Origin: Sinomonas sp. P10A9
GTDB taxonomy: Bacteria > Actinomycetota > Actinomycetes > Actinomycetales > Micrococcaceae
DNA length: 64,000 nucleotides
Assembly (NCBI RefSeq): GCF_041022165.1
Contig: NZ_CP163302.1
Coordinates: forward strand, 3,038,001-3,102,000
Direction: 5' to 3'
Positions 1 through 64,000 of the stretch are shown here, piece after piece; position 1 is the stretch's first letter; every line of letters starts with the position of its first letter. Below the pieces are notes generated by a model. That model searched no databases. It saw nothing but the letters and a program-made list of their open reading frames with translations, and was not told the origin of the DNA. Both the position numbers and the translations under genes were made by a program.

Positions 1-3063
<3,063 letters not shown>

Positions 3064-3233
3064 GAGGGATCCTTCCACAGACCTTCAGGATTGTCCGCAC
3101 CCTCCCCAGACAAGGCAAGACCCACCCAACTTGTTCAGTTGACCGTGATTGCCGTCCCGAGAGCCCACCGCTATATGAAGGCAACGGTTAAAGGGAGAAC
3201 GCAAAGAATCACCATACCGCAGATGGGCGCACG

Positions 3234-3262
3234 TGTCTACCGCAGACTCCGTCCCCGGTCAA
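3234..3262 (-). promoter_or_regulatory. candidate rpoB promoter
   Basis: Read on the minus strand, TTGACC (3262-3257), a 17-base spacer and TAGACA (3239-3234) form a good vegetative sigma promoter. It would give an rpoB leader of about 165 bases. It fits rpoB being cut off from rplJL. Seen in sequence; activity is inferred. Confidence 0.55.
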
Positions 3263-3356
3263 GTGTCTCCTCGGAGACGACCCCGGAGGGGCAATCTCAA
3301 CGAGTCGCCGGAGGCAAACCGCGAGCAACACTGTACACCCGGGGGACAGGCCGCGA

Positions 3357-3389
3357 GCGGGTGCGCCGATAGCGCGGGTGCGCCGATAG
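3357..3389. repeat. 16-bp direct repeat in rpoB-thiolase gap
   Basis: The unit GCGGGTGCGCCGATAG occurs at 3357-3372 and 3374-3389, followed by the partial repeats CACAGAGGTAT and CACAGAGGGAT. It lies in the 411-base divergent gap 3064-3474, which otherwise holds only the rpoB leader and promoter and, just before the thiolase, a possible -10 (TAGCCT) and the ribosome binding site. The role is unknown; it resembles the other short arrays in this window. Confidence 0.7.
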
Positions 3390-3474
3390 CACAGAGGTAT
3401 CACAGAGGGATGCGCCGGTCGCAGAGAGGTGGTTGGGCTGTAGCCTGATGCACAGGAGATCAAAGGAGAGATCC

Positions 3475-4677
3475 ATGAGCAACGGTGCTTCCGGCAACAA
3501 TGATGTTGTCATCCTGTCCGCCGCGCGGACCCCGCTGGGTCGGCTCAACGGGCAGCTCGTCTCGTTCAGCGCGGTGGACCTCGGGGCTCACGCCATCACC
3601 GCGGCGATCGCCCAGGCGGGCATCGGAGCCGACGCGGTCGACGCCGTCATCATGGGCCAGGTCCTGCAGGCCGGTGCAGGCCAGAACCCCGCCAGGCAGA
3701 GCGCCGTCGCCGCGGGAGTGGGCTGGAACGTCCCGTGCGTGACCATCAACAAGGTGTGCCTCTCGGGGCTCACCGCAGTGATCGACGCCGCGCGGCTCAT
3801 CCGCTCGGGCGAGGCGACGGTCGTCGTGGCGGGCGGTCAGGAGTCCATGTCCCGCGCGCCGCACGTCCTTCCCGGCTCCCGCCAGGGCTGGACCTACGGA
3901 ACTGTCGGCGCGCTCGACGTCGCGGCGCATGACGGCCTCACGGACGCCTTCGACGGACAGTCCATGGGCCTGTCCACCGAGGCGAAGAACCTGACCCTCG
4001 GGATCGACCGCAAGTCCCAGGACGAGGTCGCGGTGGCCTCGCACGTGCGCGCCGCGATCGCGCAGAAGGAGGGCGTGTTCGAGGGCGAGATCGCGCCCAT
4101 CGTTGTGAAGCAGCGCAAGGGCGATCCGATCACGCTGACCGAGGACGAGGGCGTCCGCCCCGGCACCTCGCTCGAGACCCTCGCACCGCTGAGGGCGGCC
4201 TTCGCCTCCGACGGCACGATCACCGCAGGCAACTCCTCTCCCCTCTCCGACGGCGCCGCGGCCCTCGTGGTGACGACCCGCGCCTACGCCGAGGAGCACG
4301 GGCTGCCCTGGCTCGCCGTGGTGGGGAAGCCGGGCCAGGTTGCCGGCCCCGACAACTCGCTGCACTCGCAGCCTTCCCACGCCATCCAGCAGGCGCTCTC
4401 GCGTGCCGGGTGGACCACTGAGGACCTCGACTTCATCGAGATCAACGAGGCCTTCGGCTCCGTGGCCGTGCAGTCCCTCAAGGACCTGCACTACTCGCTC
4501 GAGAAGTGCAACATCCACGGCGGCGCGATCGCACTCGGCCACCCGATCGGCGCCTCTGGGGCCCGGCTCGCTGGCCACGCGGCCCACGAGCTCGCCCGCC
4601 GCGGTTCGGGCAAGGCCGCCGTGTCGCTGTGCGGCGGCGGCGGTCAGGGCGAGGCGCTCCTCCTCTACAGGGACTGA
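3475..4677 (+). CDS. acetyl-CoA C-acyltransferase (thiolase)
   Basis: Thiolase of 400 residues that condenses or cleaves acyl-CoA (acetoacetyl-CoA or 3-ketoacyl-CoA). The nucleophilic Cys is residue 95 in NKVCLSGL. The C-terminal motifs NEAF, GGAIALGHPIGASG (catalytic His) and CGGGGQGEA (second Cys) are intact. The start is ATG 3475, 9 bases after AAAGGAGAG; a longer in-frame opening from 3433 lacks a binding site. It is followed after 3 bases by the ybaK-type gene, so the two are probably one transcript. It is a paralogue of the thiolase at 47571-48797: both share long identical motif blocks. The substrate chain length cannot be read from sequence. Confidence 0.95.
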   Translation: MSNGASGNNDVVILSAARTPLGRLNGQLVSFSAVDLGAHAITAAIAQAGIGADAVDAVIMGQVLQAGAGQNPARQSAVAAGVGWNVPCVTINKVCLSGLTAVIDAARLIRSGEATVVVAGGQESMSRAPHVLPGSRQGWTYGTVGALDVAAHDGLTDAFDGQSMGLSTEAKNLTLGIDRKSQDEVAVASHVRAAIAQKEGVFEGEIAPIVVKQRKGDPITLTEDEGVRPGTSLETLAPLRAAFASDGTITAGNSSPLSDGAAALVVTTRAYAEEHGLPWLAVVGKPGQVAGPDNSLHSQPSHAIQQALSRAGWTTEDLDFIEINEAFGSVAVQSLKDLHYSLEKCNIHGGAIALGHPIGASGARLAGHAAHELARRGSGKAAVSLCGGGGQGEALLLYRD

Positions 4678-4680
4678 CCC

Positions 4681-5256
4681 GTGAACGACGACGACGTGGC
4701 GCACGACGGCGCCGGGCCGGGTGCGGCTCGAGGCGCGGCTCCCGCGCGGGGTGCGGGACCGGCGTCGGGCGCCCCCGGCGATGGCGAGCCCACCGATGGC
4801 CATGCGCGATTCCTCGCCGACGCCAAGGCGCGCGGCGTCGAGGTCGAGGTGGCCGAGAGGGGCCGGGCGCACAGCCTCGAAGAGGCGGCCGCCAATCTGG
4901 GGATCGAGCCACGGGACATCGTGAAGTCGCTCGTGGTGAAGCGCTCGGACGGCTCGTTCCTGTTCGCGCTGATTCCCGGCGACCGGCAGATCTCCTGGCC
5001 CAAGCTCCGAAAGCTCGTCGGCGTCAACAAGCTGTCCATGCCTCCGGCCGGGGTGGCTCTCGAGGCGACGGGCTACGAGCGCGGCACCATTACCCCGCTC
5101 GGGTCTACGACCGCGTGGCCGGTGTGGGCGGACTCGTCGATCTCGGGGCGCATCTCGCTCGGCGCAGGTGTCCACGGGCGCAGTGCGTTCGTCGATTCGG
5201 GGCAGCTGTTCGCAGCCCTCGGGGCGTCCGTCGCGGACATCAGCGACCCCGCCTGA
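4681..5256 (+). CDS. YbaK/EbsC-type aminoacyl-tRNA deacylase
   Basis: 191-residue member of the YbaK/ProRS-editing family, which hydrolyses mischarged tRNA (typically Cys-tRNA(Pro) or Ala-tRNA(Pro)) in the cytoplasm. The domain covers about residues 45-188 and includes the family core VKSLVVKRSDGSFLFALIPG and the later G-x-G stretch GYERGTITPLG. The first 45 residues are a Gly/Ala/Pro-rich extension, normally absent, that contains one copy of the dispersed motif GCACGACGGCG (4701-4711). The start is GTG 4681, three bases after the thiolase stop; an internal start after the extension is possible. A strong terminator follows. Confidence 0.9.
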   Translation: MNDDDVAHDGAGPGAARGAAPARGAGPASGAPGDGEPTDGHARFLADAKARGVEVEVAERGRAHSLEEAAANLGIEPRDIVKSLVVKRSDGSFLFALIPGDRQISWPKLRKLVGVNKLSMPPAGVALEATGYERGTITPLGSTTAWPVWADSSISGRISLGAGVHGRSAFVDSGQLFAALGASVADISDPA

Positions 5257-5319
5257 CGCCCGCTCCGACAGCTGGCGCCGCAGCGCACCGTTCGTGAACG
5301 ATCCCTTCCACACGGAAGA

Positions 5320-5352
5320 GGCCCCGCATCCGTCGTAGACGGTTGCGGGGCC
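5320..5352. terminator. bidirectional terminator between ybaK-type gene and rplL
   Basis: GGCCCCGCA (5320-5328) pairs with TGCGGGGCC (5344-5352), and CCGTC with GACGG inside, giving a long GC hairpin between two convergent genes. It probably terminates both the thiolase-ybaK and rplJL transcripts. Confidence 0.85.
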
Positions 5353-5389
5353 CTTCGCAGGAGCCGGGGCTCCGGGTGAAGCGGGGAAC

Positions 5390-5767
5390 CTACTTGAGGG
5401 TGACCCTGGCACCGGCGGCCTCGAGGACCTCCTTGGCCTTCTCGGCAGCTTCCTTGGTCGCGCCCTCGAGGACGGCCTTGGGGGCGGCGTCGACGAGGTC
5501 CTTGGCCTCCTTGAGACCGAGGGACGTGAGGGAGCGCACCTCCTTGATGACCGCGATCTTCTTGTCGCCAGCAGCCTCGAGGATGACGTCGAAGGCAGTC
5601 TGCTCTTCCTCGGCAGCAGCCTCGGCGCCGCCGGCGGGGCCCGCGACGGCAACCGCAGCAGCGGTGACCTCGAAGACCTCCTCGAACTTCTTCACGAACT
5701 CGGAGAGCTCGATGATCGTGAGCTCCTTGAAGGCCTCGATCAGCTCGTCCTGGGTGAGCTTCGCCAT
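5390..5767 (-). CDS. rplL: 50S ribosomal protein L7/L12
   Basis: Stalk protein of the large ribosomal subunit, 125 residues, which recruits translational GTPases. The N-terminal dimerisation part ([18 protein letters not shown]), the Ala/Glu-rich hinge and the C-terminal domain ([20 protein letters not shown], then [14 protein letters not shown]) are all clear. The start is ATG 5767, with a purine-rich AAAGGA site upstream. It follows rplJ by 76 bases in the usual rplJ-rplL order; that gap carries a copy of the dispersed 11-mer (5797-5807). It ends just before a shared terminator, so it is not co-transcribed with rpoB as it is in many bacteria. Confidence 0.98.
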
Positions 5768-5843
5768 GATTGGCGTCCTTTCGCTAGGTGGTGCTCCGCC
5801 GTCGTGCAGCGGCGCACCGAGAGTGGGGGTGGGTGGAAGAGAA

Positions 5844-6449
5844 TCAGTTCTCTTCGGCGGGGGCCTCGGCGGCGGCCGGAGCCTCAGGTGCTTCGGCCGG
5901 AGCCACAGCCTCCTGCGCGGTGGCCTCCTCAGCAGCGGGAGCGTCGGCGGCAGCCGGAGCGCCACCCTCCTCCTCGAGCTTGAGACGCAGTGCGTCGATG
6001 GTGCGCGCAGCCGCGGCCATGGGGGCCTTGAGGATGCCGGCAACCTTGGCGAGCTGCAGCTCGCGGGACTCCAGTGCCGCAAGGGCAGCAACGGCGCTCG
6101 CGTCGAGCGCCTTGCCCTCGAAGAAGCCGGTCTTGATGACCAGCTGCTTGTTGTCCTTGGCAAAGTCGGTCAGGCTCTTGGCAGCCGCAACGGCGTCACC
6201 CTTGATGAACGCAATCGCGGTCGGTCCGGCAAGCTGGCCGTCGAACGCATCGACGCCGGCCTCCTTCGCGGCGATGGCGGTCAAGGAGTTCTTGACGACC
6301 GAGAACTTGTTCTCGGTGCCGAGCGAACGACGCAGCTTCTTGAGCTGGGCGACGGTGAGCCCGCGGTATTCGGTCAGGACTGCAGCGTTCGACTCCTGGA
6401 AATCCTTGGTGATCTCCTCGACAGCTGCCACCTTGTTAGGCGTTGCCAT
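5844..6449 (-). CDS. rplJ: 50S ribosomal protein L10
   Basis: L10 anchors the L7/L12 stalk to 23S rRNA. It has 201 residues, longer than E. coli L10 (165) because of an Ala/Glu/Pro-rich tail of about 30 residues, usual in actinobacteria. The N-terminal signature [13 protein letters not shown], then [19 protein letters not shown], and the long C-terminal helix that binds L7/L12 are present. The start is ATG 6449 with GGAAGGAGGG upstream. A long structured leader precedes it, so autogenous control by L10 is likely. It is separated from rplKA by the inserted nitrate-reductase region. Confidence 0.98.
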
Positions 6450-6656
6450 AACCCTCCTTCCGGGGAACAGTGCCGGTGGGGGCGGTCCCGGGAACGTGAA
6501 ACGCCCCGCGCAGATGCACGGGGCGTGGCATTCGGGCTTGTAGGCCGCGAGCGTTCGCTCAGTTCACCTGCGCAGGCCGCCCCATGCTCGGGGACCTTCG
6601 GTGGAGACGCGTACCGCTTATCGGCACGCACCATCCATCGACCGGCGGTCTTTGGT
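6450..6656 (-). promoter_or_regulatory. rplJ 5' leader (L10 leader candidate)
   Basis: About 205 bases lie between the predicted start point and rplJ. The 5' part has CCAAAGACCGCCGGTC, which resembles the L10-binding leaders upstream of rplJ in other bacteria. A hairpin with an 8-bp stem (6501-6508 with 6519-6526) precedes the ribosome binding site. That is consistent with feedback by L10; the family match was not tested. Confidence 0.5.
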
Positions 6657-6662
6657 CCTTCA

Positions 6663-6692
6663 ACAGTACGCGACGATGCCCAGCACGCCAAA
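6663..6692 (-). promoter_or_regulatory. candidate rplJ promoter
   Basis: On the minus strand, TTTGGC (6692-6687), an 18-base spacer and TACTGT (6668-6663). It is placed to drive rplJ-rplL with a leader of about 200 bases, as needed because the upstream neighbour is the nar operon. Confidence 0.45.
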
Positions 6693-6781
6693 TCGAAGCG
6701 CGTCCGATCAGGCGGGCTGGACCGGGGCCGGGCGGAGGGGGCCCGAGAGGCGGACCGGGCTACGTTCCGCCGCCCGGGACG

Positions 6782-6832
6782 CGCACGACGTCGGTGACTC
6801 ACCGGCGGCGACCAGCCCGCCGACGTCGTGCG
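6782..6832. repeat. 13-bp inverted repeat downstream of narK
   Basis: CGCACGACGTCGG (6782-6794) is repeated inverted as CCGACGTCGTGCG (6820-6832), separated by 25 bases. It begins 12 bases after the narK stop on the minus strand and may end the nar transcript. Its arms are a variant of the dispersed GCACGACGGCG motif. With the rplJ leader and promoter it accounts for most of the gap 6450-6844. Confidence 0.75.
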
Positions 6833-6844
6833 TCGCGTGAGGTG

Positions 6845-8119
6845 TCAGGCCGGCGCGCGTCCTGCCGCAGCCTGCGCGCGCCTGCGGCCCATCAAGAGGG
6901 CCAGGACAAGTGCCACCAGGGCAGTCGCGGCCAGAAGCAGCAGCCCGATCGCGTAGGAGTGCTCCTGGGCATTGTACGTGGCACCCATGACGAGCGGCGG
7001 GAAGTAGCCGCCCAGTCCGCCCGCAGCGCTCACCACGCCCGTCACGGCGCCGACAGTTCCGGGAGGGGCCTGCTTGCCGACCCATGCGAACACGCCGCCC
7101 GTGCCGAGCCCGAGGGATGCGGCCATCGCAAGGAACGTGAGTCCGGTGGCGACCTCTCCGGAGGGCTGGGAATTCACGACGAACGCGAGGCCAGAGACGC
7201 CGATGAGCGCAACGACCACGACCAGCTTCGACCCGATCCGGTCGGCGATGATCCCGCCGATCGGGCGGGCGATGACCGCCGCGAGCGCGAAGCCTGCCGT
7301 GCGCGTGCCGGCCGAGGTGAGGTCGAAGCTGTAGATGTCCCGCAGGTAGGTGGGAAGGTACGTGCTGAAGGAGACGAACCCGCCGAACACCACGGCGTAG
7401 AGGAAACAGAGCTGCCACGTGACCGCCATCTTCGCGGCGTTCACGAGCTTGCCGAAGCTCCCGGAGGTGACCGGTGTCCAGGTCGGCGATTCGCGCATGA
7501 AGAAGAACACGACCGCCGCCATGATCAGGAGGAGGGCAGCAACGATGATGTGGGTCTGCCAGTACCCGATCGAGGTGACCAACCGCGGCGTCAGGAACGC
7601 CGAGAGCGCCGTGCCTCCCATGCCCATCCCGAAGATCCCTGTTGCGAAGCCCTGTCTGCTCTTCGGGTACCACGCCGCAGAGAAGGGGATGCCGGCCGTG
7701 AACACTGTGCCCGCCACTCCGAGGAAGAAGCCGACGACGAGCAGGAGCGCATACGACTTCAGGCTGCCCGCGAGCGCGATGAGCAAGACGAGGGGTGCAG
7801 TCAGCAGAAGGATGACGGTCAGGAGCCGCCTTCCACCGAACTTGTCGGTCAGAACACCCACGGGCACGCGGCCTACCGCGCCGACGAGGACGGGCATGGC
7901 AACGAGTGCACCCGTCTGCGCCGCGTTGAGTCCCAGATCATGCGCATAGCGCGTGCCGAGGGGCGCAATCACGGTCCAGCCCCAGAAGCCCACCACGGAG
8001 GCCAGGGTCGCGAGAGTGAGGTTGCGGGCGGCCCCCGGGTGGGATGCCGCGGGATCACCCGTGGCGGCTGCCGCAGGGCCGGCAGCTCGGCGGGATCTAG
8101 GGTCGGGTGCGGTGCTCAC
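6845..8119 (-). CDS. narK: nitrate/nitrite transporter (MFS, NarK type)
   Basis: 424-residue major facilitator with about 12 membrane segments that moves nitrate in and/or nitrite out. The nitrate-transporter signatures are present: GTGGVFAWVGK, and GAVTGVVSAAGGLGGYFPP in the second half. A DKFGGRR loop lies between helices 2 and 3. The N-terminus is a 30-residue Ala/Pro-rich stretch. The start is GTG 8119, 6 bases after AGGAGG. It is the last gene of narGHJI-narK, 50 bases after narI. Import versus antiport cannot be decided from sequence. Confidence 0.93.
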   Translation of the reverse strand: MSTAPDPRSRRAAGPAAAATGDPAASHPGAARNLTLATLASVVGFWGWTVIAPLGTRYAHDLGLNAAQTGALVAMPVLVGAVGRVPVGVLTDKFGGRRLLTVILLLTAPLVLLIALAGSLKSYALLLVVGFFLGVAGTVFTAGIPFSAAWYPKSRQGFATGIFGMGMGGTALSAFLTPRLVTSIGYWQTHIIVAALLLIMAAVVFFFMRESPTWTPVTSGSFGKLVNAAKMAVTWQLCFLYAVVFGGFVSFSTYLPTYLRDIYSFDLTSAGTRTAGFALAAVIARPIGGIIADRIGSKLVVVVALIGVSGLAFVVNSQPSGEVATGLTFLAMAASLGLGTGGVFAWVGKQAPPGTVGAVTGVVSAAGGLGGYFPPLVMGATYNAQEHSYAIGLLLLAATALVALVLALLMGRRRAQAAAGRAPA

Positions 8120-8169
8120 GGGTCCTCCTGGCCTGGGGATGGGTGCTCAGGTGCTCAGTGCTGCTTGGC

Positions 8170-8919
8170 TCAATGGTCGCGGTCACGCGTGCCGGTGGTC
8201 TCCCAGCCTCGGCGAACCTCGCGGGCGCCCGGCGCCGCGCCCTCGTCGCGCGTGCGGTAGACGATGTAGGGACGGAACAGGTAGTGGAACGGTGCCGTCA
8301 GGGCGTGCACGAGCCGCGTGAACGGCCACATCGCGAACAGGATCATTCCCACGACCGTGTGCCACTTGAACTCCATCGGCGCGGCAGCCATCGAGGCGAC
8401 GTCCGGCTGCAGCACGAAGAGCGATCGGAACCAGGGGCTCACGGTCTCGCGGTAGTCGAAGGCCGTGTTGGAGGGCTGCGCGGCGCTCACGAGGGTGGTC
8501 CACACACCGAGCGCGATGGCCCCGACGAGGAAGACGTACATCGCCTTGTCGTTCCGGGTCGTGGCCATGAACACCGGGCCGGTCCGCCGTCGGCGGATGA
8601 CGAGCAGGACAATGCCCAGCAGCGTCGAGACGCCCGCGATGAGGCCGACGGAGAGCGCGAGGGCGTGGTACAGCGCCTCCGACATGCCCACGGCATCGGT
8701 CAAGGACTTCGGGATCACGAGTCCCACGAAGTGCCCAGCGACGACGAACACGAGGCCGTAGTGGAACATCGGCGAGGCGATCCGGAGGAGTCTGGACTCG
8801 TACAGCTGGGACGAGCGCGTGGTCCAGCCGAACTGGTCGAACCGGTAGCGCCAGATACTGCCGCCGATGAGGATCAGCACCATGAGGTACGGGGCAACGC
8901 CCCACAGCAGGACGTCCAT
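8170..8919 (-). CDS. narI: respiratory nitrate reductase gamma subunit
   Basis: Membrane cytochrome b subunit (249 residues, five predicted membrane helices) that takes electrons from menaquinol and passes them to NarH. The haem-ligand histidines are visible: FHYGLVFVVAGHFVG near residues 53-63, and KWHTVVGMILFAMWPFTRLVHALT in the last two helices. The tail is a charged extension rich in Arg and Gly. The start ATG 8919 overlaps the narJ stop by one base (TGATG), indicating coupled translation. The length matches the family (about 225-250). Confidence 0.96.
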   Translation of the reverse strand: MDVLLWGVAPYLMVLILIGGSIWRYRFDQFGWTTRSSQLYESRLLRIASPMFHYGLVFVVAGHFVGLVIPKSLTDAVGMSEALYHALALSVGLIAGVSTLLGIVLLVIRRRRTGPVFMATTRNDKAMYVFLVGAIALGVWTTLVSAAQPSNTAFDYRETVSPWFRSLFVLQPDVASMAAAPMEFKWHTVVGMILFAMWPFTRLVHALTAPFHYLFRPYIVYRTRDEGAAPGAREVRRGWETTGTRDRDH

Positions 8920-9593
8920 CAGTGCGCTCCTTGAGTCACAGTGCGGCCGCTCCGGTTCTGCGGCGGCGTGGCCTCCGCAAGCGGCAGGAGCCGGGGGTCG
9001 AAGGGCTCGAGGCCCACCTGCTCGACGGGCGGGCCCGCGAGCGCCATGGCCTCTGCACGGCTCGTGGGCGAGGGGCCCGGCAGCGTGCCGCAGACCGCCT
9101 CGAGGACGGGCGCATAGACGGGCGCATCAGCGGCCAGCTCGATCCGCAGCAGCTCGAGGCTCGCGCGGTACTCCGCAAGGAGCGAGCGGCCGACTGCATA
9201 GTCCACCCGCGCGGTGAACTCGAGGACGAGCGGAAGGAAGTCGGGGAGTTCACCGCCGAGGTCCACGAGCCAGCCGCTGTCGCGGTACCGCTGCTTGAAC
9301 CGCCCGAGGGTCTCTCCGCGGCGGCGCGTGTCCCCGTCTGTCCAGTAGGAAAGGTGCAGGGCGTGCCGTCGCGAGAGGTCGAACGTGTCCACGTAGCGGC
9401 GGCAGGCGACCGGCTCGTCGTCGTCCGCTATCTGAGCCGCGGTCGCCTCAAGGAGCCGCGGCAGCGGACCAGCCTGCTCTGCGAGCGCGGCCCGCAGCGT
9501 GGGGAGCAGTCCGCGGACCCGCACGTCCGGATAGTCGAGGAGTACGGCGGCCGCTGCGTACAGGACACGGTTGCGCGGTTCAGTCCCCCGCAT
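8919..9593 (-). CDS. narJ: nitrate reductase assembly chaperone
   Basis: NarJ (224 residues) is a system-specific chaperone needed to insert the molybdenum cofactor and Fe-S clusters into NarGH; it is not part of the final enzyme. The helical family pattern is visible: LYAAAAVLLDYPD near the start, YVDTFDLSRRHALHLSYW, and LPDFLPLVLEF. The start is set at ATG 9593 (MRGTEPRNR), which overlaps the narH end by 14 bases. An upstream in-frame opening to 9632 runs inside narH and is less likely. Confidence 0.93.
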   Translation of the reverse strand: MRGTEPRNRVLYAAAAVLLDYPDVRVRGLLPTLRAALAEQAGPLPRLLEATAAQIADDDEPVACRRYVDTFDLSRRHALHLSYWTDGDTRRRGETLGRFKQRYRDSGWLVDLGGELPDFLPLVLEFTARVDYAVGRSLLAEYRASLELLRIELAADAPVYAPVLEAVCGTLPGPSPTSRAEAMALAGPPVEQVGLEPFDPRLLPLAEATPPQNRSGRTVTQGAH

Positions 9594-11253
9594 CGCCGCC
9601 CCCGTTCGTCGGGAACAGGCCGTCCGGCACACCGCGACCGTCCCAGTTCAGCAGGTTGACGCGCCCGCGCAGGGAGCCCGGCTGCGCCTCGCCTCCCGAC
9701 GTCTGACGCTGCTTGAGCGCGTGGAAGGTCTCGACCGCCACCGGTACGGGCTTGCCGCTGCCCTCGCCGAACACGTCCGACGGGTACATTCCGGGGCCGT
9801 CCTCGAAGTCGAGGGAGCAGCCCATCTCCTCGAGGTTGTGAGCCTGCTCGACGTGGGCCTTCGGGATCACGTAGCGATCGCTGTACTTCGCGATCGCCAT
9901 GAGCCGGTACATCTCCTGGATCGTCTGTCCATCCAGCCCGACGCCCTCGGCGATCGACTCGTCGGTGCCTGTCCCGAGCGATATTCCGCGCATGTAGGCG
10001 CGCATCGCGGCGAGGCGCCGCAGCACGCCGTCGATGATGCCGGTGTCTCCCGCGGTGAACAGCTCGGCGAGGTACTCGGAGGGAATCCGGAGGGCGTCGA
10101 TGGCTCCGAAGAGGGTACCGGCGTCTTCCGCATCGTGGCCCTGGCTGCTGAGGAGGTCCACGATCGGGGACAGCGGCGGGATGTACCAGACCATCGGCAT
10201 GGTCCGGTACTCGGGATGCAGCGGCAGGGCCACTTGGTAGACCTTGGCCAGCTTGTAGATCGGCGAGCGCCGAGCGGCGTCGAGCCAGTCCTCGGGGATC
10301 CCGTCGCGGCGGGCCGCTGCAATCACGTCGGGGTCGTTCGGATCGAGCAGGAGGTCGAGCTGGGCGCGGTAGAGGTCCTTCGGATCGGGGGTCGACGCCG
10401 CCGCGGTCACCGCGTCGACGTCGTAGAGGAAGATGCCGAGGTACCTCAGGCGGCCCACGCAGGTCTCGGAGCAGACGGTCGGCAGGCCGATTTCAATGCG
10501 CGGGTAGCAGAACGTGCATTTCTCGGCCTTGCCGCTCTTGTGGTTGAAGTACATCTTCTTGTACGGGCAGCCCGTGATGCATTGGCGCCAGCCACGGCAG
10601 CGGTCCTGGTCCACCAGCACGATCCCGTCCTCGGCCCGCTTGTAGATAGCCCCTGAGGGGCACGAGGCCATGCAGGAGGGGTTGAGGCAGTGCTCGCAGA
10701 TGCGCGGGAGGTAGAACATGAACGTCTGCTCGAACTCGAACTTGATCTTCTCGTTCGACTCCCGGCGGAGCTTCTCAACGATCGGATCGAGTTCGCCGTT
10801 CTGCATGGAGCCGCCGAGATCGTCGTCCCAGTTCGCACTCCACGTGATCTTCGTGTCCTCGCCCGTGATGAGGGACTTGGGCCGGGCCACCGGGAAGTCA
10901 TCGCCGAGCGGGGCCTCGATGAGCGTCTTGTAGTCGTAGGTCCAGGGCTCGTAGTAGTCCTTGAGCTCGGGTTGGACCGGGCTCGCGAAGATCCCGAGGA
11001 GCTTCTTGACCCGGCCCCCGCCCTTGAGCCGGAGGCGTCCGCGCCGGTTCAGTTCCCACCCGCCGCGCCAGCGCTCCTGGTCCTCGTACCTGCGGGGGTA
11101 GCCCTGACCAGGGCGGGTCTCGACGTTGTTGAACCACACGTACTCGGTGCCCGCGCGGTTGGTCCAGGCCTGCTTGCAGGTCACCGAGCACGTGTGGCAC
11201 CCGATGCACTTGTCGAGGTTCATCACCATACCCACTTGGGCCATGACCCTCAT
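9580..11253 (-). CDS. narH: respiratory nitrate reductase beta subunit (Fe-S)
   Basis: Electron-transfer subunit of 557 residues that links NarI haems to the NarG active site. Four Cys groups are visible: CIGCHTCSVTCK near residue 16; CEHCLNPSCMASCP; CRGWRQCITGCPYKK, where Trp replaces one Cys as in the [3Fe-4S] cluster of this family; and CTFCYPRIEIGLPTVCSETC. This is the set for three [4Fe-4S] and one [3Fe-4S]. The start is ATG 11253, 28 bases after the narG stop. No signal peptide is seen, so the catalytic dimer faces the cytoplasm. Confidence 0.97.
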   Translation of the reverse strand: MRVMAQVGMVMNLDKCIGCHTCSVTCKQAWTNRAGTEYVWFNNVETRPGQGYPRRYEDQERWRGGWELNRRGRLRLKGGGRVKKLLGIFASPVQPELKDYYEPWTYDYKTLIEAPLGDDFPVARPKSLITGEDTKITWSANWDDDLGGSMQNGELDPIVEKLRRESNEKIKFEFEQTFMFYLPRICEHCLNPSCMASCPSGAIYKRAEDGIVLVDQDRCRGWRQCITGCPYKKMYFNHKSGKAEKCTFCYPRIEIGLPTVCSETCVGRLRYLGIFLYDVDAVTAAASTPDPKDLYRAQLDLLLDPNDPDVIAAARRDGIPEDWLDAARRSPIYKLAKVYQVALPLHPEYRTMPMVWYIPPLSPIVDLLSSQGHDAEDAGTLFGAIDALRIPSEYLAELFTAGDTGIIDGVLRRLAAMRAYMRGISLGTGTDESIAEGVGLDGQTIQEMYRLMAIAKYSDRYVIPKAHVEQAHNLEEMGCSLDFEDGPGMYPSDVFGEGSGKPVPVAVETFHALKQRQTSGGEAQPGSLRGRVNLLNWDGRGVPDGLFPTNGGGDAGD

Positions 11254-11281
11254 GAGACTGCCTTCCGGTGGAGAGTTCCCA

Positions 11282-14200
11282 TCAGTACGTGACCTCCTGC
11301 GAACGCTTGCGGATGGTGCTGACCATGTCTCGCTGGTTGCCCGTCGGGCCGAGATAGTTGAACGCGTACGAGAGCTGCGCGTAACCGCCGATGAGGTGCG
11401 TCGGCTTCACCAGGAGCCGGGTGGCCGAGTTGTGGATGCCGCCGCGCCGTCCCGTGGCCTCCGACTTCGGGACGTCGATCGTGCGCTCCTGGGCGTGGTA
11501 CACATACACGACGCCGGCCGGCATGCGGTGGCTCACGATCGCGCGCCCCACGAACACGCCGTTGGCGTTGACGCATTCGATCCAGTCGTTGTCCTCGACG
11601 CCGATTGCGGCAGCGTCCTCGGAACTCATCCAGCACGTCGGGCCGCCCCGCGAGAGCGAGAGCATGAACAGGTTGTCCTGGTACTCGGAGTGGATGGACC
11701 ACTTGCTGTGCGGGGTGAGGAACCGCACCGTGACCTCCATGCCGTTCTGCCCGAGCCGGGGTTCGCCGAAGAGCCGGTGCATGTCCAGCGGCGGCCGGTA
11801 GATCGGCAGCGCCTCGCCCAGATCCCGCATCCAGTCGTGGTCGAGGAAGAAGTGCATCCGCCCGGTGAGCGTGTGCCAGGGCTTGAGGCGTTCGACGTTG
11901 ATGGTGAACGGCGCGTACCGCCGACCACCGGTCTCGGACCCCGACCATTCGGGGCTCGTGATGACGGGGACCGGGGCGGCCTGGGTGTCCGCGAACCGGA
12001 TCAGCTTCTCCTCCGAGCCCTCGGCGAGGTCTGCGAGGCGGCGGCCCGTGCGGCGTTCGAGCTGGCGGAAGCCCTGCACGGCGAGTTCGCCGTTGGTCGT
12101 TCCCGAGAAGGCGAGGACCGCCTCGGCGAGCTTCGCGTCCGTGTCGATCGCCGGCAGGCCCGCTGCGACGCCGTGGGACATGACGCCGTTCGCGCCCGCG
12201 AGCCGGTCGAGTGTGTGCCCGAGCTCGAACGTCACGTTCTTGACCGTGAACCCCTTCTCACGGGCGAGGGGACCGATGGCCGCAAGCTTCTCGGCGATGG
12301 CTGTGTAGTCGCGTTCCACGACGGTCACCTGCGGCATGGTCACGCCCGGGATGGCCGGGACGTCCGCGTCCCGCCAGTCACGCACGACGCCGCCGGGCTG
12401 GGCGATCTGTCCCGGCGTGTCGTGCTGGAGCGGCACCGTGACGAGGTCTCGCCGGACCCCGAGGTGGTTGCGGGCCTGCTTGGACAGCTCCTGCGCGAGC
12501 AGGTGGAACATCTCGAAGTCCGTCTTCGTCTCCCACGGCGGATCGATCGCGGGGCTGAAAGCATGCACGTAGGGGTGCATGTCGGTGGATGAGAGATCGT
12601 GCTTCTCGTACCAGGTCGCGGCGGGGAACACGATGTCGGAGAGGAGCGTCGTGGACGTCATGCGGAAGTCCGCAGACATCAGCAGGTCGAGTTTGCCCTC
12701 CGGCGTCTCCTCGCGCCACGCCACGTCCCGCGGGTGCGGCATGCCCGGCTCGGCCTCGTTCCCCATGACGTTGTGGTGCGTCCCGAGGAGGTTCTTGAGG
12801 AAGTACTCATTGCCCTTCGCGGACGATCCGAGAAGGTTCGAGCGCCACAGCACGAGCGTCCGGGGCCAGTTCTCGGGGGCGTCGACGTCGTCGACCGCGG
12901 CGGTAAGGGCGCCGGCCTTGAGCTGTGCAGCGACGTAGGCGGCCTCAGTCTCCGCGGCCCCGGCCGCGACGGCCTCGTGGGCCTCGTCGGCGACCTCGAG
13001 CGGGCTGCGGTTGAACTGGGGGTAGAAAGGCATCCAGCCGAGCCGGGCCGACTGCGCGATGGCGTCCGCCGTATGCATGCCGTCGAGGTTGCCCTCGGCC
13101 AGCGGCGAAGCGAGGGACGAGGCGGAGTAGCCGTCGTTGCGCCACTGGCCGGTGTGCATGTACCAGTACGAGGTACCCGTCATCGTGCGCGGCGGCCGCG
13201 ACCAGTCGAGTCCGTTCGCCAGCGAGACCCAGCCCGTGAGCGGGCGGGTCTTCTCCTGGCCTACGTAGTGGGCCCATCCCCCGCCGTTGCGTCCCATCGA
13301 GCCCGTCAGAAGCAGCAGGGAGAGGACCGAGCGATACGTAACGTCGCCGTGGAACCACTGGCAGATGCCGGCGCCCATGATCACCATGGACCGGCCGTTG
13401 GACTCCTCGGCGTTGCGGGCGAACTCGCGGGCGACCCGGAGGCACTGGGCGACGGGAACGTTGGTGATGCCTTCCTGCCAGGCCGGGGTGTAAGGGGTGC
13501 TTGCATCCTCATAGCCAGTGGGCCACTCCCCCGGCAGGCCGGGACGGGCCACGCCATACTGGGCCAGCATGAGGTCGAACACCGTCGTGACGGTCCTGCC
13601 GCCCACCTCGCGCACGGGGACACCGCGGCGCAGCACCGATCCGGAGCCGTCCGCGGCTTCGAAGCACGGGAGCATCACTTCGGCGACGCGCGACGGCGGG
13701 GCGACCCCGCCGCCGTCGGCCGCGGAGAGCAGCGGGTCGACACTGCCCAGATCGAGGTTCCAGCGGCCCTCGTCGGAGGAGTTGTACCGGAAGCCGATCG
13801 ATCCGTTCGGGACCACGGGCTCCCCCGTGGCCGAGTCGAGCAGGACCGTCTTCCACGCGGCGTCGGCCTGGCCCTCCTGCCCCGGAAGGTCTGCGGCGGT
13901 GAGGAACTTGCCCGGCACGAGCCCCGCGCCGTCCTGCGAGGGGACCAGCGTGATGAGAAACGGCAGGTCCGTGTAGCGCTTCGCGAAGTCGGTGAAGAAC
14001 GGCACTTCGCGGTCGAGGTAGAACTCCTTGAGGATCACGTGGCCCATGGCCATCGCGAGCGCCGCATCGGTACCGGCCTGCGGCGCCATCCACTCGTCGG
14101 CGAACTTGGTGCTGTCCGCGTAGTCCGGGCTCACGACGACGACCTTCGTGCCCCGGTAGCGCACCTCGGTCATCCAGTGGGCATCCGGCGTACGGGTCAC

Positions 14201-15019
14201 CGGGACATTCGATCCCCACATCATGAGGTAGGTCGAGTCCCACCAGTCCCCCGACTCCGGGACGTCGGTCTGGTCGCCGAACACCTGGGGGCTTGCCACG
14301 GGCAGGTCGGCGTACCAGTCGTAGAAGCTCGTCATGACGCCGCCGATGAGCTGGATGAACCGCGTACCCACGCAGTGGCTCACGATCGACATGGCCGGGA
14401 TGGGAGAGAAGCCAGAGCAGCGGTCCGGCCCGTAGGTCTTGATCGTGTGGACATGGGCGGCCGCGGCCATCTCGACGGCCTCGTTCCAGCTCGCGCGGAC
14501 GAGCCCGCCCTTGCCGCGCGCCTGCTGGTAGCGTCGCCGACGCTCCGGGTCCGAGACGACGTCGGCCCAGGCCTGCACCGGGTCCCCGAGGCGGTGCTTC
14601 GCCTCGCGGTACATCTCGAGCAGCACGCCTCGCACGTAGGGGTAGCGCACGCGCGTCGGCGAGTACGTGTACCACGAGAAGGCGGCACCCCGCGGGCAGC
14701 CCCTCGGCTCGTATTCCGGACGGTCCGGTCCGACGGACGGATAGTCGGTCTGCTGCGACTCCCACGTGATGATGCCGTCCTTGACGTACACCTTCCACGA
14801 ACAGGACCCCGTGCAGTTCACGCCATGGGTCGAGCGGACCACCTTGTCATGGCTCCACCGGTCCCGGTAGAACACGTCACCGGCCCGTCCGCCCTCGCGG
14901 AAGACGGCACGCCCATCGTCCGTCTCCTCCCATCGTGTGAAGAAGCGCCCCATCGCGAGCATCGCGTCTGAAGCGCTTCCATCGAGTCCTGAGCGGATCG
15001 GTCCGGCTGCCATGGGCAC
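11282..15019 (-). CDS. narG: respiratory nitrate reductase alpha subunit (molybdenum)
   Basis: Catalytic subunit, 1,245 residues (E. coli 1,247), reducing nitrate to nitrite in anaerobic respiration. The N-terminal [4Fe-4S] site has His and Cys in HGVNCTGSCSW and a later Cys in PRGCPRGAAFS. The Mo-ligating Asp lies in SFYDWYADLP. The molybdopterin dinucleotide domain (for example TPHSKWSIHSEYQDN) runs to the end. No Tat signal is seen, so it is the cytoplasmic type. The start is GTG 15019 or ATG 15013. There is no ribosome binding site, and a -10-like hexamer ends 7 bases before ATG 15013, so a leaderless mRNA from the ATG is plausible. Confidence 0.97.
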   Translation of the reverse strand: MPMAAGPIRSGLDGSASDAMLAMGRFFTRWEETDDGRAVFREGGRAGDVFYRDRWSHDKVVRSTHGVNCTGSCSWKVYVKDGIITWESQQTDYPSVGPDRPEYEPRGCPRGAAFSWYTYSPTRVRYPYVRGVLLEMYREAKHRLGDPVQAWADVVSDPERRRRYQQARGKGGLVRASWNEAVEMAAAAHVHTIKTYGPDRCSGFSPIPAMSIVSHCVGTRFIQLIGGVMTSFYDWYADLPVASPQVFGDQTDVPESGDWWDSTYLMMWGSNVPVTRTPDAHWMTEVRYRGTKVVVVSPDYADSTKFADEWMAPQAGTDAALAMAMGHVILKEFYLDREVPFFTDFAKRYTDLPFLITLVPSQDGAGLVPGKFLTAADLPGQEGQADAAWKTVLLDSATGEPVVPNGSIGFRYNSSDEGRWNLDLGSVDPLLSAADGGGVAPPSRVAEVMLPCFEAADGSGSVLRRGVPVREVGGRTVTTVFDLMLAQYGVARPGLPGEWPTGYEDASTPYTPAWQEGITNVPVAQCLRVAREFARNAEESNGRSMVIMGAGICQWFHGDVTYRSVLSLLLLTGSMGRNGGGWAHYVGQEKTRPLTGWVSLANGLDWSRPPRTMTGTSYWYMHTGQWRNDGYSASSLASPLAEGNLDGMHTADAIAQSARLGWMPFYPQFNRSPLEVADEAHEAVAAGAAETEAAYVAAQLKAGALTAAVDDVDAPENWPRTLVLWRSNLLGSSAKGNEYFLKNLLGTHHNVMGNEAEPGMPHPRDVAWREETPEGKLDLLMSADFRMTSTTLLSDIVFPAATWYEKHDLSSTDMHPYVHAFSPAIDPPWETKTDFEMFHLLAQELSKQARNHLGVRRDLVTVPLQHDTPGQIAQPGGVVRDWRDADVPAIPGVTMPQVTVVERDYTAIAEKLAAIGPLAREKGFTVKNVTFELGHTLDRLAGANGVMSHGVAAGLPAIDTDAKLAEAVLAFSGTTNGELAVQGFRQLERRTGRRLADLAEGSEEKLIRFADTQAAPVPVITSPEWSGSETGGRRYAPFTINVERLKPWHTLTGRMHFFLDHDWMRDLGEALPIYRPPLDMHRLFGEPRLGQNGMEVTVRFLTPHSKWSIHSEYQDNLFMLSLSRGGPTCWMSSEDAAAIGVEDNDWIECVNANGVFVGRAIVSHRMPAGVVYVYHAQERTIDVPKSEATGRRGGIHNSATRLLVKPTHLIGGYAQLSYAFNYLGPTGNQRDMVSTIRKRSQEVTY

Positions 15020-15020
15020 A

Positions 15021-15063
15021 CTCTAAGAATCGGAGGATCGCCGAGGGAAGGCCATAAGTCCCT
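15021..15063 (-). promoter_or_regulatory. narG promoter with DevR/DosR-like box
   Basis: On the minus strand, TTAGAG (15026-15021) ends 7 bases before ATG 15013. Just upstream, GGGACTTATGGCCTT (15062-15048) matches the actinobacterial hypoxia-regulator motif GGGACTTNNGGCCCT at all but one fixed position, centred about 42 bases before the ATG. A nitrate/oxygen response regulator of the NarL/DevR class probably acts here. Inference; no footprint is known. Confidence 0.45.
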
Positions 15064-15098
15064 AGGGCACACAAATTTGCTCTAATTCGATACCAGTT

Positions 15099-16163
15099 TT
15101 AGGAAAGCGGGTCCTCAAGCCGACGCGCATCCTCGACGGCGGCCGCGACATTCCTCGTCAACAGCACGAGCCACGCTAGGATGTCCCCCGCGACGACGAG
15201 CTCCATCGCGGTCATGTTGTAGTACCCGAGCGGCCACCACATCATGACCGAGAGGACCGCCCCCGCCAGCATGAAGTAGCCGGCGAGGTAGAACGTCCGG
15301 CTGAGCCCGGGAAGCCATGCGTGCGCGCGGAGCACGAGCAGGGTGTAGACGGCGGTCATGGCCGTGGCCATCGAGTTGTGCACCGGAATGGAGAGGTCCA
15401 CCGCCACGAGCCCGGTAGCCGCAAGGAACGCGCCGATGGCGGCGATGCACGCCACCAGAACGGCCTCACGGTTCCGGGCCAGCACGACGCCCGCATGCTC
15501 GCGGTAGAGGTCGAGCGCCCGCACGTCGCGGGTCATGTACTCGGCGAGCAGCGCAATCACGGCGCCAGCCGTCACGAGCGTTCCGTTGAACGCGAGGGAG
15601 ACCCCATAGTCGGCCGCTCCGAGCACGCTCATGTTGACCTGCCACCAGTCGGAGCGGTTGGTCGTGACCATCGAGGTCAGGACCCCGGCAGCCAGGAATG
15701 TGGCAATGAGGTTCGAGAGCGCATAGCTGTCCATGCGCGAGCCGGACTGATAGGCAGCGTAGGAGGCGAGCGCGCCCGCGAGCGAGGTCAGGAGTGCCGC
15801 CGCGAACGCGTCGAGCGTGACGCCGCTGAAAGCCCGCTGGAAGATCTGGAAGCTCGCCCACGTCACCATGAACGCGATGGCTGCGTGCGCGAACGCGAGT
15901 GCGACCAGGCCGAGCAGCCGCCTCCATAGGGCCCGCTCGGCGAGCCATCTCCGGTCGGGCTCCGCATAGGAGCGGCGGTAGGCGACAGCGCAGGCCAGGA
16001 GAGCGGCGAATCCGGCCACGAGCGCCGCGACGTCCCCCACGCCGTGGTCGCCGGAAAGTGCCGGACGGCGGCCGGCGAAGGCCGCAAGTGCCACCGCAAG
16101 GCCCAGGAGGACGGCCGCAAATGCCGCGAGGAGGGCGTGCGCCTCGACGGCGGTCGCCGTCAT
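15099..16163 (-). CDS. DUF998-type membrane protein
   Basis: 354-residue integral membrane protein with about eight hydrophobic segments. The pattern ALSNLIATFLAAGVLTSMV, then WWQVNMSVLG, HNSMATAMTAVY and GYYNMTAMELV matches the DUF998 family of actinobacterial membrane proteins, which has no established function. The start ATG 16163 (MTATAVEAH) is chosen because the longer open frame upstream (to 16472) overlaps the acetyltransferase and is Arg-rich shadow sequence. It lies on the nar strand, 85 bases upstream of narG, but the narG promoter lies between them, so it need not belong to that operon. Confidence 0.75.
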   Translation of the reverse strand: MTATAVEAHALLAAFAAVLLGLAVALAAFAGRRPALSGDHGVGDVAALVAGFAALLACAVAYRRSYAEPDRRWLAERALWRRLLGLVALAFAHAAIAFMVTWASFQIFQRAFSGVTLDAFAAALLTSLAGALASYAAYQSGSRMDSYALSNLIATFLAAGVLTSMVTTNRSDWWQVNMSVLGAADYGVSLAFNGTLVTAGAVIALLAEYMTRDVRALDLYREHAGVVLARNREAVLVACIAAIGAFLAATGLVAVDLSIPVHNSMATAMTAVYTLLVLRAHAWLPGLSRTFYLAGYFMLAGAVLSVMMWWPLGYYNMTAMELVVAGDILAWLVLLTRNVAAAVEDARRLEDPLS

Positions 16164-16222
16164 CGGCTCCCCCAGCCGGTCGCCGGGCGTGCGGCGCCTG
16201 TGGTCGGGCCCGGCGTCCCGGC

Positions 16223-17329
16223 TCACGCAAGCCTCCGGTACCACTCGCCGTCGTACCCCGCCGGCCTGAAGCCGAGGGCCTCGTTGATTGCGAGCATGTG
16301 CACGTTCTCCTCGGCGTTGGACGTCACGACCTTGCGCGCACTGGGGAACCGCGCGCGGTACTGGGCGAGGTTGGCGAGCTTGATCCACATCCCGAGGGAG
16401 TGGCCGCGGTGCCCGATCCGCACGAGCGTGTCGTCCTGATCCCCGACCTCCTCCTTGCCGCGCCTGATCCACAGGACCGTGTAGGCCGCAAGCTGACCGC
16501 TCGCCCGGTGCCGCGCCACCGCGTACAGAGGCGTGGTCCCTCCCTCAGCGAGCAGGCCGTCCAGGGCCGCGACACGCGCTGCGTCCCAGACGGCGGGCTC
16601 GTAGACATCCTCGCCCTGGGGCGCATCGACGGACATGCGCGCGAACAGCTCCGCCATGCCTCCCCGGTGCTCTGGCGGGACCCCCTGCCAGAGCAGGAGG
16701 TCGTAGTCGGCCGCCGCCCTGGCGGTCGCGGCCGCCTCGAGTGCCGCCCACACGGCGTCGTGCTCCGAGCCCTCCTCGGGCAGCACCACCTCGCTGAAAC
16801 GGGTCACCTGGCTCAGCGAGAAGCCGGCCGCCCGCGCGAAGCGGACGGATCGGTCGCGGGCGGGGAGCGTGCCGGTGCCCGTCGAGGGCACGACGGCGTC
16901 GGACGGCCCCTCCGCGTGCACCGAGCCCACAGGATGCTCGGTGAAGGTGTCCAGAAGGGTACGGCCGCGGCGCGCGGCCTCCTCGGCCACCGTGGCGGCA
17001 AGGAGGCGGCCGATGCCCCGTCCCGAGGCCATGTCGAGCACCTCGACGTGCACTGTGGCCCGGTTGAGGTCCTCCTTGAGCGGGGTCCGGCAGATCGCCC
17101 GGCCCACCATGCGGCCGCCCTCGCAGACGAAGAACAGCGCAGACGAGTCGTAGGCGGAATCCCGCCATACCCGCAGGCGGTACTCAGGCGGGGAGCAGCG
17201 GTCCTCGTGCCCCCAGATCTGCCGCTGAACGGCATCCGCGAGCTGCGAGAACTCCATGAACTCAGCGGCCTCCGGCCCCTCAAGGCTCGCGGGCAGGCGC
17301 AACCGCTGAACGCGGTGCTCAGCGCTCAT
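16223..17329 (-). CDS. two-domain GNAT acetyltransferase
   Basis: 368-residue protein with two GCN5-type domains in tandem. The first spans about residues 30-200, with an acetyl-CoA loop GRGIGRLL. The second spans about 210-368, with GHRGHSLGMWIKLAN and the terminal strand/helix NVHMLAINEALGFRP. The substrate is unknown; two-domain GNATs of this shape include mycothiol synthase and antibiotic-modifying enzymes, but neither signature is specific here (mshD is elsewhere in the window). The start is ATG 17329. It lies between the rplA terminator and the DUF998 gene, in the region inserted in the ribosomal cluster. Confidence 0.85.
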   Translation of the reverse strand: MSAEHRVQRLRLPASLEGPEAAEFMEFSQLADAVQRQIWGHEDRCSPPEYRLRVWRDSAYDSSALFFVCEGGRMVGRAICRTPLKEDLNRATVHVEVLDMASGRGIGRLLAATVAEEAARRGRTLLDTFTEHPVGSVHAEGPSDAVVPSTGTGTLPARDRSVRFARAAGFSLSQVTRFSEVVLPEEGSEHDAVWAALEAAATARAAADYDLLLWQGVPPEHRGGMAELFARMSVDAPQGEDVYEPAVWDAARVAALDGLLAEGGTTPLYAVARHRASGQLAAYTVLWIRRGKEEVGDQDDTLVRIGHRGHSLGMWIKLANLAQYRARFPSARKVVTSNAEENVHMLAINEALGFRPAGYDGEWYRRLA

Positions 17330-17388
17330 GGGCGCAAGTCTAGTGCGACACCCGCGGGCGCCCGTGGAACGCGGGCCCGGACGGCAGA

Positions 17389-17419
17389 AGAGCCCCCTCC
17401 CGCAGCGGGAGGAGGCTCT
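17389..17419. terminator. rplA terminator
   Basis: A 15-bp stem with one mismatch (AGAGCCCCCTCCCGC at 17389-17403 against GCGGGAGGAGGCTCT at 17405-17419), 27 bases after the rplA stop, isolates rplKA from the inserted acetyltransferase/nar region. Confidence 0.85.
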
Positions 17420-17445
17420 TCAGCGGTACTGCCGTCGGGGCTGGA

Positions 17446-18153
17446 TCAGCCCTCGAGGATGACCTTGGTAGCGTTCGGGTCAACCGGGATGCCCGGGCCG
17501 AACGTCGTGGCGACGGTCGCCTTCGTGATGTAGCGGCCCTTCGAAGCGGAGGGCTTGAGGCGGAGCACCTCTTCGAGAGCAGCCGCGTAGTTCTCGGCCA
17601 GCTGGCGGGCGTCGAAGGAGGTCCGGCCGATGATGAAGTGCAGGTTCGAGTGCTTGTCGACGCGGAAGTCGATCTTGCCACCCTTGATGTCCGTGACGGC
17701 CTTCGCGACGTCCGGGGTCACCGTGCCGGTCTTGGGGTTCGGCATGAGGTTGCGGGGGCCGAGGATTTTGCCGAGGCGGCCGACCTTGCCCATGAGCTCC
17801 GGGGTGGCGACGGCGGCGTCGAAGTCCGTCCACCCGCCCTGGATGCGCTCGATGAGGTCATCGGAGCCGACGACGTCTGCACCGGCGGCCTCAGCGGCCG
17901 CGGCCTTGTCGCCGGTCGCGAACACGACGACGCGGGCGGTCTTGCCCGTGCCGTGCGGGAGGTTGACCGTACCACGGACCATCTGGTCCGCCTTGCGGGG
18001 GTCGACGCCGAGGCGGAACGCGACCTCGACGGTGGCCTCCGACTTCGACGGGTTGATCTCCTTGGCGAGGGCCACGCCCTCGGCGGGAGCGTAGAACTTC
18101 CCGGCCTCGATCTTCGCGGCCGCTGCCTCGTATGCCTTGCTGCGCTTTGCCAT
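17446..18153 (-). CDS. rplA: 50S ribosomal protein L1
   Basis: L1 (235 residues) binds 23S rRNA at the E-site stalk and often represses its own operon. The N-terminus [14 protein letters not shown], the core [18 protein letters not shown], the signature [18 protein letters not shown] and the C-terminal [16 protein letters not shown] are all intact. The start is ATG 18153 with AAGGAG upstream. It follows rplK by 148 bases in the standard rplK-rplA order. A terminator follows, so rplJL is a separate unit. Confidence 0.98.
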
Positions 18154-18281
18154 GCTGCTCTTGATCTCCTTGTGCAGGTGTGGTCATTGTGGGCCGCGCT
18201 CGGCCCTGCCACGTACTTCTTCAAGTGGCGGTCCCGTGTGGTGACCGCCCGATAGTGGGGTCGGAACCCCGCTTCGAGGGA

Positions 18282-18316
18282 CTCAGCCCTCGACGGTAGG
18301 CTCAGCCCTCGACGGT
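18282..18316. repeat. tandem duplication of the rplK 3' end
   Basis: The 16-mer CTCAGCCCTCGACGGT occurs at 18301-18316 (last rplK codons plus stop) and again 19 bases away at 18282-18297, immediately after the gene. It looks like a recent small tandem duplication that left the protein unchanged. Confidence 0.9.
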
Positions 18317-18733
18317 GATGCCCATACTGCGGGCGGTGCCCGCGATGATCTTCTTCGCGGCCTCGACGTCGTTGGCGTTGAGGTCCTCGAGCTTGGTCTT
18401 GGCGATCTCCTCGACCTGCGAGTCGGTGAGCTTGGCGACCTTGACGGTGTGCGGCGTGGCCGAGCCCTTCTGGACGCCCGCAGCCTTCTTGATCAGCTCA
18501 GCGGCCGGCGGGGTCTTCGTGATGAAGGTGAAGGAGCGATCCTCGTAGACCGTGATCTCGACGGGGATGACGTTGCCACGCTGGGATTCCGTCGCGGCGT
18601 TGTACGCCTTGCAGAACTCCATGATGTTGACACCGTGCTGACCGAGCGCAGGACCGATCGGCGGGGCCGGGTTGGCGGCGCCTGCCTGGATCTGCAGCTT
18701 GATGAGGCCGGTGACCTTCTTCTTGGGAGCCAA
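18302..18733 (-). CDS. rplK: 50S ribosomal protein L11
   Basis: L11 (143 residues) forms the GTPase-associated centre with 23S rRNA and supports stringent-response sensing. Visible motifs: [24 protein letters not shown] at the N-terminus with the conserved Pro-rich turn, [13 protein letters not shown], and the RNA-binding C-terminal half ending in the family segment [13 protein letters not shown]. The start codon is TTG at 18733 (APKKKVTG follows), with AAAAGGA upstream; no ATG is available in frame nearby. It precedes rplA and follows nusG. Confidence 0.98.
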
Positions 18734-18891
18734 TGTAGGGTCCTTTTCTTCCTTACGTGTCCTGAAGCAGCAGGAGCGCCGCCCAGGTGGTGACTGCCAT
18801 GGCCCGGCAGTCGGCCGCCCCGGGACCGGAAGGCATCCGGTTCCGGGGCGAAGTCTTCAATTGTACTGTGTCGCGCGTTCCCCGGCCGAGC

Positions 18892-19863
18892 TCAGATCTT
18901 CGAGACCTGATTGAAGGCGAGGGTCACAGGGGTCTCGCGCTCGAAGATCGAGACGAGCACCACGAGAGTCTGCGACTCAGGCTTGATCTCCGAGATCGTA
19001 GCCGGGAGGGTCTCGAACGGGCCCTCCTTGACGATGACGGACTCGCCGACCTCGAAGTCGACGGCGACCGGTGCGGCCTGGGCCTTCAGGCCGGCCTTGC
19101 CGGCGGCCTTGGCCTCGGCGGCCTGCTCGGCCTCGAACACGGGGGCGAGCATCGAGACGACCTCGTCGAGCGTCAACGGGACCGGGTTGTGGGCGTTGCC
19201 CACAAAGCCCGTGACACCCGGGGTGTGGCGGACAGCGCCCCACGAGGCGTCCGTCAGATCCATGCGCACGAGCACGTAGCCGGGGATGCGGACCCGGTTG
19301 ACGATCTTGCGCTGGGCGTTCTTGATCTCGACGACTTCCTCCATCGGGACCTGGATCTCGAAGATGTAGTCTTCCATGTCCAGCGTCTGGATGCGGGTCT
19401 CGAGGTTGGCCTTCACACGGTTCTCGTAGCCCGCGTAGGAGTGGATCACGAACCAGTCGCCCGGCTGGCGGCGGAGCTTGGCGCGGAACTCCTCGGCAGC
19501 CTTCGCGGCGGCCTCGGCCGGGTCCTCATCCTCGGCAGCCTCGTGCTCGCCGGAAGCGTCGTCGGCCTCGACAGCGGCAGGCTCGCCCGCGGCGTCGTCC
19601 GCCTCGTCAGCGTCGTCAGCCTCGAAATCAGCGGTTTCCGAGCCGGCTTCTTCGGAATCGATCAGCTCGACAGTCTCATCCGCTGCGGACGAGTCCTCGT
19701 CTGCGTCCGCTTCCGTGTTCTCGGCGTCAGCGTCGTCGGCTGGGGCACCGGCGTCATGGGAAACGGCAGGCGCGGCGGGGGCAGCGGCGGCGTCGGAGAA
19801 GGCAGGCTCGAAGGCCGCCTCCTCGTGCTCGGTCCCGCGATCCTCGAGCTCGTGCTCAGACAC
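18892..19863 (-). CDS. nusG: transcription termination/antitermination protein NusG
   Basis: NusG (323 residues) binds the RNA polymerase clamp and couples it to Rho or the ribosome. The NGN domain starts near residue 145 ([19 protein letters not shown]) and contains PGYVLVRM and TPGVTGFVG; the KOW domain ([19 protein letters not shown]) closes the protein. The first 140 or so residues are an acidic Ala/Asp/Glu-rich extension, probably disordered, longer than the extension in most actinobacterial NusG proteins. The start is ATG 19863 (MSEHELED) after CAGGAGAC. It lies downstream of secE in the usual order. Confidence 0.97.
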
Positions 19864-19985
19864 TTAGTCTCCTGCTTTCCTCGTAACGACTGACTCGTTG
19901 TACCCGTTGCGGCTTAAATGGCTCATCCGCACACCGTCCCTGATTCCGGTCTCCCGGTCTCAGGTCCTGGTCTGCGGATCCAAGC

Positions 19986-20246
19986 CTATTTGGTGGTGGT
20001 CGACCCGCCGAAGACCCAGCCGACGCCAATCCCGAAGAGGAAGTCGAGGATGAACACGACCACCATCATCACGACGACGAATGCCAGCACCACCAGCGTG
20101 TAGTTCACGAGCTCTTGACGCGTCGGCGTGACGACCTTCCGAAGCTCGCCAATCACCTGCCGGACGAAGAGCGCGATCCGGCCGAAGAAGCCAAGCTTCC
20201 TGGCCTGCTTGGGGCGGCCCGAGCTGCTCGAAGCTGTTTCGGTCAA
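19986..20246 (-). CDS. secE: preprotein translocase subunit SecE
   Basis: SecE (86 residues) is the single-span clamp of the SecYEG channel. The amphipathic helix FVRQVIGELRKVVTPTRQEL and one C-terminal membrane helix (VNYTLVVLAFVVVMMVVVF) are diagnostic. The start is TTG 20246, with GAGGAA about 5 bases upstream; no ATG/GTG in the same frame gives this N-terminus. It is the third gene in this cluster, with rplK and rpoB, to use TTG. It lies between tRNA-Trp and nusG, the conserved bacterial order. Confidence 0.95.
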   Translation of the reverse strand: MTETASSSSGRPKQARKLGFFGRIALFVRQVIGELRKVVTPTRQELVNYTLVVLAFVVVMMVVVFILDFLFGIGVGWVFGGSTTTK

Positions 20247-20344
20247 CCGATTCCTCGCTCACTCGCTGTGCCCGCAGGACTTCCCCGCCGGATCCGTTCT
20301 GTGGGTGCGGGAAGAACCCGGAACGATCCGGGCTGATTCCTGCG

Positions 20345-20417
20345 CAGGGCAGACAGGACTCGAACCTGCAACCTGCGGTTTTGGAGACCGCTGCGCTACC
20401 AATTGCGCCACTGCCCT
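20345..20417 (-). tRNA. tRNA-Trp (anticodon CCA)
   Basis: Reading the minus strand, the acceptor arms AGGGCAG (20417-20411) and CTGCCCT (20352-20346) pair. The anticodon loop is CTCCAAA (anticodon CCA) between the stem halves GCGGT and ACCGC. The T loop is GTTCGAGTC. The discriminator is G, and CCA is not encoded. The position just upstream of secE matches the classic tRNA-Trp-secE-nusG order. Confidence 0.97.
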
Positions 20418-20538
20418 TCGGCGGCAAACCGCCTGAGACGCGGAATAGCCGTGGACTACCTTACCAAGGATCCGAGGACATCATGCCATCGCGGATCCGG
20501 CAGGCACAGCCACTCACTGCTTCCGGCGCCGAGGAACT

Positions 20539-20568
20539 AGTTTACGCACATTCTCCACCGACGTCGAA
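20539..20568 (-). promoter_or_regulatory. candidate tRNA-Trp/secE promoter
   Basis: On the minus strand, TTCGAC (20568-20563), an 18-base spacer and TAAACT (20544-20539), about 120 bases before the tRNA. The rest of the 235-base divergent gap 20418-20652 shows only a possible -10 (TAGAGT near 20611) and an AAGGA site for the aminotransferase. Confidence 0.35.
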
Positions 20569-20652
20569 CCGCGTTGCGGCCGGGACTCCGTGCGGCGTGG
20601 ATGGACCGCCTAGAGTGGGTACCACCAGCCCCACGACCCTAAGGATCGCCCC

Positions 20653-21858
20653 ATGACCTCCGCACGCGTCTCCCAGCGCATCGGATCCATCGCAGAATCC
20701 GCCACCCTGGCCGTCGACGCGAAGGCGAAGGCCCTCAAGGCCGCTGGCCGGCCGGTGATCGGCTTCGGCGCCGGCGAGCCGGACTTCCCGACGCCCGGGT
20801 ACATCGTCGAGGCGGCGATCGAGGCAGCACGCCAGCCGCGCTTCCACCGCTACTCGCCCGCGGGCGGCCTGCCCGAGCTCAAGCAGGCCATCGCCGCGAA
20901 GACGAAGCGGGATTCCGGCTACGAGGCCGATGCCTCCCGGGTGCTCGTGACCAACGGTGGCAAGCAGGCCGTCTACAACACGTTCGCGACGCTCCTCGAC
21001 CCGGGCGACGAGGTCCTCCTCCCGACCCCGTACTGGACCACGTACCCGGAGGCGATCCGCCTCGCGGGCGGCGTCCCCGTCGACGTGTTCGCCGGGCCCG
21101 AGCAGGGCTACCTCGTGACCGTCGACCAGCTTGAGGCTGCCCTCACCGAACGCACGAAGATCCTCCTCTTCGTCTCGCCCTCGAACCCGACGGGCGCGGT
21201 GTACTCCCCCGAGCAGACCAAGGAGATCGGCCAGTGGGCCGCCTCGAAGGGCCTGTGGGTGGTCACCGACGAGATCTACGAGCACCTCACGTACGACGGC
21301 GTGCCGTTCACCTCGATCGCGACGGCCGCCCCCGAGCTCGGCGACAAGGTGGTGATCCTCAACGGTGTCGCCAAGACGTACGCGATGACGGGCTGGCGCG
21401 TGGGTTGGATGATCGGCCCGGCCGACGTCATCAAGGCCGCCACGAACCTCCAGTCCCACGCGACGAGCAACGTGGCCAACGTCTCCCAGATGGCGGCCCT
21501 CGCGGCGGTGTCCGGGCCGCTCGACGCCGTCGAGGAGATGAAGGTCGCCTTCGACCGGCGCCGCAAGACGATGGTGAGCATGCTCTCCGCGATCGACGGC
21601 ATCAACTGCCCGACCCCGAAGGGCGCCTTCTACGTCTACCCCGACGTGCGGGGGATCCTCGACAAGGAGATCGCCGGCATCCGCCCGGCCACATCCGCCG
21701 AGCTCGCCGCACTCATCCTCGACAAGGTCGAGGTGGCGATCGTGCCCGGCGAGGCGTTCGGTCCGAGCGGGTACGTGCGTCTCTCGTATGCGCTCGGCGA
21801 CGCTGATCTCGCCGAGGGCGTGGGCCGCATCCAGGAGCTGCTGGGCGCCGCGAAGTAG
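20653..21858 (+). CDS. pyridoxal-phosphate aminotransferase (aspartate type)
   Basis: 401-residue fold-type I aminotransferase, class I/II, most like bacterial aspartate aminotransferases of the Thermus/Bacillus kind (aspartate + 2-oxoglutarate to oxaloacetate + glutamate). Visible: substrate loop [12 protein letters not shown], cofactor-binding Tyr in [28 protein letters not shown], and the Schiff-base Lys in [14 protein letters not shown] (Ala precedes this Lys where Ser is common). C-terminal Arg in YVRLSYA binds the substrate carboxylate. The start is ATG 20653 after AAGGA. Substrate specificity is not proven by sequence. Confidence 0.9.
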
Positions 21859-21905
21859 TCACGTCCTGGGACTCACCTTCCGGGAGTCAACTCCTGGGGG
21901 TCACC
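21858..21905. repeat. short intergenic array, GTCACCTT-type unit
   Basis: In the convergent gap, 14-16-base units share a T-C-A-C core: GTCACGTCCTGGG, ACTCACCTTCCGGG, AGTCAACTCCTGGGGG, then TCACC running into the next gene. The 17-mer at 21873-21889 is identical to 47494-47510, 25 kb away. It may serve as a terminator or be a relic of a small repeat family. Confidence 0.75.
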
Positions 21906-22560
21906 AGATGCGCCGGTCGGCGGCCCAGCGCGAGAGCTCGTGCCGATTGGTGAGCTGGAGCTTGCGCAGCACAGCCGAGACGTGGGTCTCGACCGTCTTG
22001 ACGGAGATGAAGAGCTCCTTCGCGGTCTCCTTGTACGAGTACCCTCGGGCGATCAGGCGCATGACCTCGAGCTCGCGCGCGGAGAGCTTGTCGAGCTCGT
22101 CGTCGGCCACGGACTGGGTGCCGAAAGCGTCCAGGACGAAACCCGCGAGCCGGGGCGAGAACACGGCGTCGCCCCCCGCCACGCGCAGCACGGCGTCGGT
22201 GATCTCGGGGCCGGAGGCCGTCTTCGTCACGTAGCCCCGGGCGCCTGCGCGGATCACGGAGACGACGTCCTCGGCGGCATCGGAGACGCTGAGCGCGAGG
22301 AACCGGACCTCGGAGAGCAGGGCGGCGCAGCGGGTCAAGACCTCCCGACCGCCGCCGCCCAGGCCTCCTGGCAGGTGTACGTCCAGCAGGACCACCTGCG
22401 GGCGGAGCTCCTCGATGGCCTCGAGGGCGCCCTCGACCGTCCCCGCCTCGCCGACCACCCGGACGCGCTCGTCGAGGTCGGCCTTGAGGCCCGAGCGGAA
22501 GATCGTGTGGTCGTCCACAATCACCACGCTCACGGGCGCGACGCCGGATGGCTGGCTCAT
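21901..22560 (-). CDS. NarL/LuxR-family response regulator
   Basis: 219-residue two-component regulator. The receiver has the acidic pair in IVDDHTIF, phosphoacceptor Asp60 in VLLDVHLP and Lys in GYVTKTAS. The C-terminal LuxR helix-turn-helix covers about residues 158-212 (LSARELEVMRLIARGYSYKE, then SVKTVETHVSAVLRKL). The start ATG 22560 overlaps the end of the upstream kinase gene by four bases (ATGA), so the pair is translationally coupled. Because the partner kinase carries a PspC domain and the divergent genes encode PspC proteins, envelope stress control of those genes is the likely role (inference). Confidence 0.93.
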   Translation of the reverse strand: MSQPSGVAPVSVVIVDDHTIFRSGLKADLDERVRVVGEAGTVEGALEAIEELRPQVVLLDVHLPGGLGGGGREVLTRCAALLSEVRFLALSVSDAAEDVVSVIRAGARGYVTKTASGPEITDAVLRVAGGDAVFSPRLAGFVLDAFGTQSVADDELDKLSARELEVMRLIARGYSYKETAKELFISVKTVETHVSAVLRKLQLTNRHELSRWAADRRIW

Positions 22561-23870
22561 GACTCCTCCGTTCTGGGCAGCCGCAGCCGCACCTCTGTGC
22601 CATCGGGCCCGCTCACGATCGTCGCCTCGCCCCCGTGGCGCCGCATGCGCCCCACGATCGACTCGCGGACCCCGAGCCTGTCCGCGGGGACGGCGTCAGG
22701 GTCGAAACCGGTTCCGCGGTCCTTGATGAAGACCTCCGTCGCGTCCTTGCCGGACTCTGCATAGACGGACACCGGGCCTGCCCCATGGCGGACGGCGTTG
22801 AGCATCGCCTCGCGGGATGCCTGCAGCAGCGCGTCCTGGGCCTCCGCGGCGCGGGCACCCTCGGACCCGTTGCCCGGCTCCGGGCCGCCAGCCCGCGAGC
22901 CGTCGCCGGGCTCGGTCCCGCCCACCGTGACGACGTCGATCGGCACCCCGTGGAGGTCCTCGACCTGGCCGGCAAGCTCGGCGATCCGGTCCGCGAAGGT
23001 CCCGTGACCGCTGCGGGAATCCCGGTACAGCCACTCACGGAGCTCGCGTTCCTGCGCGCGGGCCAGACGGGTGACGTCTGCCTCGCTGCCCGCACGGCGC
23101 TGGATGAGCGCAAGGGTCTGCAGGACTGAATCGTGAAGGTGTGCGGCGATCTCGGCCCGCTCCTCCTCGCGCACGCGGGCCGCGCGCTCGGCGCCGAGCT
23201 CGCGCCAGAATTTGAGTCCCCACGGGAGCAGCACCAGCGCGACGCCGGCCAGGACGGCGAAGGAGGCGAGCAGTGCGAGGCCCAGCACATTCCACTGGCT
23301 CCCCGACACGGCGAGCGTCACTCCGGCCACCACAAGAACGATGCCGGCGCCGAGCCGCAGCCACCCGGTCCAGCGCTCGCCACCGGCCCCGCGGACGAGC
23401 TTCTCGCGCCGCTCCTCGTCGAGCTGCATCCACGCGAGCGCCACACCGCCGAGGATCGCCGCAACGGGAACCACCGTGTCGAGGGGCACATCGATCCCGA
23501 TGAGCGGACCGCCCAGAGCCACGGCACCGAGGAGGAGCACGACGCCGAGCAGCACCTCCCGCGCGTAGCGCGGCATGTGCGCCCGCGGCCGCGGGCCCCC
23601 CTGCAGATGGACGGGGACGCTCACCGCAGGGGCGATCGGGGACGCCGGACGACGGGTCTGGCGCCTCTGCGCCTCGGCCGCCGTCGGCACCATGATCCAC
23701 AGCCACCCGTACAGGACGATCCCCGCCCCGCCGAGGAGGGCCGCGGCCGCCATGATCCATCGGACGACGTCGGTGCGGAGCCCCAGATGCCGGGCGAGGC
23801 CGGAGCACACGCCCGCGATCACGCGGTCCTCCCCCCGCACGAGCGGCGGCCGGACGATGGCGGTGTTCAT
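22557..23870 (-). CDS. PspC-domain sensor histidine kinase
   Basis: 437-residue membrane kinase. The N-terminus is a PspC domain (residues 10-65: VIAGVCSGLARHLGLRTDVVRW followed by a membrane helix ending WLWIMVP). Membrane helices follow between about 103 and 220. The HisKA_3 dimerisation helix has the phospho-His at 246 in HLHDSVLQTLALIQ, and the HATPase domain has NAVRHGAGPV and DRGTGFDP. This is the DesK/LiaS-like class. The start is ATG 23870; a longer in-frame opening to 23996 has no support. It faces the PspC gene at 23995 across a 124-base shared promoter region. Confidence 0.92.
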   Translation of the reverse strand: MNTAIVRPPLVRGEDRVIAGVCSGLARHLGLRTDVVRWIMAAAALLGGAGIVLYGWLWIMVPTAAEAQRRQTRRPASPIAPAVSVPVHLQGGPRPRAHMPRYAREVLLGVVLLLGAVALGGPLIGIDVPLDTVVPVAAILGGVALAWMQLDEERREKLVRGAGGERWTGWLRLGAGIVLVVAGVTLAVSGSQWNVLGLALLASFAVLAGVALVLLPWGLKFWRELGAERAARVREEERAEIAAHLHDSVLQTLALIQRRAGSEADVTRLARAQERELREWLYRDSRSGHGTFADRIAELAGQVEDLHGVPIDVVTVGGTEPGDGSRAGGPEPGNGSEGARAAEAQDALLQASREAMLNAVRHGAGPVSVYAESGKDATEVFIKDRGTGFDPDAVPADRLGVRESIVGRMRRHGGEATIVSGPDGTEVRLRLPRTEES

Positions 23871-23994
23871 GCTTCCATCCAAGCACCAATGCCCCGCCTC
23901 AGGGTCGCTCCGAGGCCGAACCCGGGGGTCTTTCAGGGTTTGTTCAGGGTGTCCCCCGATGGGTGCGCACGAGACCGGGCGGAAGGATGGATGC

Positions 23995-25596
23995 ATGAGC
24001 AGCGAACAGACCCCTGGCGGTCAGCCAGCACCCCAGCCTCAGGACGACGAGCCCCACCCGACCAGCGAGCCGACCCGGGACGAGAGCCCCCACGTGGGCT
24101 CGGCCCGCACCGACTCGCCAGATTCCGGCTCGCCGCGCCCCGGTAGGGCCCAACCCGCGCCCCGGGGCAACGACTTCTTCAGCTGGATCCGCGGCCTCGG
24201 CGTCACGCGTGGCGGCGACCGATGGATGGGCGGCGTCGCGAGCGGCCTGGCCCACCGCTGGGGCGTGGATCCTGTCCTCGTCCGCGGCCTCTTCATCGTC
24301 GCGGCGATCTTCCTCGGCATCGGGGTGCTCGCCTACGGCCTCCTGTGGCTCCTGCTCCCCGAGCCGGACGGCCGCATCCATGTCCAAGAGGCCGCACATG
24401 GGCGCTGGACGGCCGGCATGACCGGCGGCCTCATCGTCACGATCCTCGGCTTCGGCGGTGCGCGTGCCGGATTCTGGTTCGGAGAACGCGGAATCGGCGG
24501 CGCCTTCTGGGGCCTCTTCTGGGTGGCCGTCGTGGCCTGCTGCATCTTCTCCATTGTGCGGGGCGGGCGTCGGCGGTCGATGCGCGTGGGCGCGGGACGC
24601 GCGGGATACGGTGGCGGGTACCGGGGGTCGGGATACGGCCCGTATCGGTACTCCGCCCCCCACGCTGCGGGCACGCCGCCTTACGCGACTCCGACGGCGG
24701 GTTCTGAGTCCGCGGGCGGCGTCCCCACCGCCGGTGACCCCTACTACGCGAAGCCAACCACCCCGCCGTCGTACTCGACGGACTACAGCGGCTACGCGGG
24801 CTATGCCGGCAATACGGGCTACGCCGGCATTACCGGCTATGCCGGCGATACCGGCTATACGGGCGACGCGGGCTACGCCGGCGCACCGGCGACACCCCCG
24901 TACTACGACGGATCCGTTCCGCCCGTTCCCCCCGCAGCCAACCAGCGGCCCCCGCGAGCGCCCCGCCCGCCACGGCGGCCCCGGGCCTCGGCCCCCTACG
25001 TGCTCGTGGTGCTGGGTATTTCGGCCCTCGTGGCCGGCGCCCTCGGCGCTCTCGTCGCCACGGGAGCCATCACCCTCGCGGCGAGCGCGGTCTGGACGGT
25101 TGTCGCCATCGTGATCGGCCTCGGCATCCTCGTGGCAGGCCTCCGCGGTCGCCGGGCTGGCATCCTCACTCTGTTCGCCATCGTGGCCCTCGTGGCCAGC
25201 GCCGCGACCCAGAGCGTCGACCGGTTCTCCAACCTCCAGTCCCGGCAGTCCAGCTACGCCCCGACAAGCCTCCAGCAGGCCGCCGGCGGCTACGACCTCG
25301 CAGCGGAGAAGGGGACGCTCGACCTGAGCGCCCTGGACGCTTCGGGCCCGCTCGCGAGTGAGACCGTCATTCCGGTCAAGACCACCATGAGCGACGTCGT
25401 CATCACGGTCCCGAAGGACATCCCCGTGCAGGTCAGGACCTCCTCGACCATGGCCAAGGTCCAGACACAGGGCCAGAGCTCGGCGGGATTCTCCCGGCAC
25501 GACACCATCACCTACAACTCCGGCCGGCCGGGGTCAGCCCTCGTCCTCCAACTGGACGCGACCCTGAGCAACGTCACGATCAACGAGGAGCGCTGA
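23995..25596 (+). CDS. PspC / LiaF-like (toastrack) membrane protein, copy A
   Basis: 533 residues. A Pro/Ser-rich cytoplasmic lead (1-58) is followed by a PspC domain (60-125: GVASGLAHRWGVDPVLVRG and a membrane helix ending LLWLLLPEPDG), two more membrane segments, and a linker of Tyr-Ala-Gly repeats (about 260-300: GYAGYAGNTGYAGITGYAG and so on). Next come two or three membrane helices (about 333-405) and a C-terminal beta-rich domain (about 430-533) like the LiaF/toastrack domain of envelope-stress proteins. The start is ATG 23995 after GGAAGGA. It is followed directly by a small membrane protein gene, and the pair recurs at 26463-28275. Confidence 0.85.
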   Translation: MSSEQTPGGQPAPQPQDDEPHPTSEPTRDESPHVGSARTDSPDSGSPRPGRAQPAPRGNDFFSWIRGLGVTRGGDRWMGGVASGLAHRWGVDPVLVRGLFIVAAIFLGIGVLAYGLLWLLLPEPDGRIHVQEAAHGRWTAGMTGGLIVTILGFGGARAGFWFGERGIGGAFWGLFWVAVVACCIFSIVRGGRRRSMRVGAGRAGYGGGYRGSGYGPYRYSAPHAAGTPPYATPTAGSESAGGVPTAGDPYYAKPTTPPSYSTDYSGYAGYAGNTGYAGITGYAGDTGYTGDAGYAGAPATPPYYDGSVPPVPPAANQRPPRAPRPPRRPRASAPYVLVVLGISALVAGALGALVATGAITLAASAVWTVVAIVIGLGILVAGLRGRRAGILTLFAIVALVASAATQSVDRFSNLQSRQSSYAPTSLQQAAGGYDLAAEKGTLDLSALDASGPLASETVIPVKTTMSDVVITVPKDIPVQVRTSSTMAKVQTQGQSSAGFSRHDTITYNSGRPGSALVLQLDATLSNVTINEER

Positions 25597-25597
25597 G

Positions 25598-25963
25598 ATG
25601 AGCACACAGCAGGACTTCCGGCCCGAGACTTACGGGCCTTCCATCGGCACAATCGTGTGGGGAGCAGTGGTGATCGTGGTGGGAGCGTTCATGCTCGCCA
25701 ACCGGCTGGGATGGTTCAGCATCGATCCCGGCTACGCGGCTGCCGGCATCCTGCTCGTCGCCGGGCTCGCGCTCGTGGTCGGCGGGATCGCGGCCTCGCG
25801 CCGCCGCCACGTTCTCACGCACGACGGCGCGGCGGCGACCTCAGGCGGCGACCTCACGGGCGCTCCGACCACCGCCGATGCCTATGCCGAAACCCGGCGG
25901 CCAAGCCCCTACGACAGTTCCGCGGGCCAGACGGGGACCCGCAACCCGCCCGCGACAGACTGA
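25598..25963 (+). CDS. small membrane protein (LiaI/LiaF-TM-like), copy A
   Basis: 121 residues with two membrane helices (about residues 18-35 and 45-63: IGTIVWGAVVIVVGAFMLAN, then AGILLVAGLALVVGGI) around a LGWFSIDP turn, as in DUF5668/LiaF membrane regions, then a disordered tail. The tail includes THDGAAA, encoded by one dispersed 11-mer (25819-25829). The start ATG 25598 is two bases after the PspC stop. It is paralogous to 27871-28275. It probably works with the adjacent PspC protein in the membrane; function is not established. Confidence 0.8.
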   Translation: MSTQQDFRPETYGPSIGTIVWGAVVIVVGAFMLANRLGWFSIDPGYAAAGILLVAGLALVVGGIAASRRRHVLTHDGAAATSGGDLTGAPTTADAYAETRRPSPYDSSAGQTGTRNPPATD

Positions 25964-26049
25964 CGGTAGACGCCCAGCCCACGCCGCTATCTGCCCCAAT
26001 CAGCACGCCAACCAGCACCCCACCCAGCACCCCAACCCTAGGAGAGACC

Positions 26050-26355
26050 ATGGAATCCTTCTTCAACGCCCTCCGCTCGGCAGGGCTCAAGCGCGGCCCC
26101 CGCCGCATCGTCGGAGGCGTGCTCGGCGGCATCGCCGACAGGCTCAATATCGACCCGGCGTTCGTCCGCATCGTGTTCCTCGTCCTGTGCCTGCTCCCCG
26201 GCCCGGCGATCCTCGCCTACATCGTGGCCTGGGTCCTCCTTCCGGACCAGGACAACCGGATCATCCTCGAGGGCTGGATTCGGCCCAAGGGCGTGGGCCC
26301 CACAGGCCCCGGCCCCGGGTCAGTGGGCCCCGGCCCGGGCGACCCGACCGCGTGA
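26050..26355 (+). CDS. small PspC-domain protein
   Basis: 101 residues: a PspC domain (about 10-72: RIVGGVLGGIADRLNIDPAFVR, then a membrane helix ending AWVLLPDQDN) and a Gly/Pro-rich tail. It is the minimal form of the family, related to the phage-shock protein C that binds the inner membrane and relays stress. The start ATG 26050 follows TAGGAGAGACC. It sits between the two duplicated PspC/small-membrane cassettes and ends at a strong terminator. Confidence 0.87.
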   Translation: MESFFNALRSAGLKRGPRRIVGGVLGGIADRLNIDPAFVRIVFLVLCLLPGPAILAYIVAWVLLPDQDNRIILEGWIRPKGVGPTGPGPGSVGPGPGDPTA

Positions 26356-26367
26356 GCTGAACCCCTC

Positions 26368-26392
26368 GGGCCCCCGCCAAACGCGGGGGCCC
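26368..26392. terminator. terminator after small pspC gene
   Basis: A perfect 10-bp stem GGGCCCCCGC (26368-26377) with GCGGGGGCCC (26383-26392) and a 5-base loop, 13 bases after the stop. It separates the first PspC transcript from copy B. Confidence 0.9.
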
Positions 26393-26462
26393 AATGCCTC
26401 TAGAGCCGCCGTATCCGCCGCTCGACACTGGAGGCATTGGTTCACATGGGAAGGATGGAGCC

Positions 26463-27869
26463 ATGAGCACCGAACACCCATACGGGGGCTCCGGAACCCC
26501 CTCCCCGGGCCAGCCCTCCGGCCCGGCCGGGGCCGACTTCTTCGCTTGGATCCGCGGTCTGGGCGTCCACCGTGGCCCAGACCGCTGGGTCGGAGGCGTC
26601 GCCAGCGGCCTCGCCCACCGGTGGGGCGTCGATCCGATCCTCGTCCGCGGCCTCTTCGTGGTCGCCTCGATCTTCCTCGGCGTCGGCCTCCTCGTCTATG
26701 GCCTCATGTGGCTGCTCCTACCAGAGCCGGATGGCCGCATCCACGTGCAGGAGGCCATGCAGGGCCACTGGACAGCGGGCATGACCGGAGGCCTGGTGTC
26801 CACGGTCCTCGGCCTCGGCGGGACGCGCACCGGGCTCGCCTTCGAGGCCACCGGCAACGGCCCGCTCTGGGGAGCCATCTGGGGTGTGTTCTGGGTGGCC
26901 GTGACCGTACTGATCGTGGTCACCATCGCCCGGTCACGCCGCTCACGCCGAGGTGGGCCCTCTGGCCCATCCGCTTCCTCCGGTCCACCCGCTGCCGGCA
27001 TGCCGACGGGAGACGGCGTGTTCCCCGCGTCGGTCGCTCCGGCGGGCGCCCCCACGGATTCCCCGCCGCCCCTCTACCCGCCGGGGACCTTCTCGGGTCA
27101 GGCACCTCAGGGGCCCGCAGGGGCGCCGTGGCCGCCGGGAACCGAGGCCCCAGAGGCCCACTACCTCGCGGATCCTCGGTACGGCCAACAACCCTCCGGC
27201 GCAACGACCGCCGGCGCCACAGCGCCGGTGTGGGTGCGTCCGCATCGGCCCGGCCCGGGCGGCCCCTTCGCAACGGTCGTCGTGGGACTCGCGGTCCTCG
27301 TCGCCGGTACGCTTCTGGCCTTCCAGCTCGCGGGGAACGCGATCGTAGATCCTGCCTCGGGAGCTCTGTGGGCGATCGCCGGTGCGATCATCGGCCTGGG
27401 AATCGTTGTGGCAGGCATCCGCGGACGTACGGGCGGGATCCTGTCCTTCTTCGCCGTCGTCGCCCTCGCGAGCGCAGCCATCACGCAGCCTGCCTACCAA
27501 CTGAGCCGGTCCCAAGGAGCGGTCAGCCTCTCCCCCACCACCGTCGCGCAGGCGACCTCGGGCTATTCCCTCACCGGCGCGTCGGGGCAGCTGGATCTTC
27601 GAGGACTCGATTCCGCAGGGCCGCTCGCCAGCGAGGCAGTGGTCCCGGTGCACATCACCCTCAGCGATATGAGGATCACGGTCCCCAAGGACGTCCCGGT
27701 CCGGGTGGAGGCTAGCGCCACCCTGAGCAACGTCCACTTCGGCTCGAAGTCAATCGCCGGGATCACCGCGAAGGACACTGAGACCTACAACGCGGACAAG
27801 CCGGGAGCGGTCCTCGTCGTTAAGGCCGACGTGACGCTGGCCAACCTCGACATCCGCCAGGAGCAATGA
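26463..27869 (+). CDS. PspC / LiaF-like (toastrack) membrane protein, copy B
   Basis: 468 residues, a close paralogue of 23995-25596: same ADFFAWIRGLGVHRG lead, PspC domain (GVASGLAHRWGVDPILVRG) and LLPEPDGRIHVQEA. The helix block near the middle and the C-terminal toastrack-like domain (MRITVPKDVPVRVEASATLS) also match. The central linker is Pro/Gly/Ala-rich and lacks the Tyr-Ala-Gly repeats of copy A, so the linker has diverged most. The start is ATG 26463 with GGAAGGATGGAGCC upstream. It pairs with the small membrane gene that starts 2 bases after its stop. Confidence 0.85.
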   Translation: MSTEHPYGGSGTPSPGQPSGPAGADFFAWIRGLGVHRGPDRWVGGVASGLAHRWGVDPILVRGLFVVASIFLGVGLLVYGLMWLLLPEPDGRIHVQEAMQGHWTAGMTGGLVSTVLGLGGTRTGLAFEATGNGPLWGAIWGVFWVAVTVLIVVTIARSRRSRRGGPSGPSASSGPPAAGMPTGDGVFPASVAPAGAPTDSPPPLYPPGTFSGQAPQGPAGAPWPPGTEAPEAHYLADPRYGQQPSGATTAGATAPVWVRPHRPGPGGPFATVVVGLAVLVAGTLLAFQLAGNAIVDPASGALWAIAGAIIGLGIVVAGIRGRTGGILSFFAVVALASAAITQPAYQLSRSQGAVSLSPTTVAQATSGYSLTGASGQLDLRGLDSAGPLASEAVVPVHITLSDMRITVPKDVPVRVEASATLSNVHFGSKSIAGITAKDTETYNADKPGAVLVVKADVTLANLDIRQEQ

Positions 27870-27870
27870 G

Positions 27871-28275
27871 ATGAGCACGAACTTCAAGGCACAGCACGAG
27901 TACCCGCGGGGTCCAAGTGTGGGCACGATCGTCTGGGGTGCGGTCCTCGTGGTCACCGCCGCGCTCATCATCGCGGGCCGCGTCGGATGGCTCTCGGTGG
28001 ACCCCGGCGTCGCCGCCGTGGTCCTCCTCCTCATCGCGGGTCTGGGTCTCGTCGTCGGCGGCGCCCTCGCAGGCGCGCGCCGCCGCCGTACTGTCGGCAC
28101 AACGTCCGGCGCTGCGGTCGGCACCGCAGCAGGCGGCGCGGAGCGCACGATCCGCGAGGACGCGCCATCATCCGATGACGCCCGGTCGGGAGACGGGCAG
28201 CCGACGCGAAGCCCGTATGCCACTGACATCAGGCCGTCCGACCCGAAGACCCATCAGGACGGCCCCGCCGTCTGA
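27871..28275 (+). CDS. small membrane protein (LiaI/LiaF-TM-like), copy B
   Basis: 134 residues, paralogue of 25598-25963: same YPRGPSVGTIVWGAVLVV start, two membrane helices and a LGWxSxDPG-like turn (VGWLSVDPGVAAV), then a long hydrophilic tail rich in Ala, Asp and Ser. The ATG 27871 lies two bases after the PspC copy B stop. A dispersed 11-mer copy (28300-28310) lies 25 bases after the stop. Function is inferred from the partner: membrane component of a PspC/LiaF-type stress system. Confidence 0.8.
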   Translation: MSTNFKAQHEYPRGPSVGTIVWGAVLVVTAALIIAGRVGWLSVDPGVAAVVLLLIAGLGLVVGGALAGARRRRTVGTTSGAAVGTAAGGAERTIREDAPSSDDARSGDGQPTRSPYATDIRPSDPKTHQDGPAV

Positions 28276-28354
28276 ACGCCTGTCCCGCGTCCAAGCCCGC
28301 GCCGTCGTGCGTCACGGCCCCCCGTCATGTGGTGTACGCCACGGTCGCCGTGGC

Positions 28355-28360
28355 TAGAAT
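28355..28360 (+). promoter_or_regulatory. pfkA -10 element
   Basis: TAGAAT, 87 bases before pfkA, is the best -10 match in the gap after the PspC cluster. No convincing -35 is seen (GTGTAC lies about 17-20 bases upstream). Confidence 0.4.
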
Positions 28361-28447
28361 GGGCGCGGGCTCAACGCGGCGCCTCCTCCACACCACCGGC
28401 GGACCGCCTGCGCAGCGCATCGGCCGCACCTACGGGAAGGCCCCTGA

Positions 28448-29473
28448 ATGAAGATCGGCATCCTCACCTCCGGCGGCGACTGCCCCGGGCTCAACGCCGT
28501 TATCCGCGGCGCGGTGCTCAAGGGCATCGCCGTGCACGGGCAGGAGTTCGTGGGGTACCTGGACGGCTGGCGCGGCGTCGTCGAGGGCGACGTGATCGAT
28601 CTGCCCCGCACCAGGGTGCGGGGCATCGCCAAGCAGGGCGGCACGATCCTGGGCACATCCCGCACCAACCCGTTCGAGAATGGCGGCGGACCCGCGGTCA
28701 TCAAGGGCCATATGGACCGTCTCGGGATCGACGCGATCATCGCCATCGGCGGCGAGGGGACCCTTGCCGCGGCCCGGCGACTCACGGACGCAGGCCTGAG
28801 GATCGTGGGCGTCCCCAAGACCGTCGACAACGACCTCGACGCGACGGACTACACGTTCGGCTTCGACACGGCCGTCGAGATCGCCACCGAGGCGATCGAC
28901 CGGCTCCGCACCACCGGCGAATCGCACCACCGCTGCATGATCGCCGAGGTCATGGGGCGCCACGTCGGGTGGATCGCGCTGCACTCGGGGATGGCCTCGG
29001 GCGCCCACGCGATCCTCATCCCGGAGCACAAGGTCACGATGGACCAGGTCACCACGTGGGTCCAGCTCGCCCGGGACCGCGGCCGCGCACCCCTCGTGGT
29101 CGTCGCCGAGGGATTCGTCCTGGAGGGCATGGCCGCGCCCCACTCCGAGCGAGGCCTGGACACCTTCGGCCGCCCCCGCCTCGGTGGCATCGCCGAGCAG
29201 CTCGCCCCCGAGATCGAGGCCCGCACGGGCATCGAGACCCGTGCAACAACCCTCGGGCACATCCAGCGCGGCGGCGTTCCGACCGCCTTCGACCGGGTCC
29301 TCGCCACCCGGCTCGGCATGGCCGCGATCGACTCCGTCGTGGAGGGCCGCTGGGGCACGATGGTCTCGCTGCACGGCACCGAGATCGCCCACGTCGGCTT
29401 CGAGGAGGCCCTCGGCCGGCTCAAGACCGTGCCGAAGCACCGGTACGACGAGGCCGCGGTCCTCTTCGGGTGA
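28448..29473 (+). CDS. pfkA: 6-phosphofructokinase
   Basis: 341-residue group III phosphofructokinase: fructose 6-phosphate to fructose 1,6-bisphosphate in glycolysis. Visible: GILTSGGDCPGLNA at the N-terminus, nucleotide loop GGEGTLAAAR, catalytic PKTVDNDL (Asp base) and substrate site MGRHVGWIALHSG. Gly in GGEGT suggests ATP as donor (PPi enzymes have Asp there), while the Lys in PKTVDND is shared with PPi enzymes; actinobacterial ATP enzymes show this same mix. The start is ATG 28448 after GGGAAGG. A small acetyltransferase-like gene overlaps its stop (GTGA). Confidence 0.95.
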   Translation: MKIGILTSGGDCPGLNAVIRGAVLKGIAVHGQEFVGYLDGWRGVVEGDVIDLPRTRVRGIAKQGGTILGTSRTNPFENGGGPAVIKGHMDRLGIDAIIAIGGEGTLAAARRLTDAGLRIVGVPKTVDNDLDATDYTFGFDTAVEIATEAIDRLRTTGESHHRCMIAEVMGRHVGWIALHSGMASGAHAILIPEHKVTMDQVTTWVQLARDRGRAPLVVVAEGFVLEGMAAPHSERGLDTFGRPRLGGIAEQLAPEIEARTGIETRATTLGHIQRGGVPTAFDRVLATRLGMAAIDSVVEGRWGTMVSLHGTEIAHVGFEEALGRLKTVPKHRYDEAAVLFG

Positions 29474-30180
29474 GCGTGCCACACTCGTTCCACGAGGGAA
29501 ACCGCGGGATCGTGCGGCTCGCGTGGGCGCGTCGCCTCGGCCTTCCCGACCTGTCCTTCTCGGACGACGGCGAGCGGCTGCTCGGGTGCCGCGACGCGGC
29601 GCGCGAGCTGGTCGCCGTCGTGCTCTTCGGGCAACTGGCCCTTTCGGGGCCGACAGAGCTCGTCGAGGCGGCGGCCGACCTCGACGTCGACGATCTCGTG
29701 GAAGGCGGCGCGCTCCTGCGCCTAGCCGGTCCCGGAGCACACGGGCTGCGGACTGCTGTGCTCGGGTTCGCTGACGAGCTTCCTCTCGACCAGCCGGACG
29801 CCGAGCCGCAGGTCTCCCGCGGTGCACCGGAGGCGATCGAGCTCGAAATGCGCTGCCCGCCCGACGATGTCTCCTCCGCCGGGCTGACCGAACGGGAGCA
29901 TCGATTCACCGTCATGCTCCCCGACGGGCCGGCCGCGTGCGCCGCCTATTCGGAGCGGGATGGGCTCCTCGCCGACCTGAGCGTCCTGGTCGCCCCCAGC
30001 CTGCGGCGGCGCGGGCTCGGGCGGCTCGCCGCCTCCGTCGCGGCGCACGAGGCCCTGGCCGATGGGCTGATCGTCCAAGTGGCCGTGCCGTCCCACGCGA
30101 TCGCGGGGCTCCGGCTCGCGGACTCGCTCGGAATCAAGCCTCAGGGGCATCTCACCTCAGTCACGCTCCCCCGGCGCTGA
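29470..30180 (+). CDS. GNAT-like acetyltransferase
   Basis: 236 residues. The C-terminal third has a GNAT fold pattern with the acetyl-CoA loop LVAPSLRRRGLGRLAA and a final strand. The N-terminal part (RLAWARRLGLPD and following) is only loosely recognisable. The start is GTG 29470, overlapping the pfkA stop by four bases; GTG 29476 is an alternative. Coupling to pfkA suggests co-expression but not a shared pathway. Substrate unknown. The gene ends just before the 21-bp tandem array. Confidence 0.75.
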   Translation: MSVPHSFHEGNRGIVRLAWARRLGLPDLSFSDDGERLLGCRDAARELVAVVLFGQLALSGPTELVEAAADLDVDDLVEGGALLRLAGPGAHGLRTAVLGFADELPLDQPDAEPQVSRGAPEAIELEMRCPPDDVSSAGLTEREHRFTVMLPDGPAACAAYSERDGLLADLSVLVAPSLRRRGLGRLAASVAAHEALADGLIVQVAVPSHAIAGLRLADSLGIKPQGHLTSVTLPRR

Positions 30181-30200
30181 CGCGCGCCGCGCAATATCAC

Positions 30201-30347
30201 TCGCACACCGGGTGACTTCAGCGCCACACCCGGTGACCTCGGCACTACGCGGGGTGACCTCACCACCACACGCGGTGACCTCAGCGCCACACCCGGTGAC
30301 CTCGGCACCACACCCGGTGACCTCAGCACCACACCCGGTGACCTCGG
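30201..30347. repeat. 21-bp tandem array, seven units
   Basis: Seven imperfect 21-base units, consensus CACACCCGGTGACCTCGGCAC, fill most of the convergent gap between the acetyltransferase and the MFS exporter. Each unit carries the near-palindrome GGTGACC. As 21 is a multiple of three, several frames stay open across it and give artefact ORFs (repeats of AEVTGCG or PGVALRS). There are no spacers, so it is not CRISPR. Confidence 0.92.
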
Positions 30348-30355
30348 CGGAGGTG

Positions 30356-31858
30356 TCAGCGGCGGGAATCGGCCACTGTGTCACGCGCACCGGCGCCCGG
30401 CTCGGGTGCGGCGGCCGGCTTGACATAGAAGAACGCAACCACGAGGCCGATGACCAGCACGGCCGCGGGCAGCAGGACGGATTGGGCCATCGCGGTGGTG
30501 AACGGCGCCTGGATGAACGGCGGGAGCGGCCCGCTCGCGAGGGCTGCGGTGCTCTGGGACGCACCGCCCGGCCTGGCCGGGAGCTCTGCGGCGAGCCGCG
30601 CCTGCATGAGGGCGGCGATCGCCGCGCTGCCGAGCACCGCGCCGATCTGGCGGGTCGTGTTGTAGATGCCCGAGCCGGCACCCGCGAGGTGGGGCGGGAG
30701 GCTCCGGGTCGCGAGCGTGGCGAGCGGGCCCCAGAGGCCGGCGTTGGCGATGCCGAGGACGGCGCCGGGGATGAGGAGCACCCAGATGGGCTGGTCCGGT
30801 GTGAGCAGCACGTAGTAGAGGACGAGCGACACGACGAACAGGAGCATGCCGCCGATGTTCATGACCTTCGCGTGCCCACGGTCTACGAAGCGTCCGGCCA
30901 CCGGCGCGAGTCCGCCGGAGAGCACGGCCATGGGGATCATCATGAGCGCCGACTGCGTCGGCGTCATCCCCCGGACCAGCTGGTAGTAGAAGATCGTCGG
31001 CAGGCCGAAGGATGTCACCGCGAAGCCCACGGTCGAAATGCCGAGGTTGGAGAGCGTGAAGTTCCGGTCACGGAAGAGGCCCAGTGGCACGAGCGGTTCG
31101 GCCTTGTTGCGCCACTGCCACAGCACGAACACCGCCATCACGACCACACCGGCAGCGATGAGCCCCCACACCGTGATGGGGCCCGAGATCTCGCCCCACG
31201 AGTAGGTCTGGCCTTCCTGGATGCCGAACACGATGAGGAACATGCCCAGACCGCTCAGGATGACGCCGAGCCAGTCGAAGCGGTGCGAATGGGTCGCGAG
31301 CCTGGGGACCCTGCGCCACGCGAGGACGAACCCGACAACGCCTACCGGAATGTTGATGAAGAACACCCACTCCCAGCCGAATCCGTCCACGAGCAGCCCG
31401 CCCAGAATCGGGCCGACAAGCATCGCGACGCCCGCCGTCGAGCCCCAGATGCTCATCGCGGTGCCCCGGCGCTCGGGTGGGAAGATCCGCGTGATGACGG
31501 CCATGGTCTGGGGCGTCATCAGGCCCGCCCCTAGGCCCTGCGCCACGCGCGCGGCGATGAGCGATGTGATGTTCCCCGACAGGCCGCACCACAGCGAAGC
31601 GAGGGTGAAGAGCACGAGCCCGATGAGGTAGATGTTCTTGGGCCCGAAACGGTCCCCGAGCCGCCCGGTGATCAGGAGCGGCACGACGTAGGCCAGCAGA
31701 TAGGCGCTCGTGACCCAGATGACCTCGTTGATGTCCGCACCGATCCCCCGCATGATCGCGGGGTTGGCGACGGAAACGATCGTCGTGTCGATCAGGATCA
31801 TGAAGAACCCGATCACCAGCGCCCACAGAGCGGCCCACGGCCGTTGAATATCTTCCAT
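30356..31858 (-). CDS. MFS drug exporter (EmrB/QacA, DHA2 family)
   Basis: 500-residue proton-driven exporter with 14 predicted membrane helices. Motif D1/A is GRLGDRFGPKN between helices 2 and 3, and the antiporter motif C is GSTAGVAMLVGPILGG in helix 5. The acidic residue pattern in helix 1 (ILIDTTIVSVANPAI) is typical of DHA2. The start is ATG 31858; no strong ribosome binding site is seen, so a leaderless or weak start is possible. The substrate cannot be predicted. The 21-bp array lies just beyond its stop. Confidence 0.92.
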   Translation of the reverse strand: MEDIQRPWAALWALVIGFFMILIDTTIVSVANPAIMRGIGADINEVIWVTSAYLLAYVVPLLITGRLGDRFGPKNIYLIGLVLFTLASLWCGLSGNITSLIAARVAQGLGAGLMTPQTMAVITRIFPPERRGTAMSIWGSTAGVAMLVGPILGGLLVDGFGWEWVFFINIPVGVVGFVLAWRRVPRLATHSHRFDWLGVILSGLGMFLIVFGIQEGQTYSWGEISGPITVWGLIAAGVVVMAVFVLWQWRNKAEPLVPLGLFRDRNFTLSNLGISTVGFAVTSFGLPTIFYYQLVRGMTPTQSALMMIPMAVLSGGLAPVAGRFVDRGHAKVMNIGGMLLFVVSLVLYYVLLTPDQPIWVLLIPGAVLGIANAGLWGPLATLATRSLPPHLAGAGSGIYNTTRQIGAVLGSAAIAALMQARLAAELPARPGGASQSTAALASGPLPPFIQAPFTTAMAQSVLLPAAVLVIGLVVAFFYVKPAAAPEPGAGARDTVADSRR

Positions 31859-31924
31859 CCGACTAGGTTCTCACGTTACTGAGGACAGGGCCGGTCCGCA
31901 GGTCGCCGCCGAATGGGGCGGCCG

Positions 31925-32332
31925 CTAGCCGGCCGTCCCGAAGCGGTCCAGGATCTCGGTGCGGCCGAACAAGTGGGCGGCCTGACGGGCCGTAGGAGAC
32001 CCCGCGTCGGGGTCTGCCCCCAGCGCAAGGAGCTCATCGACGACCTCCGAGTGGCCCTTGAAGACGGCACCGGCGAGCGGTGTCTGGCCGCGGTCGTTGG
32101 CCGTCTCGACATCCGCACCGTGCTTGCCGAGGAGCCGCACGAGCGCTGGATGTCCGTGGTACGCGGCGAGCATCATGAGGGTGTCGCCGGACTCATTGGT
32201 CAGAGTGGCAGGTGCGCCGGCCGAGAGGTAAGAGCTCAGCGCGGTCTCGTCGCCCGCGCGCGCGGCGTCGAAGAGCTTGCCGGCGAGCGCGATGACGTCG
32301 TCGGGAATCTGGCTGTGCGGGGTGTCGGTCAT
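31925..32332 (-). CDS. ankyrin-repeat protein
   Basis: 135 residues: an N-terminal helix, then three ankyrin repeats (about residues 35-120) with the TPLAGAVFKGHSEVVDELLALGADPD pattern; a shortened repeat ends at FGRTEILDRF. It is a protein-binding scaffold without an enzymatic motif. The start ATG 32332 overlaps the ygfZ stop by four bases. Comparable ygfZ-ankyrin pairs are common in this actinobacterial group, but the partner protein is unknown. Confidence 0.85.
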   Translation of the reverse strand: MTDTPHSQIPDDVIALAGKLFDAARAGDETALSSYLSAGAPATLTNESGDTLMMLAAYHGHPALVRLLGKHGADVETANDRGQTPLAGAVFKGHSEVVDELLALGADPDAGSPTARQAAHLFGRTEILDRFGTAG

Positions 32333-33468
32333 GCGTTCCTCCTGAGCAATCCGGTGGGACGACCGACGACCTGGCCGGCGTCGGGCGCGACAATGGGCTC
32401 TTGAGCGGCGGCGTACTCCTCGCCCTCGGCCTCGCCGTGGACCACAAGGGCGGCGTCCGGGTCGACCGAGCGCTTGAGCACGGCGAGGGCAATCGGACCC
32501 ATCTCGTAGTGGAGGGCCGCAGACGTCACCCGGCCAAGGGGCCTGGTGGCGTCCCCGGCGCCCCCTGCGGCCACCACGGGGCTGCCCGCCGCGGGCAGGG
32601 TGTGGGTAGAACCGTCGAGCTGGAGGAGGGTGAGGCGCCGCGGCGGGTGCCCGAGGTTGTGCACGCGCGCGATCGTCTCCTGGCCCTTGTAGCAGCCCTT
32701 CGAGAGGTGAACGGCAGTCCTGAGCAGGTCGAGCTCGTGCGGGATGGTGCGCTCATCAGTCTCGAGCCCCCAGCGCGGGCGCCACGCGGCGATGCGCAAG
32801 GCCTCGGAGGCCATCGTGCCGGCAAGCCCCACCCCGTCGGCCTCAAGGGCCTCGATGGCGTCGGCGAGCCGCGAGCGCTCCACCACATGCTCGAACCACG
32901 GCCGGTCGAGGCCCGGGTGGTGGGCGTCATCGACGGCCGCATAGCTGTAGCCGCCCGGTGCAACGTGCGGCCAGGGGTCGGCCCAGACGAGCGCAGCAGC
33001 GTGCGGGCCGAACGCATCGAGGGACTCGAGCCGCCGGGTCGACGCGAGGACGCCCCACCGCTCGGACTCGTCGGTGACCTCGACGCGGAGCATGAACTTC
33101 ATGGACGTCAGCCACGTGGCGAGGCCCTCCGCCTCGCCCGCCTCGACGAGGAGCCAGGCCCGCTCGCCGTCGTCCATGATCCGGGCGTCGAACTCGATCC
33201 GGCCCTGGATGCTCAGCAGGAGCAGCTCACTCGAGTCCCCCGGCCTGAGGCCGGTGACCTGCTGGGAGGAGAGGGTCGTGAGCCACGAGAGCCGGTCGGG
33301 GCCCGCGACGGTCACGACGCCGCGGTAGGAGAGGTCGACGGCGGCACTCCCGTGCGCGAGTGCCCGCTGCTCCCGCATAGGGTCGCCATAATGGGCGGCC
33401 ACACCCTCGTCGGGGCCAAGGGCCGCGACAGCACCGTGCCGCGCAAGGAGTGGGGAAGCGTACGTCAT
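32329..33468 (-). CDS. ygfZ: folate-binding Fe-S cluster protein YgfZ
   Basis: 379-residue GcvT-like protein that uses tetrahydrofolate to help repair or assemble certain Fe-S enzymes. The diagnostic motif KGCYKGQE (with the essential Cys) lies near residue 257, followed by TIARVHNLGHPPRRL. The N-terminal half has the GcvT-type pattern DLSYRGVVTVAGPDRLSWL. The start is ATG 33468. It lies between a nitrobindin-like gene and the ankyrin gene on one strand. Possible link with the window: Fe-S-rich NarGH, though nothing in sequence ties them. Confidence 0.92.
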   Translation of the reverse strand: MTYASPLLARHGAVAALGPDEGVAAHYGDPMREQRALAHGSAAVDLSYRGVVTVAGPDRLSWLTTLSSQQVTGLRPGDSSELLLLSIQGRIEFDARIMDDGERAWLLVEAGEAEGLATWLTSMKFMLRVEVTDESERWGVLASTRRLESLDAFGPHAAALVWADPWPHVAPGGYSYAAVDDAHHPGLDRPWFEHVVERSRLADAIEALEADGVGLAGTMASEALRIAAWRPRWGLETDERTIPHELDLLRTAVHLSKGCYKGQETIARVHNLGHPPRRLTLLQLDGSTHTLPAAGSPVVAAGGAGDATRPLGRVTSAALHYEMGPIALAVLKRSVDPDAALVVHGEAEGEEYAAAQEPIVAPDAGQVVGRPTGLLRRNA

Positions 33469-33510
33469 GATCAGTCCAACGCGTGAAGGGGAGATTTCAC
33501 TCCCGGCGGT

Positions 33511-34140
33511 CTACTCTGATGGCGCTTGTGCGCTCCGCGGCCCGGAGAGCCGGCGGAGGATCGCGGAGGCGTGGGGAGCGAGCGGCGCGCCGGCCGCTGC
33601 CACGTCCCAGCGCCAGAAGAGGTCCGAGTTCACGAGTCCGAAGATGCGCGTGGCCGCCTTGTAGTCGCGGGCATGCGCACCGCGCAGCACGGCGTCCGTG
33701 CTCAAGTGGATCTGCGGGCCCTTGATCTGCCCGTAGTACAGCTCGGCGATACTACCTGGATGGACGATCGTGGCCGTGATGTCGAACCCGTCCTGGCTGT
33801 TGCGCAGGGACTCGACCGCCTCGGCGGACGTGTAGGTCGGCACGATGTCCGGCGGAGCGAGGCCCGGCCCGCCGTCGGCGTCCTGAAGCGGACGGTCGAT
33901 CTGCCAGTAGCCCATCTCAGTCGCAAGGGGCCGGATGCGGTTCCCGTCCTCGTCGGCCAGCCAGCTCTCGGCGGTGTACTGCAGGTAGGGGAAGCCGGCG
34001 TCCACGAAGACCATGCGCTGGATGAAATGGGGGTCCTCCCCCTCCCCGGCACCGAGTCGGCCCCGTCCCTCCCATTCCCCGATGAGCCACGACAGTGGGA
34101 CAAGCTCGGGGGTCAGTCCGGATGGGATCTCGATGGGCAC
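33511..34140 (-). CDS. nitrobindin-like (FABP-family) haem-binding protein
   Basis: 209-residue beta-barrel of the DUF1794/nitrobindin family, which binds ferric haem and can react with NO or peroxynitrite. The family start LSWLIGEWEGRGRLG is followed by HFIQRMVFVDAGFPYLQYT; nitrobindins use a C-terminal His as haem ligand, and PHASAILRRL near residue 190 fits. The start is GTG 34140, with AAGGAGTCC upstream. It is first or second in a run with ygfZ and the ankyrin gene, 42 bases before ygfZ. Confidence 0.85.
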   Translation of the reverse strand: MPIEIPSGLTPELVPLSWLIGEWEGRGRLGAGEGEDPHFIQRMVFVDAGFPYLQYTAESWLADEDGNRIRPLATEMGYWQIDRPLQDADGGPGLAPPDIVPTYTSAEAVESLRNSQDGFDITATIVHPGSIAELYYGQIKGPQIHLSTDAVLRGAHARDYKAATRIFGLVNSDLFWRWDVAAAGAPLAPHASAILRRLSGPRSAQAPSE

Positions 34141-34175
34141 TCAGGACTCCTTGGCGGCAGGGACGTCGTCGCGCC

Positions 34176-34289
34176 CTAGCGCTGGCCCTTGAACAGCTTC
34201 CAGACCACGAGGCCAGCGAACCAGGCCATGGCGACCGAGGCGACAGCAAGAAGGACGATGAAGAAGATCTCGAAGGCAACAACGCTCAT
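34176..34289 (-). CDS. 37-residue single-span membrane protein
   Basis: Short open frame starting MSVVAFEIFFIVLLA and ending VVWKLFKGQR; almost the whole chain is one membrane helix with a basic C-terminal end. It fills the gap between the nitrobindin-like gene (36 bases downstream) and the next gene, on the same strand. No strong ribosome binding site is seen. Codon composition and the hydrophobic pattern suggest a real small protein; function unknown. Confidence 0.55.
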   Translation of the reverse strand: MSVVAFEIFFIVLLAVASVAMAWFAGLVVWKLFKGQR

Positions 34290-34334
34290 AGCGCCATCGT
34301 AACGCGTTCCCGGGCAGTGCTTGCCCGGCCTGCG

Positions 34335-35081
34335 TCACACCACGAGCATGCGGTCCATGAAGTAGGCGATGGCTCCCACCGCAAAGGCTGGCGCGAGCCC
34401 GAGCGCCACGAACCCCAGGGCCGCGACCCTGTCCGGGCGGGTGCTGTTGAGCGCGCGGAAGGCCGCGAGGACGGCGCCGATCACGACGCCGGCGATGGTC
34501 GCCGGCAGCACGGTGATGTCCGCGAAGACGAGACCGGCGAGGGGTGCCGCGAGGCCGGAGAACACGATGGCAAGCGGCCCGACGATCGTGTCCGGCCAGC
34601 GGATCATCCCGATCAGGAGCGCGACCACGGTGGTGATCGCCGCGACGAGGAGCATGGATCCCGCCCCGGTGAGGCGCGCCGTCGCGATCCACCCTGCACC
34701 GAGGCCGCACAGGAGAACCCCGGCGCTCGTACCGAAGGCCGACTCGAGGCGGTGGCTCTGCCCCGTGCCCCGGATGAGCTGGACCACGACGGCGGCCATG
34801 ACGCCCGCGGCGATGGCGAGCGGCGTCCATGCGAGGTACTCGGGGCCGGGCACGAAGGCCGCGGCAGCCGCCGAGGCGACCCCCGCGAGCGCGACCACGG
34901 CGCCGTTGGTCTTCTTGGCGGGGATGCCCAGGAAATGCGGCCAGCCGAAGCCGACGACGACGGCGACCACGGCCACTGAGATGAACTGGGCCACGGTTCC
35001 GCCCATGCTCGACCCGACAGCCACCCCAATTCCCGCGATCGCCACGGCCCCGCTCGCCACGGAACGCGTCCAGGCCTTCAC
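34335..35081 (-). CDS. multi-pass membrane protein of unknown function
   Basis: 248 residues with seven or eight hydrophobic segments, rich in Ala, Val and Gly; features include [18 protein letters not shown] near residue 43-60 and [14 protein letters not shown] near the end. No transporter signature is recognised. The start is GTG 35081 after GGGAGGGC. It is divergent from glnR across 191 bases. Confidence 0.75.
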
Positions 35082-35211
35082 ATTGCCCTCCCGTGCGCTG
35101 CCCTCAGGTCAGTGTTAGTCACCCTGCCATCCTCCCTCACTGCCTCCCACGCTGCCGCCCGCATTGCCGCCCCCAATGTGACGCATGCCCCGGAAATGCG
35201 GGCTGTCCGCC

Positions 35212-35217
35212 TATAAT
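35212..35217 (+). promoter_or_regulatory. glnR -10 element
   Basis: A perfect TATAAT, 55 bases before the glnR start; the -35 region (near 35189-35194) is not consensus, suggesting activator dependence or an extended -10. Confidence 0.55.
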
Positions 35218-35272
35218 TGGGCGTCATAGGTACCCTGCCCGATGCCGTGCAGACATCTCTTCGGGAGGAACC

Positions 35273-35968
35273 ATGTCGCACATCCTGCTCCTGACAAACG
35301 CCACGGGCTCGTCGGTCGACATCCTTCCGGCGCTTGAGCTGCTCAACCACCGCGTCCACATCCTGCCTGCCGAGCCCACGGCGCTGCTCGACGCAGACCC
35401 CTCGGACGTCATCTTCCTCGACGCGCGCAGGGACCTCGTGGGGTCGCGCTCGCTCACCCAGCTCTTGAGGGCCACCGGCCTCGCCGCCCCGCTCATCCTG
35501 ATCCTCACCGAGGGCGGCATGGCCGCCGTGTCCTCTGCGTGGGCGGTCGACGACGTCGTGCTCGACTCCGCGGGTCCGGCCGAGGTCGAGGCGCGCATCC
35601 GGCTCGCCGTCTCCCGCGCGTCGACCGTCGAGGAGCCCGAGACTGAGATCCGCGCGGCCGGCGTCGTGATCGACGAGGCGAGCTATACCGCCAAGGTCAA
35701 CGGTGCGGCGCTCAATCTGACGTTCAAGGAATTCGAGCTCCTCAAGTACCTCGCCCAGCACCCAGGGCGCGTGTTCACGCGCCAGCAGCTGCTCACCGAG
35801 GTGTGGGGCTACGACTACTACGGCGGCACCCGCACCGTTGACGTCCACGTGCGGCGGCTGCGCGCGAAGCTGGGCACCGACCACGAGGGGCTCATCGGAA
35901 CCGTGCGCAACGTCGGCTACCGCCTCACCCTGACCCGGCTGCCCGAGGATGAGCTCAGCGAGGCCTGA
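35273..35968 (+). CDS. glnR: nitrogen regulator GlnR (orphan OmpR-type)
   Basis: 231-residue orphan response-regulator-like activator of nitrogen assimilation in actinobacteria. The N-terminus [21 protein letters not shown] and [15 protein letters not shown] match GlnR, with Asp50 in the pocket. The receiver lacks some phosphorylation residues, as in other GlnR proteins, which act without a cognate kinase. The winged-helix DNA-binding domain (about 135-225) has [20 protein letters not shown] and [15 protein letters not shown]. The start is ATG 35273 after GGGAGGAACC. No partner kinase gene is adjacent. Confidence 0.9.
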
Positions 35969-35995
35969 GCCCCAGCCCGCCCAGTCCACGCCTCA

Positions 35996-36751
35996 TCAGG
36001 CCCGCTGCCCCGTCAGTGGCACTGGTCCGCGCACGCGGTTCTCAATGCTGAAGTTCGTCAGAGTCGGAAGGTAGCGGTCATCGGAGTACTCGACCGGCCG
36101 CCCTCCGGAATCGTAGGTGGTCCGGCGCTCGCGCAGCAGCGGCGCCCCGATGTCGACGCCGAGGAGCTGGGCGTCCGCGGTCGACGCGGCGATGGCATCG
36201 ACCGTATGGTGCGCGCTCTCTAGCCAGATCCCGCGCTCGCCCAGGAACTCGACGATCGACTCGGTTCCGGCATGCGAGTCGGCGAGGTACCGGCCCACAT
36301 CCAGCACGAACGAGCTGCGTTCGAGCATCGCGGCCTCGCCGTCGAGGAGACGCAGGCGGAGGATATTGACAACGAAGGCTCCGTCCGGCAGCTCGAGGGC
36401 ACAGCAGGCCTCGGCGCTCGCCTCCCGCCGGGCGGCCTCGAGCGTGCGCTGGCCGGGGTTCAGGTTCTCCTGGCGTGCCCACTCGGCGAACGGCAGGAAC
36501 GTCGAGAGGGGCTGGGACTTGGCCCCCGACCGCACGGTGGGCCGCCGTCCGCGGCCCCCGAAGAGCAGTCCCTCGTCGCGCAGCGATGTGAGCGCCTGCC
36601 GCACGGTACCCCGGGAGACGCCGAATTCGCTGCTCAGGGCAGCTTCGCTCGGCAGGCTCGTGCCGGCGCGCCACCGACCGGTCGAGATCCGGCTGCGCAG
36701 TTCGGCCTCGAGCTTCCGGTGCAGCGGCGGCGGACCGGGCTGTGAGGACAT
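35996..36751 (-). CDS. GntR-family regulator (HutC/UTRA type)
   Basis: 251 residues from ATG 36751: a winged HTH (about 8-72: RKLEAELRSRISTGRWRAG, then SEFGVSRGTVRQALTSL) followed by a UTRA effector domain (LLDGEAAMLERSSFVLD, then PVEYSDDRYL). UTRA domains bind small molecules such as sugar phosphates or urocanate; the ligand here is unknown. The ATG has no ribosome binding site; a TTG at 36796 would add 15 residues. It ends 28 bases beyond the glnR stop (convergent) and has no obvious target operon beside it. Confidence 0.85.
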   Translation of the reverse strand: MSSQPGPPPLHRKLEAELRSRISTGRWRAGTSLPSEAALSSEFGVSRGTVRQALTSLRDEGLLFGGRGRRPTVRSGAKSQPLSTFLPFAEWARQENLNPGQRTLEAARREASAEACCALELPDGAFVVNILRLRLLDGEAAMLERSSFVLDVGRYLADSHAGTESIVEFLGERGIWLESAHHTVDAIAASTADAQLLGVDIGAPLLRERRTTYDSGGRPVEYSDDRYLPTLTNFSIENRVRGPVPLTGQRA

Positions 36752-36861
36752 GGTTCGAGCGTACAAGCGGAGATCCTGTCCGCCGCCTGAAATCAAGCGG
36801 CCCCGAGGTGAACACTCGCCGAATACTGCAGGCCTGGGCTGGCATCACCGGGGCTGGAGAC

Positions 36862-36899
36862 GGACACAGGGCCCCGCACGGTGGCGGGGCCCTGTGTCC
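36862..36899. terminator. strong hairpin in the GntR-mshD divergent gap
   Basis: A perfect 16-bp stem GGACACAGGGCCCCGC (36862-36877) with its complement (36884-36899) and a 6-base loop. A terminator between two divergent genes has no mRNA to end, unless a small RNA is made from the 200 bases to its right on the minus strand (see the ncRNA candidate). No T-tract. Confidence 0.75.
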
Positions 36900-37048
36900 C
36901 TCTGAGATTCGCTTGCAACTCGTCTGGGAATCGTGGAGGACATACGGGTCGAACGTATCGAGGCCACCCCACTGGTGGATCCCCCCTGCCCGTCGACTGG
37001 CCAGTCGGCTGGTCGGCGGCAGATGTCGACTGTACCTGAGACCCGGCG
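36862..37048 (-). ncRNA. candidate small RNA ending at the 16-bp hairpin
   Basis: On the minus strand, TTTGCC, 18 bases, then TACAGT (near 37050) could start a transcript of about 180 bases that ends at the hairpin. It would contain a palindrome CGACTGGCCAGTCG, the hairpin ATACG-N7-CGTAT and CCACC-N5-GGGTGG. No open frame with a binding site is seen. Speculative; not matched to a known RNA family. Confidence 0.3.
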
Positions 37049-37084
37049 CGCGGGCAAACTCCTGCCGATTCGCGCGCCGTTCGC

Positions 37085-37096
37085 TAGCCTTTCCCC
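37085..37096 (+). promoter_or_regulatory. mshD -10 element (leaderless arrangement)
   Basis: TAGCCT ends 6 bases before the mshD ATG and no ribosome binding site is present, as expected for a leaderless mRNA. Confidence 0.45.
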
Positions 37097-38098
37097 ATGA
37101 CCAGCGCATACCCGCAGGATTGGCCAGTCACCGTCGTCGAGGGACGCGTGCCCAAAGCCCTGTGGGCCGAGATCCGGGACCTGCTGGAGGCCGCCGAGGA
37201 CGCGGACGGCAATCCGTCCCTCTCCGAGCAGACCACGGTGCTCCTGAAGTCCCCGGACACCCGTGCGGAGGAGATCCTGACGGTTGCGGTGCATGCCCTC
37301 GACGACACCTCGGGATCCTCTGCCCCCGAGGACCTCGCGGGTCTCGCCGCGATAGCGTTCGGGCCCGACGGCGCAGGGGTCGTTGAGCTGGCCGTCCATC
37401 CCACCTACCGCAATCAGGGTGTGGGAACCAGGCTCGTCGAGGCGATCCGTGACGTGCGGGCGGAAGCCGGGCTCGCGGGCCTCAAGGCCTGGTCGCACGG
37501 CAACCACGAGGCCGCGGCCGAGCTCGCGGCCATGTATGGGTTCACGCCGGAGCGCGAGCTGTGGAAGATGGTGCTGGTCCGCCGGCCCCACGAGGACACG
37601 CCGGCACTGTCGCCAGGGGTCAGGATCCGGGCCTTCGAGCCGGGGCGCGATGAGGAGGCCTGGCTCGACGCCAACCGCTCGGCCTTCGCCCACCACCCGG
37701 AACAGGGGCAGCTTCGGCGCAGCGACCTCGAGGCGCGCATGGCCGAGGACTGGTTCGATCCCGAGGGCTTCTTCCTCGCCGTCGACGAGTCGGACCATCT
37801 CCTCGGCTTCCACTGGACCAAGGTCCACCCCGCCCATGGCGAGCACCGTGCCCTCGGCGAGGTCTACGCCGTCGGCGTCGTGCCCGAAGCGCAGGGACGG
37901 GGCCTCGGTCGGGCCCTCACGCTCCACGGCATCGACTACCTCCACTCGCTCGGGCTGGGCACCATCATGCTGTACACCGACGCGGACAACCGCCCCGCCG
38001 TCGCGATGTACCGCAGGCTCGGCTTCACGGTGTGGGACAAGGACGTCCTGTACAGCACCGCCGACCCCGGGGGCAGGCCAACCGTACAGGTCCGCTAG
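37097..38098 (+). CDS. mshD: mycothiol synthase
   Basis: 333-residue two-domain GNAT enzyme that acetylates Cys-GlcN-Ins with acetyl-CoA in the last step of mycothiol synthesis. The N-terminal domain has VVELAVHPTYRNQGVGTRL and AWSHGNHEAAAELAAMYGF. The catalytic C-terminal domain has EVYAVGVVPEAQGRGLGRAL and TDADNRPAVAMYRRLGF. Both are MshD signatures. The start is ATG 37097. Mycothiol is restricted to actinobacteria, supporting the taxonomic assignment. It precedes ppk by 60 bases. Confidence 0.95.
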   Translation: MTSAYPQDWPVTVVEGRVPKALWAEIRDLLEAAEDADGNPSLSEQTTVLLKSPDTRAEEILTVAVHALDDTSGSSAPEDLAGLAAIAFGPDGAGVVELAVHPTYRNQGVGTRLVEAIRDVRAEAGLAGLKAWSHGNHEAAAELAAMYGFTPERELWKMVLVRRPHEDTPALSPGVRIRAFEPGRDEEAWLDANRSAFAHHPEQGQLRRSDLEARMAEDWFDPEGFFLAVDESDHLLGFHWTKVHPAHGEHRALGEVYAVGVVPEAQGRGLGRALTLHGIDYLHSLGLGTIMLYTDADNRPAVAMYRRLGFTVWDKDVLYSTADPGGRPTVQVR

Positions 38099-38158
38099 GT
38101 AGGGTTGGCCATTAGGGTTGGCCCCAGACAGGCCACGCACCGGCTCTGGAGAGGAACC

Positions 38159-40522
38159 ATGACTGAAGCCGCACGGGACCAGAGCACCACGACCTCTGAG
38201 CCCCACTCGCCCACGGCTGTCGCCGAAGGTTCGACGCACGACGGCGCCGCCTCGCCAGCCGCCGGAGCAGCGGAACCTGCCGCCGCGCCGTCGTCCGGGA
38301 CGACCAGCCCCAGGGCCGCCCGCACCGCGCCGGTGTTCGGATCCTCCGAGGTGCCCGCAGCGCGCGCCACCGAGGACCGCTTCTACATCCCCGAGTCCGC
38401 CCCGAGCCCCACTCCCGACGGCGAGCACGGCACGGACCGCTTCCTCGACCGAGAACTGAGCTGGCTCGCCTTCAACGCGCGCGTCCTCGAGCTCGCCGAG
38501 GACCCCGACCTGTTCCTCCTCGAGCGGGTCAACTTCCTCTCGATCTTCGCCTCGAACCTCGATGAGTTCTTCATGGTCCGGGTCGCGGGGCTCAAGCGCC
38601 GCATCGCGACCGGGCTCGCTGTCCCCTCCCCCGCCGGTCTGAGCCCGCACGAGGTCCTCGAGCAGATCTCCGAGGCCGCCCACGTGCTCCAGGAGCGCCA
38701 CTGCAAGGCGTTCGCCGAGCAGATCCGCCCGGCCCTCGAGGAGTCGGGGATCCGGCTCGTCACGTGGGACGATCTGGGCGAGGCAGAGCACGAGCAGCTG
38801 AGCACGATGTTCTCCGAGCAGGTGTTCCCGATCCTCACGCCCCTCGCCGTGGACCCCGCGCATCCGTTCCCCTACATCTCAGGCCTCTCGCTCAACCTTG
38901 CGGTGATCGTCCGCAACCCTGTGAGCGACAAAGAGCTGTTCGCTCGGCTCAAGGTGCCGGACCAGCTGCCCCGGCTCATCTCAGTGGACGGCCCCCGCGC
39001 CGGGAACCTCCCCCGCCGCGCCGCGCGGTTCATCCCGCTCGAGGACCTCATCGCGGTGCACCTCGACCAGCTGTTCCCGGGCATGGAGGTGCTTGAGCAC
39101 CACACGTTCCGCGTGACCCGCAACGAGGACCTCGAGGTCGAGGAGGACGACGCCGAGAACCTCCTCCAGGCGCTCGAGAAGGAGCTCCTGCGCCGGCGCT
39201 TCGGCCCGCCGGTCCGCCTCGAGGTGACCACGGACATCAGCCCCAACGTGCGGGCGCTGCTCGTGCGCGAGCTCGGGGTCGAGGAGCCAGAGGTGTACTC
39301 CCTCCCCGCGCCGCTGGACCTGCGCGGCCTTTCCGTGATCGGCGGGATTGACAGGCCCGAACTGCACTACCCGAAGCAGCTCGCGCACACGTCCCGCTAC
39401 CTCAACGAATCCGAGACGTCCAAGGCCGCGAACGTATTCGCGGCCATGCGCCGCCGTGACATCCTCCTCCACCACCCCTACGACTCGTTCTCGACCTCGG
39501 TCCAGGCCTTCCTCGAGCAGGCGGCCTCGGACCCGAAGGTCCAGGCCATCAAGCAGACCCTCTACCGCACGTCCGGCGACTCCCCCATCGTCGACGCCCT
39601 GATCGATGCGGCCGAGGCGGGCAAGCAGGTCCTTGCGCTCGTGGAGATCAAGGCCCGCTTCGATGAGCAAGCCAACATCTCGTGGGCGCGCAAGCTCGAG
39701 CAGGCCGGCGTCCACGTGGTCTACGGGATCGTGGGCCTCAAGACGCACTGCAAGCTCTCGCTCGTGGTGCGCCAGGAGAACGACGGGCTCCGCCGCTACT
39801 GCCACATCGGCACCGGCAACTACCACCCGCGCACGGCGCGCTACTACGAGGACCTGGGCCTCCTCACGTGCGACGAGCAGGTGGGCGACGACCTGTCCAG
39901 GCTCTTCAACCAGCTCTCCGGCTACGCCCCCAAGTCCACGTTCAAGCGGCTCCTCGTAGCGCCCCGCTCGGTCCGCTCGGGGCTCATCGACCGCATCGAG
40001 ACGGAGATCCGCAACGCTGGGGCCGGCCTGCGGGCGCGCGTGGTCATCAAGGTCAACTCGATGGTCGATGAGGCCATCATCGACTCGCTCTACCGGGCCT
40101 CACAGGCCGGGGTGACGGTGGACATCATCGTCCGCGGCATCTGCGCACTCCGCCCCGGCGTGCCGGGACTGAGCGAGAACATCACGGTCCGCTCGATCCT
40201 GGGGCGGTTCCTCGAGCACTCCCGCGTGTTCGCCTTCGCCAACGGCGGCAACCCTGTCGTGTACATCGGCTCCGCCGACATGATGCACCGCAATCTGGAC
40301 CGCCGAGTCGAGGCCCTCGTGCAGTTGCGGAACCGCGACGACATCTCGGACCTGACCGCGCTGCTCGACCGGTACGTTGCGTCAACCACAGCCTCGTGGC
40401 ATCTCGACACCGATGGCGGCTGGACCCGCCACCACCTCGACGAGGACGGCAAGCCGCTCGAGGACATCCAGTCCTGGCTCCTCGCCTCGCGCGCACGGCA
40501 GCGGCCCGTGAGCCTGCGCTGA
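38159..40522 (+). CDS. ppk: polyphosphate kinase 1
   Basis: 787-residue PPK1, which reversibly builds polyphosphate from ATP. The N-terminal 90 residues are a low-complexity Ala/Ser/Pro/Thr extension containing THDGAA, encoded by a dispersed 11-mer (38236-38246). The family core starts near [19 protein letters not shown]. The segment [21 protein letters not shown] carries the autophosphorylated His, and a second phospholipase-D-like half follows ([18 protein letters not shown]). The start is ATG 38159 after GAGGAACC. The next gene, a NUDIX/phosphatase fusion, overlaps the stop by one base. Confidence 0.96.
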
Positions 40523-41496
40523 TGGCAGACACCCCGGTCGAGGACCAGACCGAACATCCCGGCGAGCCGATCGCCGTCCATGCCGCCGGGGCCATTCCCT
40601 GGCGTGCGAGCGGCGATCGGCTCGAGGTCCTGATGATCCACCGGCCGCGCTACGACGACTGGTCATGGCCCAAGGGCAAGCTGGACTCCGGAGAGACGCT
40701 CCCCGAGTGCGCGGCCCGCGAGGTCCGGGAGGAGATAGGGGCCGACGCGCGGCTCGGCATTCCCCTGCCGCCCACCCACTACCGCGTTCCCGTGGGGCTC
40801 AAGTCGGTCCGCTACTGGGCCATCCAGATCGAGAAGTCGACGACCATCCGGCCCGACCGCGCAGAGGTTGACCAGACCTACTGGTGCAGCCCCGACGAGG
40901 CCGAGCGCCTCCTGACCAACCGCACGGACGTTGCGCCCCTCAAGGCCCTCGTCGATGCGCACCGCAGAGGGCATCTCGCGACGCGTCCGCTCATCCTCCT
41001 GCGGCATGCGAAGGCCAAGCCCCGAAGCTCCTGGACCAAGGCCGAGGGGGACCGAACCCTCGCCGCGAGCGGCGTCCGGCAGGCCCAGGCGGTGGGGCGC
41101 CTCCTGACCGTTTGGAAGCCGGTCCGCGTCGTGACCAGCCCCTGGCGGCGCTGTCTCGACACCGTGCTCCCGTATGTGCGGGCATCCCGCTCGAAGGTCA
41201 AGATTCGGCTGGTCGAGGACCTGACCGAGCATGGCGCCGCGAGAAAGCCGCGGAAGGCCGCGGCCGCCGTCGTGAGTCTCTTCGACAAGGGCAAGCCCGC
41301 GGTGCTGTGCAGCCACCGGCCGGTCCTCCCGACCCTCCTGCACGAATTCCGGACCTTCCTCGCCCCGGGGCTGGCCTCGGAGCTGCCCACCTCCGATCCG
41401 TATCTCACGCCCGGGGAACTCATCGTTTTCCACGTGCCCGTCGAGGGGCGGCAGCGCGTCGTGGCCCTCGAACAGGTGAAGCCCTTCGATGACTGA
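40522..41496 (+). CDS. NUDIX hydrolase fused to histidine phosphatase
   Basis: 324 residues. The N-terminal NUDIX domain (about 15-140) has the box [22 protein letters not shown]. The C-terminal histidine-phosphatase domain (about 158-320) has [11 protein letters not shown] with the catalytic RHG-like R-H and later CSHRPVLP. This is the MutT1-like architecture of actinobacteria, proposed to clean 8-oxo-dGTP or (di)nucleoside polyphosphates. The start ATG 40522 shares a base with the ppk stop (TGATG), so it is coupled to polyphosphate kinase. Confidence 0.92.
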
Positions 41497-41497
41497 G

Positions 41498-41503
41498 TAG
41501 GCT
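41498..41503 (+). promoter_or_regulatory. thyA -10 element (leaderless arrangement)
   Basis: TAGGCT ends 7 bases before the thyA ATG and no ribosome binding site is visible; it lies just after the NUDIX-phosphatase stop. A separate leaderless start for thyA-folA is plausible. Confidence 0.4.
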
Positions 41504-41510
41504 GGATGCC

Positions 41511-42329
41511 ATGATCCCGACTCCCTACGAGGACCTCCTGCGCGACGTGCTCGAGAACGGCACCCACAAGGGCGACCGGACCGGCACGGGGACCCGGAGC
41601 GTGTTCGGCCGCCAGATCCGCTTCGACCTCGCCGAAGGCTTCCCCCTCATCACCACCAAGCGCGTGCACTTCAAGTCGGTGGCACTTGAGCTCCTGTGGT
41701 TCCTGCGCGGCGACTCGAACGTGCGCTGGCTCCAGGAGCAGGGCGTCACCATCTGGGACGAGTGGGCGGACGACGCCGGCGAGCTGGGTCCCGTCTACGG
41801 CGTCCAGTGGCGCTCGTGGCCCACGCCGGACGGCGGGCACATCGACCAGATCGCGGCCGTCATGGACTCGCTGCGCACCACCCCGGACTCCCGGCGGCAC
41901 ATCGTCTCGGCGTGGAACGTCGCCGAGATCCCGAGCATGTCCCTGCCGCCGTGCCACGCGCTGTTCCAGTTCTACGTGTCTCCGGGCGCCGAGGGGTCCC
42001 CTGCCAAGCTGAGCTGCCAGCTCTACCAGCGCAGCGCCGACATGTTCCTGGGCGTCCCCTTCAACATCGCCTCGTACGCGCTCCTGACCCATATGGTCGC
42101 CGAGCAGCTCGGACTCGGCGTCGGCGACTTCGTCTGGACGGGCGGGGACTGCCACATCTACGACAACCACCTCGAGCAGGTCCACGAACAGCTCTCCCGC
42201 GACGCCTACCCGGCCCCGCAGCTGAGGTTCGCCCGGACGCCTGAGAGCATCTTCGACTACAGGTACGAGGACTTCGAGGTACTCGGGTACCAGCACCATC
42301 CGACGATCAAGGCTCGCGTAGCGGTGTGA
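41511..42329 (+). CDS. thyA: thymidylate synthase
   Basis: 272-residue ThyA: dUMP + methylene-THF to dTMP + dihydrofolate. The catalytic Cys148 is in [10 protein letters not shown] (E. coli Cys146). Other signatures are [48 protein letters not shown] and the phosphate-binding RRHIVSAWN. The start is ATG 41511. Its product dihydrofolate is the substrate of the adjacent folA, with which it overlaps by four bases (GTGA), a classic coupled pair. Confidence 0.97.
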
Positions 42330-42901
42330 ACAGCCGTATGAACAGCCGTAACAACACCCGTATGAACAGAGAGACCACGCGCCGCGAGATCGGGCTGATC
42401 TGGGCACAGACCCAGGCGGGCGGCGTGATCGGCAAGGACGGGGCCATGCCGTGGCATGTTCCCGAGGACCTGAAGCACTTCGCGGCCACCACCACCGGAC
42501 ATCCCGTGGTCATGGGCCGGCGCACGTGGGACTCGATCCCTGACCGGTTCCGGCCCTTCTCGGGCCGAACGAACATCGTGGTCACGCGCCAGCCCGGGTG
42601 GGAGGCCGACGGCGCCGTCGTCGTGCATTCCGTCGAGGCCGCGCTCGCGACGGCCGCCGACTCGCCCGGCGCCGAGCTCGTGTGGGTGATCGGCGGAGGG
42701 GAGCTGTTCGCCGAGGCGCTGCCGCTCGCGGAGGTGGCGGTCGTGACGATCCTCGATCTCGACGTGGACGGTGACACGTTTGCGCCGGCGCTCGGCAGCG
42801 AGTGGCGACTCGGGGCGGTCCAGCCGGACGACGGCGGGTGGCTCACCTCCCGCACGGGCGTCCCCTACCGGATCGTGGAGTTCCGCAGAGGCTCAACGTG
42901 A
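42326..42901 (+). CDS. folA: dihydrofolate reductase
   Basis: 191 residues from GTG 42326: dihydrofolate to tetrahydrofolate with NADPH. Core motifs: [30 protein letters not shown] (Met20-loop region and catalytic acidic residue), [12 protein letters not shown] and [17 protein letters not shown]. The N-terminus ([16 protein letters not shown]) comes from the repeat AACAGCCGTATG, giving three in-frame starts at 42326 (GTG), 42338 and 42362 (ATG); the enzyme core needs only the last. Overlaps thyA (GTGA) and the next gene (GTGA). Confidence 0.95.
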
Positions 42902-43536
42902 CCGAAGACGCCCCCGCGCCCGAGCAGATCGGCCTTGGATTCGCGGAGGTCCTGGCCCTGCTCGCCTTCCACGGCGGCGAGTCGACGCCCGCGACGGCGG
43001 CGCTGCTCGGCGTGGACCACTACGCGAACGTCCCCGATCTGGTCTCCGCCGGGGTATCCTCCCTCGTCGCGCGGAGCTACGCGCACGTGGATGCCCAGGG
43101 GGAGCTGAGCGTCGAAGGAGCGGTGGCAGGAATCGCCGTTGCCCTCGGGGCCGCCGAGCGGCGGATGCTCCTGACCCTCGAGTCTCCCGAGTGGTCCGAC
43201 CGCATTGTGCTGCTCGAGGCACCCGAGGTCGCGGTCCTCGCCCGGCCGCGCGCCTACGGGACCTGGTGGGTGCTTCCCCAGCCCGCGGAACTCCCGGGCG
43301 CCGAGGCCACCTTCGCCCTCGTCCGCGGCCACCTCACCGAGCACCCCGAGGGCCGAGTGCTGGTTGAGCGGCACATCGAGGGGCACGGGGTCGCTCTCAG
43401 CATCCGTCGCGCGGGCGACGGCGGGTGGATGCTCGGGCAGGCAGTCCCGGGCACCGAGGACATCGCCGAGTTCCCGGCCGACGACGACGCTCTCGTCGTC
43501 ACGCTCCGCGCCGTCCGCGGGGATCAGGTGGCGTGA
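42898..43536 (+). CDS. unknown protein coupled to folA
   Basis: 212 residues, no signal or membrane segment. No family is recognised with confidence. Visible pattern: an Ala/Leu-rich N-terminal helical part (IGLGFAEVLALLAFHGGES), then alternating strands (RPRAYGTWWVLPQ; RHIEGHGVALSIRRAGDGGWML) suggesting an alpha/beta fold. The start GTG 42898 overlaps the folA stop by four bases, so it is probably the third gene of thyA-folA. Function not predicted. Confidence 0.75.
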   Translation: MTEDAPAPEQIGLGFAEVLALLAFHGGESTPATAALLGVDHYANVPDLVSAGVSSLVARSYAHVDAQGELSVEGAVAGIAVALGAAERRMLLTLESPEWSDRIVLLEAPEVAVLARPRAYGTWWVLPQPAELPGAEATFALVRGHLTEHPEGRVLVERHIEGHGVALSIRRAGDGGWMLGQAVPGTEDIAEFPADDDALVVTLRAVRGDQVA

Positions 43537-43643
43537 CCTGACGCGGTGAGGCCGACACACGGGGCGGCCCCGCGCCGTCGAACGTCCGCCTTCCGCGCGC
43601 GACGGTGAGATGCGGGCCACAGGCGGGCGGGCGGCATCGCCAT

Positions 43644-43656
43644 TAGAATAGTCCCT
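43644..43656 (+). promoter_or_regulatory. asd promoter (leaderless arrangement)
   Basis: TAGAAT (43644-43649) is followed by 7 bases and ATG 43657, with no ribosome binding site: transcription would start at or next to the start codon. Confidence 0.55.
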
Positions 43657-44796
43657 ATGACTTCTTCGGTAGGCTTCGTCGGCTGGCGCGGCATGGTCGG
43701 CTCTGTCCTCATGGAGCGCATGCAGGACGAGGGCGATTTCGCCTCGATTGACCCGGTGTTCTTCTCGACGTCCAATGCGGGCGGCGCGGCGCCGTCCTTC
43801 ACGGGTTCTGCCGCCGGCGACGCCGGTGCCCTCCAGGACGCGTACGATATCGAGGCGCTGAAGAAGCTTCCGATCATTGTGACCGCTCAGGGCGGGGACT
43901 ACACCAAGCAGGTCCACCCGACGCTGCGCGCCGCGGGGTGGGACGGCCTGTGGATCGACGCGGCGTCGACGCTGCGCATGAACGAGGATTCGATCATCGT
44001 CCTCGACCCGGTGAACCGGACGGTCATCGACGAGGGCCTCGCGTCCGGCGTGAAGGACTTCATCGGCGGCAACTGCACCGTCTCGTGCATGCTCATGGGC
44101 CTCGGCGGGCTGTTCCGCAACAACCTCGTCGAGTGGGGCACATCGATGACGTACCAGGCCGCCTCCGGCGGCGGCGCGCGCCACATGCGCGAGCTCCTCA
44201 CGCAGTTCGGCACGCTCAACGGCGCCGTGGCCGCGGAACTGTCCGACCCGGCGTCGGCCATCCTCGAGATCGACCGCAAGGTCCTCGCTGCCCAGCGCGG
44301 CGGCGTCGATGCGACGCAGTTCGGCGTGCCGCTCGCGGGTTCGCTCATTCCGTGGATCGATGCGGACCTCGGCAACGGCAAGTCCAAGGAGGAGTGGAAG
44401 GCCGGGGTCGAGACCAACAAGATCCTCGGCACCGCGGCCGGAGCCACGATTGAGCCCGTGATCATGGACGGGCTCTGCGTGCGCATCGGCGCCATGCGAT
44501 CCCACTCCCAGGCGCTCACGCTCAAGCTACGCGAGGACCTGTCCGTCGCCGAGATCGAGAGGCTCATCGATGCCGACAACGAGTGGGCGCACGTAGTCCC
44601 CAACGAGAAGCAGGCCTCGATGGACCAGCTGACCCCCGTCGCGGCATCGGGCACGCTCGACATCCCCGTTGGCCGGGTCCGCAAGCTCGAGATGGGGCCG
44701 GAATACATCTCCGCCTTCACGGTGGGCGACCAGCTCCTCTGGGGCGCGGCCGAGCCGCTGCGCCGCATGCTCAAGATCGCCACCGGGACGCTCTGA
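43657..44796 (+). CDS. asd: aspartate-semialdehyde dehydrogenase (gamma-proteobacterial type)
   Basis: 379-residue Asd, reducing aspartyl phosphate to aspartate semialdehyde for lysine, diaminopimelate, threonine and methionine. Catalytic Cys140 is in GGNCTVSCM. The whole chain follows the enteric enzyme: [58 protein letters not shown] and [17 protein letters not shown]. It differs from the shorter Asd usual in actinobacteria, hinting at ancient transfer or an alternative Asd class. The lysC gene is not adjacent. Confidence 0.95.
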
Positions 44797-44820
44797 CGCC
44801 GGTTCTCCGATCGAACGGCC

Positions 44821-44849
44821 GAGGCCGGGTCCGCTGGGGGCCCGGCCTC
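44821..44849 (+). terminator. asd terminator
   Basis: GAGGCCGGG (44821-44829) pairs with CCCGGCCTC (44841-44849) across an 11-base loop, followed by TCTCG. It lies 24 bases after the asd stop. Confidence 0.8.
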
Positions 44850-44940
44850 TCTCGTGTCCGGCGCGGTTCCGGACGGGCGGATGGGGCGGCCCCGGCCGTA
44901 GGGACCGCGGCACCGTTGCCCCGTCGCTTCCGGGCGTTGA

Positions 44941-45046
44941 AGCCGCTTCTCCGTCGGTGAGCCGCTTCTCCCTGTGGGAGTCGCTTCTCCTTGTCGGAGC
45001 CGCTTGTCCTTGTCTGGTTGCACAAGGAGAAGCGGCTCACGCAAGG
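44941..45046. repeat. 19-bp array beside the DUF559 gene (downstream side)
   Basis: Four direct 19-base units of AGCCGCTTCTCCNTGNNGG type (44941-45016) and then an inverted copy CACAAGGAGAAGCGGCTCAC (45021-45040). The inverted copy pairs with 44957-44976 to form a hairpin. It lies in the 313-base gap between asd and the DUF559 gene, with the asd terminator. The same unit family recurs on the other side of the gene at 46161-46236. Confidence 0.88.
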
Positions 45047-45109
45047 CCACCCAGGGCAGGCAAGCTGACAGTTCTAAGAGCTCGATCTCCTGAGACCTTA
45101 CTGTCCTGT

Positions 45110-46069
45110 CTAGGCCGACCGACGTACCGCCCGGGCCAGAGCCGACTCGATACGGCGGCGGACTTCCTCGGGCTTCTCAAGGTCCGACCACCGGAGCCGG
45201 ACAAACGTCCACCCCTGCTCCATGAGCAGCGTCTCCCGGCGTCGTTCGGCAAGCAGAACCGAAGCCGTGGGCTCGTAGTCCATGTACTTGCCCTCGCCGT
45301 CGAACTCGATGATGATTTTCAGTTCGACCCAGGCGAAGTCGGCACGATACACACCCTCTGCGGTGATGAGCTCCAGTTGGATCACCGGATCGGCGAACCC
45401 GAGCCTCCGCAGGAGCGCGCGCGTCCTCGACTCGCCCGGCGATTCCGTTCGGCCCTCGAGGGCATGGAGGACGGCCAGAGCACGCCGACGTCCACGATCC
45501 GGCGCCTCCATCATGGCGTCTCGAATGACCTTTGCCGATGCCAACCCATGGTGGAGGGCGCTGTCTCCGATCACGAGTGCTTGTTCGTGAGGCAGGAATC
45601 GGAAGCAGTCAACAAGGGTGCGGACAACCGTAGTGACCGTAATCAGGCGTCCATTCCGCTCGACTTTCGCGACGTCGGTGTCCGAAAGTCCGAGTTCGTG
45701 ACTCAGGGTGTCAGTACCGCGACTGGAGCGTGCGCCCGAGTAGCCAGTCGCCACGTGGACGGCGGATCCGGCGTTCCAGACCGAGCATCCATGAAGGATC
45801 GCGGCACTGGCTAGGCAATATACGCTCGATCCGCCGGTCCCGGCGATATGTCCATCGATCCGGGCAGCGTCCTGCTCCCACGGCTTGAGCGCGCTCCATC
45901 GGTGGGCAGGGATGTAGGCGCCCCGACGCAGCCGGATGATCGCGCCGGACTTCACTCCCTCGGTAAGGAGGCGATCGGAGATCCCCGCCTCCCGCAGCGA
46001 TGTCGTCGACGCTACGTCCATGCGCGGCCATCGGGGTCCTAGGAGGCCCTCGGCGGTATGTCTGTCCAT
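45110..46069 (-). CDS. AbiEi-type HTH / DUF559 (Vsr-like) nuclease
   Basis: 319 residues. The N-terminal part (about 20-80) resembles the AbiEi antitoxin HTH domain (LREAGISDRLLTEGVKSG, RLRRGAYIP). The C-terminal part (about 210-310) is DUF559, a Vsr/PD-(D/E)XK-like nuclease: ESRTRALLRRLG, then DFAWVELKIIIEFDG with the catalytic Asp/Glu/Lys pattern, and RETLLMEQGWTFVRLRW. Its lower GC and repeat-flanked position suggest an acquired gene. The start is ATG 46069; ATG at residue 17 is an alternative. No toxin gene is adjacent, so a TA pair is not supported. Real role unknown. Confidence 0.82.
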   Translation of the reverse strand: MDRHTAEGLLGPRWPRMDVASTTSLREAGISDRLLTEGVKSGAIIRLRRGAYIPAHRWSALKPWEQDAARIDGHIAGTGGSSVYCLASAAILHGCSVWNAGSAVHVATGYSGARSSRGTDTLSHELGLSDTDVAKVERNGRLITVTTVVRTLVDCFRFLPHEQALVIGDSALHHGLASAKVIRDAMMEAPDRGRRRALAVLHALEGRTESPGESRTRALLRRLGFADPVIQLELITAEGVYRADFAWVELKIIIEFDGEGKYMDYEPTASVLLAERRRETLLMEQGWTFVRLRWSDLEKPEEVRRRIESALARAVRRSA

Positions 46070-46160
46070 TCCGTCATCGTTTCGAGGATGCCGCGGCAGT
46101 GCTACGGGGAGTCGACGTATGTGGACAACTCAGCGTCAGTCGCCGATCCGAGTCTGCGTC

Positions 46161-46236
46161 ACCTTGCGTCAGGCGCTCGACCTTGCGTCCGCCGCTTCTG
46201 CTTGCGTGCCCAAGCAAGGAGAAGCGCTTAAGGCAA
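46161..46236. repeat. short array beside the DUF559 gene (upstream side)
   Basis: Units ACCTTGCGTCAGGCGCTCG and ACCTTGCGTCCGCCGCTTCTG are followed by the inverted form CAAGGAGAAGCGCTT. The shared core CCGCTTCT / AGAAGCG and CTTGCG link it to the array at 44941-45046 on the other side of the gene. It fills most of the 237-base gap 46070-46306. Confidence 0.8.
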
Positions 46237-46306
46237 GGAGACGAGAGGCAAGCACTACCGCGTCGACGCAGGGCTGCTCCTGCGTGCTGTCCCGAGCGCC
46301 CCGCGC

Positions 46307-47431
46307 CTATCCCGCCCAGTAGGCCTCGATCCGCCTGACTGCCTTGGCCACGCCGGCCGAGGCGGCGGGCCCCAGTTCCTCGAACAGGTCGAGGTCCACT
46401 CGGGGTGCTGCGGGCGTACCGCCCTTCGTCCACGTGCCGACAGCCCGGCCGCCCACGGTCACCATCGACTTGAAGATGCCGTTGAGCCCCGGGACGATGC
46501 GCTCGAGATAGGGGTCGGGGATCGCCACGGAGCGGTCCGGGTACCCGATCGCCAGCTCATCGAAGCCCGGCAGCACCGCCGCAGCCCGTGCGCCAGCGCG
46601 CGAGTCAGCGAGCGCCGCCACGCCGGGGGCACAGAACAGGGTGCGTTCCCCGAACATGACCTCGGCGGACCCCGCTGCGGCCGCCGCGAACGGGCCCCGT
46701 ACCCGCCCGACAGGCTGGCCGAGCCACCACGCGAAGTCCCGTTCGTCCACCGGCCCGTGGGAGGCGATGTACCGGCCGGCGAGGTGCTCGAGCGCGTCGT
46801 CGCCCGCGAGGCCCTCCGCCGCCGGGAGCCACTCGTCCGCGAGACGGAACTCCTGCTGCCTCCCGCGCAGCGGACCCTGCACGAGGACGAGTCGGTGGCT
46901 CAGGATCGAGATGAGGTGGATCCCGCGCTGGGCCGACGCAGGCTGCCCGGCCGCCTCGAACGCCTCGAACAGCTCGGCGCGTGTCAGGCCGCCCCCACCG
47001 GCGAGCCGATCCTCGGCGACCTTCCGAACCACCGCGACGTCCTCCTCGGTGATGCCCAGGTCCCGGTGGCGCGACGACGCCGAGCGCATGACGCGTTCCG
47101 ATGCGAGCCCCACCAGCGTTCGGACGTCCGAAGCGGCGACTGTGAACAGGGTGCCCCGCATGGTCCAGGTCCGCACGATCCCCCCACCGGCGAGGGCCTC
47201 CACCACCGCGGCCTCCGAGCACCCCCGCGTCCGCACCGCGACCTGGAGCAGCCCGGCCGGAAGGTTCTGGCTCTGGAGCGCCGTCATGCGGCGCACCGCA
47301 GCGACGGGGTCGGCCGCGAGCCCAAGCGCCTCACCCACCGAGGCGACCGGAAGCAGACCCTGCGCGACGAGCCTGAGGCGGGCCAGCGCCGTCGTGCGCA
47401 GCTGGCGCCCGGCCGGGTCGGAAAGTCCCAT
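46307..47431 (-). CDS. AlkZ-like (HTH_42) DNA glycosylase-family protein
   Basis: 374 residues of the winged-helix DNA-binding HTH_42 family (YcaQ/AlkX and Streptomyces AlkZ), which unhooks DNA crosslinks or bulky alkylation. The catalytic-type Q-x-Q motif is present as ALQSQNLPAG (Gln53 and Gln55), as in AlkZ rather than the QxD of YcaQ. The remaining domain pattern includes RTWTMRGTLF, RGIHLISILSHRLVLVQG and ERIVPGLNGIFKS. The start is ATG 47431 (MGLSDPAG); a longer opening to 47497 lacks support. Its substrate is unknown; it lies beside the DUF559 gene. Confidence 0.82.
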   Translation of the reverse strand: MGLSDPAGRQLRTTALARLRLVAQGLLPVASVGEALGLAADPVAAVRRMTALQSQNLPAGLLQVAVRTRGCSEAAVVEALAGGGIVRTWTMRGTLFTVAASDVRTLVGLASERVMRSASSRHRDLGITEEDVAVVRKVAEDRLAGGGGLTRAELFEAFEAAGQPASAQRGIHLISILSHRLVLVQGPLRGRQQEFRLADEWLPAAEGLAGDDALEHLAGRYIASHGPVDERDFAWWLGQPVGRVRGPFAAAAAGSAEVMFGERTLFCAPGVAALADSRAGARAAAVLPGFDELAIGYPDRSVAIPDPYLERIVPGLNGIFKSMVTVGGRAVGTWTKGGTPAAPRVDLDLFEELGPAASAGVAKAVRRIEAYWAG

Positions 47432-47483
47432 GGCCCCATCATGGCCCGATATGAGGACAGTGGACGTCCGCAGCCGTCCGGAA

Positions 47484-47555
47484 CTTCTGCGAGTCACCTT
47501 CCGGGAGTCACCTTCTGTGGGTCACCTCAGGTGACTTGCAGAAGGTGACCCCCAG
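47484..47555. repeat. intergenic array, GTCACCTT-type unit
   Basis: Direct units GAGTCACCTTCCGG, GAGTCACCTTCTGTGG and GTCACCTC are followed by the inverted GGTGACTTGCAGAAGG and GGTGACC. The arms CTTCTGCGAGTCACC (47484-47498) and GGTGACTTGCAGAAG (47530-47544) pair at 14 of 15 positions. It shares a 17-mer with 21873-21889 and lies between a thiolase stop and the upstream side of the AlkZ-like gene. Confidence 0.88.
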
Positions 47556-47570
47556 ACGGCGGGATGCGGG

Positions 47571-48797
47571 TCAGCGCTCGAGGAGGAGGGCGTCGCCCTG
47601 TCCCCCGCCGCCGCAGAGCGCCACAGCGGCGCGGCCGGAACCGCGGCGGACGAGCTCGTGCACCGCGCTCACCACGACCCGCGCCCCCGAGGACCCGATC
47701 GGGTGCCCGATCGCGATCGCGCCGCCATTAACGTTCACGCGGTCCATCGGCACGCCGAGCAGCGCCGCGGAGTGGGCGGCAACGGTCGCAAACGCCTCGT
47801 TGATCTCCACGATGTCGAGATCCCCCGTCGTCCAGCCCTCGCGGGCCAGCGCCGCGGAGATGGCCTTGGCCGGCTTGTCCGGCAGGGTCGTGTCCGGTCC
47901 GGCGATCTGACCGTGCGAGCGCACGACGGCGAGCACCTCCAGCGCGCGCCGCTCGGCTTCCGCGCGGGTCGTCAGCACGAGGGCTGAGGCGCCGTCGGAG
48001 ATGGGCGAGGCGTTGCCTGCCGTGACGGTCCCGTCCGCGGAGAAGGCCGGTCGGAGCCGGGCGAGGGTCTCCGGGGTTGAGTCCGGGCGGATGCCCTCGT
48101 CCTCGGTGACCTCGAGCACCGCGCCCTTGCGCTGAGGGACCTTGACGGGCACGATCTCCTGGGCCCAAATCCCCGAGGCAAGCGCTGCCCCGGCGCGGAC
48201 GTGCGAGGCAGCAGCCACCGCGTCGGCCTCCTCGCGGGTCAGCCCGAGGGCCGCGTTGGCCTTGTCGGTCGCGAGGCCCATGGCCTCGTGGTCGAAGGCG
48301 TCGGTGAGTCCGTCATGGGCGGCGGAGTCGACGAGTTCGAGGGACCCGTACGCGGACCCCGAGCGCGTCCCGGAGAGCAGACGCGGCGCCTGGCTCATGG
48401 ACTCCTGCCCGCCCGCCACGACCACGGCCGCCTCGCCCAGCCGCAGCATGCGCGCGGCCTCGATGACCGCGGACAGCCCCGAGAGGCACACCTTGTTCAG
48501 CGTGATCGCGGGCGCCGTGAGCGGGATACCGGCGGCGACAGCGGTCTGCCGCGCCGGGTTCTGTCCGGCGCCGCCCTGGAGCACGTGGCCCATCACCACG
48601 GCGTCGACGTCCTCGGGAGCAAGCCCCGCGCGGCCGAGCGCGCCGGCGATCGCGGTGCCGCCGAGCTCGACGGCCGAGACTGCCGCGAGCTGCCCGAGCA
48701 GCTTGCCCTGCGGGGTGCGGGCCGCTCCGACAATGACAACGTCATCGGGACGCCCTCCGGAACGGGCTTCAGGGGAGGGGTTGTGGTTCTCGCTCAT
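47571..48797 (-). CDS. acetyl-CoA C-acyltransferase (thiolase)
   Basis: 408-residue thiolase, the last step of beta-oxidation (3-ketoacyl-CoA + CoA to acyl-CoA + acetyl-CoA). The nucleophile Cys is in LNKVCLSGLSAV; NEAFATVAAHS, GGAIAIGHPIGSSGAR and CGGGGQGDALLLER complete the active site. The start ATG 48797 overlaps the acyl-CoA ligase stop by four bases. It is a paralogue of the thiolase at 3475, here inside the fatty-acid degradation cluster. Confidence 0.95.
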   Translation of the reverse strand: MSENHNPSPEARSGGRPDDVVIVGAARTPQGKLLGQLAAVSAVELGGTAIAGALGRAGLAPEDVDAVVMGHVLQGGAGQNPARQTAVAAGIPLTAPAITLNKVCLSGLSAVIEAARMLRLGEAAVVVAGGQESMSQAPRLLSGTRSGSAYGSLELVDSAAHDGLTDAFDHEAMGLATDKANAALGLTREEADAVAAASHVRAGAALASGIWAQEIVPVKVPQRKGAVLEVTEDEGIRPDSTPETLARLRPAFSADGTVTAGNASPISDGASALVLTTRAEAERRALEVLAVVRSHGQIAGPDTTLPDKPAKAISAALAREGWTTGDLDIVEINEAFATVAAHSAALLGVPMDRVNVNGGAIAIGHPIGSSGARVVVSAVHELVRRGSGRAAVALCGGGGQGDALLLER

Positions 48798-50473
48798 CGT
48801 GCTCCTTCCGCCGCGAGCGCCGCGAGGGCGCGCAGCTCATGCTTGAGGGTTTTGCCCGTGGAAGTCTTGGGCAGCTCGTCGGTGAAGTGGATCTCGCGCG
48901 GGACCTTGAACCCCGCGATCAGCCCACGCACGTGCGCGGCGAGCTCTTCGGCCGCCAGGTCCGAGGCTCGGGCCCGCACCACGAACGCGACCGGCCGCTC
49001 GCCCCAGCGCTCGTCCGGCACACCGATCACGGCGACGTCGAGCACGTCGGGGTGCGAGACGATGGCCTGCTCGACCTCGATCGTCGAGATGTTCTCGCCG
49101 CCCGAGATGACGATGTCCTTGGCCCGATCCTTGAGCTGGATGTATCCGTCCGGGTGCATGACGCCGAGGTCACCCGTATGGAACCAGCCGCCGGCAAACG
49201 CGCGCTCGGTGGCTTCGGGGTCCCGGTAGTAGCCGAGCATGACGTTGTTGCCGCGCAGGACGATCTCGCCGATAGCCTCGCCGTCGGCAGGGACGTCGAC
49301 CAGGTCGCCGACCGTGCCGATTTCCACGATGCGCGCCGTCTCGGCCTGCACCATGCCCACCCCCTGGCGGGACAGTTTGGCGGCCCGCTCGTCCGCGGAC
49401 AGGGAATCCCACGCGGGCTGGTATTCGCAGATCGTATACGGCCCGTAGACCTCGGTGAGGCCGTAGACGTGCACCACCGTCACGCCGAGGTCGCTGAGTC
49501 TGCGGATGATCGTGGGCGACGGGGGCGCGCCCGCCGTCGTGATCTTGAGCGGGGCGGCGGCGCCCTGTGCCGTCAGCGTGTGGGCCTGCTCCGCGTCCGC
49601 GATGATCGAGCACACGGTGGGCGCCCCGCACAGGTGGGTCACGCCGTCGTCGAGCGCGGCCCACACCGCGTCCGCGCGGACGGCCCGCAGGCACACGTGC
49701 GTGCCGGCAGCCGCGGTGACAGCCCAGGGCGTGCACCAGCCGTTGCAGTGGAACATCGGCAGGGTCCACAGGTAGCGCGTGTCGCCGTCGAAGCCCTGGT
49801 GGTGAGACTCGCCGAGCGCGTTGAGGTACGCGCCGCGGTGCGAGTAGAGCACGCCCTTGGGCTTGCCGGTGGTCCCTGACGTGTAGTTGAGCGTGATGGG
49901 CGTCTGCTCGTCGTCGACGCCCCAGACCAGGTCCGGCCCATCGGGCGCGCCCGTGAGCAGGTCGGCGTACAGCTCGCGCTGTCCGTGCTCCGCCCCGCGC
50001 ACGACGGCGCCCGAGGCCTCGCGCGCACCCGTCGGCGCGGCATCGCGCGCCTCGGAATCGGGCACCACGATGACCGGCACCTCGGCGGCGGCCCCGCCCA
50101 GGTCCGCGACGCCGTCGACCGTTGCCAGCAGCTCGGCGTCGGCGAACAGCAGCGCGGCCTCGGAGTGCTCGAGGATGTACTTCACCTCGTGGGCCGCGAG
50201 GCGCGTGTTGAGGGCAACCAGGACCCCGCCCGCGAGCGGGACCGCGAAGTGGGCGATGAGCAGCTCGGGGACGTTGGGCGCGAGGAAGGCCACCCGGTCC
50301 CCGGGCTTGATCCTGGCGGCGAGGGCCTTCGCGAGCCGCTGCGCCTCGGCGCCGAATTCGGCGTAGGTGTAGCGGCGGGCGCCGTGCTCGATCGCGGTCT
50401 TGTCCGGAAGGACGGCCGCCGAGCGCTCGAGGAAGCGCAGGGGGCTCAGCGGAGTGTGGTTCGCAGCGTGCAT
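48794..50473 (-). CDS. AMP-dependent acyl-CoA synthetase
   Basis: 559 residues: activates a fatty (or aromatic) acid with ATP and CoA. The A3 motif TSGTTGKPKGVLYSHRG binds the phosphates, and YGLTEVYGPYTICE and GWFHTGDLGVMHPDGYIQLKDRAKD are A5/A7-A8. The C-terminal Lys motif is in PKTSTGKTLKHEL. A variable insert near residue 140-165 (GARDAAP-like loop) has a copy of the dispersed 11-mer (50000-50010) in another frame. Start ATG 50473. Chain length unknown. Confidence 0.94.
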   Translation of the reverse strand: MHAANHTPLSPLRFLERSAAVLPDKTAIEHGARRYTYAEFGAEAQRLAKALAARIKPGDRVAFLAPNVPELLIAHFAVPLAGGVLVALNTRLAAHEVKYILEHSEAALLFADAELLATVDGVADLGGAAAEVPVIVVPDSEARDAAPTGAREASGAVVRGAEHGQRELYADLLTGAPDGPDLVWGVDDEQTPITLNYTSGTTGKPKGVLYSHRGAYLNALGESHHQGFDGDTRYLWTLPMFHCNGWCTPWAVTAAAGTHVCLRAVRADAVWAALDDGVTHLCGAPTVCSIIADAEQAHTLTAQGAAAPLKITTAGAPPSPTIIRRLSDLGVTVVHVYGLTEVYGPYTICEYQPAWDSLSADERAAKLSRQGVGMVQAETARIVEIGTVGDLVDVPADGEAIGEIVLRGNNVMLGYYRDPEATERAFAGGWFHTGDLGVMHPDGYIQLKDRAKDIVISGGENISTIEVEQAIVSHPDVLDVAVIGVPDERWGERPVAFVVRARASDLAAEELAAHVRGLIAGFKVPREIHFTDELPKTSTGKTLKHELRALAALAAEGAR

Positions 50474-50482
50474 CGGTTCCCC

Positions 50483-51664
50483 CTAGGCGAAGGCGCCGAC
50501 GCCGGTCACGTCGCGGCCGATCAGCAGGGCCTGGACGCTCTCGGTGCCCTCGTAGGTGTGGATGGACTCGATGTCCATCATGTGCCGGATGACGTGGTTC
50601 TCGAGCAGGATGCCGTTGCCGCCGAGCAGGTCCCGGGCCGTGGTGGCGATGAAGCGGGCCTTGCGCGTGTTGTGGTACTTGGCCATGGACGCCTGTGTGG
50701 GCCGCATGGTCCCGGCCGCATCGAGCCCCGCGAGGTGGATGCAGTGCAGCTGCATGCTCGTGAGCTCGGCCAGCATCTGGGAGAGGCGGTCCTGCACGAG
50801 CTGGAACTTGGCCAGCGGCTTGCCGAACTGGGTCCGCTGGTTCGCGTAGTTCACGGCGGCCTCGTAGCACGCGGTGGCGTGTCCGAGCGCGCTCCACGCG
50901 ACGCCGAGGCGGGTCGCGACGAGGACCGCCGACGTGTCCTTGAACGTCTTCGAGCCCGGGAGCACGTTCTCGGCGGGAATCCGCGCGTCGGTGAGGCGTA
51001 TGCGGGCCTGGTGGATCGCACGCAGCGAGCCCTTGCCCTCGATGACCTCGGCGTCGTAGCCCTCGGTGTCCTGCTCGATCAGGAAGCCGCGGACGTTGCC
51101 TTCCTCATCGCGGGCCCACACGACGGTCACGCCGCCCGAGGCGCCGTTGCCGATCCACTTCTTCTCGCCGTTGAGGACCCAGTGGTCGCCGTCGCGGCGG
51201 GCCGTGGTCTCAAGGCTGACCGAGTCGGAACCGTGGTCCGGCTCGGTCAGTGCGAACGAGCCGAGTTCCTCGCCGCGGGCGAGCGGGCCGAGCCATCGCT
51301 CCTTCTGCTCGTCGGAGCCGTGGAACGCGATCGAGCGAAGCGCGAGGCCGCCCTGGACCGCCACGACGGTGCCCAGCGAGCCGTCGCCGCGGGAGATCTC
51401 CATGTTGACCAGGCCCGCGGCGAGGGGGCTCATCGGCTCCAGGCCGGGTACCTCGATGCCGTCCGCGAGGAGGTTGAGTTCCCCCATGCGCTTGGCCAGG
51501 TGCAGCGGGTACTCGGCCCGGTCCCAATACTCGTTCATCTGCGGCAGTGCCTCGTCGATGAACGCGCGGGCGCGGTCCCAGTGGGCGCGGTCCTCGGCCG
51601 GGATGCCGGCGAAGACGGCATAGTAGTCGGTGTCGAGGGCCTCGGAGACGTCGTAGTCAGGCAT
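50483..51664 (-). CDS. acyl-CoA dehydrogenase (glutaryl-CoA dehydrogenase-like)
   Basis: 393-residue FAD enzyme that introduces the first double bond. The N-terminal helices, the flavin-binding FALTEPDHGSDSVSLET and GEKKWIGNGASGG, and the C-terminal helix bundle with the catalytic Glu in IESIHTYEGTESVQALLIG are present. The sequence is nearest the glutaryl-CoA dehydrogenase branch (YEGT motif), so glutaryl-CoA is possible, but the operon context favours a straight-chain substrate. The start is ATG 51664 after AAGGAA. Confidence 0.92.
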   Translation of the reverse strand: MPDYDVSEALDTDYYAVFAGIPAEDRAHWDRARAFIDEALPQMNEYWDRAEYPLHLAKRMGELNLLADGIEVPGLEPMSPLAAGLVNMEISRGDGSLGTVVAVQGGLALRSIAFHGSDEQKERWLGPLARGEELGSFALTEPDHGSDSVSLETTARRDGDHWVLNGEKKWIGNGASGGVTVVWARDEEGNVRGFLIEQDTEGYDAEVIEGKGSLRAIHQARIRLTDARIPAENVLPGSKTFKDTSAVLVATRLGVAWSALGHATACYEAAVNYANQRTQFGKPLAKFQLVQDRLSQMLAELTSMQLHCIHLAGLDAAGTMRPTQASMAKYHNTRKARFIATTARDLLGGNGILLENHVIRHMMDIESIHTYEGTESVQALLIGRDVTGVGAFA

Positions 51665-51689
51665 GCGGTTTCCTTACGGGCTGGGCGGG

Positions 51690-52862
51690 TTAGCGGGCCA
51701 GGAGCGGGGTGATCCCGCCGGCAGGGTAGTTGGCGCCGAGGACCATGCAGCGGTCGATATCCTCGGCGGAGGCGACGACTCCCTCAGCGAGCATGATCTC
51801 GACCTCCTCGGCGAGAGCAGCGCGGACGCGCTCGAGGACCTGTGCCGGATCGGCGGGGGTGGCGTCCGCCGTCCCGGCCAGCTGCGGAAGGAGGGAGGCC
51901 GCGTCGGGTGACAGGCCGTCGTCGTCCGCAAGCAGGCGCCGAACGCCGGACTCCGCCGCGGCGGCGAGCCACGGGGAGAGCGGGAAGCGCTCGGGGTAGG
52001 CCCGGTGCATCGTGGCACAGATGTGCTGCTGAACCGCGGTGCCGATGTAGTCGATGAGCGTCAGCGGGGTCATGGGGAGGTTCCACGGGGCGAGGGCGCG
52101 GTCGACGGCGAGTGGGTCCCCTCCCGCGGCGGCCGTCGCCTCGATCTCACCCAGGATCTCGGCGAAGAGGCGCGTGAGGATCCGGTTCACCACGAACCCG
52201 GGGGCATCCGCGACCGGAACGGCCGTCTTGCCGAGCGCCGCGGCGAGGTCCGCGGCGGCGGCCATGGCCGCATCCGACGCGACGGGGGTCCGGACCAGCT
52301 CGAGGAGCGGCAGGACCGCGACGGGGTTGAAGAAGTGGAAGCCGACAACTCGCTCGGGATGCGCGAGGCCCTCGGCCATGGCCTCGACCGAGAGCGAAGA
52401 CGTGTTGGTCAGCAGGAGCGCGTCGGGTGCGATGGCGGCCTCGGCCGCAGCGAAGACCTGTCGCTTGACGCCCAGTTCCTCGAACACGGCCTCGATGACG
52501 GCGCCGCAGCCCGCGAAGTCGGCGGGATCGGTCGTGCCGGTGATGAGGCCCGCGATCTCCTCGGCCTCGCCGCGCGCGAGGCGGCCCTTGGCCTCGGCGC
52601 GCTCGAGCTTCGCACGGATGCCGGTGAGGGCAGCGTCGACGCGCTCGGGAGAGAGGTCGCTCATCGTGACGGGGAGTCGGAGCTGCTGGGCGAAGAGGGT
52701 CGCGAGCTGGCTGGCCATGAGGCCTGCACCGATCACGCCGATCGCCGAGACCCGGCGGGCGCCGAGCTCGGCGGACGACGGCGCGGGGCTGGCTTGGGTA
52801 GGGGCGTCGGTCTCGACGGGGGCGAGGCCAGCAGTGGACACAGCGTCGGTGATGTGGGGCAC
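51690..52862 (-). CDS. 3-hydroxyacyl-CoA dehydrogenase
   Basis: 390-residue NAD enzyme of beta-oxidation (3-hydroxyacyl-CoA to 3-ketoacyl-CoA). The Rossmann motif is VIGAGLMASQLATLFAQ (Ala where Gly is common). The catalytic His lies in VVGFHFFNPVAVLPLLELV, with downstream NTSSLSVEAM and DAPGFVVNRILTRLFAEI. The C-terminal domain is duplicated as in the family. No enoyl-CoA hydratase is fused or adjacent. The start is GTG 52862, with no ribosome binding site and an operator-like sequence immediately upstream. Confidence 0.93.
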   Translation of the reverse strand: MPHITDAVSTAGLAPVETDAPTQASPAPSSAELGARRVSAIGVIGAGLMASQLATLFAQQLRLPVTMSDLSPERVDAALTGIRAKLERAEAKGRLARGEAEEIAGLITGTTDPADFAGCGAVIEAVFEELGVKRQVFAAAEAAIAPDALLLTNTSSLSVEAMAEGLAHPERVVGFHFFNPVAVLPLLELVRTPVASDAAMAAAADLAAALGKTAVPVADAPGFVVNRILTRLFAEILGEIEATAAAGGDPLAVDRALAPWNLPMTPLTLIDYIGTAVQQHICATMHRAYPERFPLSPWLAAAAESGVRRLLADDDGLSPDAASLLPQLAGTADATPADPAQVLERVRAALAEEVEIMLAEGVVASAEDIDRCMVLGANYPAGGITPLLAR

Positions 52863-52871
52863 ACACCAGAT

Positions 52872-52905
52872 GTATCGTGAAACTGAGTCTCAGGTCAAGT
52901 GATAC
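52872..52905. promoter_or_regulatory. putative TetR operator
   Basis: CTGAG-T-CTCAG (52883-52893) is nested inside GTATC (52872-52876) and GATAC (52901-52905), just upstream of the 3-hydroxyacyl-CoA dehydrogenase and downstream of the TetR gene. A dyad of this shape is a typical TetR target; the adjacent regulator probably binds it. Confidence 0.5.
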
Positions 52906-52949
52906 GGAGTGTCAGACCTCGATGGACCCGCCAACCGCCGTCCGGTCAG

Positions 52950-53654
52950 TCAGCCGCGCCGCTCGAGGGTCTCCCCGATCCTCCGTGCGATGTCTTCCGG
53001 CATGGCCGAGCGTGGGAAGACCGCGACCACGATGTCATCGGGGCTGGAACCCGGACGGCCGCTGCCCGCGCCCGAGGCGACGGGGCCGGCGTCGTGCGCG
53101 ACGCCGTAGAGCCGGCGGACGGCGTCGAGCTCGTCCCGCAGCCTGGCGGCGTCGAACCCGGCCTCGCCGCGCATTAGCCCACGGAGGCAGTAGTTGTGGG
53201 TCGCGATGACGGTCGACGCGAAACGGACGGCATCGAGGGCGGCAATGCCCGGCACGGTGTCGCGGAGGTAGCGCTGGAACAGCCGCTCGTAGCGGAAGGT
53301 CGTGACGAGCTCCTTGTCCCGCAGACCGGGCTCGCGGTTGACCACTTGGTAGCGCAGTTGTGCCAGATCGCCAAGGCCCTCGAAGTGCGCGAACACGAGC
53401 TCGGCGGCGCGGCACACCGCCTTCCACGGGTCCTCGTGCGGTTCGGCGAGGAACGCCTGCGCCTGCTCGAGGAGGGTGTCGTGATCGGCGAAGACCACAT
53501 CCTCCTTGGAGCGGAACTGGCGGAAGAAGGTGCTGCGGGAGAGACCTGCTGCGGCGGCGATCTGGTCCGCGCTCGTTCCCTCGTAGCCATGTTCGGCGTA
53601 AAGGCGCACCGCGGCCGCGGCGACCTCCTGGCGGAAGCGGGCCTGCTCGATCAC
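52950..53654 (-). CDS. TetR-family regulator of the fatty-acid cluster
   Basis: 234 residues. The N-terminal HTH (about 10-50) is clear: AAAVRLYAEHGYEGTSADQI and AAAAGLSRSTFFRQFRSKED. The C-terminal ligand domain is longer than usual and ends with a Gly/Ser/Pro-rich stretch and a short helix. It is the probable repressor of the beta-oxidation genes downstream, with acyl-CoA as inducer (inference from context). The start GTG 53654 overlaps the murB stop by four bases. Confidence 0.85.
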   Translation of the reverse strand: MIEQARFRQEVAAAAVRLYAEHGYEGTSADQIAAAAGLSRSTFFRQFRSKEDVVFADHDTLLEQAQAFLAEPHEDPWKAVCRAAELVFAHFEGLGDLAQLRYQVVNREPGLRDKELVTTFRYERLFQRYLRDTVPGIAALDAVRFASTVIATHNYCLRGLMRGEAGFDAARLRDELDAVRRLYGVAHDAGPVASGAGSGRPGSSPDDIVVAVFPRSAMPEDIARRIGETLERRG

Positions 53655-54715
53655 AGCTCGAGCCCGATGAGCAGCGGCTCATTGTGCAGTTCGATTCCGA
53701 ACCGGGCCTTGACCCCGTCCCGCACCTCGCGCGCTAGGGCGAGGAGGTCCTTCGCGGTGGCGTCACCGCGGTTCGTCAGGGCGAGGGTGTGCTTCGTGGA
53801 CAGGGAGGCGCGTCCGCCCGCGACGCTGCCCGGCTCGAGGCCGTAGCCCTTCGGGAACCCCGCACGGTCGATGAGCCACGCGGCGGAGGTCTTCACGAGC
53901 CCGTCCCCCGCCGGGTACCGGGGGGCGTCCTCGGGGAGGGATGCGGCGACGGTGTCCGTCAGCACGGGGTTCGTGAAGAAGGAGCCCGTTGAGTACGTGT
54001 CCCGGTCTCCGCGGTCCAGGACCATGCCCTTTGACGCACGCAGCCGCAGGACCTCGCGGCGCACGTCCGTCGCATAGGCACGCTGGCCCTGCTCGACGCC
54101 GAGGGCCCGTGCAAGCTCGGCGTACCGCACCGGGGCGCTCATGCGGCCCAGCGCGAGCTGGAACTCGACTGTGAGCACCACATAGCGAGGCGATCCGTTG
54201 ACCGTGGTCTGCTTGAGCAGCGAGTCGCGGTAGGCGAACTTCAGCTCTGAGGGGACGAAGGTCCTCACGGCGCCTGCCTCGCGGTCCCACGCGCGGACCT
54301 GCCAGATGGTCTGCGAGACATCCTGGCCGTAGGCACCGACATTCTGCACGGGCGTGGCGCCCGTCGAGCCGGGGATGCCGGAGAGGGCCTCGACCCCGCT
54401 GAACGCGTGGTGCACGGCGTGGTCCACGAACGCATCCCACGGATGCCCGGCCTGGACCTGGACTGAGACCCCGCCGCACGAGTCGGCCGAGTTCACGGCG
54501 AGTCCCTCAGAGGCGATCTTCAGGACGGTGCCGTGGTAGCCGTCGTCGGACACGACGAGGTTCGAGCCGCCGGCAATGATCAGCAGCGGTTCGCCCGCCG
54601 TGTCCGCGGTGCGGACGGCATCGATGATCTCGGCCTCGGTGCGGGCCACCTCGAAGCGGGCCGCGGGGCCGCCCACGGCGGAGGTGGTCAGGGAGGACAG
54701 GAGGGTCGGGCTCAC
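53651..54715 (-). CDS. murB: UDP-N-acetylenolpyruvoylglucosamine reductase
   Basis: 354-residue FAD enzyme that makes UDP-MurNAc for peptidoglycan. The FAD-binding segment is IIAGGSNLVVSDDGYHG, and PGSTGATPVQNVGAYGQDV and the catalytic Ser in STGSFFTNPVL are present, as is the terminal LTNRGDATAKDLLALA. The start is GTG 54715. It lies below hadA-hadB and an MFS gene in a conserved actinobacterial neighbourhood, with the 54738-54865 repeat array just upstream. Confidence 0.96.
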   Translation of the reverse strand: MSPTLLSSLTTSAVGGPAARFEVARTEAEIIDAVRTADTAGEPLLIIAGGSNLVVSDDGYHGTVLKIASEGLAVNSADSCGGVSVQVQAGHPWDAFVDHAVHHAFSGVEALSGIPGSTGATPVQNVGAYGQDVSQTIWQVRAWDREAGAVRTFVPSELKFAYRDSLLKQTTVNGSPRYVVLTVEFQLALGRMSAPVRYAELARALGVEQGQRAYATDVRREVLRLRASKGMVLDRGDRDTYSTGSFFTNPVLTDTVAASLPEDAPRYPAGDGLVKTSAAWLIDRAGFPKGYGLEPGSVAGGRASLSTKHTLALTNRGDATAKDLLALAREVRDGVKARFGIELHNEPLLIGLEL

Positions 54716-54737
54716 CCGACAAGCTTAGCCGCGCCCC

Positions 54738-54865
54738 GTTGTGGGGTCTCTGGCGGCGCCTTGTGGGGTCTCTGGCGGCGCCTTGTGGGGTCCCAAGGGG
54801 CGCCAGAGACCCCACAACGGGTCGCCAGAGACCCCACAACTCACGGCCAGAGACCCCTCAACGGG
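54738..54865. repeat. 22-bp direct and inverted array upstream of murB
   Basis: Two and a half direct units of TTGTGGGGTCTCTGGCGGCGCC (from 54738) are followed by three inverted units (GGCGCCAGAGACCCCACAA and two variants) up to 54865, so the whole gap between the MFS gene and murB can fold on itself. It may end the MFS transcript, but the direct copies suggest repeat proliferation. Confidence 0.92.
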
Positions 54866-54879
54866 CGGTGGCGGCGGGG

Positions 54880-56193
54880 TCAGGCCGATACGGCGCTGAC
54901 GGTGATACCGGGCCGGCGGGCAGCCTGGCCCGCGAGGACCAGGCTCACGAGCACGAATACCAGCACCGTCAGGAGCGAGTAGCGCACCCCCGTGAATTCG
55001 GCAACGAACCCCAGCAGCGGGGGCCCGCAGAGGAACGCGCCATAGCCGATGGTCGAGACGACCGAGACACGCGCCGCGGCGTGCATGGGATCGTCGGCCG
55101 CGGCGGACATGCCCACCGGGAAGCCGAGAGAAGCGCCGAGGCCCCACACGACGAGGCCCACGAACGCGAGCCAGAGCGTCGGCGCGAGCACGAACAGTGC
55201 GAGGCCCACGAGCGCGAGGATCCCACAGGCCCGCAGCGCGGGCACCCGGCCGTGCCGGTTCAGGACGGGTGTGCCGAGGAACCGGCCCACGGCCATGGCC
55301 ACCACGAACACGCTGTAGCCGGTTGCGCCGAGTGCCTGGGTGACGCCGTAGCCGTCCGCGAGCGCGAGCGCGACCCAGTCCCCCGCCGCGCCCTCCGCCA
55401 ACGCGAGTCCCAGCACCATGACACCGAGCAGCACGGTGCGCCGGTCCCTCCACGCGGCCGCAACCTGGGCACGGCCGCCCGCGGCGTGCACGCCTTCCGC
55501 GGCCTGCACGCCTTCGTCTGGCGCGGCGAGCACGGACGACGGCGCGGCGTCCCCGGCGGCGGCCAGCCCGCCGTCGTGCGCCGCGCGGGACGTGGGCGCG
55601 GCGTCCGCGCGCAGGAATGTCCCTGCCGTGACGACAGCGACGGCAACGATCAGGCCCGCGACCCCCAGATGCCATGCGAGCGGCACGGCCGCAGCGGCGG
55701 CCCATGCCCCCACGACGGCGCCCAGCACCGTGCCGATGCTGAACGCGCCATGCAGCCTGGGCATGATGAACCTCCGCAGAGCCCGCTCGACGGCCGCACC
55801 CTCGACGTTCGAGGCCGTGTTCCAGCTCGCCGTCCCGAGTCCGATGACCGCGAAGCCGACGGCAGCCGCGATGGGCGAGCGGGCCACGCTCGCGCCGAGC
55901 CCCAGCAGGACGAGGCCCGCACCCACGAGGAGGGAGCCGGCCTGGATGGTTCGCGCGGAGCCGAGGCGGATCACGATGAGCCCCGAGGCCGAGACCGACG
56001 CGAACGAGGCGAGCGTCATGCACAGCAGGAGAAGGCCGACGCCGCCGGGCGTGAGGCCCAGATCCTCCTTCAGGGCAGGGACGCGCGATACCCAGCTCGA
56101 GAAGGCGATGCCGCTCGCGCCGTACGCTGCAACGACGGCGAGGCGCCAGCGCCGCACCTCCGGGGACGGGGCAAGAGCGGGGGTCCGGGACAC
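54880..56193 (-). CDS. MFS transporter (unknown substrate)
   Basis: 437 residues, 12 predicted membrane helices. The pattern is that of a sugar/drug-type major facilitator but without a diagnostic motif. The loop between helices 6 and 7 (about residues 195-245) is Ala/Gly-rich and is the part that carries the dispersed 11-mer (55569-55579) and an inverted near-copy. The start is GTG 56193, 7 bases after hadB. It interrupts the hadB-murB order usual in relatives. Confidence 0.85.
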   Translation of the reverse strand: MSRTPALAPSPEVRRWRLAVVAAYGASGIAFSSWVSRVPALKEDLGLTPGGVGLLLLCMTLASFASVSASGLIVIRLGSARTIQAGSLLVGAGLVLLGLGASVARSPIAAAVGFAVIGLGTASWNTASNVEGAAVERALRRFIMPRLHGAFSIGTVLGAVVGAWAAAAAVPLAWHLGVAGLIVAVAVVTAGTFLRADAAPTSRAAHDGGLAAAGDAAPSSVLAAPDEGVQAAEGVHAAGGRAQVAAAWRDRRTVLLGVMVLGLALAEGAAGDWVALALADGYGVTQALGATGYSVFVVAMAVGRFLGTPVLNRHGRVPALRACGILALVGLALFVLAPTLWLAFVGLVVWGLGASLGFPVGMSAAADDPMHAAARVSVVSTIGYGAFLCGPPLLGFVAEFTGVRYSLLTVLVFVLVSLVLAGQAARRPGITVSAVSA

Positions 56194-56200
56194 GCCGCGC

Positions 56201-56662
56201 TCAGGCGAGCCGGACGAGCGCCTGCGCCTTGGTCAGCACGCGCTGGCCGGCCGCGGTCACCATGAGGTCGATGCGGGCGGTGCGGGCCTCGGGATCGAGC
56301 GCCCCGACAGTGCCGACTACCTCGAGGACGGCGCCGGGATCATCCGTGCCCGTTGTGTCGGCCACGGGAACGGGCTTCGTGAAGCGCGTCTGGTAGTCGA
56401 GGACGGCGCCGGGATCGCCGGCCCAGTCAGTGACGAGCTGGACGGCCGCGCCCATCGTGAACATGCCGTGCGCGATCACGCCGGGCAGCTCGACGGAGAC
56501 GGCGAAGTCGTTGTTCCAGTGGATCGGATTGAAATCGCCCGAGGCACCGGCGTATTTCACGAGGTCGGCGCGCGTCACCGCGATCTCGCGGCGGCCGATC
56601 TCGAGGCCCGTCTCAAGCTGGTCGAAGACAGGCATGACGGCGGTGCTGTTCTCTGCGCTCAC
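56201..56662 (-). CDS. hadB: MaoC-like hydratase (HadB-like)
   Basis: 153-residue hot-dog fold with the hydratase-2 motif: GDFNPIHWNNDFAVSVELPG with the catalytic Asp and His, then IAHGMFTMGAAVQL. It is the catalytic subunit of a (3R)-hydroxyacyl-ACP dehydratase heterodimer. ATG 56662 overlaps the hadA stop by four bases. The HadAB name is based on homology and the neighbouring murB; the chain-length substrate and whether mycolates or ordinary fatty acids are made are not shown by sequence. Confidence 0.85.
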   Translation of the reverse strand: MSAENSTAVMPVFDQLETGLEIGRREIAVTRADLVKYAGASGDFNPIHWNNDFAVSVELPGVIAHGMFTMGAAVQLVTDWAGDPGAVLDYQTRFTKPVPVADTTGTDDPGAVLEVVGTVGALDPEARTARIDLMVTAAGQRVLTKAQALVRLA

Positions 56663-57108
56663 TGGCCTTCTCCCCGCACGAGAATGGACGACGTCGTAGT
56701 GGCAACCGGGGAGCCGTCCTCCGCCGAGATCTCCGCGCGCGTCGTGACCATCGCCCCGCCGCCCATCGCCCGGACCTTATCCACATGGAGCTCAGCCGTC
56801 AGCCGGTCCCCCGCGACAATCGGCCGGTGGTGCGTGAAGCGCTGCTCGGCGTGGACCACGCGCGAGAAGTCGATGCCCGACTCGGGGTCCGCGATGAGCT
56901 GCGCGTCGGCCCGCTGGGCGACGATGATCGCGAAGGTCGGCGGCGCCACAAGGTCGGCGTGCCCGAGGGCATGGGCGGCGTCGACGTCGTAGTGCGCGGG
57001 GTGACCGGCCTTGACGGCACGGGCGAACTCGCGGATCTTCTCGCGGGCAACGGCATACACCTCGGCGGACGGATACACGCGGCCGGCGAGATCGGGGTTG
57101 ATGGCCAT
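56659..57108 (-). CDS. hadA: MaoC-like N-terminal dehydratase (HadA-like)
   Basis: 149 residues with the FAS1-like hot-dog dehydratase pattern (VYPSAEVYAVAREKIREFA; HYDVDAAHALGHADLVAPPT) but no catalytic Asp/His pair, so it is the structural partner of HadB. The start is ATG 57108. It is the first gene of the hadA-hadB-MFS-murB-tetR run, divergent from the gene at 57212. Confidence 0.85.
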   Translation of the reverse strand: MAINPDLAGRVYPSAEVYAVAREKIREFARAVKAGHPAHYDVDAAHALGHADLVAPPTFAIIVAQRADAQLIADPESGIDFSRVVHAEQRFTHHRPIVAGDRLTAELHVDKVRAMGGGAMVTTRAEISAEDGSPVATTTSSILVRGEGQ

Positions 57109-57211
57109 GGGGAAAGCCTAGCGGGCCGGGCCGACAATCTGCGGCGGGTCTGGTCGCGACATCGGTCCCCGCGTAGCGTGCTGAGCAGGATCGACCAGGT
57201 GGAGGTTCGAC

Positions 57212-57721
57212 GTGCCGGATGCGGGACTGCTGCTCCAACTCGCGGAGATCGCTGGCATCTTCGTCGGCTTCGGTGCGCTTATCAGCGTGCGGAGCGCTGA
57301 TTCGAGTGACCCGTTCGTGGTCTCGACGATACGGTACGTCACGTGGGTGGGAGTCTGGGTCCTGATCTCCTCCCTCGCCCCGGTGGCTCTCAGCCGATTC
57401 GGTCTAGCCGGACGCACTCTCTGGCTCCCGTGCGCTCTGCTCGCACTCGTCGTCTTCATCGTCTTGTGGCTGACGGATACCTTGTCTCCCGAATCGAAGT
57501 CGTTCGGGAAGATGACCGCCAGGCCGCTGCTAGGGCTCAGGACACTCTACCTAGGCGTCGGAGGGCCCCTCGTGCTGGGGCTCGTCGGCTCGCTCGTCGT
57601 CGTGGCCCTGGATATCTGGCCCGAGGCAGCGCAGGGCCTCTACTTCGCGGCTGTCTCCTCGGGAATGGCGCTGGCCGGGTTGACCCTTCTCACCGTGGTC
57701 TTCATCGCACCGCACAGGTGA
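57212..57721 (+). CDS. membrane protein of unknown function
   Basis: 169 residues with four membrane segments (about 10-25, 45-60, 72-88, 115-160). No family is recognised. The start is GTG 57212 after GGAGGTTC; it is divergent from hadA with a 103-base gap. Codon use and GC are ordinary. Its stop lies just before the ArsR operator. Confidence 0.65.
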   Translation: MPDAGLLLQLAEIAGIFVGFGALISVRSADSSDPFVVSTIRYVTWVGVWVLISSLAPVALSRFGLAGRTLWLPCALLALVVFIVLWLTDTLSPESKSFGKMTARPLLGLRTLYLGVGGPLVLGLVGSLVVVALDIWPEAAQGLYFAAVSSGMALAGLTLLTVVFIAPHR

Positions 57722-57735
57722 GAGCATCTCCTGCG

Positions 57736-57763
57736 ATATGATGAATTCATCAAATCATCATAT
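57736..57763. promoter_or_regulatory. ArsR-type operator upstream of arsR-sulP
   Basis: The perfect 14-bp dyad TGATGAATTCATCA (57739-57752) is nested in the larger repeat ATATGATGA (57736-57744) / TCATCATAT (57755-57763), 20 bases before the regulator start. AT-rich dyads of this form are typical binding sites of ArsR/SmtB proteins. Confidence 0.7.
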
Positions 57764-57783
57764 GGCCACGGGAGGACCCGCCC

Positions 57784-58182
57784 ATGTTCAGCGACCGCGA
57801 GGCCCCGCTCTACGAGATCAAGGCGAACCTGTTCAAGGGCCTCGCCCACCCGGCGCGGATCCGCATCCTCGAGATCCTCGCCGACTCCCCCACCCAGTCG
57901 GCGCCCGTGAGCGAGCTCCTCGAGGGAACCGGGCTCGAGGCCTCGCACCTCTCCCAGCACCTCGCGACGCTGCGCCGGCACCGCGTCGTCAGGAGCGTGC
58001 GCACGGCCAGCACTGTGACCTATTCGCTCGCCCACCCGAAGATCGCCGAGCTTCTCGCGATCGCCCGTACCTTCCTCCTCGACAGCCTCGCGGACACCCG
58101 CGAGCAACTCGAGGCCGCGTCCGCGCTGCCCGCTGTCGGCATCGTGGGCGCCGCAGCGACGCACGACGGCGCCGCCCGGTGA
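57784..58182 (+). CDS. ArsR-family regulator
   Basis: 132-residue winged-helix regulator: KGLAHPARIRILEILADSPT and HLSQHLATLRRHRVVRSVRT are the dimer and DNA-recognition segments. There is no clear Cys/His metal site, so the signal is unknown. The last residues contain THDGAA, encoded by a dispersed 11-mer (58161-58171). The operator just upstream suggests autoregulation; the next gene, a SulP transporter, overlaps it by four bases and is its likely target. Confidence 0.85.
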   Translation: MFSDREAPLYEIKANLFKGLAHPARIRILEILADSPTQSAPVSELLEGTGLEASHLSQHLATLRRHRVVRSVRTASTVTYSLAHPKIAELLAIARTFLLDSLADTREQLEAASALPAVGIVGAAATHDGAAR

Positions 58183-59888
58183 CCGCCGTCGGCTCGCCGC
58201 GCGCTGGGCGCAGCCCGGTGTCCCATGCAGTGGTCCACGCCCTGACCGCGGCCCGCTCACTCCTGCCCCACCGCTCGGACTACGCCTCGCTGCGCAGGAC
58301 GTGGCGGGGCGACCTGCTTGCCGGCCTGACGGTCGGCATCGTTGCCCTGCCCCTCGCCCTCGCGTTCGGCGTGAGCTCCGGAGTCGGCGCCGAGGCAGGA
58401 CTCGTCACGGCGATCGTGGCCGGGCTCGTCGCCGCCGTCTTCGGCGGATCGCACGTGCAGGTGTCCGGACCCACGGGCGCGATGGTCGTGGTGCTCGCAC
58501 CGATTGTGGCGACCCACGGCGTCGGGGCCGTCGCCCTCCTGTCCGTCCTGGCCGGCGTCATCGTCGTGCTCCTCGGCGCGACACGACTGGGGCGAGCCGT
58601 CGCGTACATCCCGTGGCCCGTCGTCGAGGGCTTCACGCTCGGCATCGGCGTCATCATCTTCCTCCAGCAGGTGCCGTCCGCGGTGTCCGCGCACGTCATG
58701 CCGGGGCAGAACACCGCCGTTGCCGCATTCGAGGCGCTGGGAGCCGCTCCATGGCCGCGCGCGGTGGCGAGCGTCGGCGTCGTCGTGTTCGTAGCGGCGG
58801 TGACGCTCCTCGTGCCTCGCCTCCACCGGGCATTCCCCGCGAGCCTTATTGCGATCGTGGCCGCCTCGTTCGGGGCGGCGCTGCTCGGGCTCGACGTCGA
58901 GCGGATCGGTTCGCTCCCCCCGTCGCTCCCCGCGCCTTCACTGCCCGGCCTCGCCGACCTGCCTGAGCTCACTGGGCCCGCGGTGGCCATCGCTGCGCTC
59001 GCGGCCATAGAGTCGCTCCTCTCGGCGCGGGTCGCCTCGGGGCTTGCCGGCCCGGACGGACGGACCACTGGACCCTACAACCCGGACCGCGAGCTCGTGG
59101 GCCAGGGGCTCGCATCGCTTGCGGCGGGATTCTTCGGCGGCATGCCCGCGACGGGCGCGATCGCCCGCACCGCGGTCAACGTCCGTTCGGGTGGGCGGTC
59201 GCGGCTCGCGGCGATCGTGCACGCGCTCGTGCTGCTCGGCGTCGTCTACCTCGCGGCACCTCTCGTCGCCCAGATTCCCCTCGCGGCCCTTGCGGGCGTG
59301 CTCATGGTGACGGCGGGCCGCATGGTGTCGGTCCGGACAGCGCGCCGCGTCCTCGGGTCCACACGGCATGATGCGGTGGCGTTCGTCCTGACGGCGGTGA
59401 TCACGGTCTCGTTCGACCTCATCGTCGCCATCCAGATCGGCCTTGTGGCGGCGGCCCTGCTCACGCTGCGGCAGTTCGCCAAGCTCGGCGGTGTGCGGCG
59501 GGAACCGATCGTCGGCCCGGCCCACGACGACGACGAGCGCATCGCCGTCTTCCGGCTGGATGGCCTCATGTTCTTCGGCGCCGCGGAGCGGATCCTCTCC
59601 GAGATCTCGGGGCTGTCGTCGGCCCCTGGCATCGAGGTGGTGGTGCTGCGGCTCTCACAGCTGCGATACCTCGACGCAACGGGCGCTCAGGCGCTCGTCG
59701 AGGTGATCAGGCTCCTCGAGGCGCGCGGCATCACCGTACTGCTCAAGGGCGTGCAGGAGCAGCATCTCCAGCTCGTGCAGCGTGTGGGCGTCATTGCCGA
59801 ACTGCGGCACCACAGGCACCTCTTCGACTCGCTCGACGACGCCGTGGAACACGCCCGCAGCCACGTGCACCGCGCCCGGAGCGTCTGA
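58179..59888 (+). CDS. SulP-family anion transporter with STAS domain
   Basis: 569 residues. The transport domain has about 10-14 membrane segments with the family start GDLLAGLTVGIVALPLALAFG and SGPTGAMVVVLAP. The C-terminal STAS domain (about 465-560) contains FRLDGLMFFGAAERI and VVLRLSQLRYLDATGAQAL. Substrates in this family include sulfate, bicarbonate and other anions; unresolved here. The start is GTG 58179, overlapping the ArsR stop. A GTCACCTT-type repeat follows. Confidence 0.9.
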   Translation: MTAVGSPRAGRSPVSHAVVHALTAARSLLPHRSDYASLRRTWRGDLLAGLTVGIVALPLALAFGVSSGVGAEAGLVTAIVAGLVAAVFGGSHVQVSGPTGAMVVVLAPIVATHGVGAVALLSVLAGVIVVLLGATRLGRAVAYIPWPVVEGFTLGIGVIIFLQQVPSAVSAHVMPGQNTAVAAFEALGAAPWPRAVASVGVVVFVAAVTLLVPRLHRAFPASLIAIVAASFGAALLGLDVERIGSLPPSLPAPSLPGLADLPELTGPAVAIAALAAIESLLSARVASGLAGPDGRTTGPYNPDRELVGQGLASLAAGFFGGMPATGAIARTAVNVRSGGRSRLAAIVHALVLLGVVYLAAPLVAQIPLAALAGVLMVTAGRMVSVRTARRVLGSTRHDAVAFVLTAVITVSFDLIVAIQIGLVAAALLTLRQFAKLGGVRREPIVGPAHDDDERIAVFRLDGLMFFGAAERILSEISGLSSAPGIEVVVLRLSQLRYLDATGAQALVEVIRLLEARGITVLLKGVQEQHLQLVQRVGVIAELRHHRHLFDSLDDAVEHARSHVHRARSV

Positions 59889-59936
59889 GCTCACCTCGTG
59901 GGAGCCACCTCACGTGACGCCCAGGCGATGACCCTC
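59889..59936. repeat. short intergenic repeat after sulP
   Basis: GCTCACCTCGTGGGAGCCACCTC and CACGTGAC, then GCGATGACCC, resemble the arrays at 21858-21905 and 47484-47555 (T-C-A-C-C-T core with GGGAG and GTGAC). Convergent gap between sulP and the next minus-strand gene. Confidence 0.6.
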
Positions 59937-59950
59937 AGACGCAGGGGAGG

Positions 59951-60175
59951 CTACTGCTTGAGGCGGCGCTTCGCGTCGCGGACCCGGATGCCAAGCCCCG
60001 CAAGGTGAGTGACGAGGCCGACGCCGATGATCGCCATGGACGCGTAGACGAGCCACGTGATGTGGCTCAGGTTGGCAATGACGGTCAGCACGATCCCGAC
60101 CCCCAGGAAAGCCATGCCCGAGAACACAACCTTCTTGTACAGCGGCGACGCCGTCTCCCAGAAGTCGTTCGTCAC
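59951..60175 (-). CDS. small two-helix membrane protein
   Basis: 74 residues from GTG 60175: TNDFWETASPLYKKVVFSG, then two membrane helices (FLGVGIVLTVIANLS; WLVYASMAIIGVGLVTHLA) and a basic tail RVRDAKRRLKQ. It follows the CitE-like gene by 17 bases on the same strand. A longer opening to 60394 would run inside the CitE-like gene. Function unknown. Confidence 0.7.
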   Translation of the reverse strand: MTNDFWETASPLYKKVVFSGMAFLGVGIVLTVIANLSHITWLVYASMAIIGVGLVTHLAGLGIRVRDAKRRLKQ

Positions 60176-60192
60176 GGGGTCCCTGTCCGCGC

Positions 60193-61083
60193 TCAGACGG
60201 CCGGCTGGACGCCGAAGGCGTTCGCGAGCTTCATGATCTTCTCGGCGCGGCCGAGACGCGGCAAGTCGGAGCCGTCGCGGATCACGCGGCCGCTGGCCTC
60301 GAAGTCGTGCATGAAGTCGGAGGCCCACGCGACGTCGGACGGCGTCGGGGAGATGACCTCGTTGATCACCGTGGTCTGGTCGATCGCGAGGCACAGCTTG
60401 CCGGTCATGCCCATCATGACCGTGATGGCGCTCTGCTCGCGCAGGATCGGGTGGTTGGTGCCCACCGTCGGGCCGTCGATGGGCCCCGGCAGGTTGCCCA
60501 CCCGGGAGGCGACGACAAGCTTGGCACGGGGGTAGGCCATGGCCTCGGGGGTTGCAGCCATGCCGGTGTCCCTGCGGAAGTCACCCGAGCCGAAGGCCAG
60601 GCGGAAGGCGCCCTGGGCCTTGGCGATGTGGTTGGCCTCCTCGATGCCCACGGCGGACTCGACGAGCGGGATGACCGGAGTCTTGCCGTCCATACGGTGG
60701 AAGCTCTCGGTCACCTGATCAGCGGACTCCGTCTTGGCAAGCACGACGCCGAGCAGGCCCGGATTGCCGCGCAGGCCGGCGAGGTCATCGGCCCAGAACG
60801 GGCTCGTGGCATCGTTCACCCGCACCCATGCGCGGCCGCCGTCGGCGAGCCACCGGGACACGTTCTCGCGGGCGTCGCCCTTGTGCGACGGATCGACGGC
60901 GTCCTCGATGTCAAGGATCACGGCATCCGCGCGCGAGGCGGCGGATTCTCCGAAGAGCTCCGTCTTCATCGCGTTGACCAGGAGCCACGACCGGGCAATC
61001 TCGGGGCTGACCGAGCGCACAGGGCGGCCGAATCGCTCTTCGCTGGCCGGACGGGTCGAATCGGCGGAGGCAGTTGACGTCAT
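60193..61083 (-). CDS. CitE-like (HpcH/HpaI) lyase
   Basis: 296 residues from ATG 61083 (MTSTASAD). TIM-barrel lyase family: VILDIEDAVDPSHKGDARENV with the metal-binding Glu/Asp, WVRVNDATSP, and ESAVGIEEANHIAKA and FGSGDFRRDTG. Relatives cleave (S)-citramalyl-, malyl- or beta-methylmalyl-CoA; standalone CitE-like proteins occur in many actinobacteria. There is no other citrate lyase gene beside it. Longer in-frame starts (to 61119) are possible. Confidence 0.85.
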   Translation of the reverse strand: MTSTASADSTRPASEERFGRPVRSVSPEIARSWLLVNAMKTELFGESAASRADAVILDIEDAVDPSHKGDARENVSRWLADGGRAWVRVNDATSPFWADDLAGLRGNPGLLGVVLAKTESADQVTESFHRMDGKTPVIPLVESAVGIEEANHIAKAQGAFRLAFGSGDFRRDTGMAATPEAMAYPRAKLVVASRVGNLPGPIDGPTVGTNHPILREQSAITVMMGMTGKLCLAIDQTTVINEVISPTPSDVAWASDFMHDFEASGRVIRDGSDLPRLGRAEKIMKLANAFGVQPAV

Positions 61084-61164
61084 AGGCCAACCGTATCGCC
61101 GAGGGCACCCCCGCCGCACATCCGGCCCCCGCCGCGGCCTGGGTGCCGCGGACCGCGGGTCAGA

Positions 61165-61332
61165 TCACCGCGCGCCGAGCGCGTAGCGGGCGGTCCAGCC
61201 CCCGCAGGCTTCCCACCATCGGATGCCTGCGGGCAGGCCCACCGAGACCGGTTTGACGATGGGGTTCCGCGAGTCGGGCTGGGACTGTCCCTCGGGCGCA
61301 GCTGGGGACAGGGATGCGTCATACTCGGCCAT
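61165..61332 (-). CDS. 55-residue unknown protein with strong ribosome binding site
   Basis: Open frame from ATG 61332 (MAEYDASLSPAAPEG) to TGA 61165, ending RWWEACGGWTARYALGAR. It is hydrophilic, with a Trp/Gly-rich end, and contains no membrane helix. AGGAGAA lies 6 bases before the ATG, and a TTGACA promoter is about 90 bases upstream. It is too short for typical gene finders and lies between the FMN-binding protein and the CitE-like gene. Function unknown. Confidence 0.6.
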   Translation of the reverse strand: MAEYDASLSPAAPEGQSQPDSRNPIVKPVSVGLPAGIRWWEACGGWTARYALGAR

Positions 61333-61394
61333 CAGATTCTCCTGACTAGTGTCCTGTCGAAGAATCGGGCTCCCCAGCCGGCTCGATGACTCCA

Positions 61395-61423
61395 GATTGA
61401 CGGCGCAACCGTTTTTATGTCAA
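61395..61423 (-). promoter_or_regulatory. candidate promoter of the 55-residue gene
   Basis: On the minus strand, a perfect -35 TTGACA (61423-61418), 17 bases, then TCAATC (61400-61395). The -35 is consensus but the -10 is weak. Confidence 0.5.
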
Positions 61424-61445
61424 GCGATTTTATGAACTGGCGCTC

Positions 61446-61892
61446 CTACCGCGCAAGATAGACGCGTCTGCCGGTGAGGCGGTCCGCGTCGATCCGTACG
61501 AAGTGGTCGCGCACTCCCCCGGCCCACGGCTCCTCCACCATCTCGCCGAAGAGCGCAGTCAGCTCGTCCGAGTCATGCACGGCCTCGGCGCGGCCGCTGA
61601 CCAGCACCGACCATCCGGACTGCGTGGCCGGATCGGCAGCGTCGAGCTGGAGCGCCACGCCGCCCTGTGGCAGGCCGCGCGCCACGGTGCCATCCGGGGT
61701 AGTGCGGAAGTACAGCGCGCCAGAGTGCACGAGGTACCGGACGGGATACACGGCCACCCGGCCGTCGTCGACGAAGGCGAAGCGCCCGATGCCGGTGGAG
61801 CCGAGCAGTGACCAGCACTGCTCGACGTCCAGCTCATGGTCCTCGTGGCGAGCCTCGTGCCCATACCGGAAGCTTGAGCCGACCTCAGACAT
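61446..61892 (-). CDS. pyridoxamine 5'-phosphate oxidase-like flavin protein
   Basis: 148 residues of the FMN/F420-binding split beta-barrel family. LGSTGIGRFAFVDDGRVAVYPVRYL and LYFRTTPDGTVARGL are the family strands, and the C-terminal FVRIDADRLTGRRVYL closes the barrel. Enzymatic role unknown (oxidoreductase or haem/flavin binder). The start is ATG 61892 after AGGAGGGC. Confidence 0.82.
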   Translation of the reverse strand: MSEVGSSFRYGHEARHEDHELDVEQCWSLLGSTGIGRFAFVDDGRVAVYPVRYLVHSGALYFRTTPDGTVARGLPQGGVALQLDAADPATQSGWSVLVSGRAEAVHDSDELTALFGEMVEEPWAGGVRDHFVRIDADRLTGRRVYLAR

Positions 61893-61960
61893 TGTGCCCT
61901 CCTAGAGTGATCCCACCCTAGGTTGGCATGCCGCCGCCGGAGACGGAAGTGCCGTTCGGC

Positions 61961-63667
61961 CTATGGCACGCGCACCCACGCCGTCGCGTCGGACGGGAGC
62001 TTGCCGCCCTCGACTTCGGCCGTTGCGAGGAGCACCTCGCCCTCGGGAAGCGCCGCGGCGGCCGGCCCGAAGTTGGTCACGACGTGCCAGGCGCCCTGAC
62101 CGGACCCCGGGCGCACGAAGTGGAGCACGTCGTCGTCCGACGACTCGGCCCATTCGAGGTGTTCCGCCCCCTCGAGCTCGTGCCGGAGCGCAAGCGCGCG
62201 GCGGTAGAACGCGAGGGTCGAGCCCGAGTCTGCCTCTTCCGCACTCACCGCGTAGTCCTTGAACCACGCTGGCTGCGGAAGGTGTGCCTTGTCGGTGCCG
62301 AACCCGAACGACGCGCCCTCTGCCGGCGCGGCCTCCCAGGGGATCGGCACCCGGCAGCCGTCACGGCCCACGTCGACGCCCCGGTTGCGGAAGAACGTCG
62401 GATCCTGACGGTCCTTCTCAGGAATGCGGCCGACCTCCTGGAGCCCGAGCTCCTCGCCCTGGTACAGGTATGCAGAGCCCGGCAGCGCCAGCATGAGCGC
62501 CGTCGCGGCCTCGGCCCGACGCAGGCCCAGCGCGGCGTCGACCTCGGCGGGATCCCCGCCGTCGAGGAGCCATTCCTTGCCGTCTGCGCCGGCGCCGCCC
62601 CGGCCCGAGCCCTTGGGGAGGCCGTACCGGGTCGCGTGCCGGACCACATCGTGGTTCGAGAATACCCACGTCGAGGAGGCACCGGTCGCCGCGGCCTCCG
62701 CAAGGTTCTTCGTGATGATCTCCCGGAACTGGCCAGCGTCGAAGTCCGCCTGGAGCAGGTCGAAGTTGAACGCCTGCCCGAGGCCCTCGGGCGAGGCGTA
62801 CTTGGCGCGGCGGTCCGCGTGCACCCACGCCTCGGCGACCGCCGTGCGCGGCGGGTTGTACTCGTTGAAGACCTTGCGCCATTCGGCGTAGATCGAGTGG
62901 ACCTCGTCGCGGTCCCACAGCGGGTGCTCGCCCGAGGCGAAGAGGTCGGCCCGGTGGATCGTCTCGAGGTCGTCGTGGGCCGCGTCCATGTCCTTCTTGA
63001 GGCTGTGGGCCACGTCAACGCGGAAGCCGTCCACACCCCGGTCGGACCAGAAGCGCAGCGTGGTCAGGAAGTCCTCATGGACCTCGGGGTTGTCCCAGTT
63101 GAGGTCCGGCTGCTCCTTGGCGAAGAGGTGGAAGTACCACTGGCCGGGAGTGCCGTCGGCCTCGGTGACGCGCTCCCAGGCCCCGCCGCCGAAGATCGAG
63201 GTCCACTCGTTGGGCGGAAGCTCACCGTTCTGGCCGCGGCCCTCGCGGAAGATGTAGCGCTCACGCGCGGCCGAACCGGGCGCCGAGGCCAGCGCCTCCT
63301 GGAACCACACGTGGCGGTCCGAGGTGTGGTTCGGGACGATGTCGACGATGACCTTGATGCCCGCCCCGTGCAGGGCAGCGACCATCGCGTCGAAGTCGTC
63401 GAGGGTGCCGAGGCGGGGGTCGACGTCGCGGTAGTCGTCGACGTCGTAGCCGCCGTCGGCGAGAGCGGACGGGTAGAACGGGCTGAGCCAGACGGCGTCG
63501 ACCCCGAGCCTGTCCAGATACGGCACGCGCGAGGTGATGCCGGGGATGTCACCGATGCCGTCCCCGTTAGAGTCAGCGAAGCTGCGGGGGTAGATCTGGT
63601 AGACGGCCGCCTGGCGCCACCAGTCGGCAGAGGGGTTCGTGAGGTCCTGCTGAACGGTGGCGGGCAC
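61961..63667 (-). CDS. alpha-glucosidase (GH13)
   Basis: 568 residues from GTG 63667. GH13 regions: WWRQAAVYQIYPRSFADSNGDGIGDIPG, DIVPNHTSD, GFRVDVAHSL (nucleophile Asp), AVAEAWV (acid Glu) and FSNHDVVRH. The architecture is oligo-1,6-/alpha-glucosidase-like; exact linkage unknown. AGGAGG lies 6 bases before the GTG; the ATG at 63691 would add 8 residues but has no binding site, so GTG is preferred. Divergent from the ROK-type gene. Confidence 0.92.
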   Translation of the reverse strand: MPATVQQDLTNPSADWWRQAAVYQIYPRSFADSNGDGIGDIPGITSRVPYLDRLGVDAVWLSPFYPSALADGGYDVDDYRDVDPRLGTLDDFDAMVAALHGAGIKVIVDIVPNHTSDRHVWFQEALASAPGSAARERYIFREGRGQNGELPPNEWTSIFGGGAWERVTEADGTPGQWYFHLFAKEQPDLNWDNPEVHEDFLTTLRFWSDRGVDGFRVDVAHSLKKDMDAAHDDLETIHRADLFASGEHPLWDRDEVHSIYAEWRKVFNEYNPPRTAVAEAWVHADRRAKYASPEGLGQAFNFDLLQADFDAGQFREIITKNLAEAAATGASSTWVFSNHDVVRHATRYGLPKGSGRGGAGADGKEWLLDGGDPAEVDAALGLRRAEAATALMLALPGSAYLYQGEELGLQEVGRIPEKDRQDPTFFRNRGVDVGRDGCRVPIPWEAAPAEGASFGFGTDKAHLPQPAWFKDYAVSAEEADSGSTLAFYRRALALRHELEGAEHLEWAESSDDDVLHFVRPGSGQGAWHVVTNFGPAAAALPEGEVLLATAEVEGGKLPSDATAWVRVP

Positions 63668-63706
63668 CGGTCCTCCTGTTCGGGGGTTCATCTTCGGGGG
63701 TTTTAT

Positions 63707-63721
63707 ATTTAGACTCTAAAT
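63707..63721. promoter_or_regulatory. putative ROK-type operator
   Basis: ATTTAGACTCTAAAT, a perfect 7+1+7 palindrome in the gap between the GH13 gene and the divergent ROK-type gene; the next hairpin CCGCAGA-N7-TCTGCGG (63727-63747) may add structure. Likely binding site for the adjacent regulator (inference). Confidence 0.55.
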
Positions 63722-63769
63722 CAAAGCCGCAGACCATTATTCTGCGGAACCGAGGGGGAGGTCAAGGGG

Positions 63770-64000
63770 ATGCGGACAGGACCGGCGGCCGGGCCTCACG
63801 TCGTCCGGCTCGCCAACGCCGACACCGTGCTCCGCCGCCTGCGCGATGCCGCCGGCGGCGGCCTCACGGCGAGTGAACTCGTCGGGGCCACCGGTCTGAC
63901 ACGCGCCACGGTCATCGCGGTATGCGACGATCTCGTGGGCCGTGGCTGGGCTCTCGAACTCTCCACCGAGCGCGCCGACGGGACGGCTCCCGGCCGTGGC
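63770..64000 (+). CDS. ROK-type transcriptional regulator (start of gene only)
   Basis: 77 residues are inside the window: an N-terminal winged HTH (RLANADTVLRRLRDAAGGGLTASELVGATGLTRATVIAVCDDLVGRGWA). The ROK/XylR-type sugar kinase-like domain would lie beyond base 64000, so the family is a guess from the HTH and the divergent glycosidase. Start ATG 63770 after AAGGGG. Confidence 0.7.
   Translation, partial: MRTGPAAGPHVVRLANADTVLRRLRDAAGGGLTASELVGATGLTRATVIAVCDDLVGRGWALELSTERADGTAPGRG

Follow-up and report, generated by a model that had tools for sequence, protein, structure and literature searches.

Short inverted repeats around an AbiEi/Vsr-type gene family in Sinomonas suggest a REP/RAYT-like partnership with an unrelated enzyme

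Why should a predicted nuclease gene stand between two arrays of related short repeats, and do the gene and the repeats belong together? The locus in question was found in a 64,000-nucleotide stretch of DNA (hereafter the window, C1:3038001-3102000) of a single-contig Sinomonas genome of 4.29 Mb (G000). The gene (45110..46069, minus strand, 319 aa) is located between asd, which encodes a semialdehyde dehydrogenase (43657..44796, plus strand), and a convergent AlkZ-like gene (46307..47497, minus strand). The left repeat array (44941..45046) contains four GCCGCTTCTCC-type units with a 19-nt period, starting at 44942, 44961, 44980 and 44999, and one inverted unit (45023-45036); it includes a REPIN-like inverted doublet of 38 bp (44999..45036) with the arms GCCGCTTGTCCTTG and CAAGGAGAAGCGGC. 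The right array (46161..46246), to which the CTTGCG units belong, includes a second 38-bp REPIN-like inverted doublet (46191..46228) that has the geometry of the left one and is less perfect, with two mismatches between 46191-46204 and its inverted partner 46215-46228. The two doublets have 14-nt arms and a 24-nt start offset on both flanks, and are imperfect copies of one 38-bp unit. The core of the repeat is a short inverted doublet, which extends what the earlier note had described. That related arrays border the gene on both sides, as this note had claimed, was borne out by the alignment of the left flank with the reverse complement of the right flank (score 49, reached by 0/110 mismatched paralogue pairings and 0/42 window ORFs), by 74% complementarity between the blocks 44981-45046 and 46181-46246, and by the folding of both doublets. 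None of 200 shuffles equalled the hairpin stability of the single left (z -6.7) or right doublet (z -3.7); the whole arrays gave z -4.9 on the left (0/200 shuffles) and z -2.4 on the right (6/200).

The protein combines an AbiEi-like part (approximately aa 5-205), consisting of a wHTH and an NTase-like fold, with a Vsr/EDxHD-type nuclease domain (approximately aa 208-316). The N part was assigned to AbiEi by profile and fold, with the AbiEi_4 HTH above the Pfam cut-off in the profile search, and PADLOC AbiEi models also matched it. The DUF559 (20.5 bits, cut-off 20.6) and MTES_1575 matches (20.7 bits, cut-off 38.2) were below their cut-offs, and a Vsr-like nuclease fold was obtained for the C part in the predicted structure; as modelled, the catalytic domain has the Vsr/EDxHD nuclease fold. 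The HTH and the Vsr-like nuclease that had been read from the translation were both recovered in this way, and the gene is indeed lower in GC (64.8%) than asd (67.9%) and the AlkZ-like gene (73.2%), the value for the whole window being 69.6%. Some homologues are named DUF559, MTES_1575 or 'very-short-patch-repair endonuclease'; the Pfam matches underlying such annotations are weak here, and the names imply no repeats. As in AbiE type IV toxin-antitoxin systems, an AbiEi-type wHTH protein is present; the locus differs from them in its extra nuclease-fold domain, in the private repeats on both sides and in that no AbiEii nucleotidyltransferase toxin gene lies beside the window gene, where only asd and the AlkZ-like gene adjoin, so that the absence of a toxin partner reported earlier stands. 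Compared with EDxHD homing endonucleases (I-Bth0305I) and the Vsr repair endonuclease, no intron, intein or phage was seen around the gene, its DNA-binding part is AbiEi-like, and it is tied to repeats. Among the matches listed from the open-access PMC literature, preprints excluded, neither a tested function for the DUF559/MTES_1575-type family nor a tie between DUF559 or AbiEi-nuclease genes and repeats was found, and the available part of PMC12306157 makes no mention of RAYT, nuclease or AbiE.

Each of 15 Sinomonas genomes contained 9-16 matches to the gene family (189 in all, some of them pieces of one gene). The flank test took in 146 loci among the matches listed, leaving out genes split in pieces; the best alignment of the left with the right flank was scored for each locus, and 1344 mismatched pairings made within genomes set the threshold, at their 99th percentile. 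A repeat shared by both flanks above this threshold was detected at 103 of the 146 loci, and at a flank score of 50 the test separated 79/146 loci from 1/1344 mismatched pairings; a smaller earlier set from eight genomes had given 59/84. The earlier note had proposed that DUF559-AbiEi genes of related genomes be checked for matching border repeats and had named paralogues lacking them as evidence against a link: the repeats were present at the 103 loci, and the remaining 43 failed the test. In the window's own genome, six of 11 loci passed and five failed, five of seven loci failed in G013, and the gene at the asd site of G011 had unmatched flanks (score 27). Matched flanks were found at 4/72 control genes, comprising 2/30 SDR controls (30 loci among the matches listed, the best 30 of 284, from seven genomes) and 2/42 window-ORF controls (scores 42 and 41, with slightly different flanks used), one of the latter two adjoining the array at 30204-30349. 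The flanks of the SDR control L216 match strongly in direct orientation (score 55), and by eye the shared stretch resembles related coding ends. Inspection by eye also found a 15-nt sequence common to both flanks of L069 in G000. A separate Vsr-like gene of the same genome that has no AbiEi part (L002 1201-1710) has unmatched flanks (score 20).

The similarity of the repeats between genomes rises with protein identity, non-syntenic outer flanks included (98 loci, score > 40). Cutting the tree of 145 proteins at a single depth yielded 18 multi-member clusters, many of which have a recognisable motif. Within the set of 146 flank pairs, TTGYGGGGTCYCTGGC is confined to four genes, which form one clade (support 0.995), and CATCGACTGCTCC to three genes, again in one clade (support 1.0). 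Gene-repeat coupling across the family is strongly supported. We regard it as very improbable that the repeats serve as transcription terminators, or as hairpins that stabilise mRNA, beside short genes that stand alone, and are unconnected with this protein in particular: they do form hairpins, and 16 of 19 TTGYGGGGTCYCTGGC-family arrays in G000 lie between predicted genes, but matched flanks are rare at control genes, repeat type goes with protein identity at loci that are not syntenic, and the single T-run hairpin detected near the window gene is internal to it.

Copies of these repeats are also found away from the genes. The window itself holds two further repeat families like that of the gene: a GGTGACCTCGGCACCACACCC-type array with a 21-nt unit (30204..30349), which has its match next to the paralogue at G000:C1:2463740, and an array of the 22-nt TTGTGGGGTCTCTGGC family (54739..54866, hairpin z -9.7), which matches the repeat that adjoins the paralogue at G000:C1:2056151. 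The TTGTGGGGTCTCTGGC family, with 115 matches at up to two mismatches against 10 in the reversed control, has more copies than any other repeat counted in G000. Copies of TTGYGGGGTCYCTGGC numbered 78 in G000, 72 in G011, 32 in G001, 26 in G004 and 22 in G005, and 0-6 in the other ten genomes; in G001 only the sister gene was seen, with a related repeat and not the cognate of TTGYGGGGTCYCTGGC itself. With up to one mismatch, CATCGACTGCTCCGTAA had 14 copies in G006, 11 in G007 and 19 in G012, and at most one in each of the other 12 genomes; the three genomes hold the cognate clade of this repeat and do not group as sisters in the asd tree. The presence/absence tests, which rest on three genomes and on four to five genomes, place the far copies of these two high-copy families mainly in genomes with the cognate clade, as the RAYT analogy predicts. 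The earlier note had also named repeats equally common far from such genes as evidence against a link; its two refuting conditions together gave a mixed outcome: some paralogues have unmatched flanks, and far copies do occur, in the pattern just given for both families, while no such pattern was seen for the window's own repeat, whose single matches in G000 were not above the reversed control (15 vs 16). The window's repeat family forms 19 plus/minus pairs within 500 bp, ten with a 24-nt offset and the rest with offsets of 43, 62, 80, 99 and 159; of the ten, one is the left doublet of the window gene, another adjoins the G001 orthologue, and the remaining eight are off-site in G000, G001, G009, G011 and G012, and an off-site array of the family in G000 lies between predicted ORFs at 3324493-3324665. 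The 24-nt doublets occur in G009, G011 and G012 although the asd-site gene there has other repeats or belongs to another subfamily, which argues against strict gene-repeat coupling. The TTGTGGGG arrays common to G000 and the same-species G011 (L301-L316) differ in length, several by 22 bp, equal to one unit; no dispersed array was shown to have been gained or lost as a whole within the species.

A sequence-specific regulator with the repeats as its operators would also tie protein to repeat, through autoregulation at the gene and a regulon or chromosome-organising set elsewhere; the nuclease-like part would then be structural or secondary, and ordinary mutation and recombination would have spread the repeats. 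The characterised AbiEi is, according to the available part of PMC3985639, a wHTH autorepressor that acts on 23-bp inverted repeats in its own promoter, and the unit here has 19-22 nt. The putative active-site residues were compared among 145 aligned genus paralogues: E213 was kept in 145, D244 in 144, R278 in 145 and E255 in 112, the other 33 having mostly Q, and otherwise H or another residue, at the last position, with H in those genes whose partner repeat is the 78-copy TTGTGGGG family; K261 was present in 73 paralogues, the column being a gap in 72. Invariance of the active site is limited to closer homologues, and the variation at E255 and K261 means that intact catalysis is not certain for every paralogue. 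The flank test was passed alike with (51/72) and without (52/73) D244/E255/K261, and a regulator would fit this variation at one active-site position between subfamilies with flank matching unaffected. However, the repeats lie downstream as well as upstream at the 103 loci, six of the 19 dispersed arrays are bracketed by convergent predicted genes, which are poor places for operators, and the constant spacing, with a 45-nt offset in all 11 plus/minus pairs of the CATCGACTGCTCCGTAA family within 500 bp and the 24-nt offset in ten of the 19 window-family pairs, looks like the copying of units; a regulator is, in our judgement, unlikely. Strongly matched flanks were noted at many of the 33 paralogues without E255 (L071, L113, L136, L142 and relatives). 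Nine paralogues (L099, L092, L094, L167, L110, L241, L090, L251 and L261) have one in-frame stop within the matched region; they are probably decaying copies, some of which retain matched flanks.

The site between asd and the AlkZ-like gene has been subject to turnover. Empty sites, which the earlier note had suggested seeking in relatives, were found in three of the 15 genomes, namely G007, G008 and G013, with approximately 11, 32 and 24 bp between the stop codons; another subfamily (the L064 cluster) occupies the site in G010, G003 and G012, a C-terminal remnant is left in G004, and a gene of the cluster to which the window gene belongs is found in the remaining eight genomes. Between G000 and the same-species G011, asd is 98% identical and the asd-site gene is 66% identical and has other repeats; divergence starts directly after the asd stop codon, and agreement resumes 13 bp before the AlkZ-like stop. 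The nine other best-matching paralogue pairs of these genomes are 90-100% identical, and L072 of G000 has no counterpart among the ten G011 loci. As for a comparison with insertion sequences, an inverted doublet stands on either side of the gene, and a target-site duplication is unreadable at the empty sites, all of them in species that have diverged. A defence or selfish cassette, for which the flanking repeats are merely recombination or insertion sites and the dispersed copies are scars of former cassettes, would suit the mixed occupancy of the asd site, the exceptional G000/G011 divergence there and the PADLOC matches of the N part. It is nevertheless improbable, since tandem and inverted arrays amounting to 22-78 copies per genome are not easily put down to scars alone and repeat type follows protein subfamily.

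To our knowledge, REP/RAYT is the sole known enzyme-repeat partnership of such layout. In these systems, as described in the available parts of PMC3116915, PMC3733652 and PMC8266576, an enzyme gene is flanked by short palindromic repeats, dispersed copies of which are intergenic and often form inverted doublets, and the repeats co-evolve with the enzyme. The likeness to REP-associated transposases drawn in the earlier note is upheld by the gene between its own repeats, at the window and at the 103 loci, by repeats that follow the enzyme subfamily and by empty or replaced sites, and is not upheld by an excess of the window's own repeat. Dispersed inverted doublets, another trait of these REPtrons, are clear for the CATCGACTGCTCCGTAA family and present as arrays for TTGYGGGGTCYCTGGC, whereas the window's family has eight off-site doublets in five genomes and single matches without excess. 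The differences are that RAYT is an HUH tyrosine transposase and the protein here couples a predicted Vsr/EDxHD nuclease fold with an AbiEi-like part, and that 9-16 gene matches occur per genome, many with tandem arrays. The RAYT-type transposase Y1_Tnp (PF01797) was not found in 15/15 genomes at E 0.001, positive controls having been detected, and with this defining transposase not found, the system works like REP-RAYT but is not a member.

We consider, with a probability of roughly 55%, that the locus belongs to a large set of nuclease-repeat pairs, in each of which an AbiEi-Vsr-type protein and its private short repeats evolve together, in a REP/RAYT-like manner with an unrelated enzyme. 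On this view, short hairpin sequences of bacterial chromosomes may be maintained, and perhaps also spread, by a nuclease, in a partnership that has so far gone unrecognised. The AbiEi-like part would bind the 19-22-nt unit, as the binding of 23-bp inverted repeats by the characterised AbiEi (PMC3985639, available part) leads us to infer, and the nuclease part would cut at or beside it; repair of the cut may copy or rearrange the repeats and sometimes replace or remove the gene cassette between them. Cutting and spread by the enzyme are suggested by the modelled fold and the copy-number pattern. Somewhat short of even odds, we would go further and propose a second, independently evolved class of enzyme-maintained repeats, in which AbiEi-guided Vsr-type nucleases recognise private REPIN-like hairpins, cut them and propagate them; about ten mutually specific pairs per chromosome would turn over as cassettes, and the class would be widespread in Micrococcales and perhaps beyond. 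If the partnership is real, a non-homologous enzyme has taken a REP/RAYT-like role, which would indicate more than one origin of the strategy; a large family that at present goes by the name of antitoxin or repair endonuclease would gain a function, and several natural protein-target pairs per genome would be at hand for specificity studies. It also bears on the question of how repeat populations persist in compact genomes.

The gene family is distributed beyond the genus, being present in 143 of 149 genomes of the order. Among 29 loci of other genera in the matches listed, 22 exceeded the 99th percentile of 812 cross pairings, and two Tsukamurella plasmid loci had flank scores of 44 and 111.
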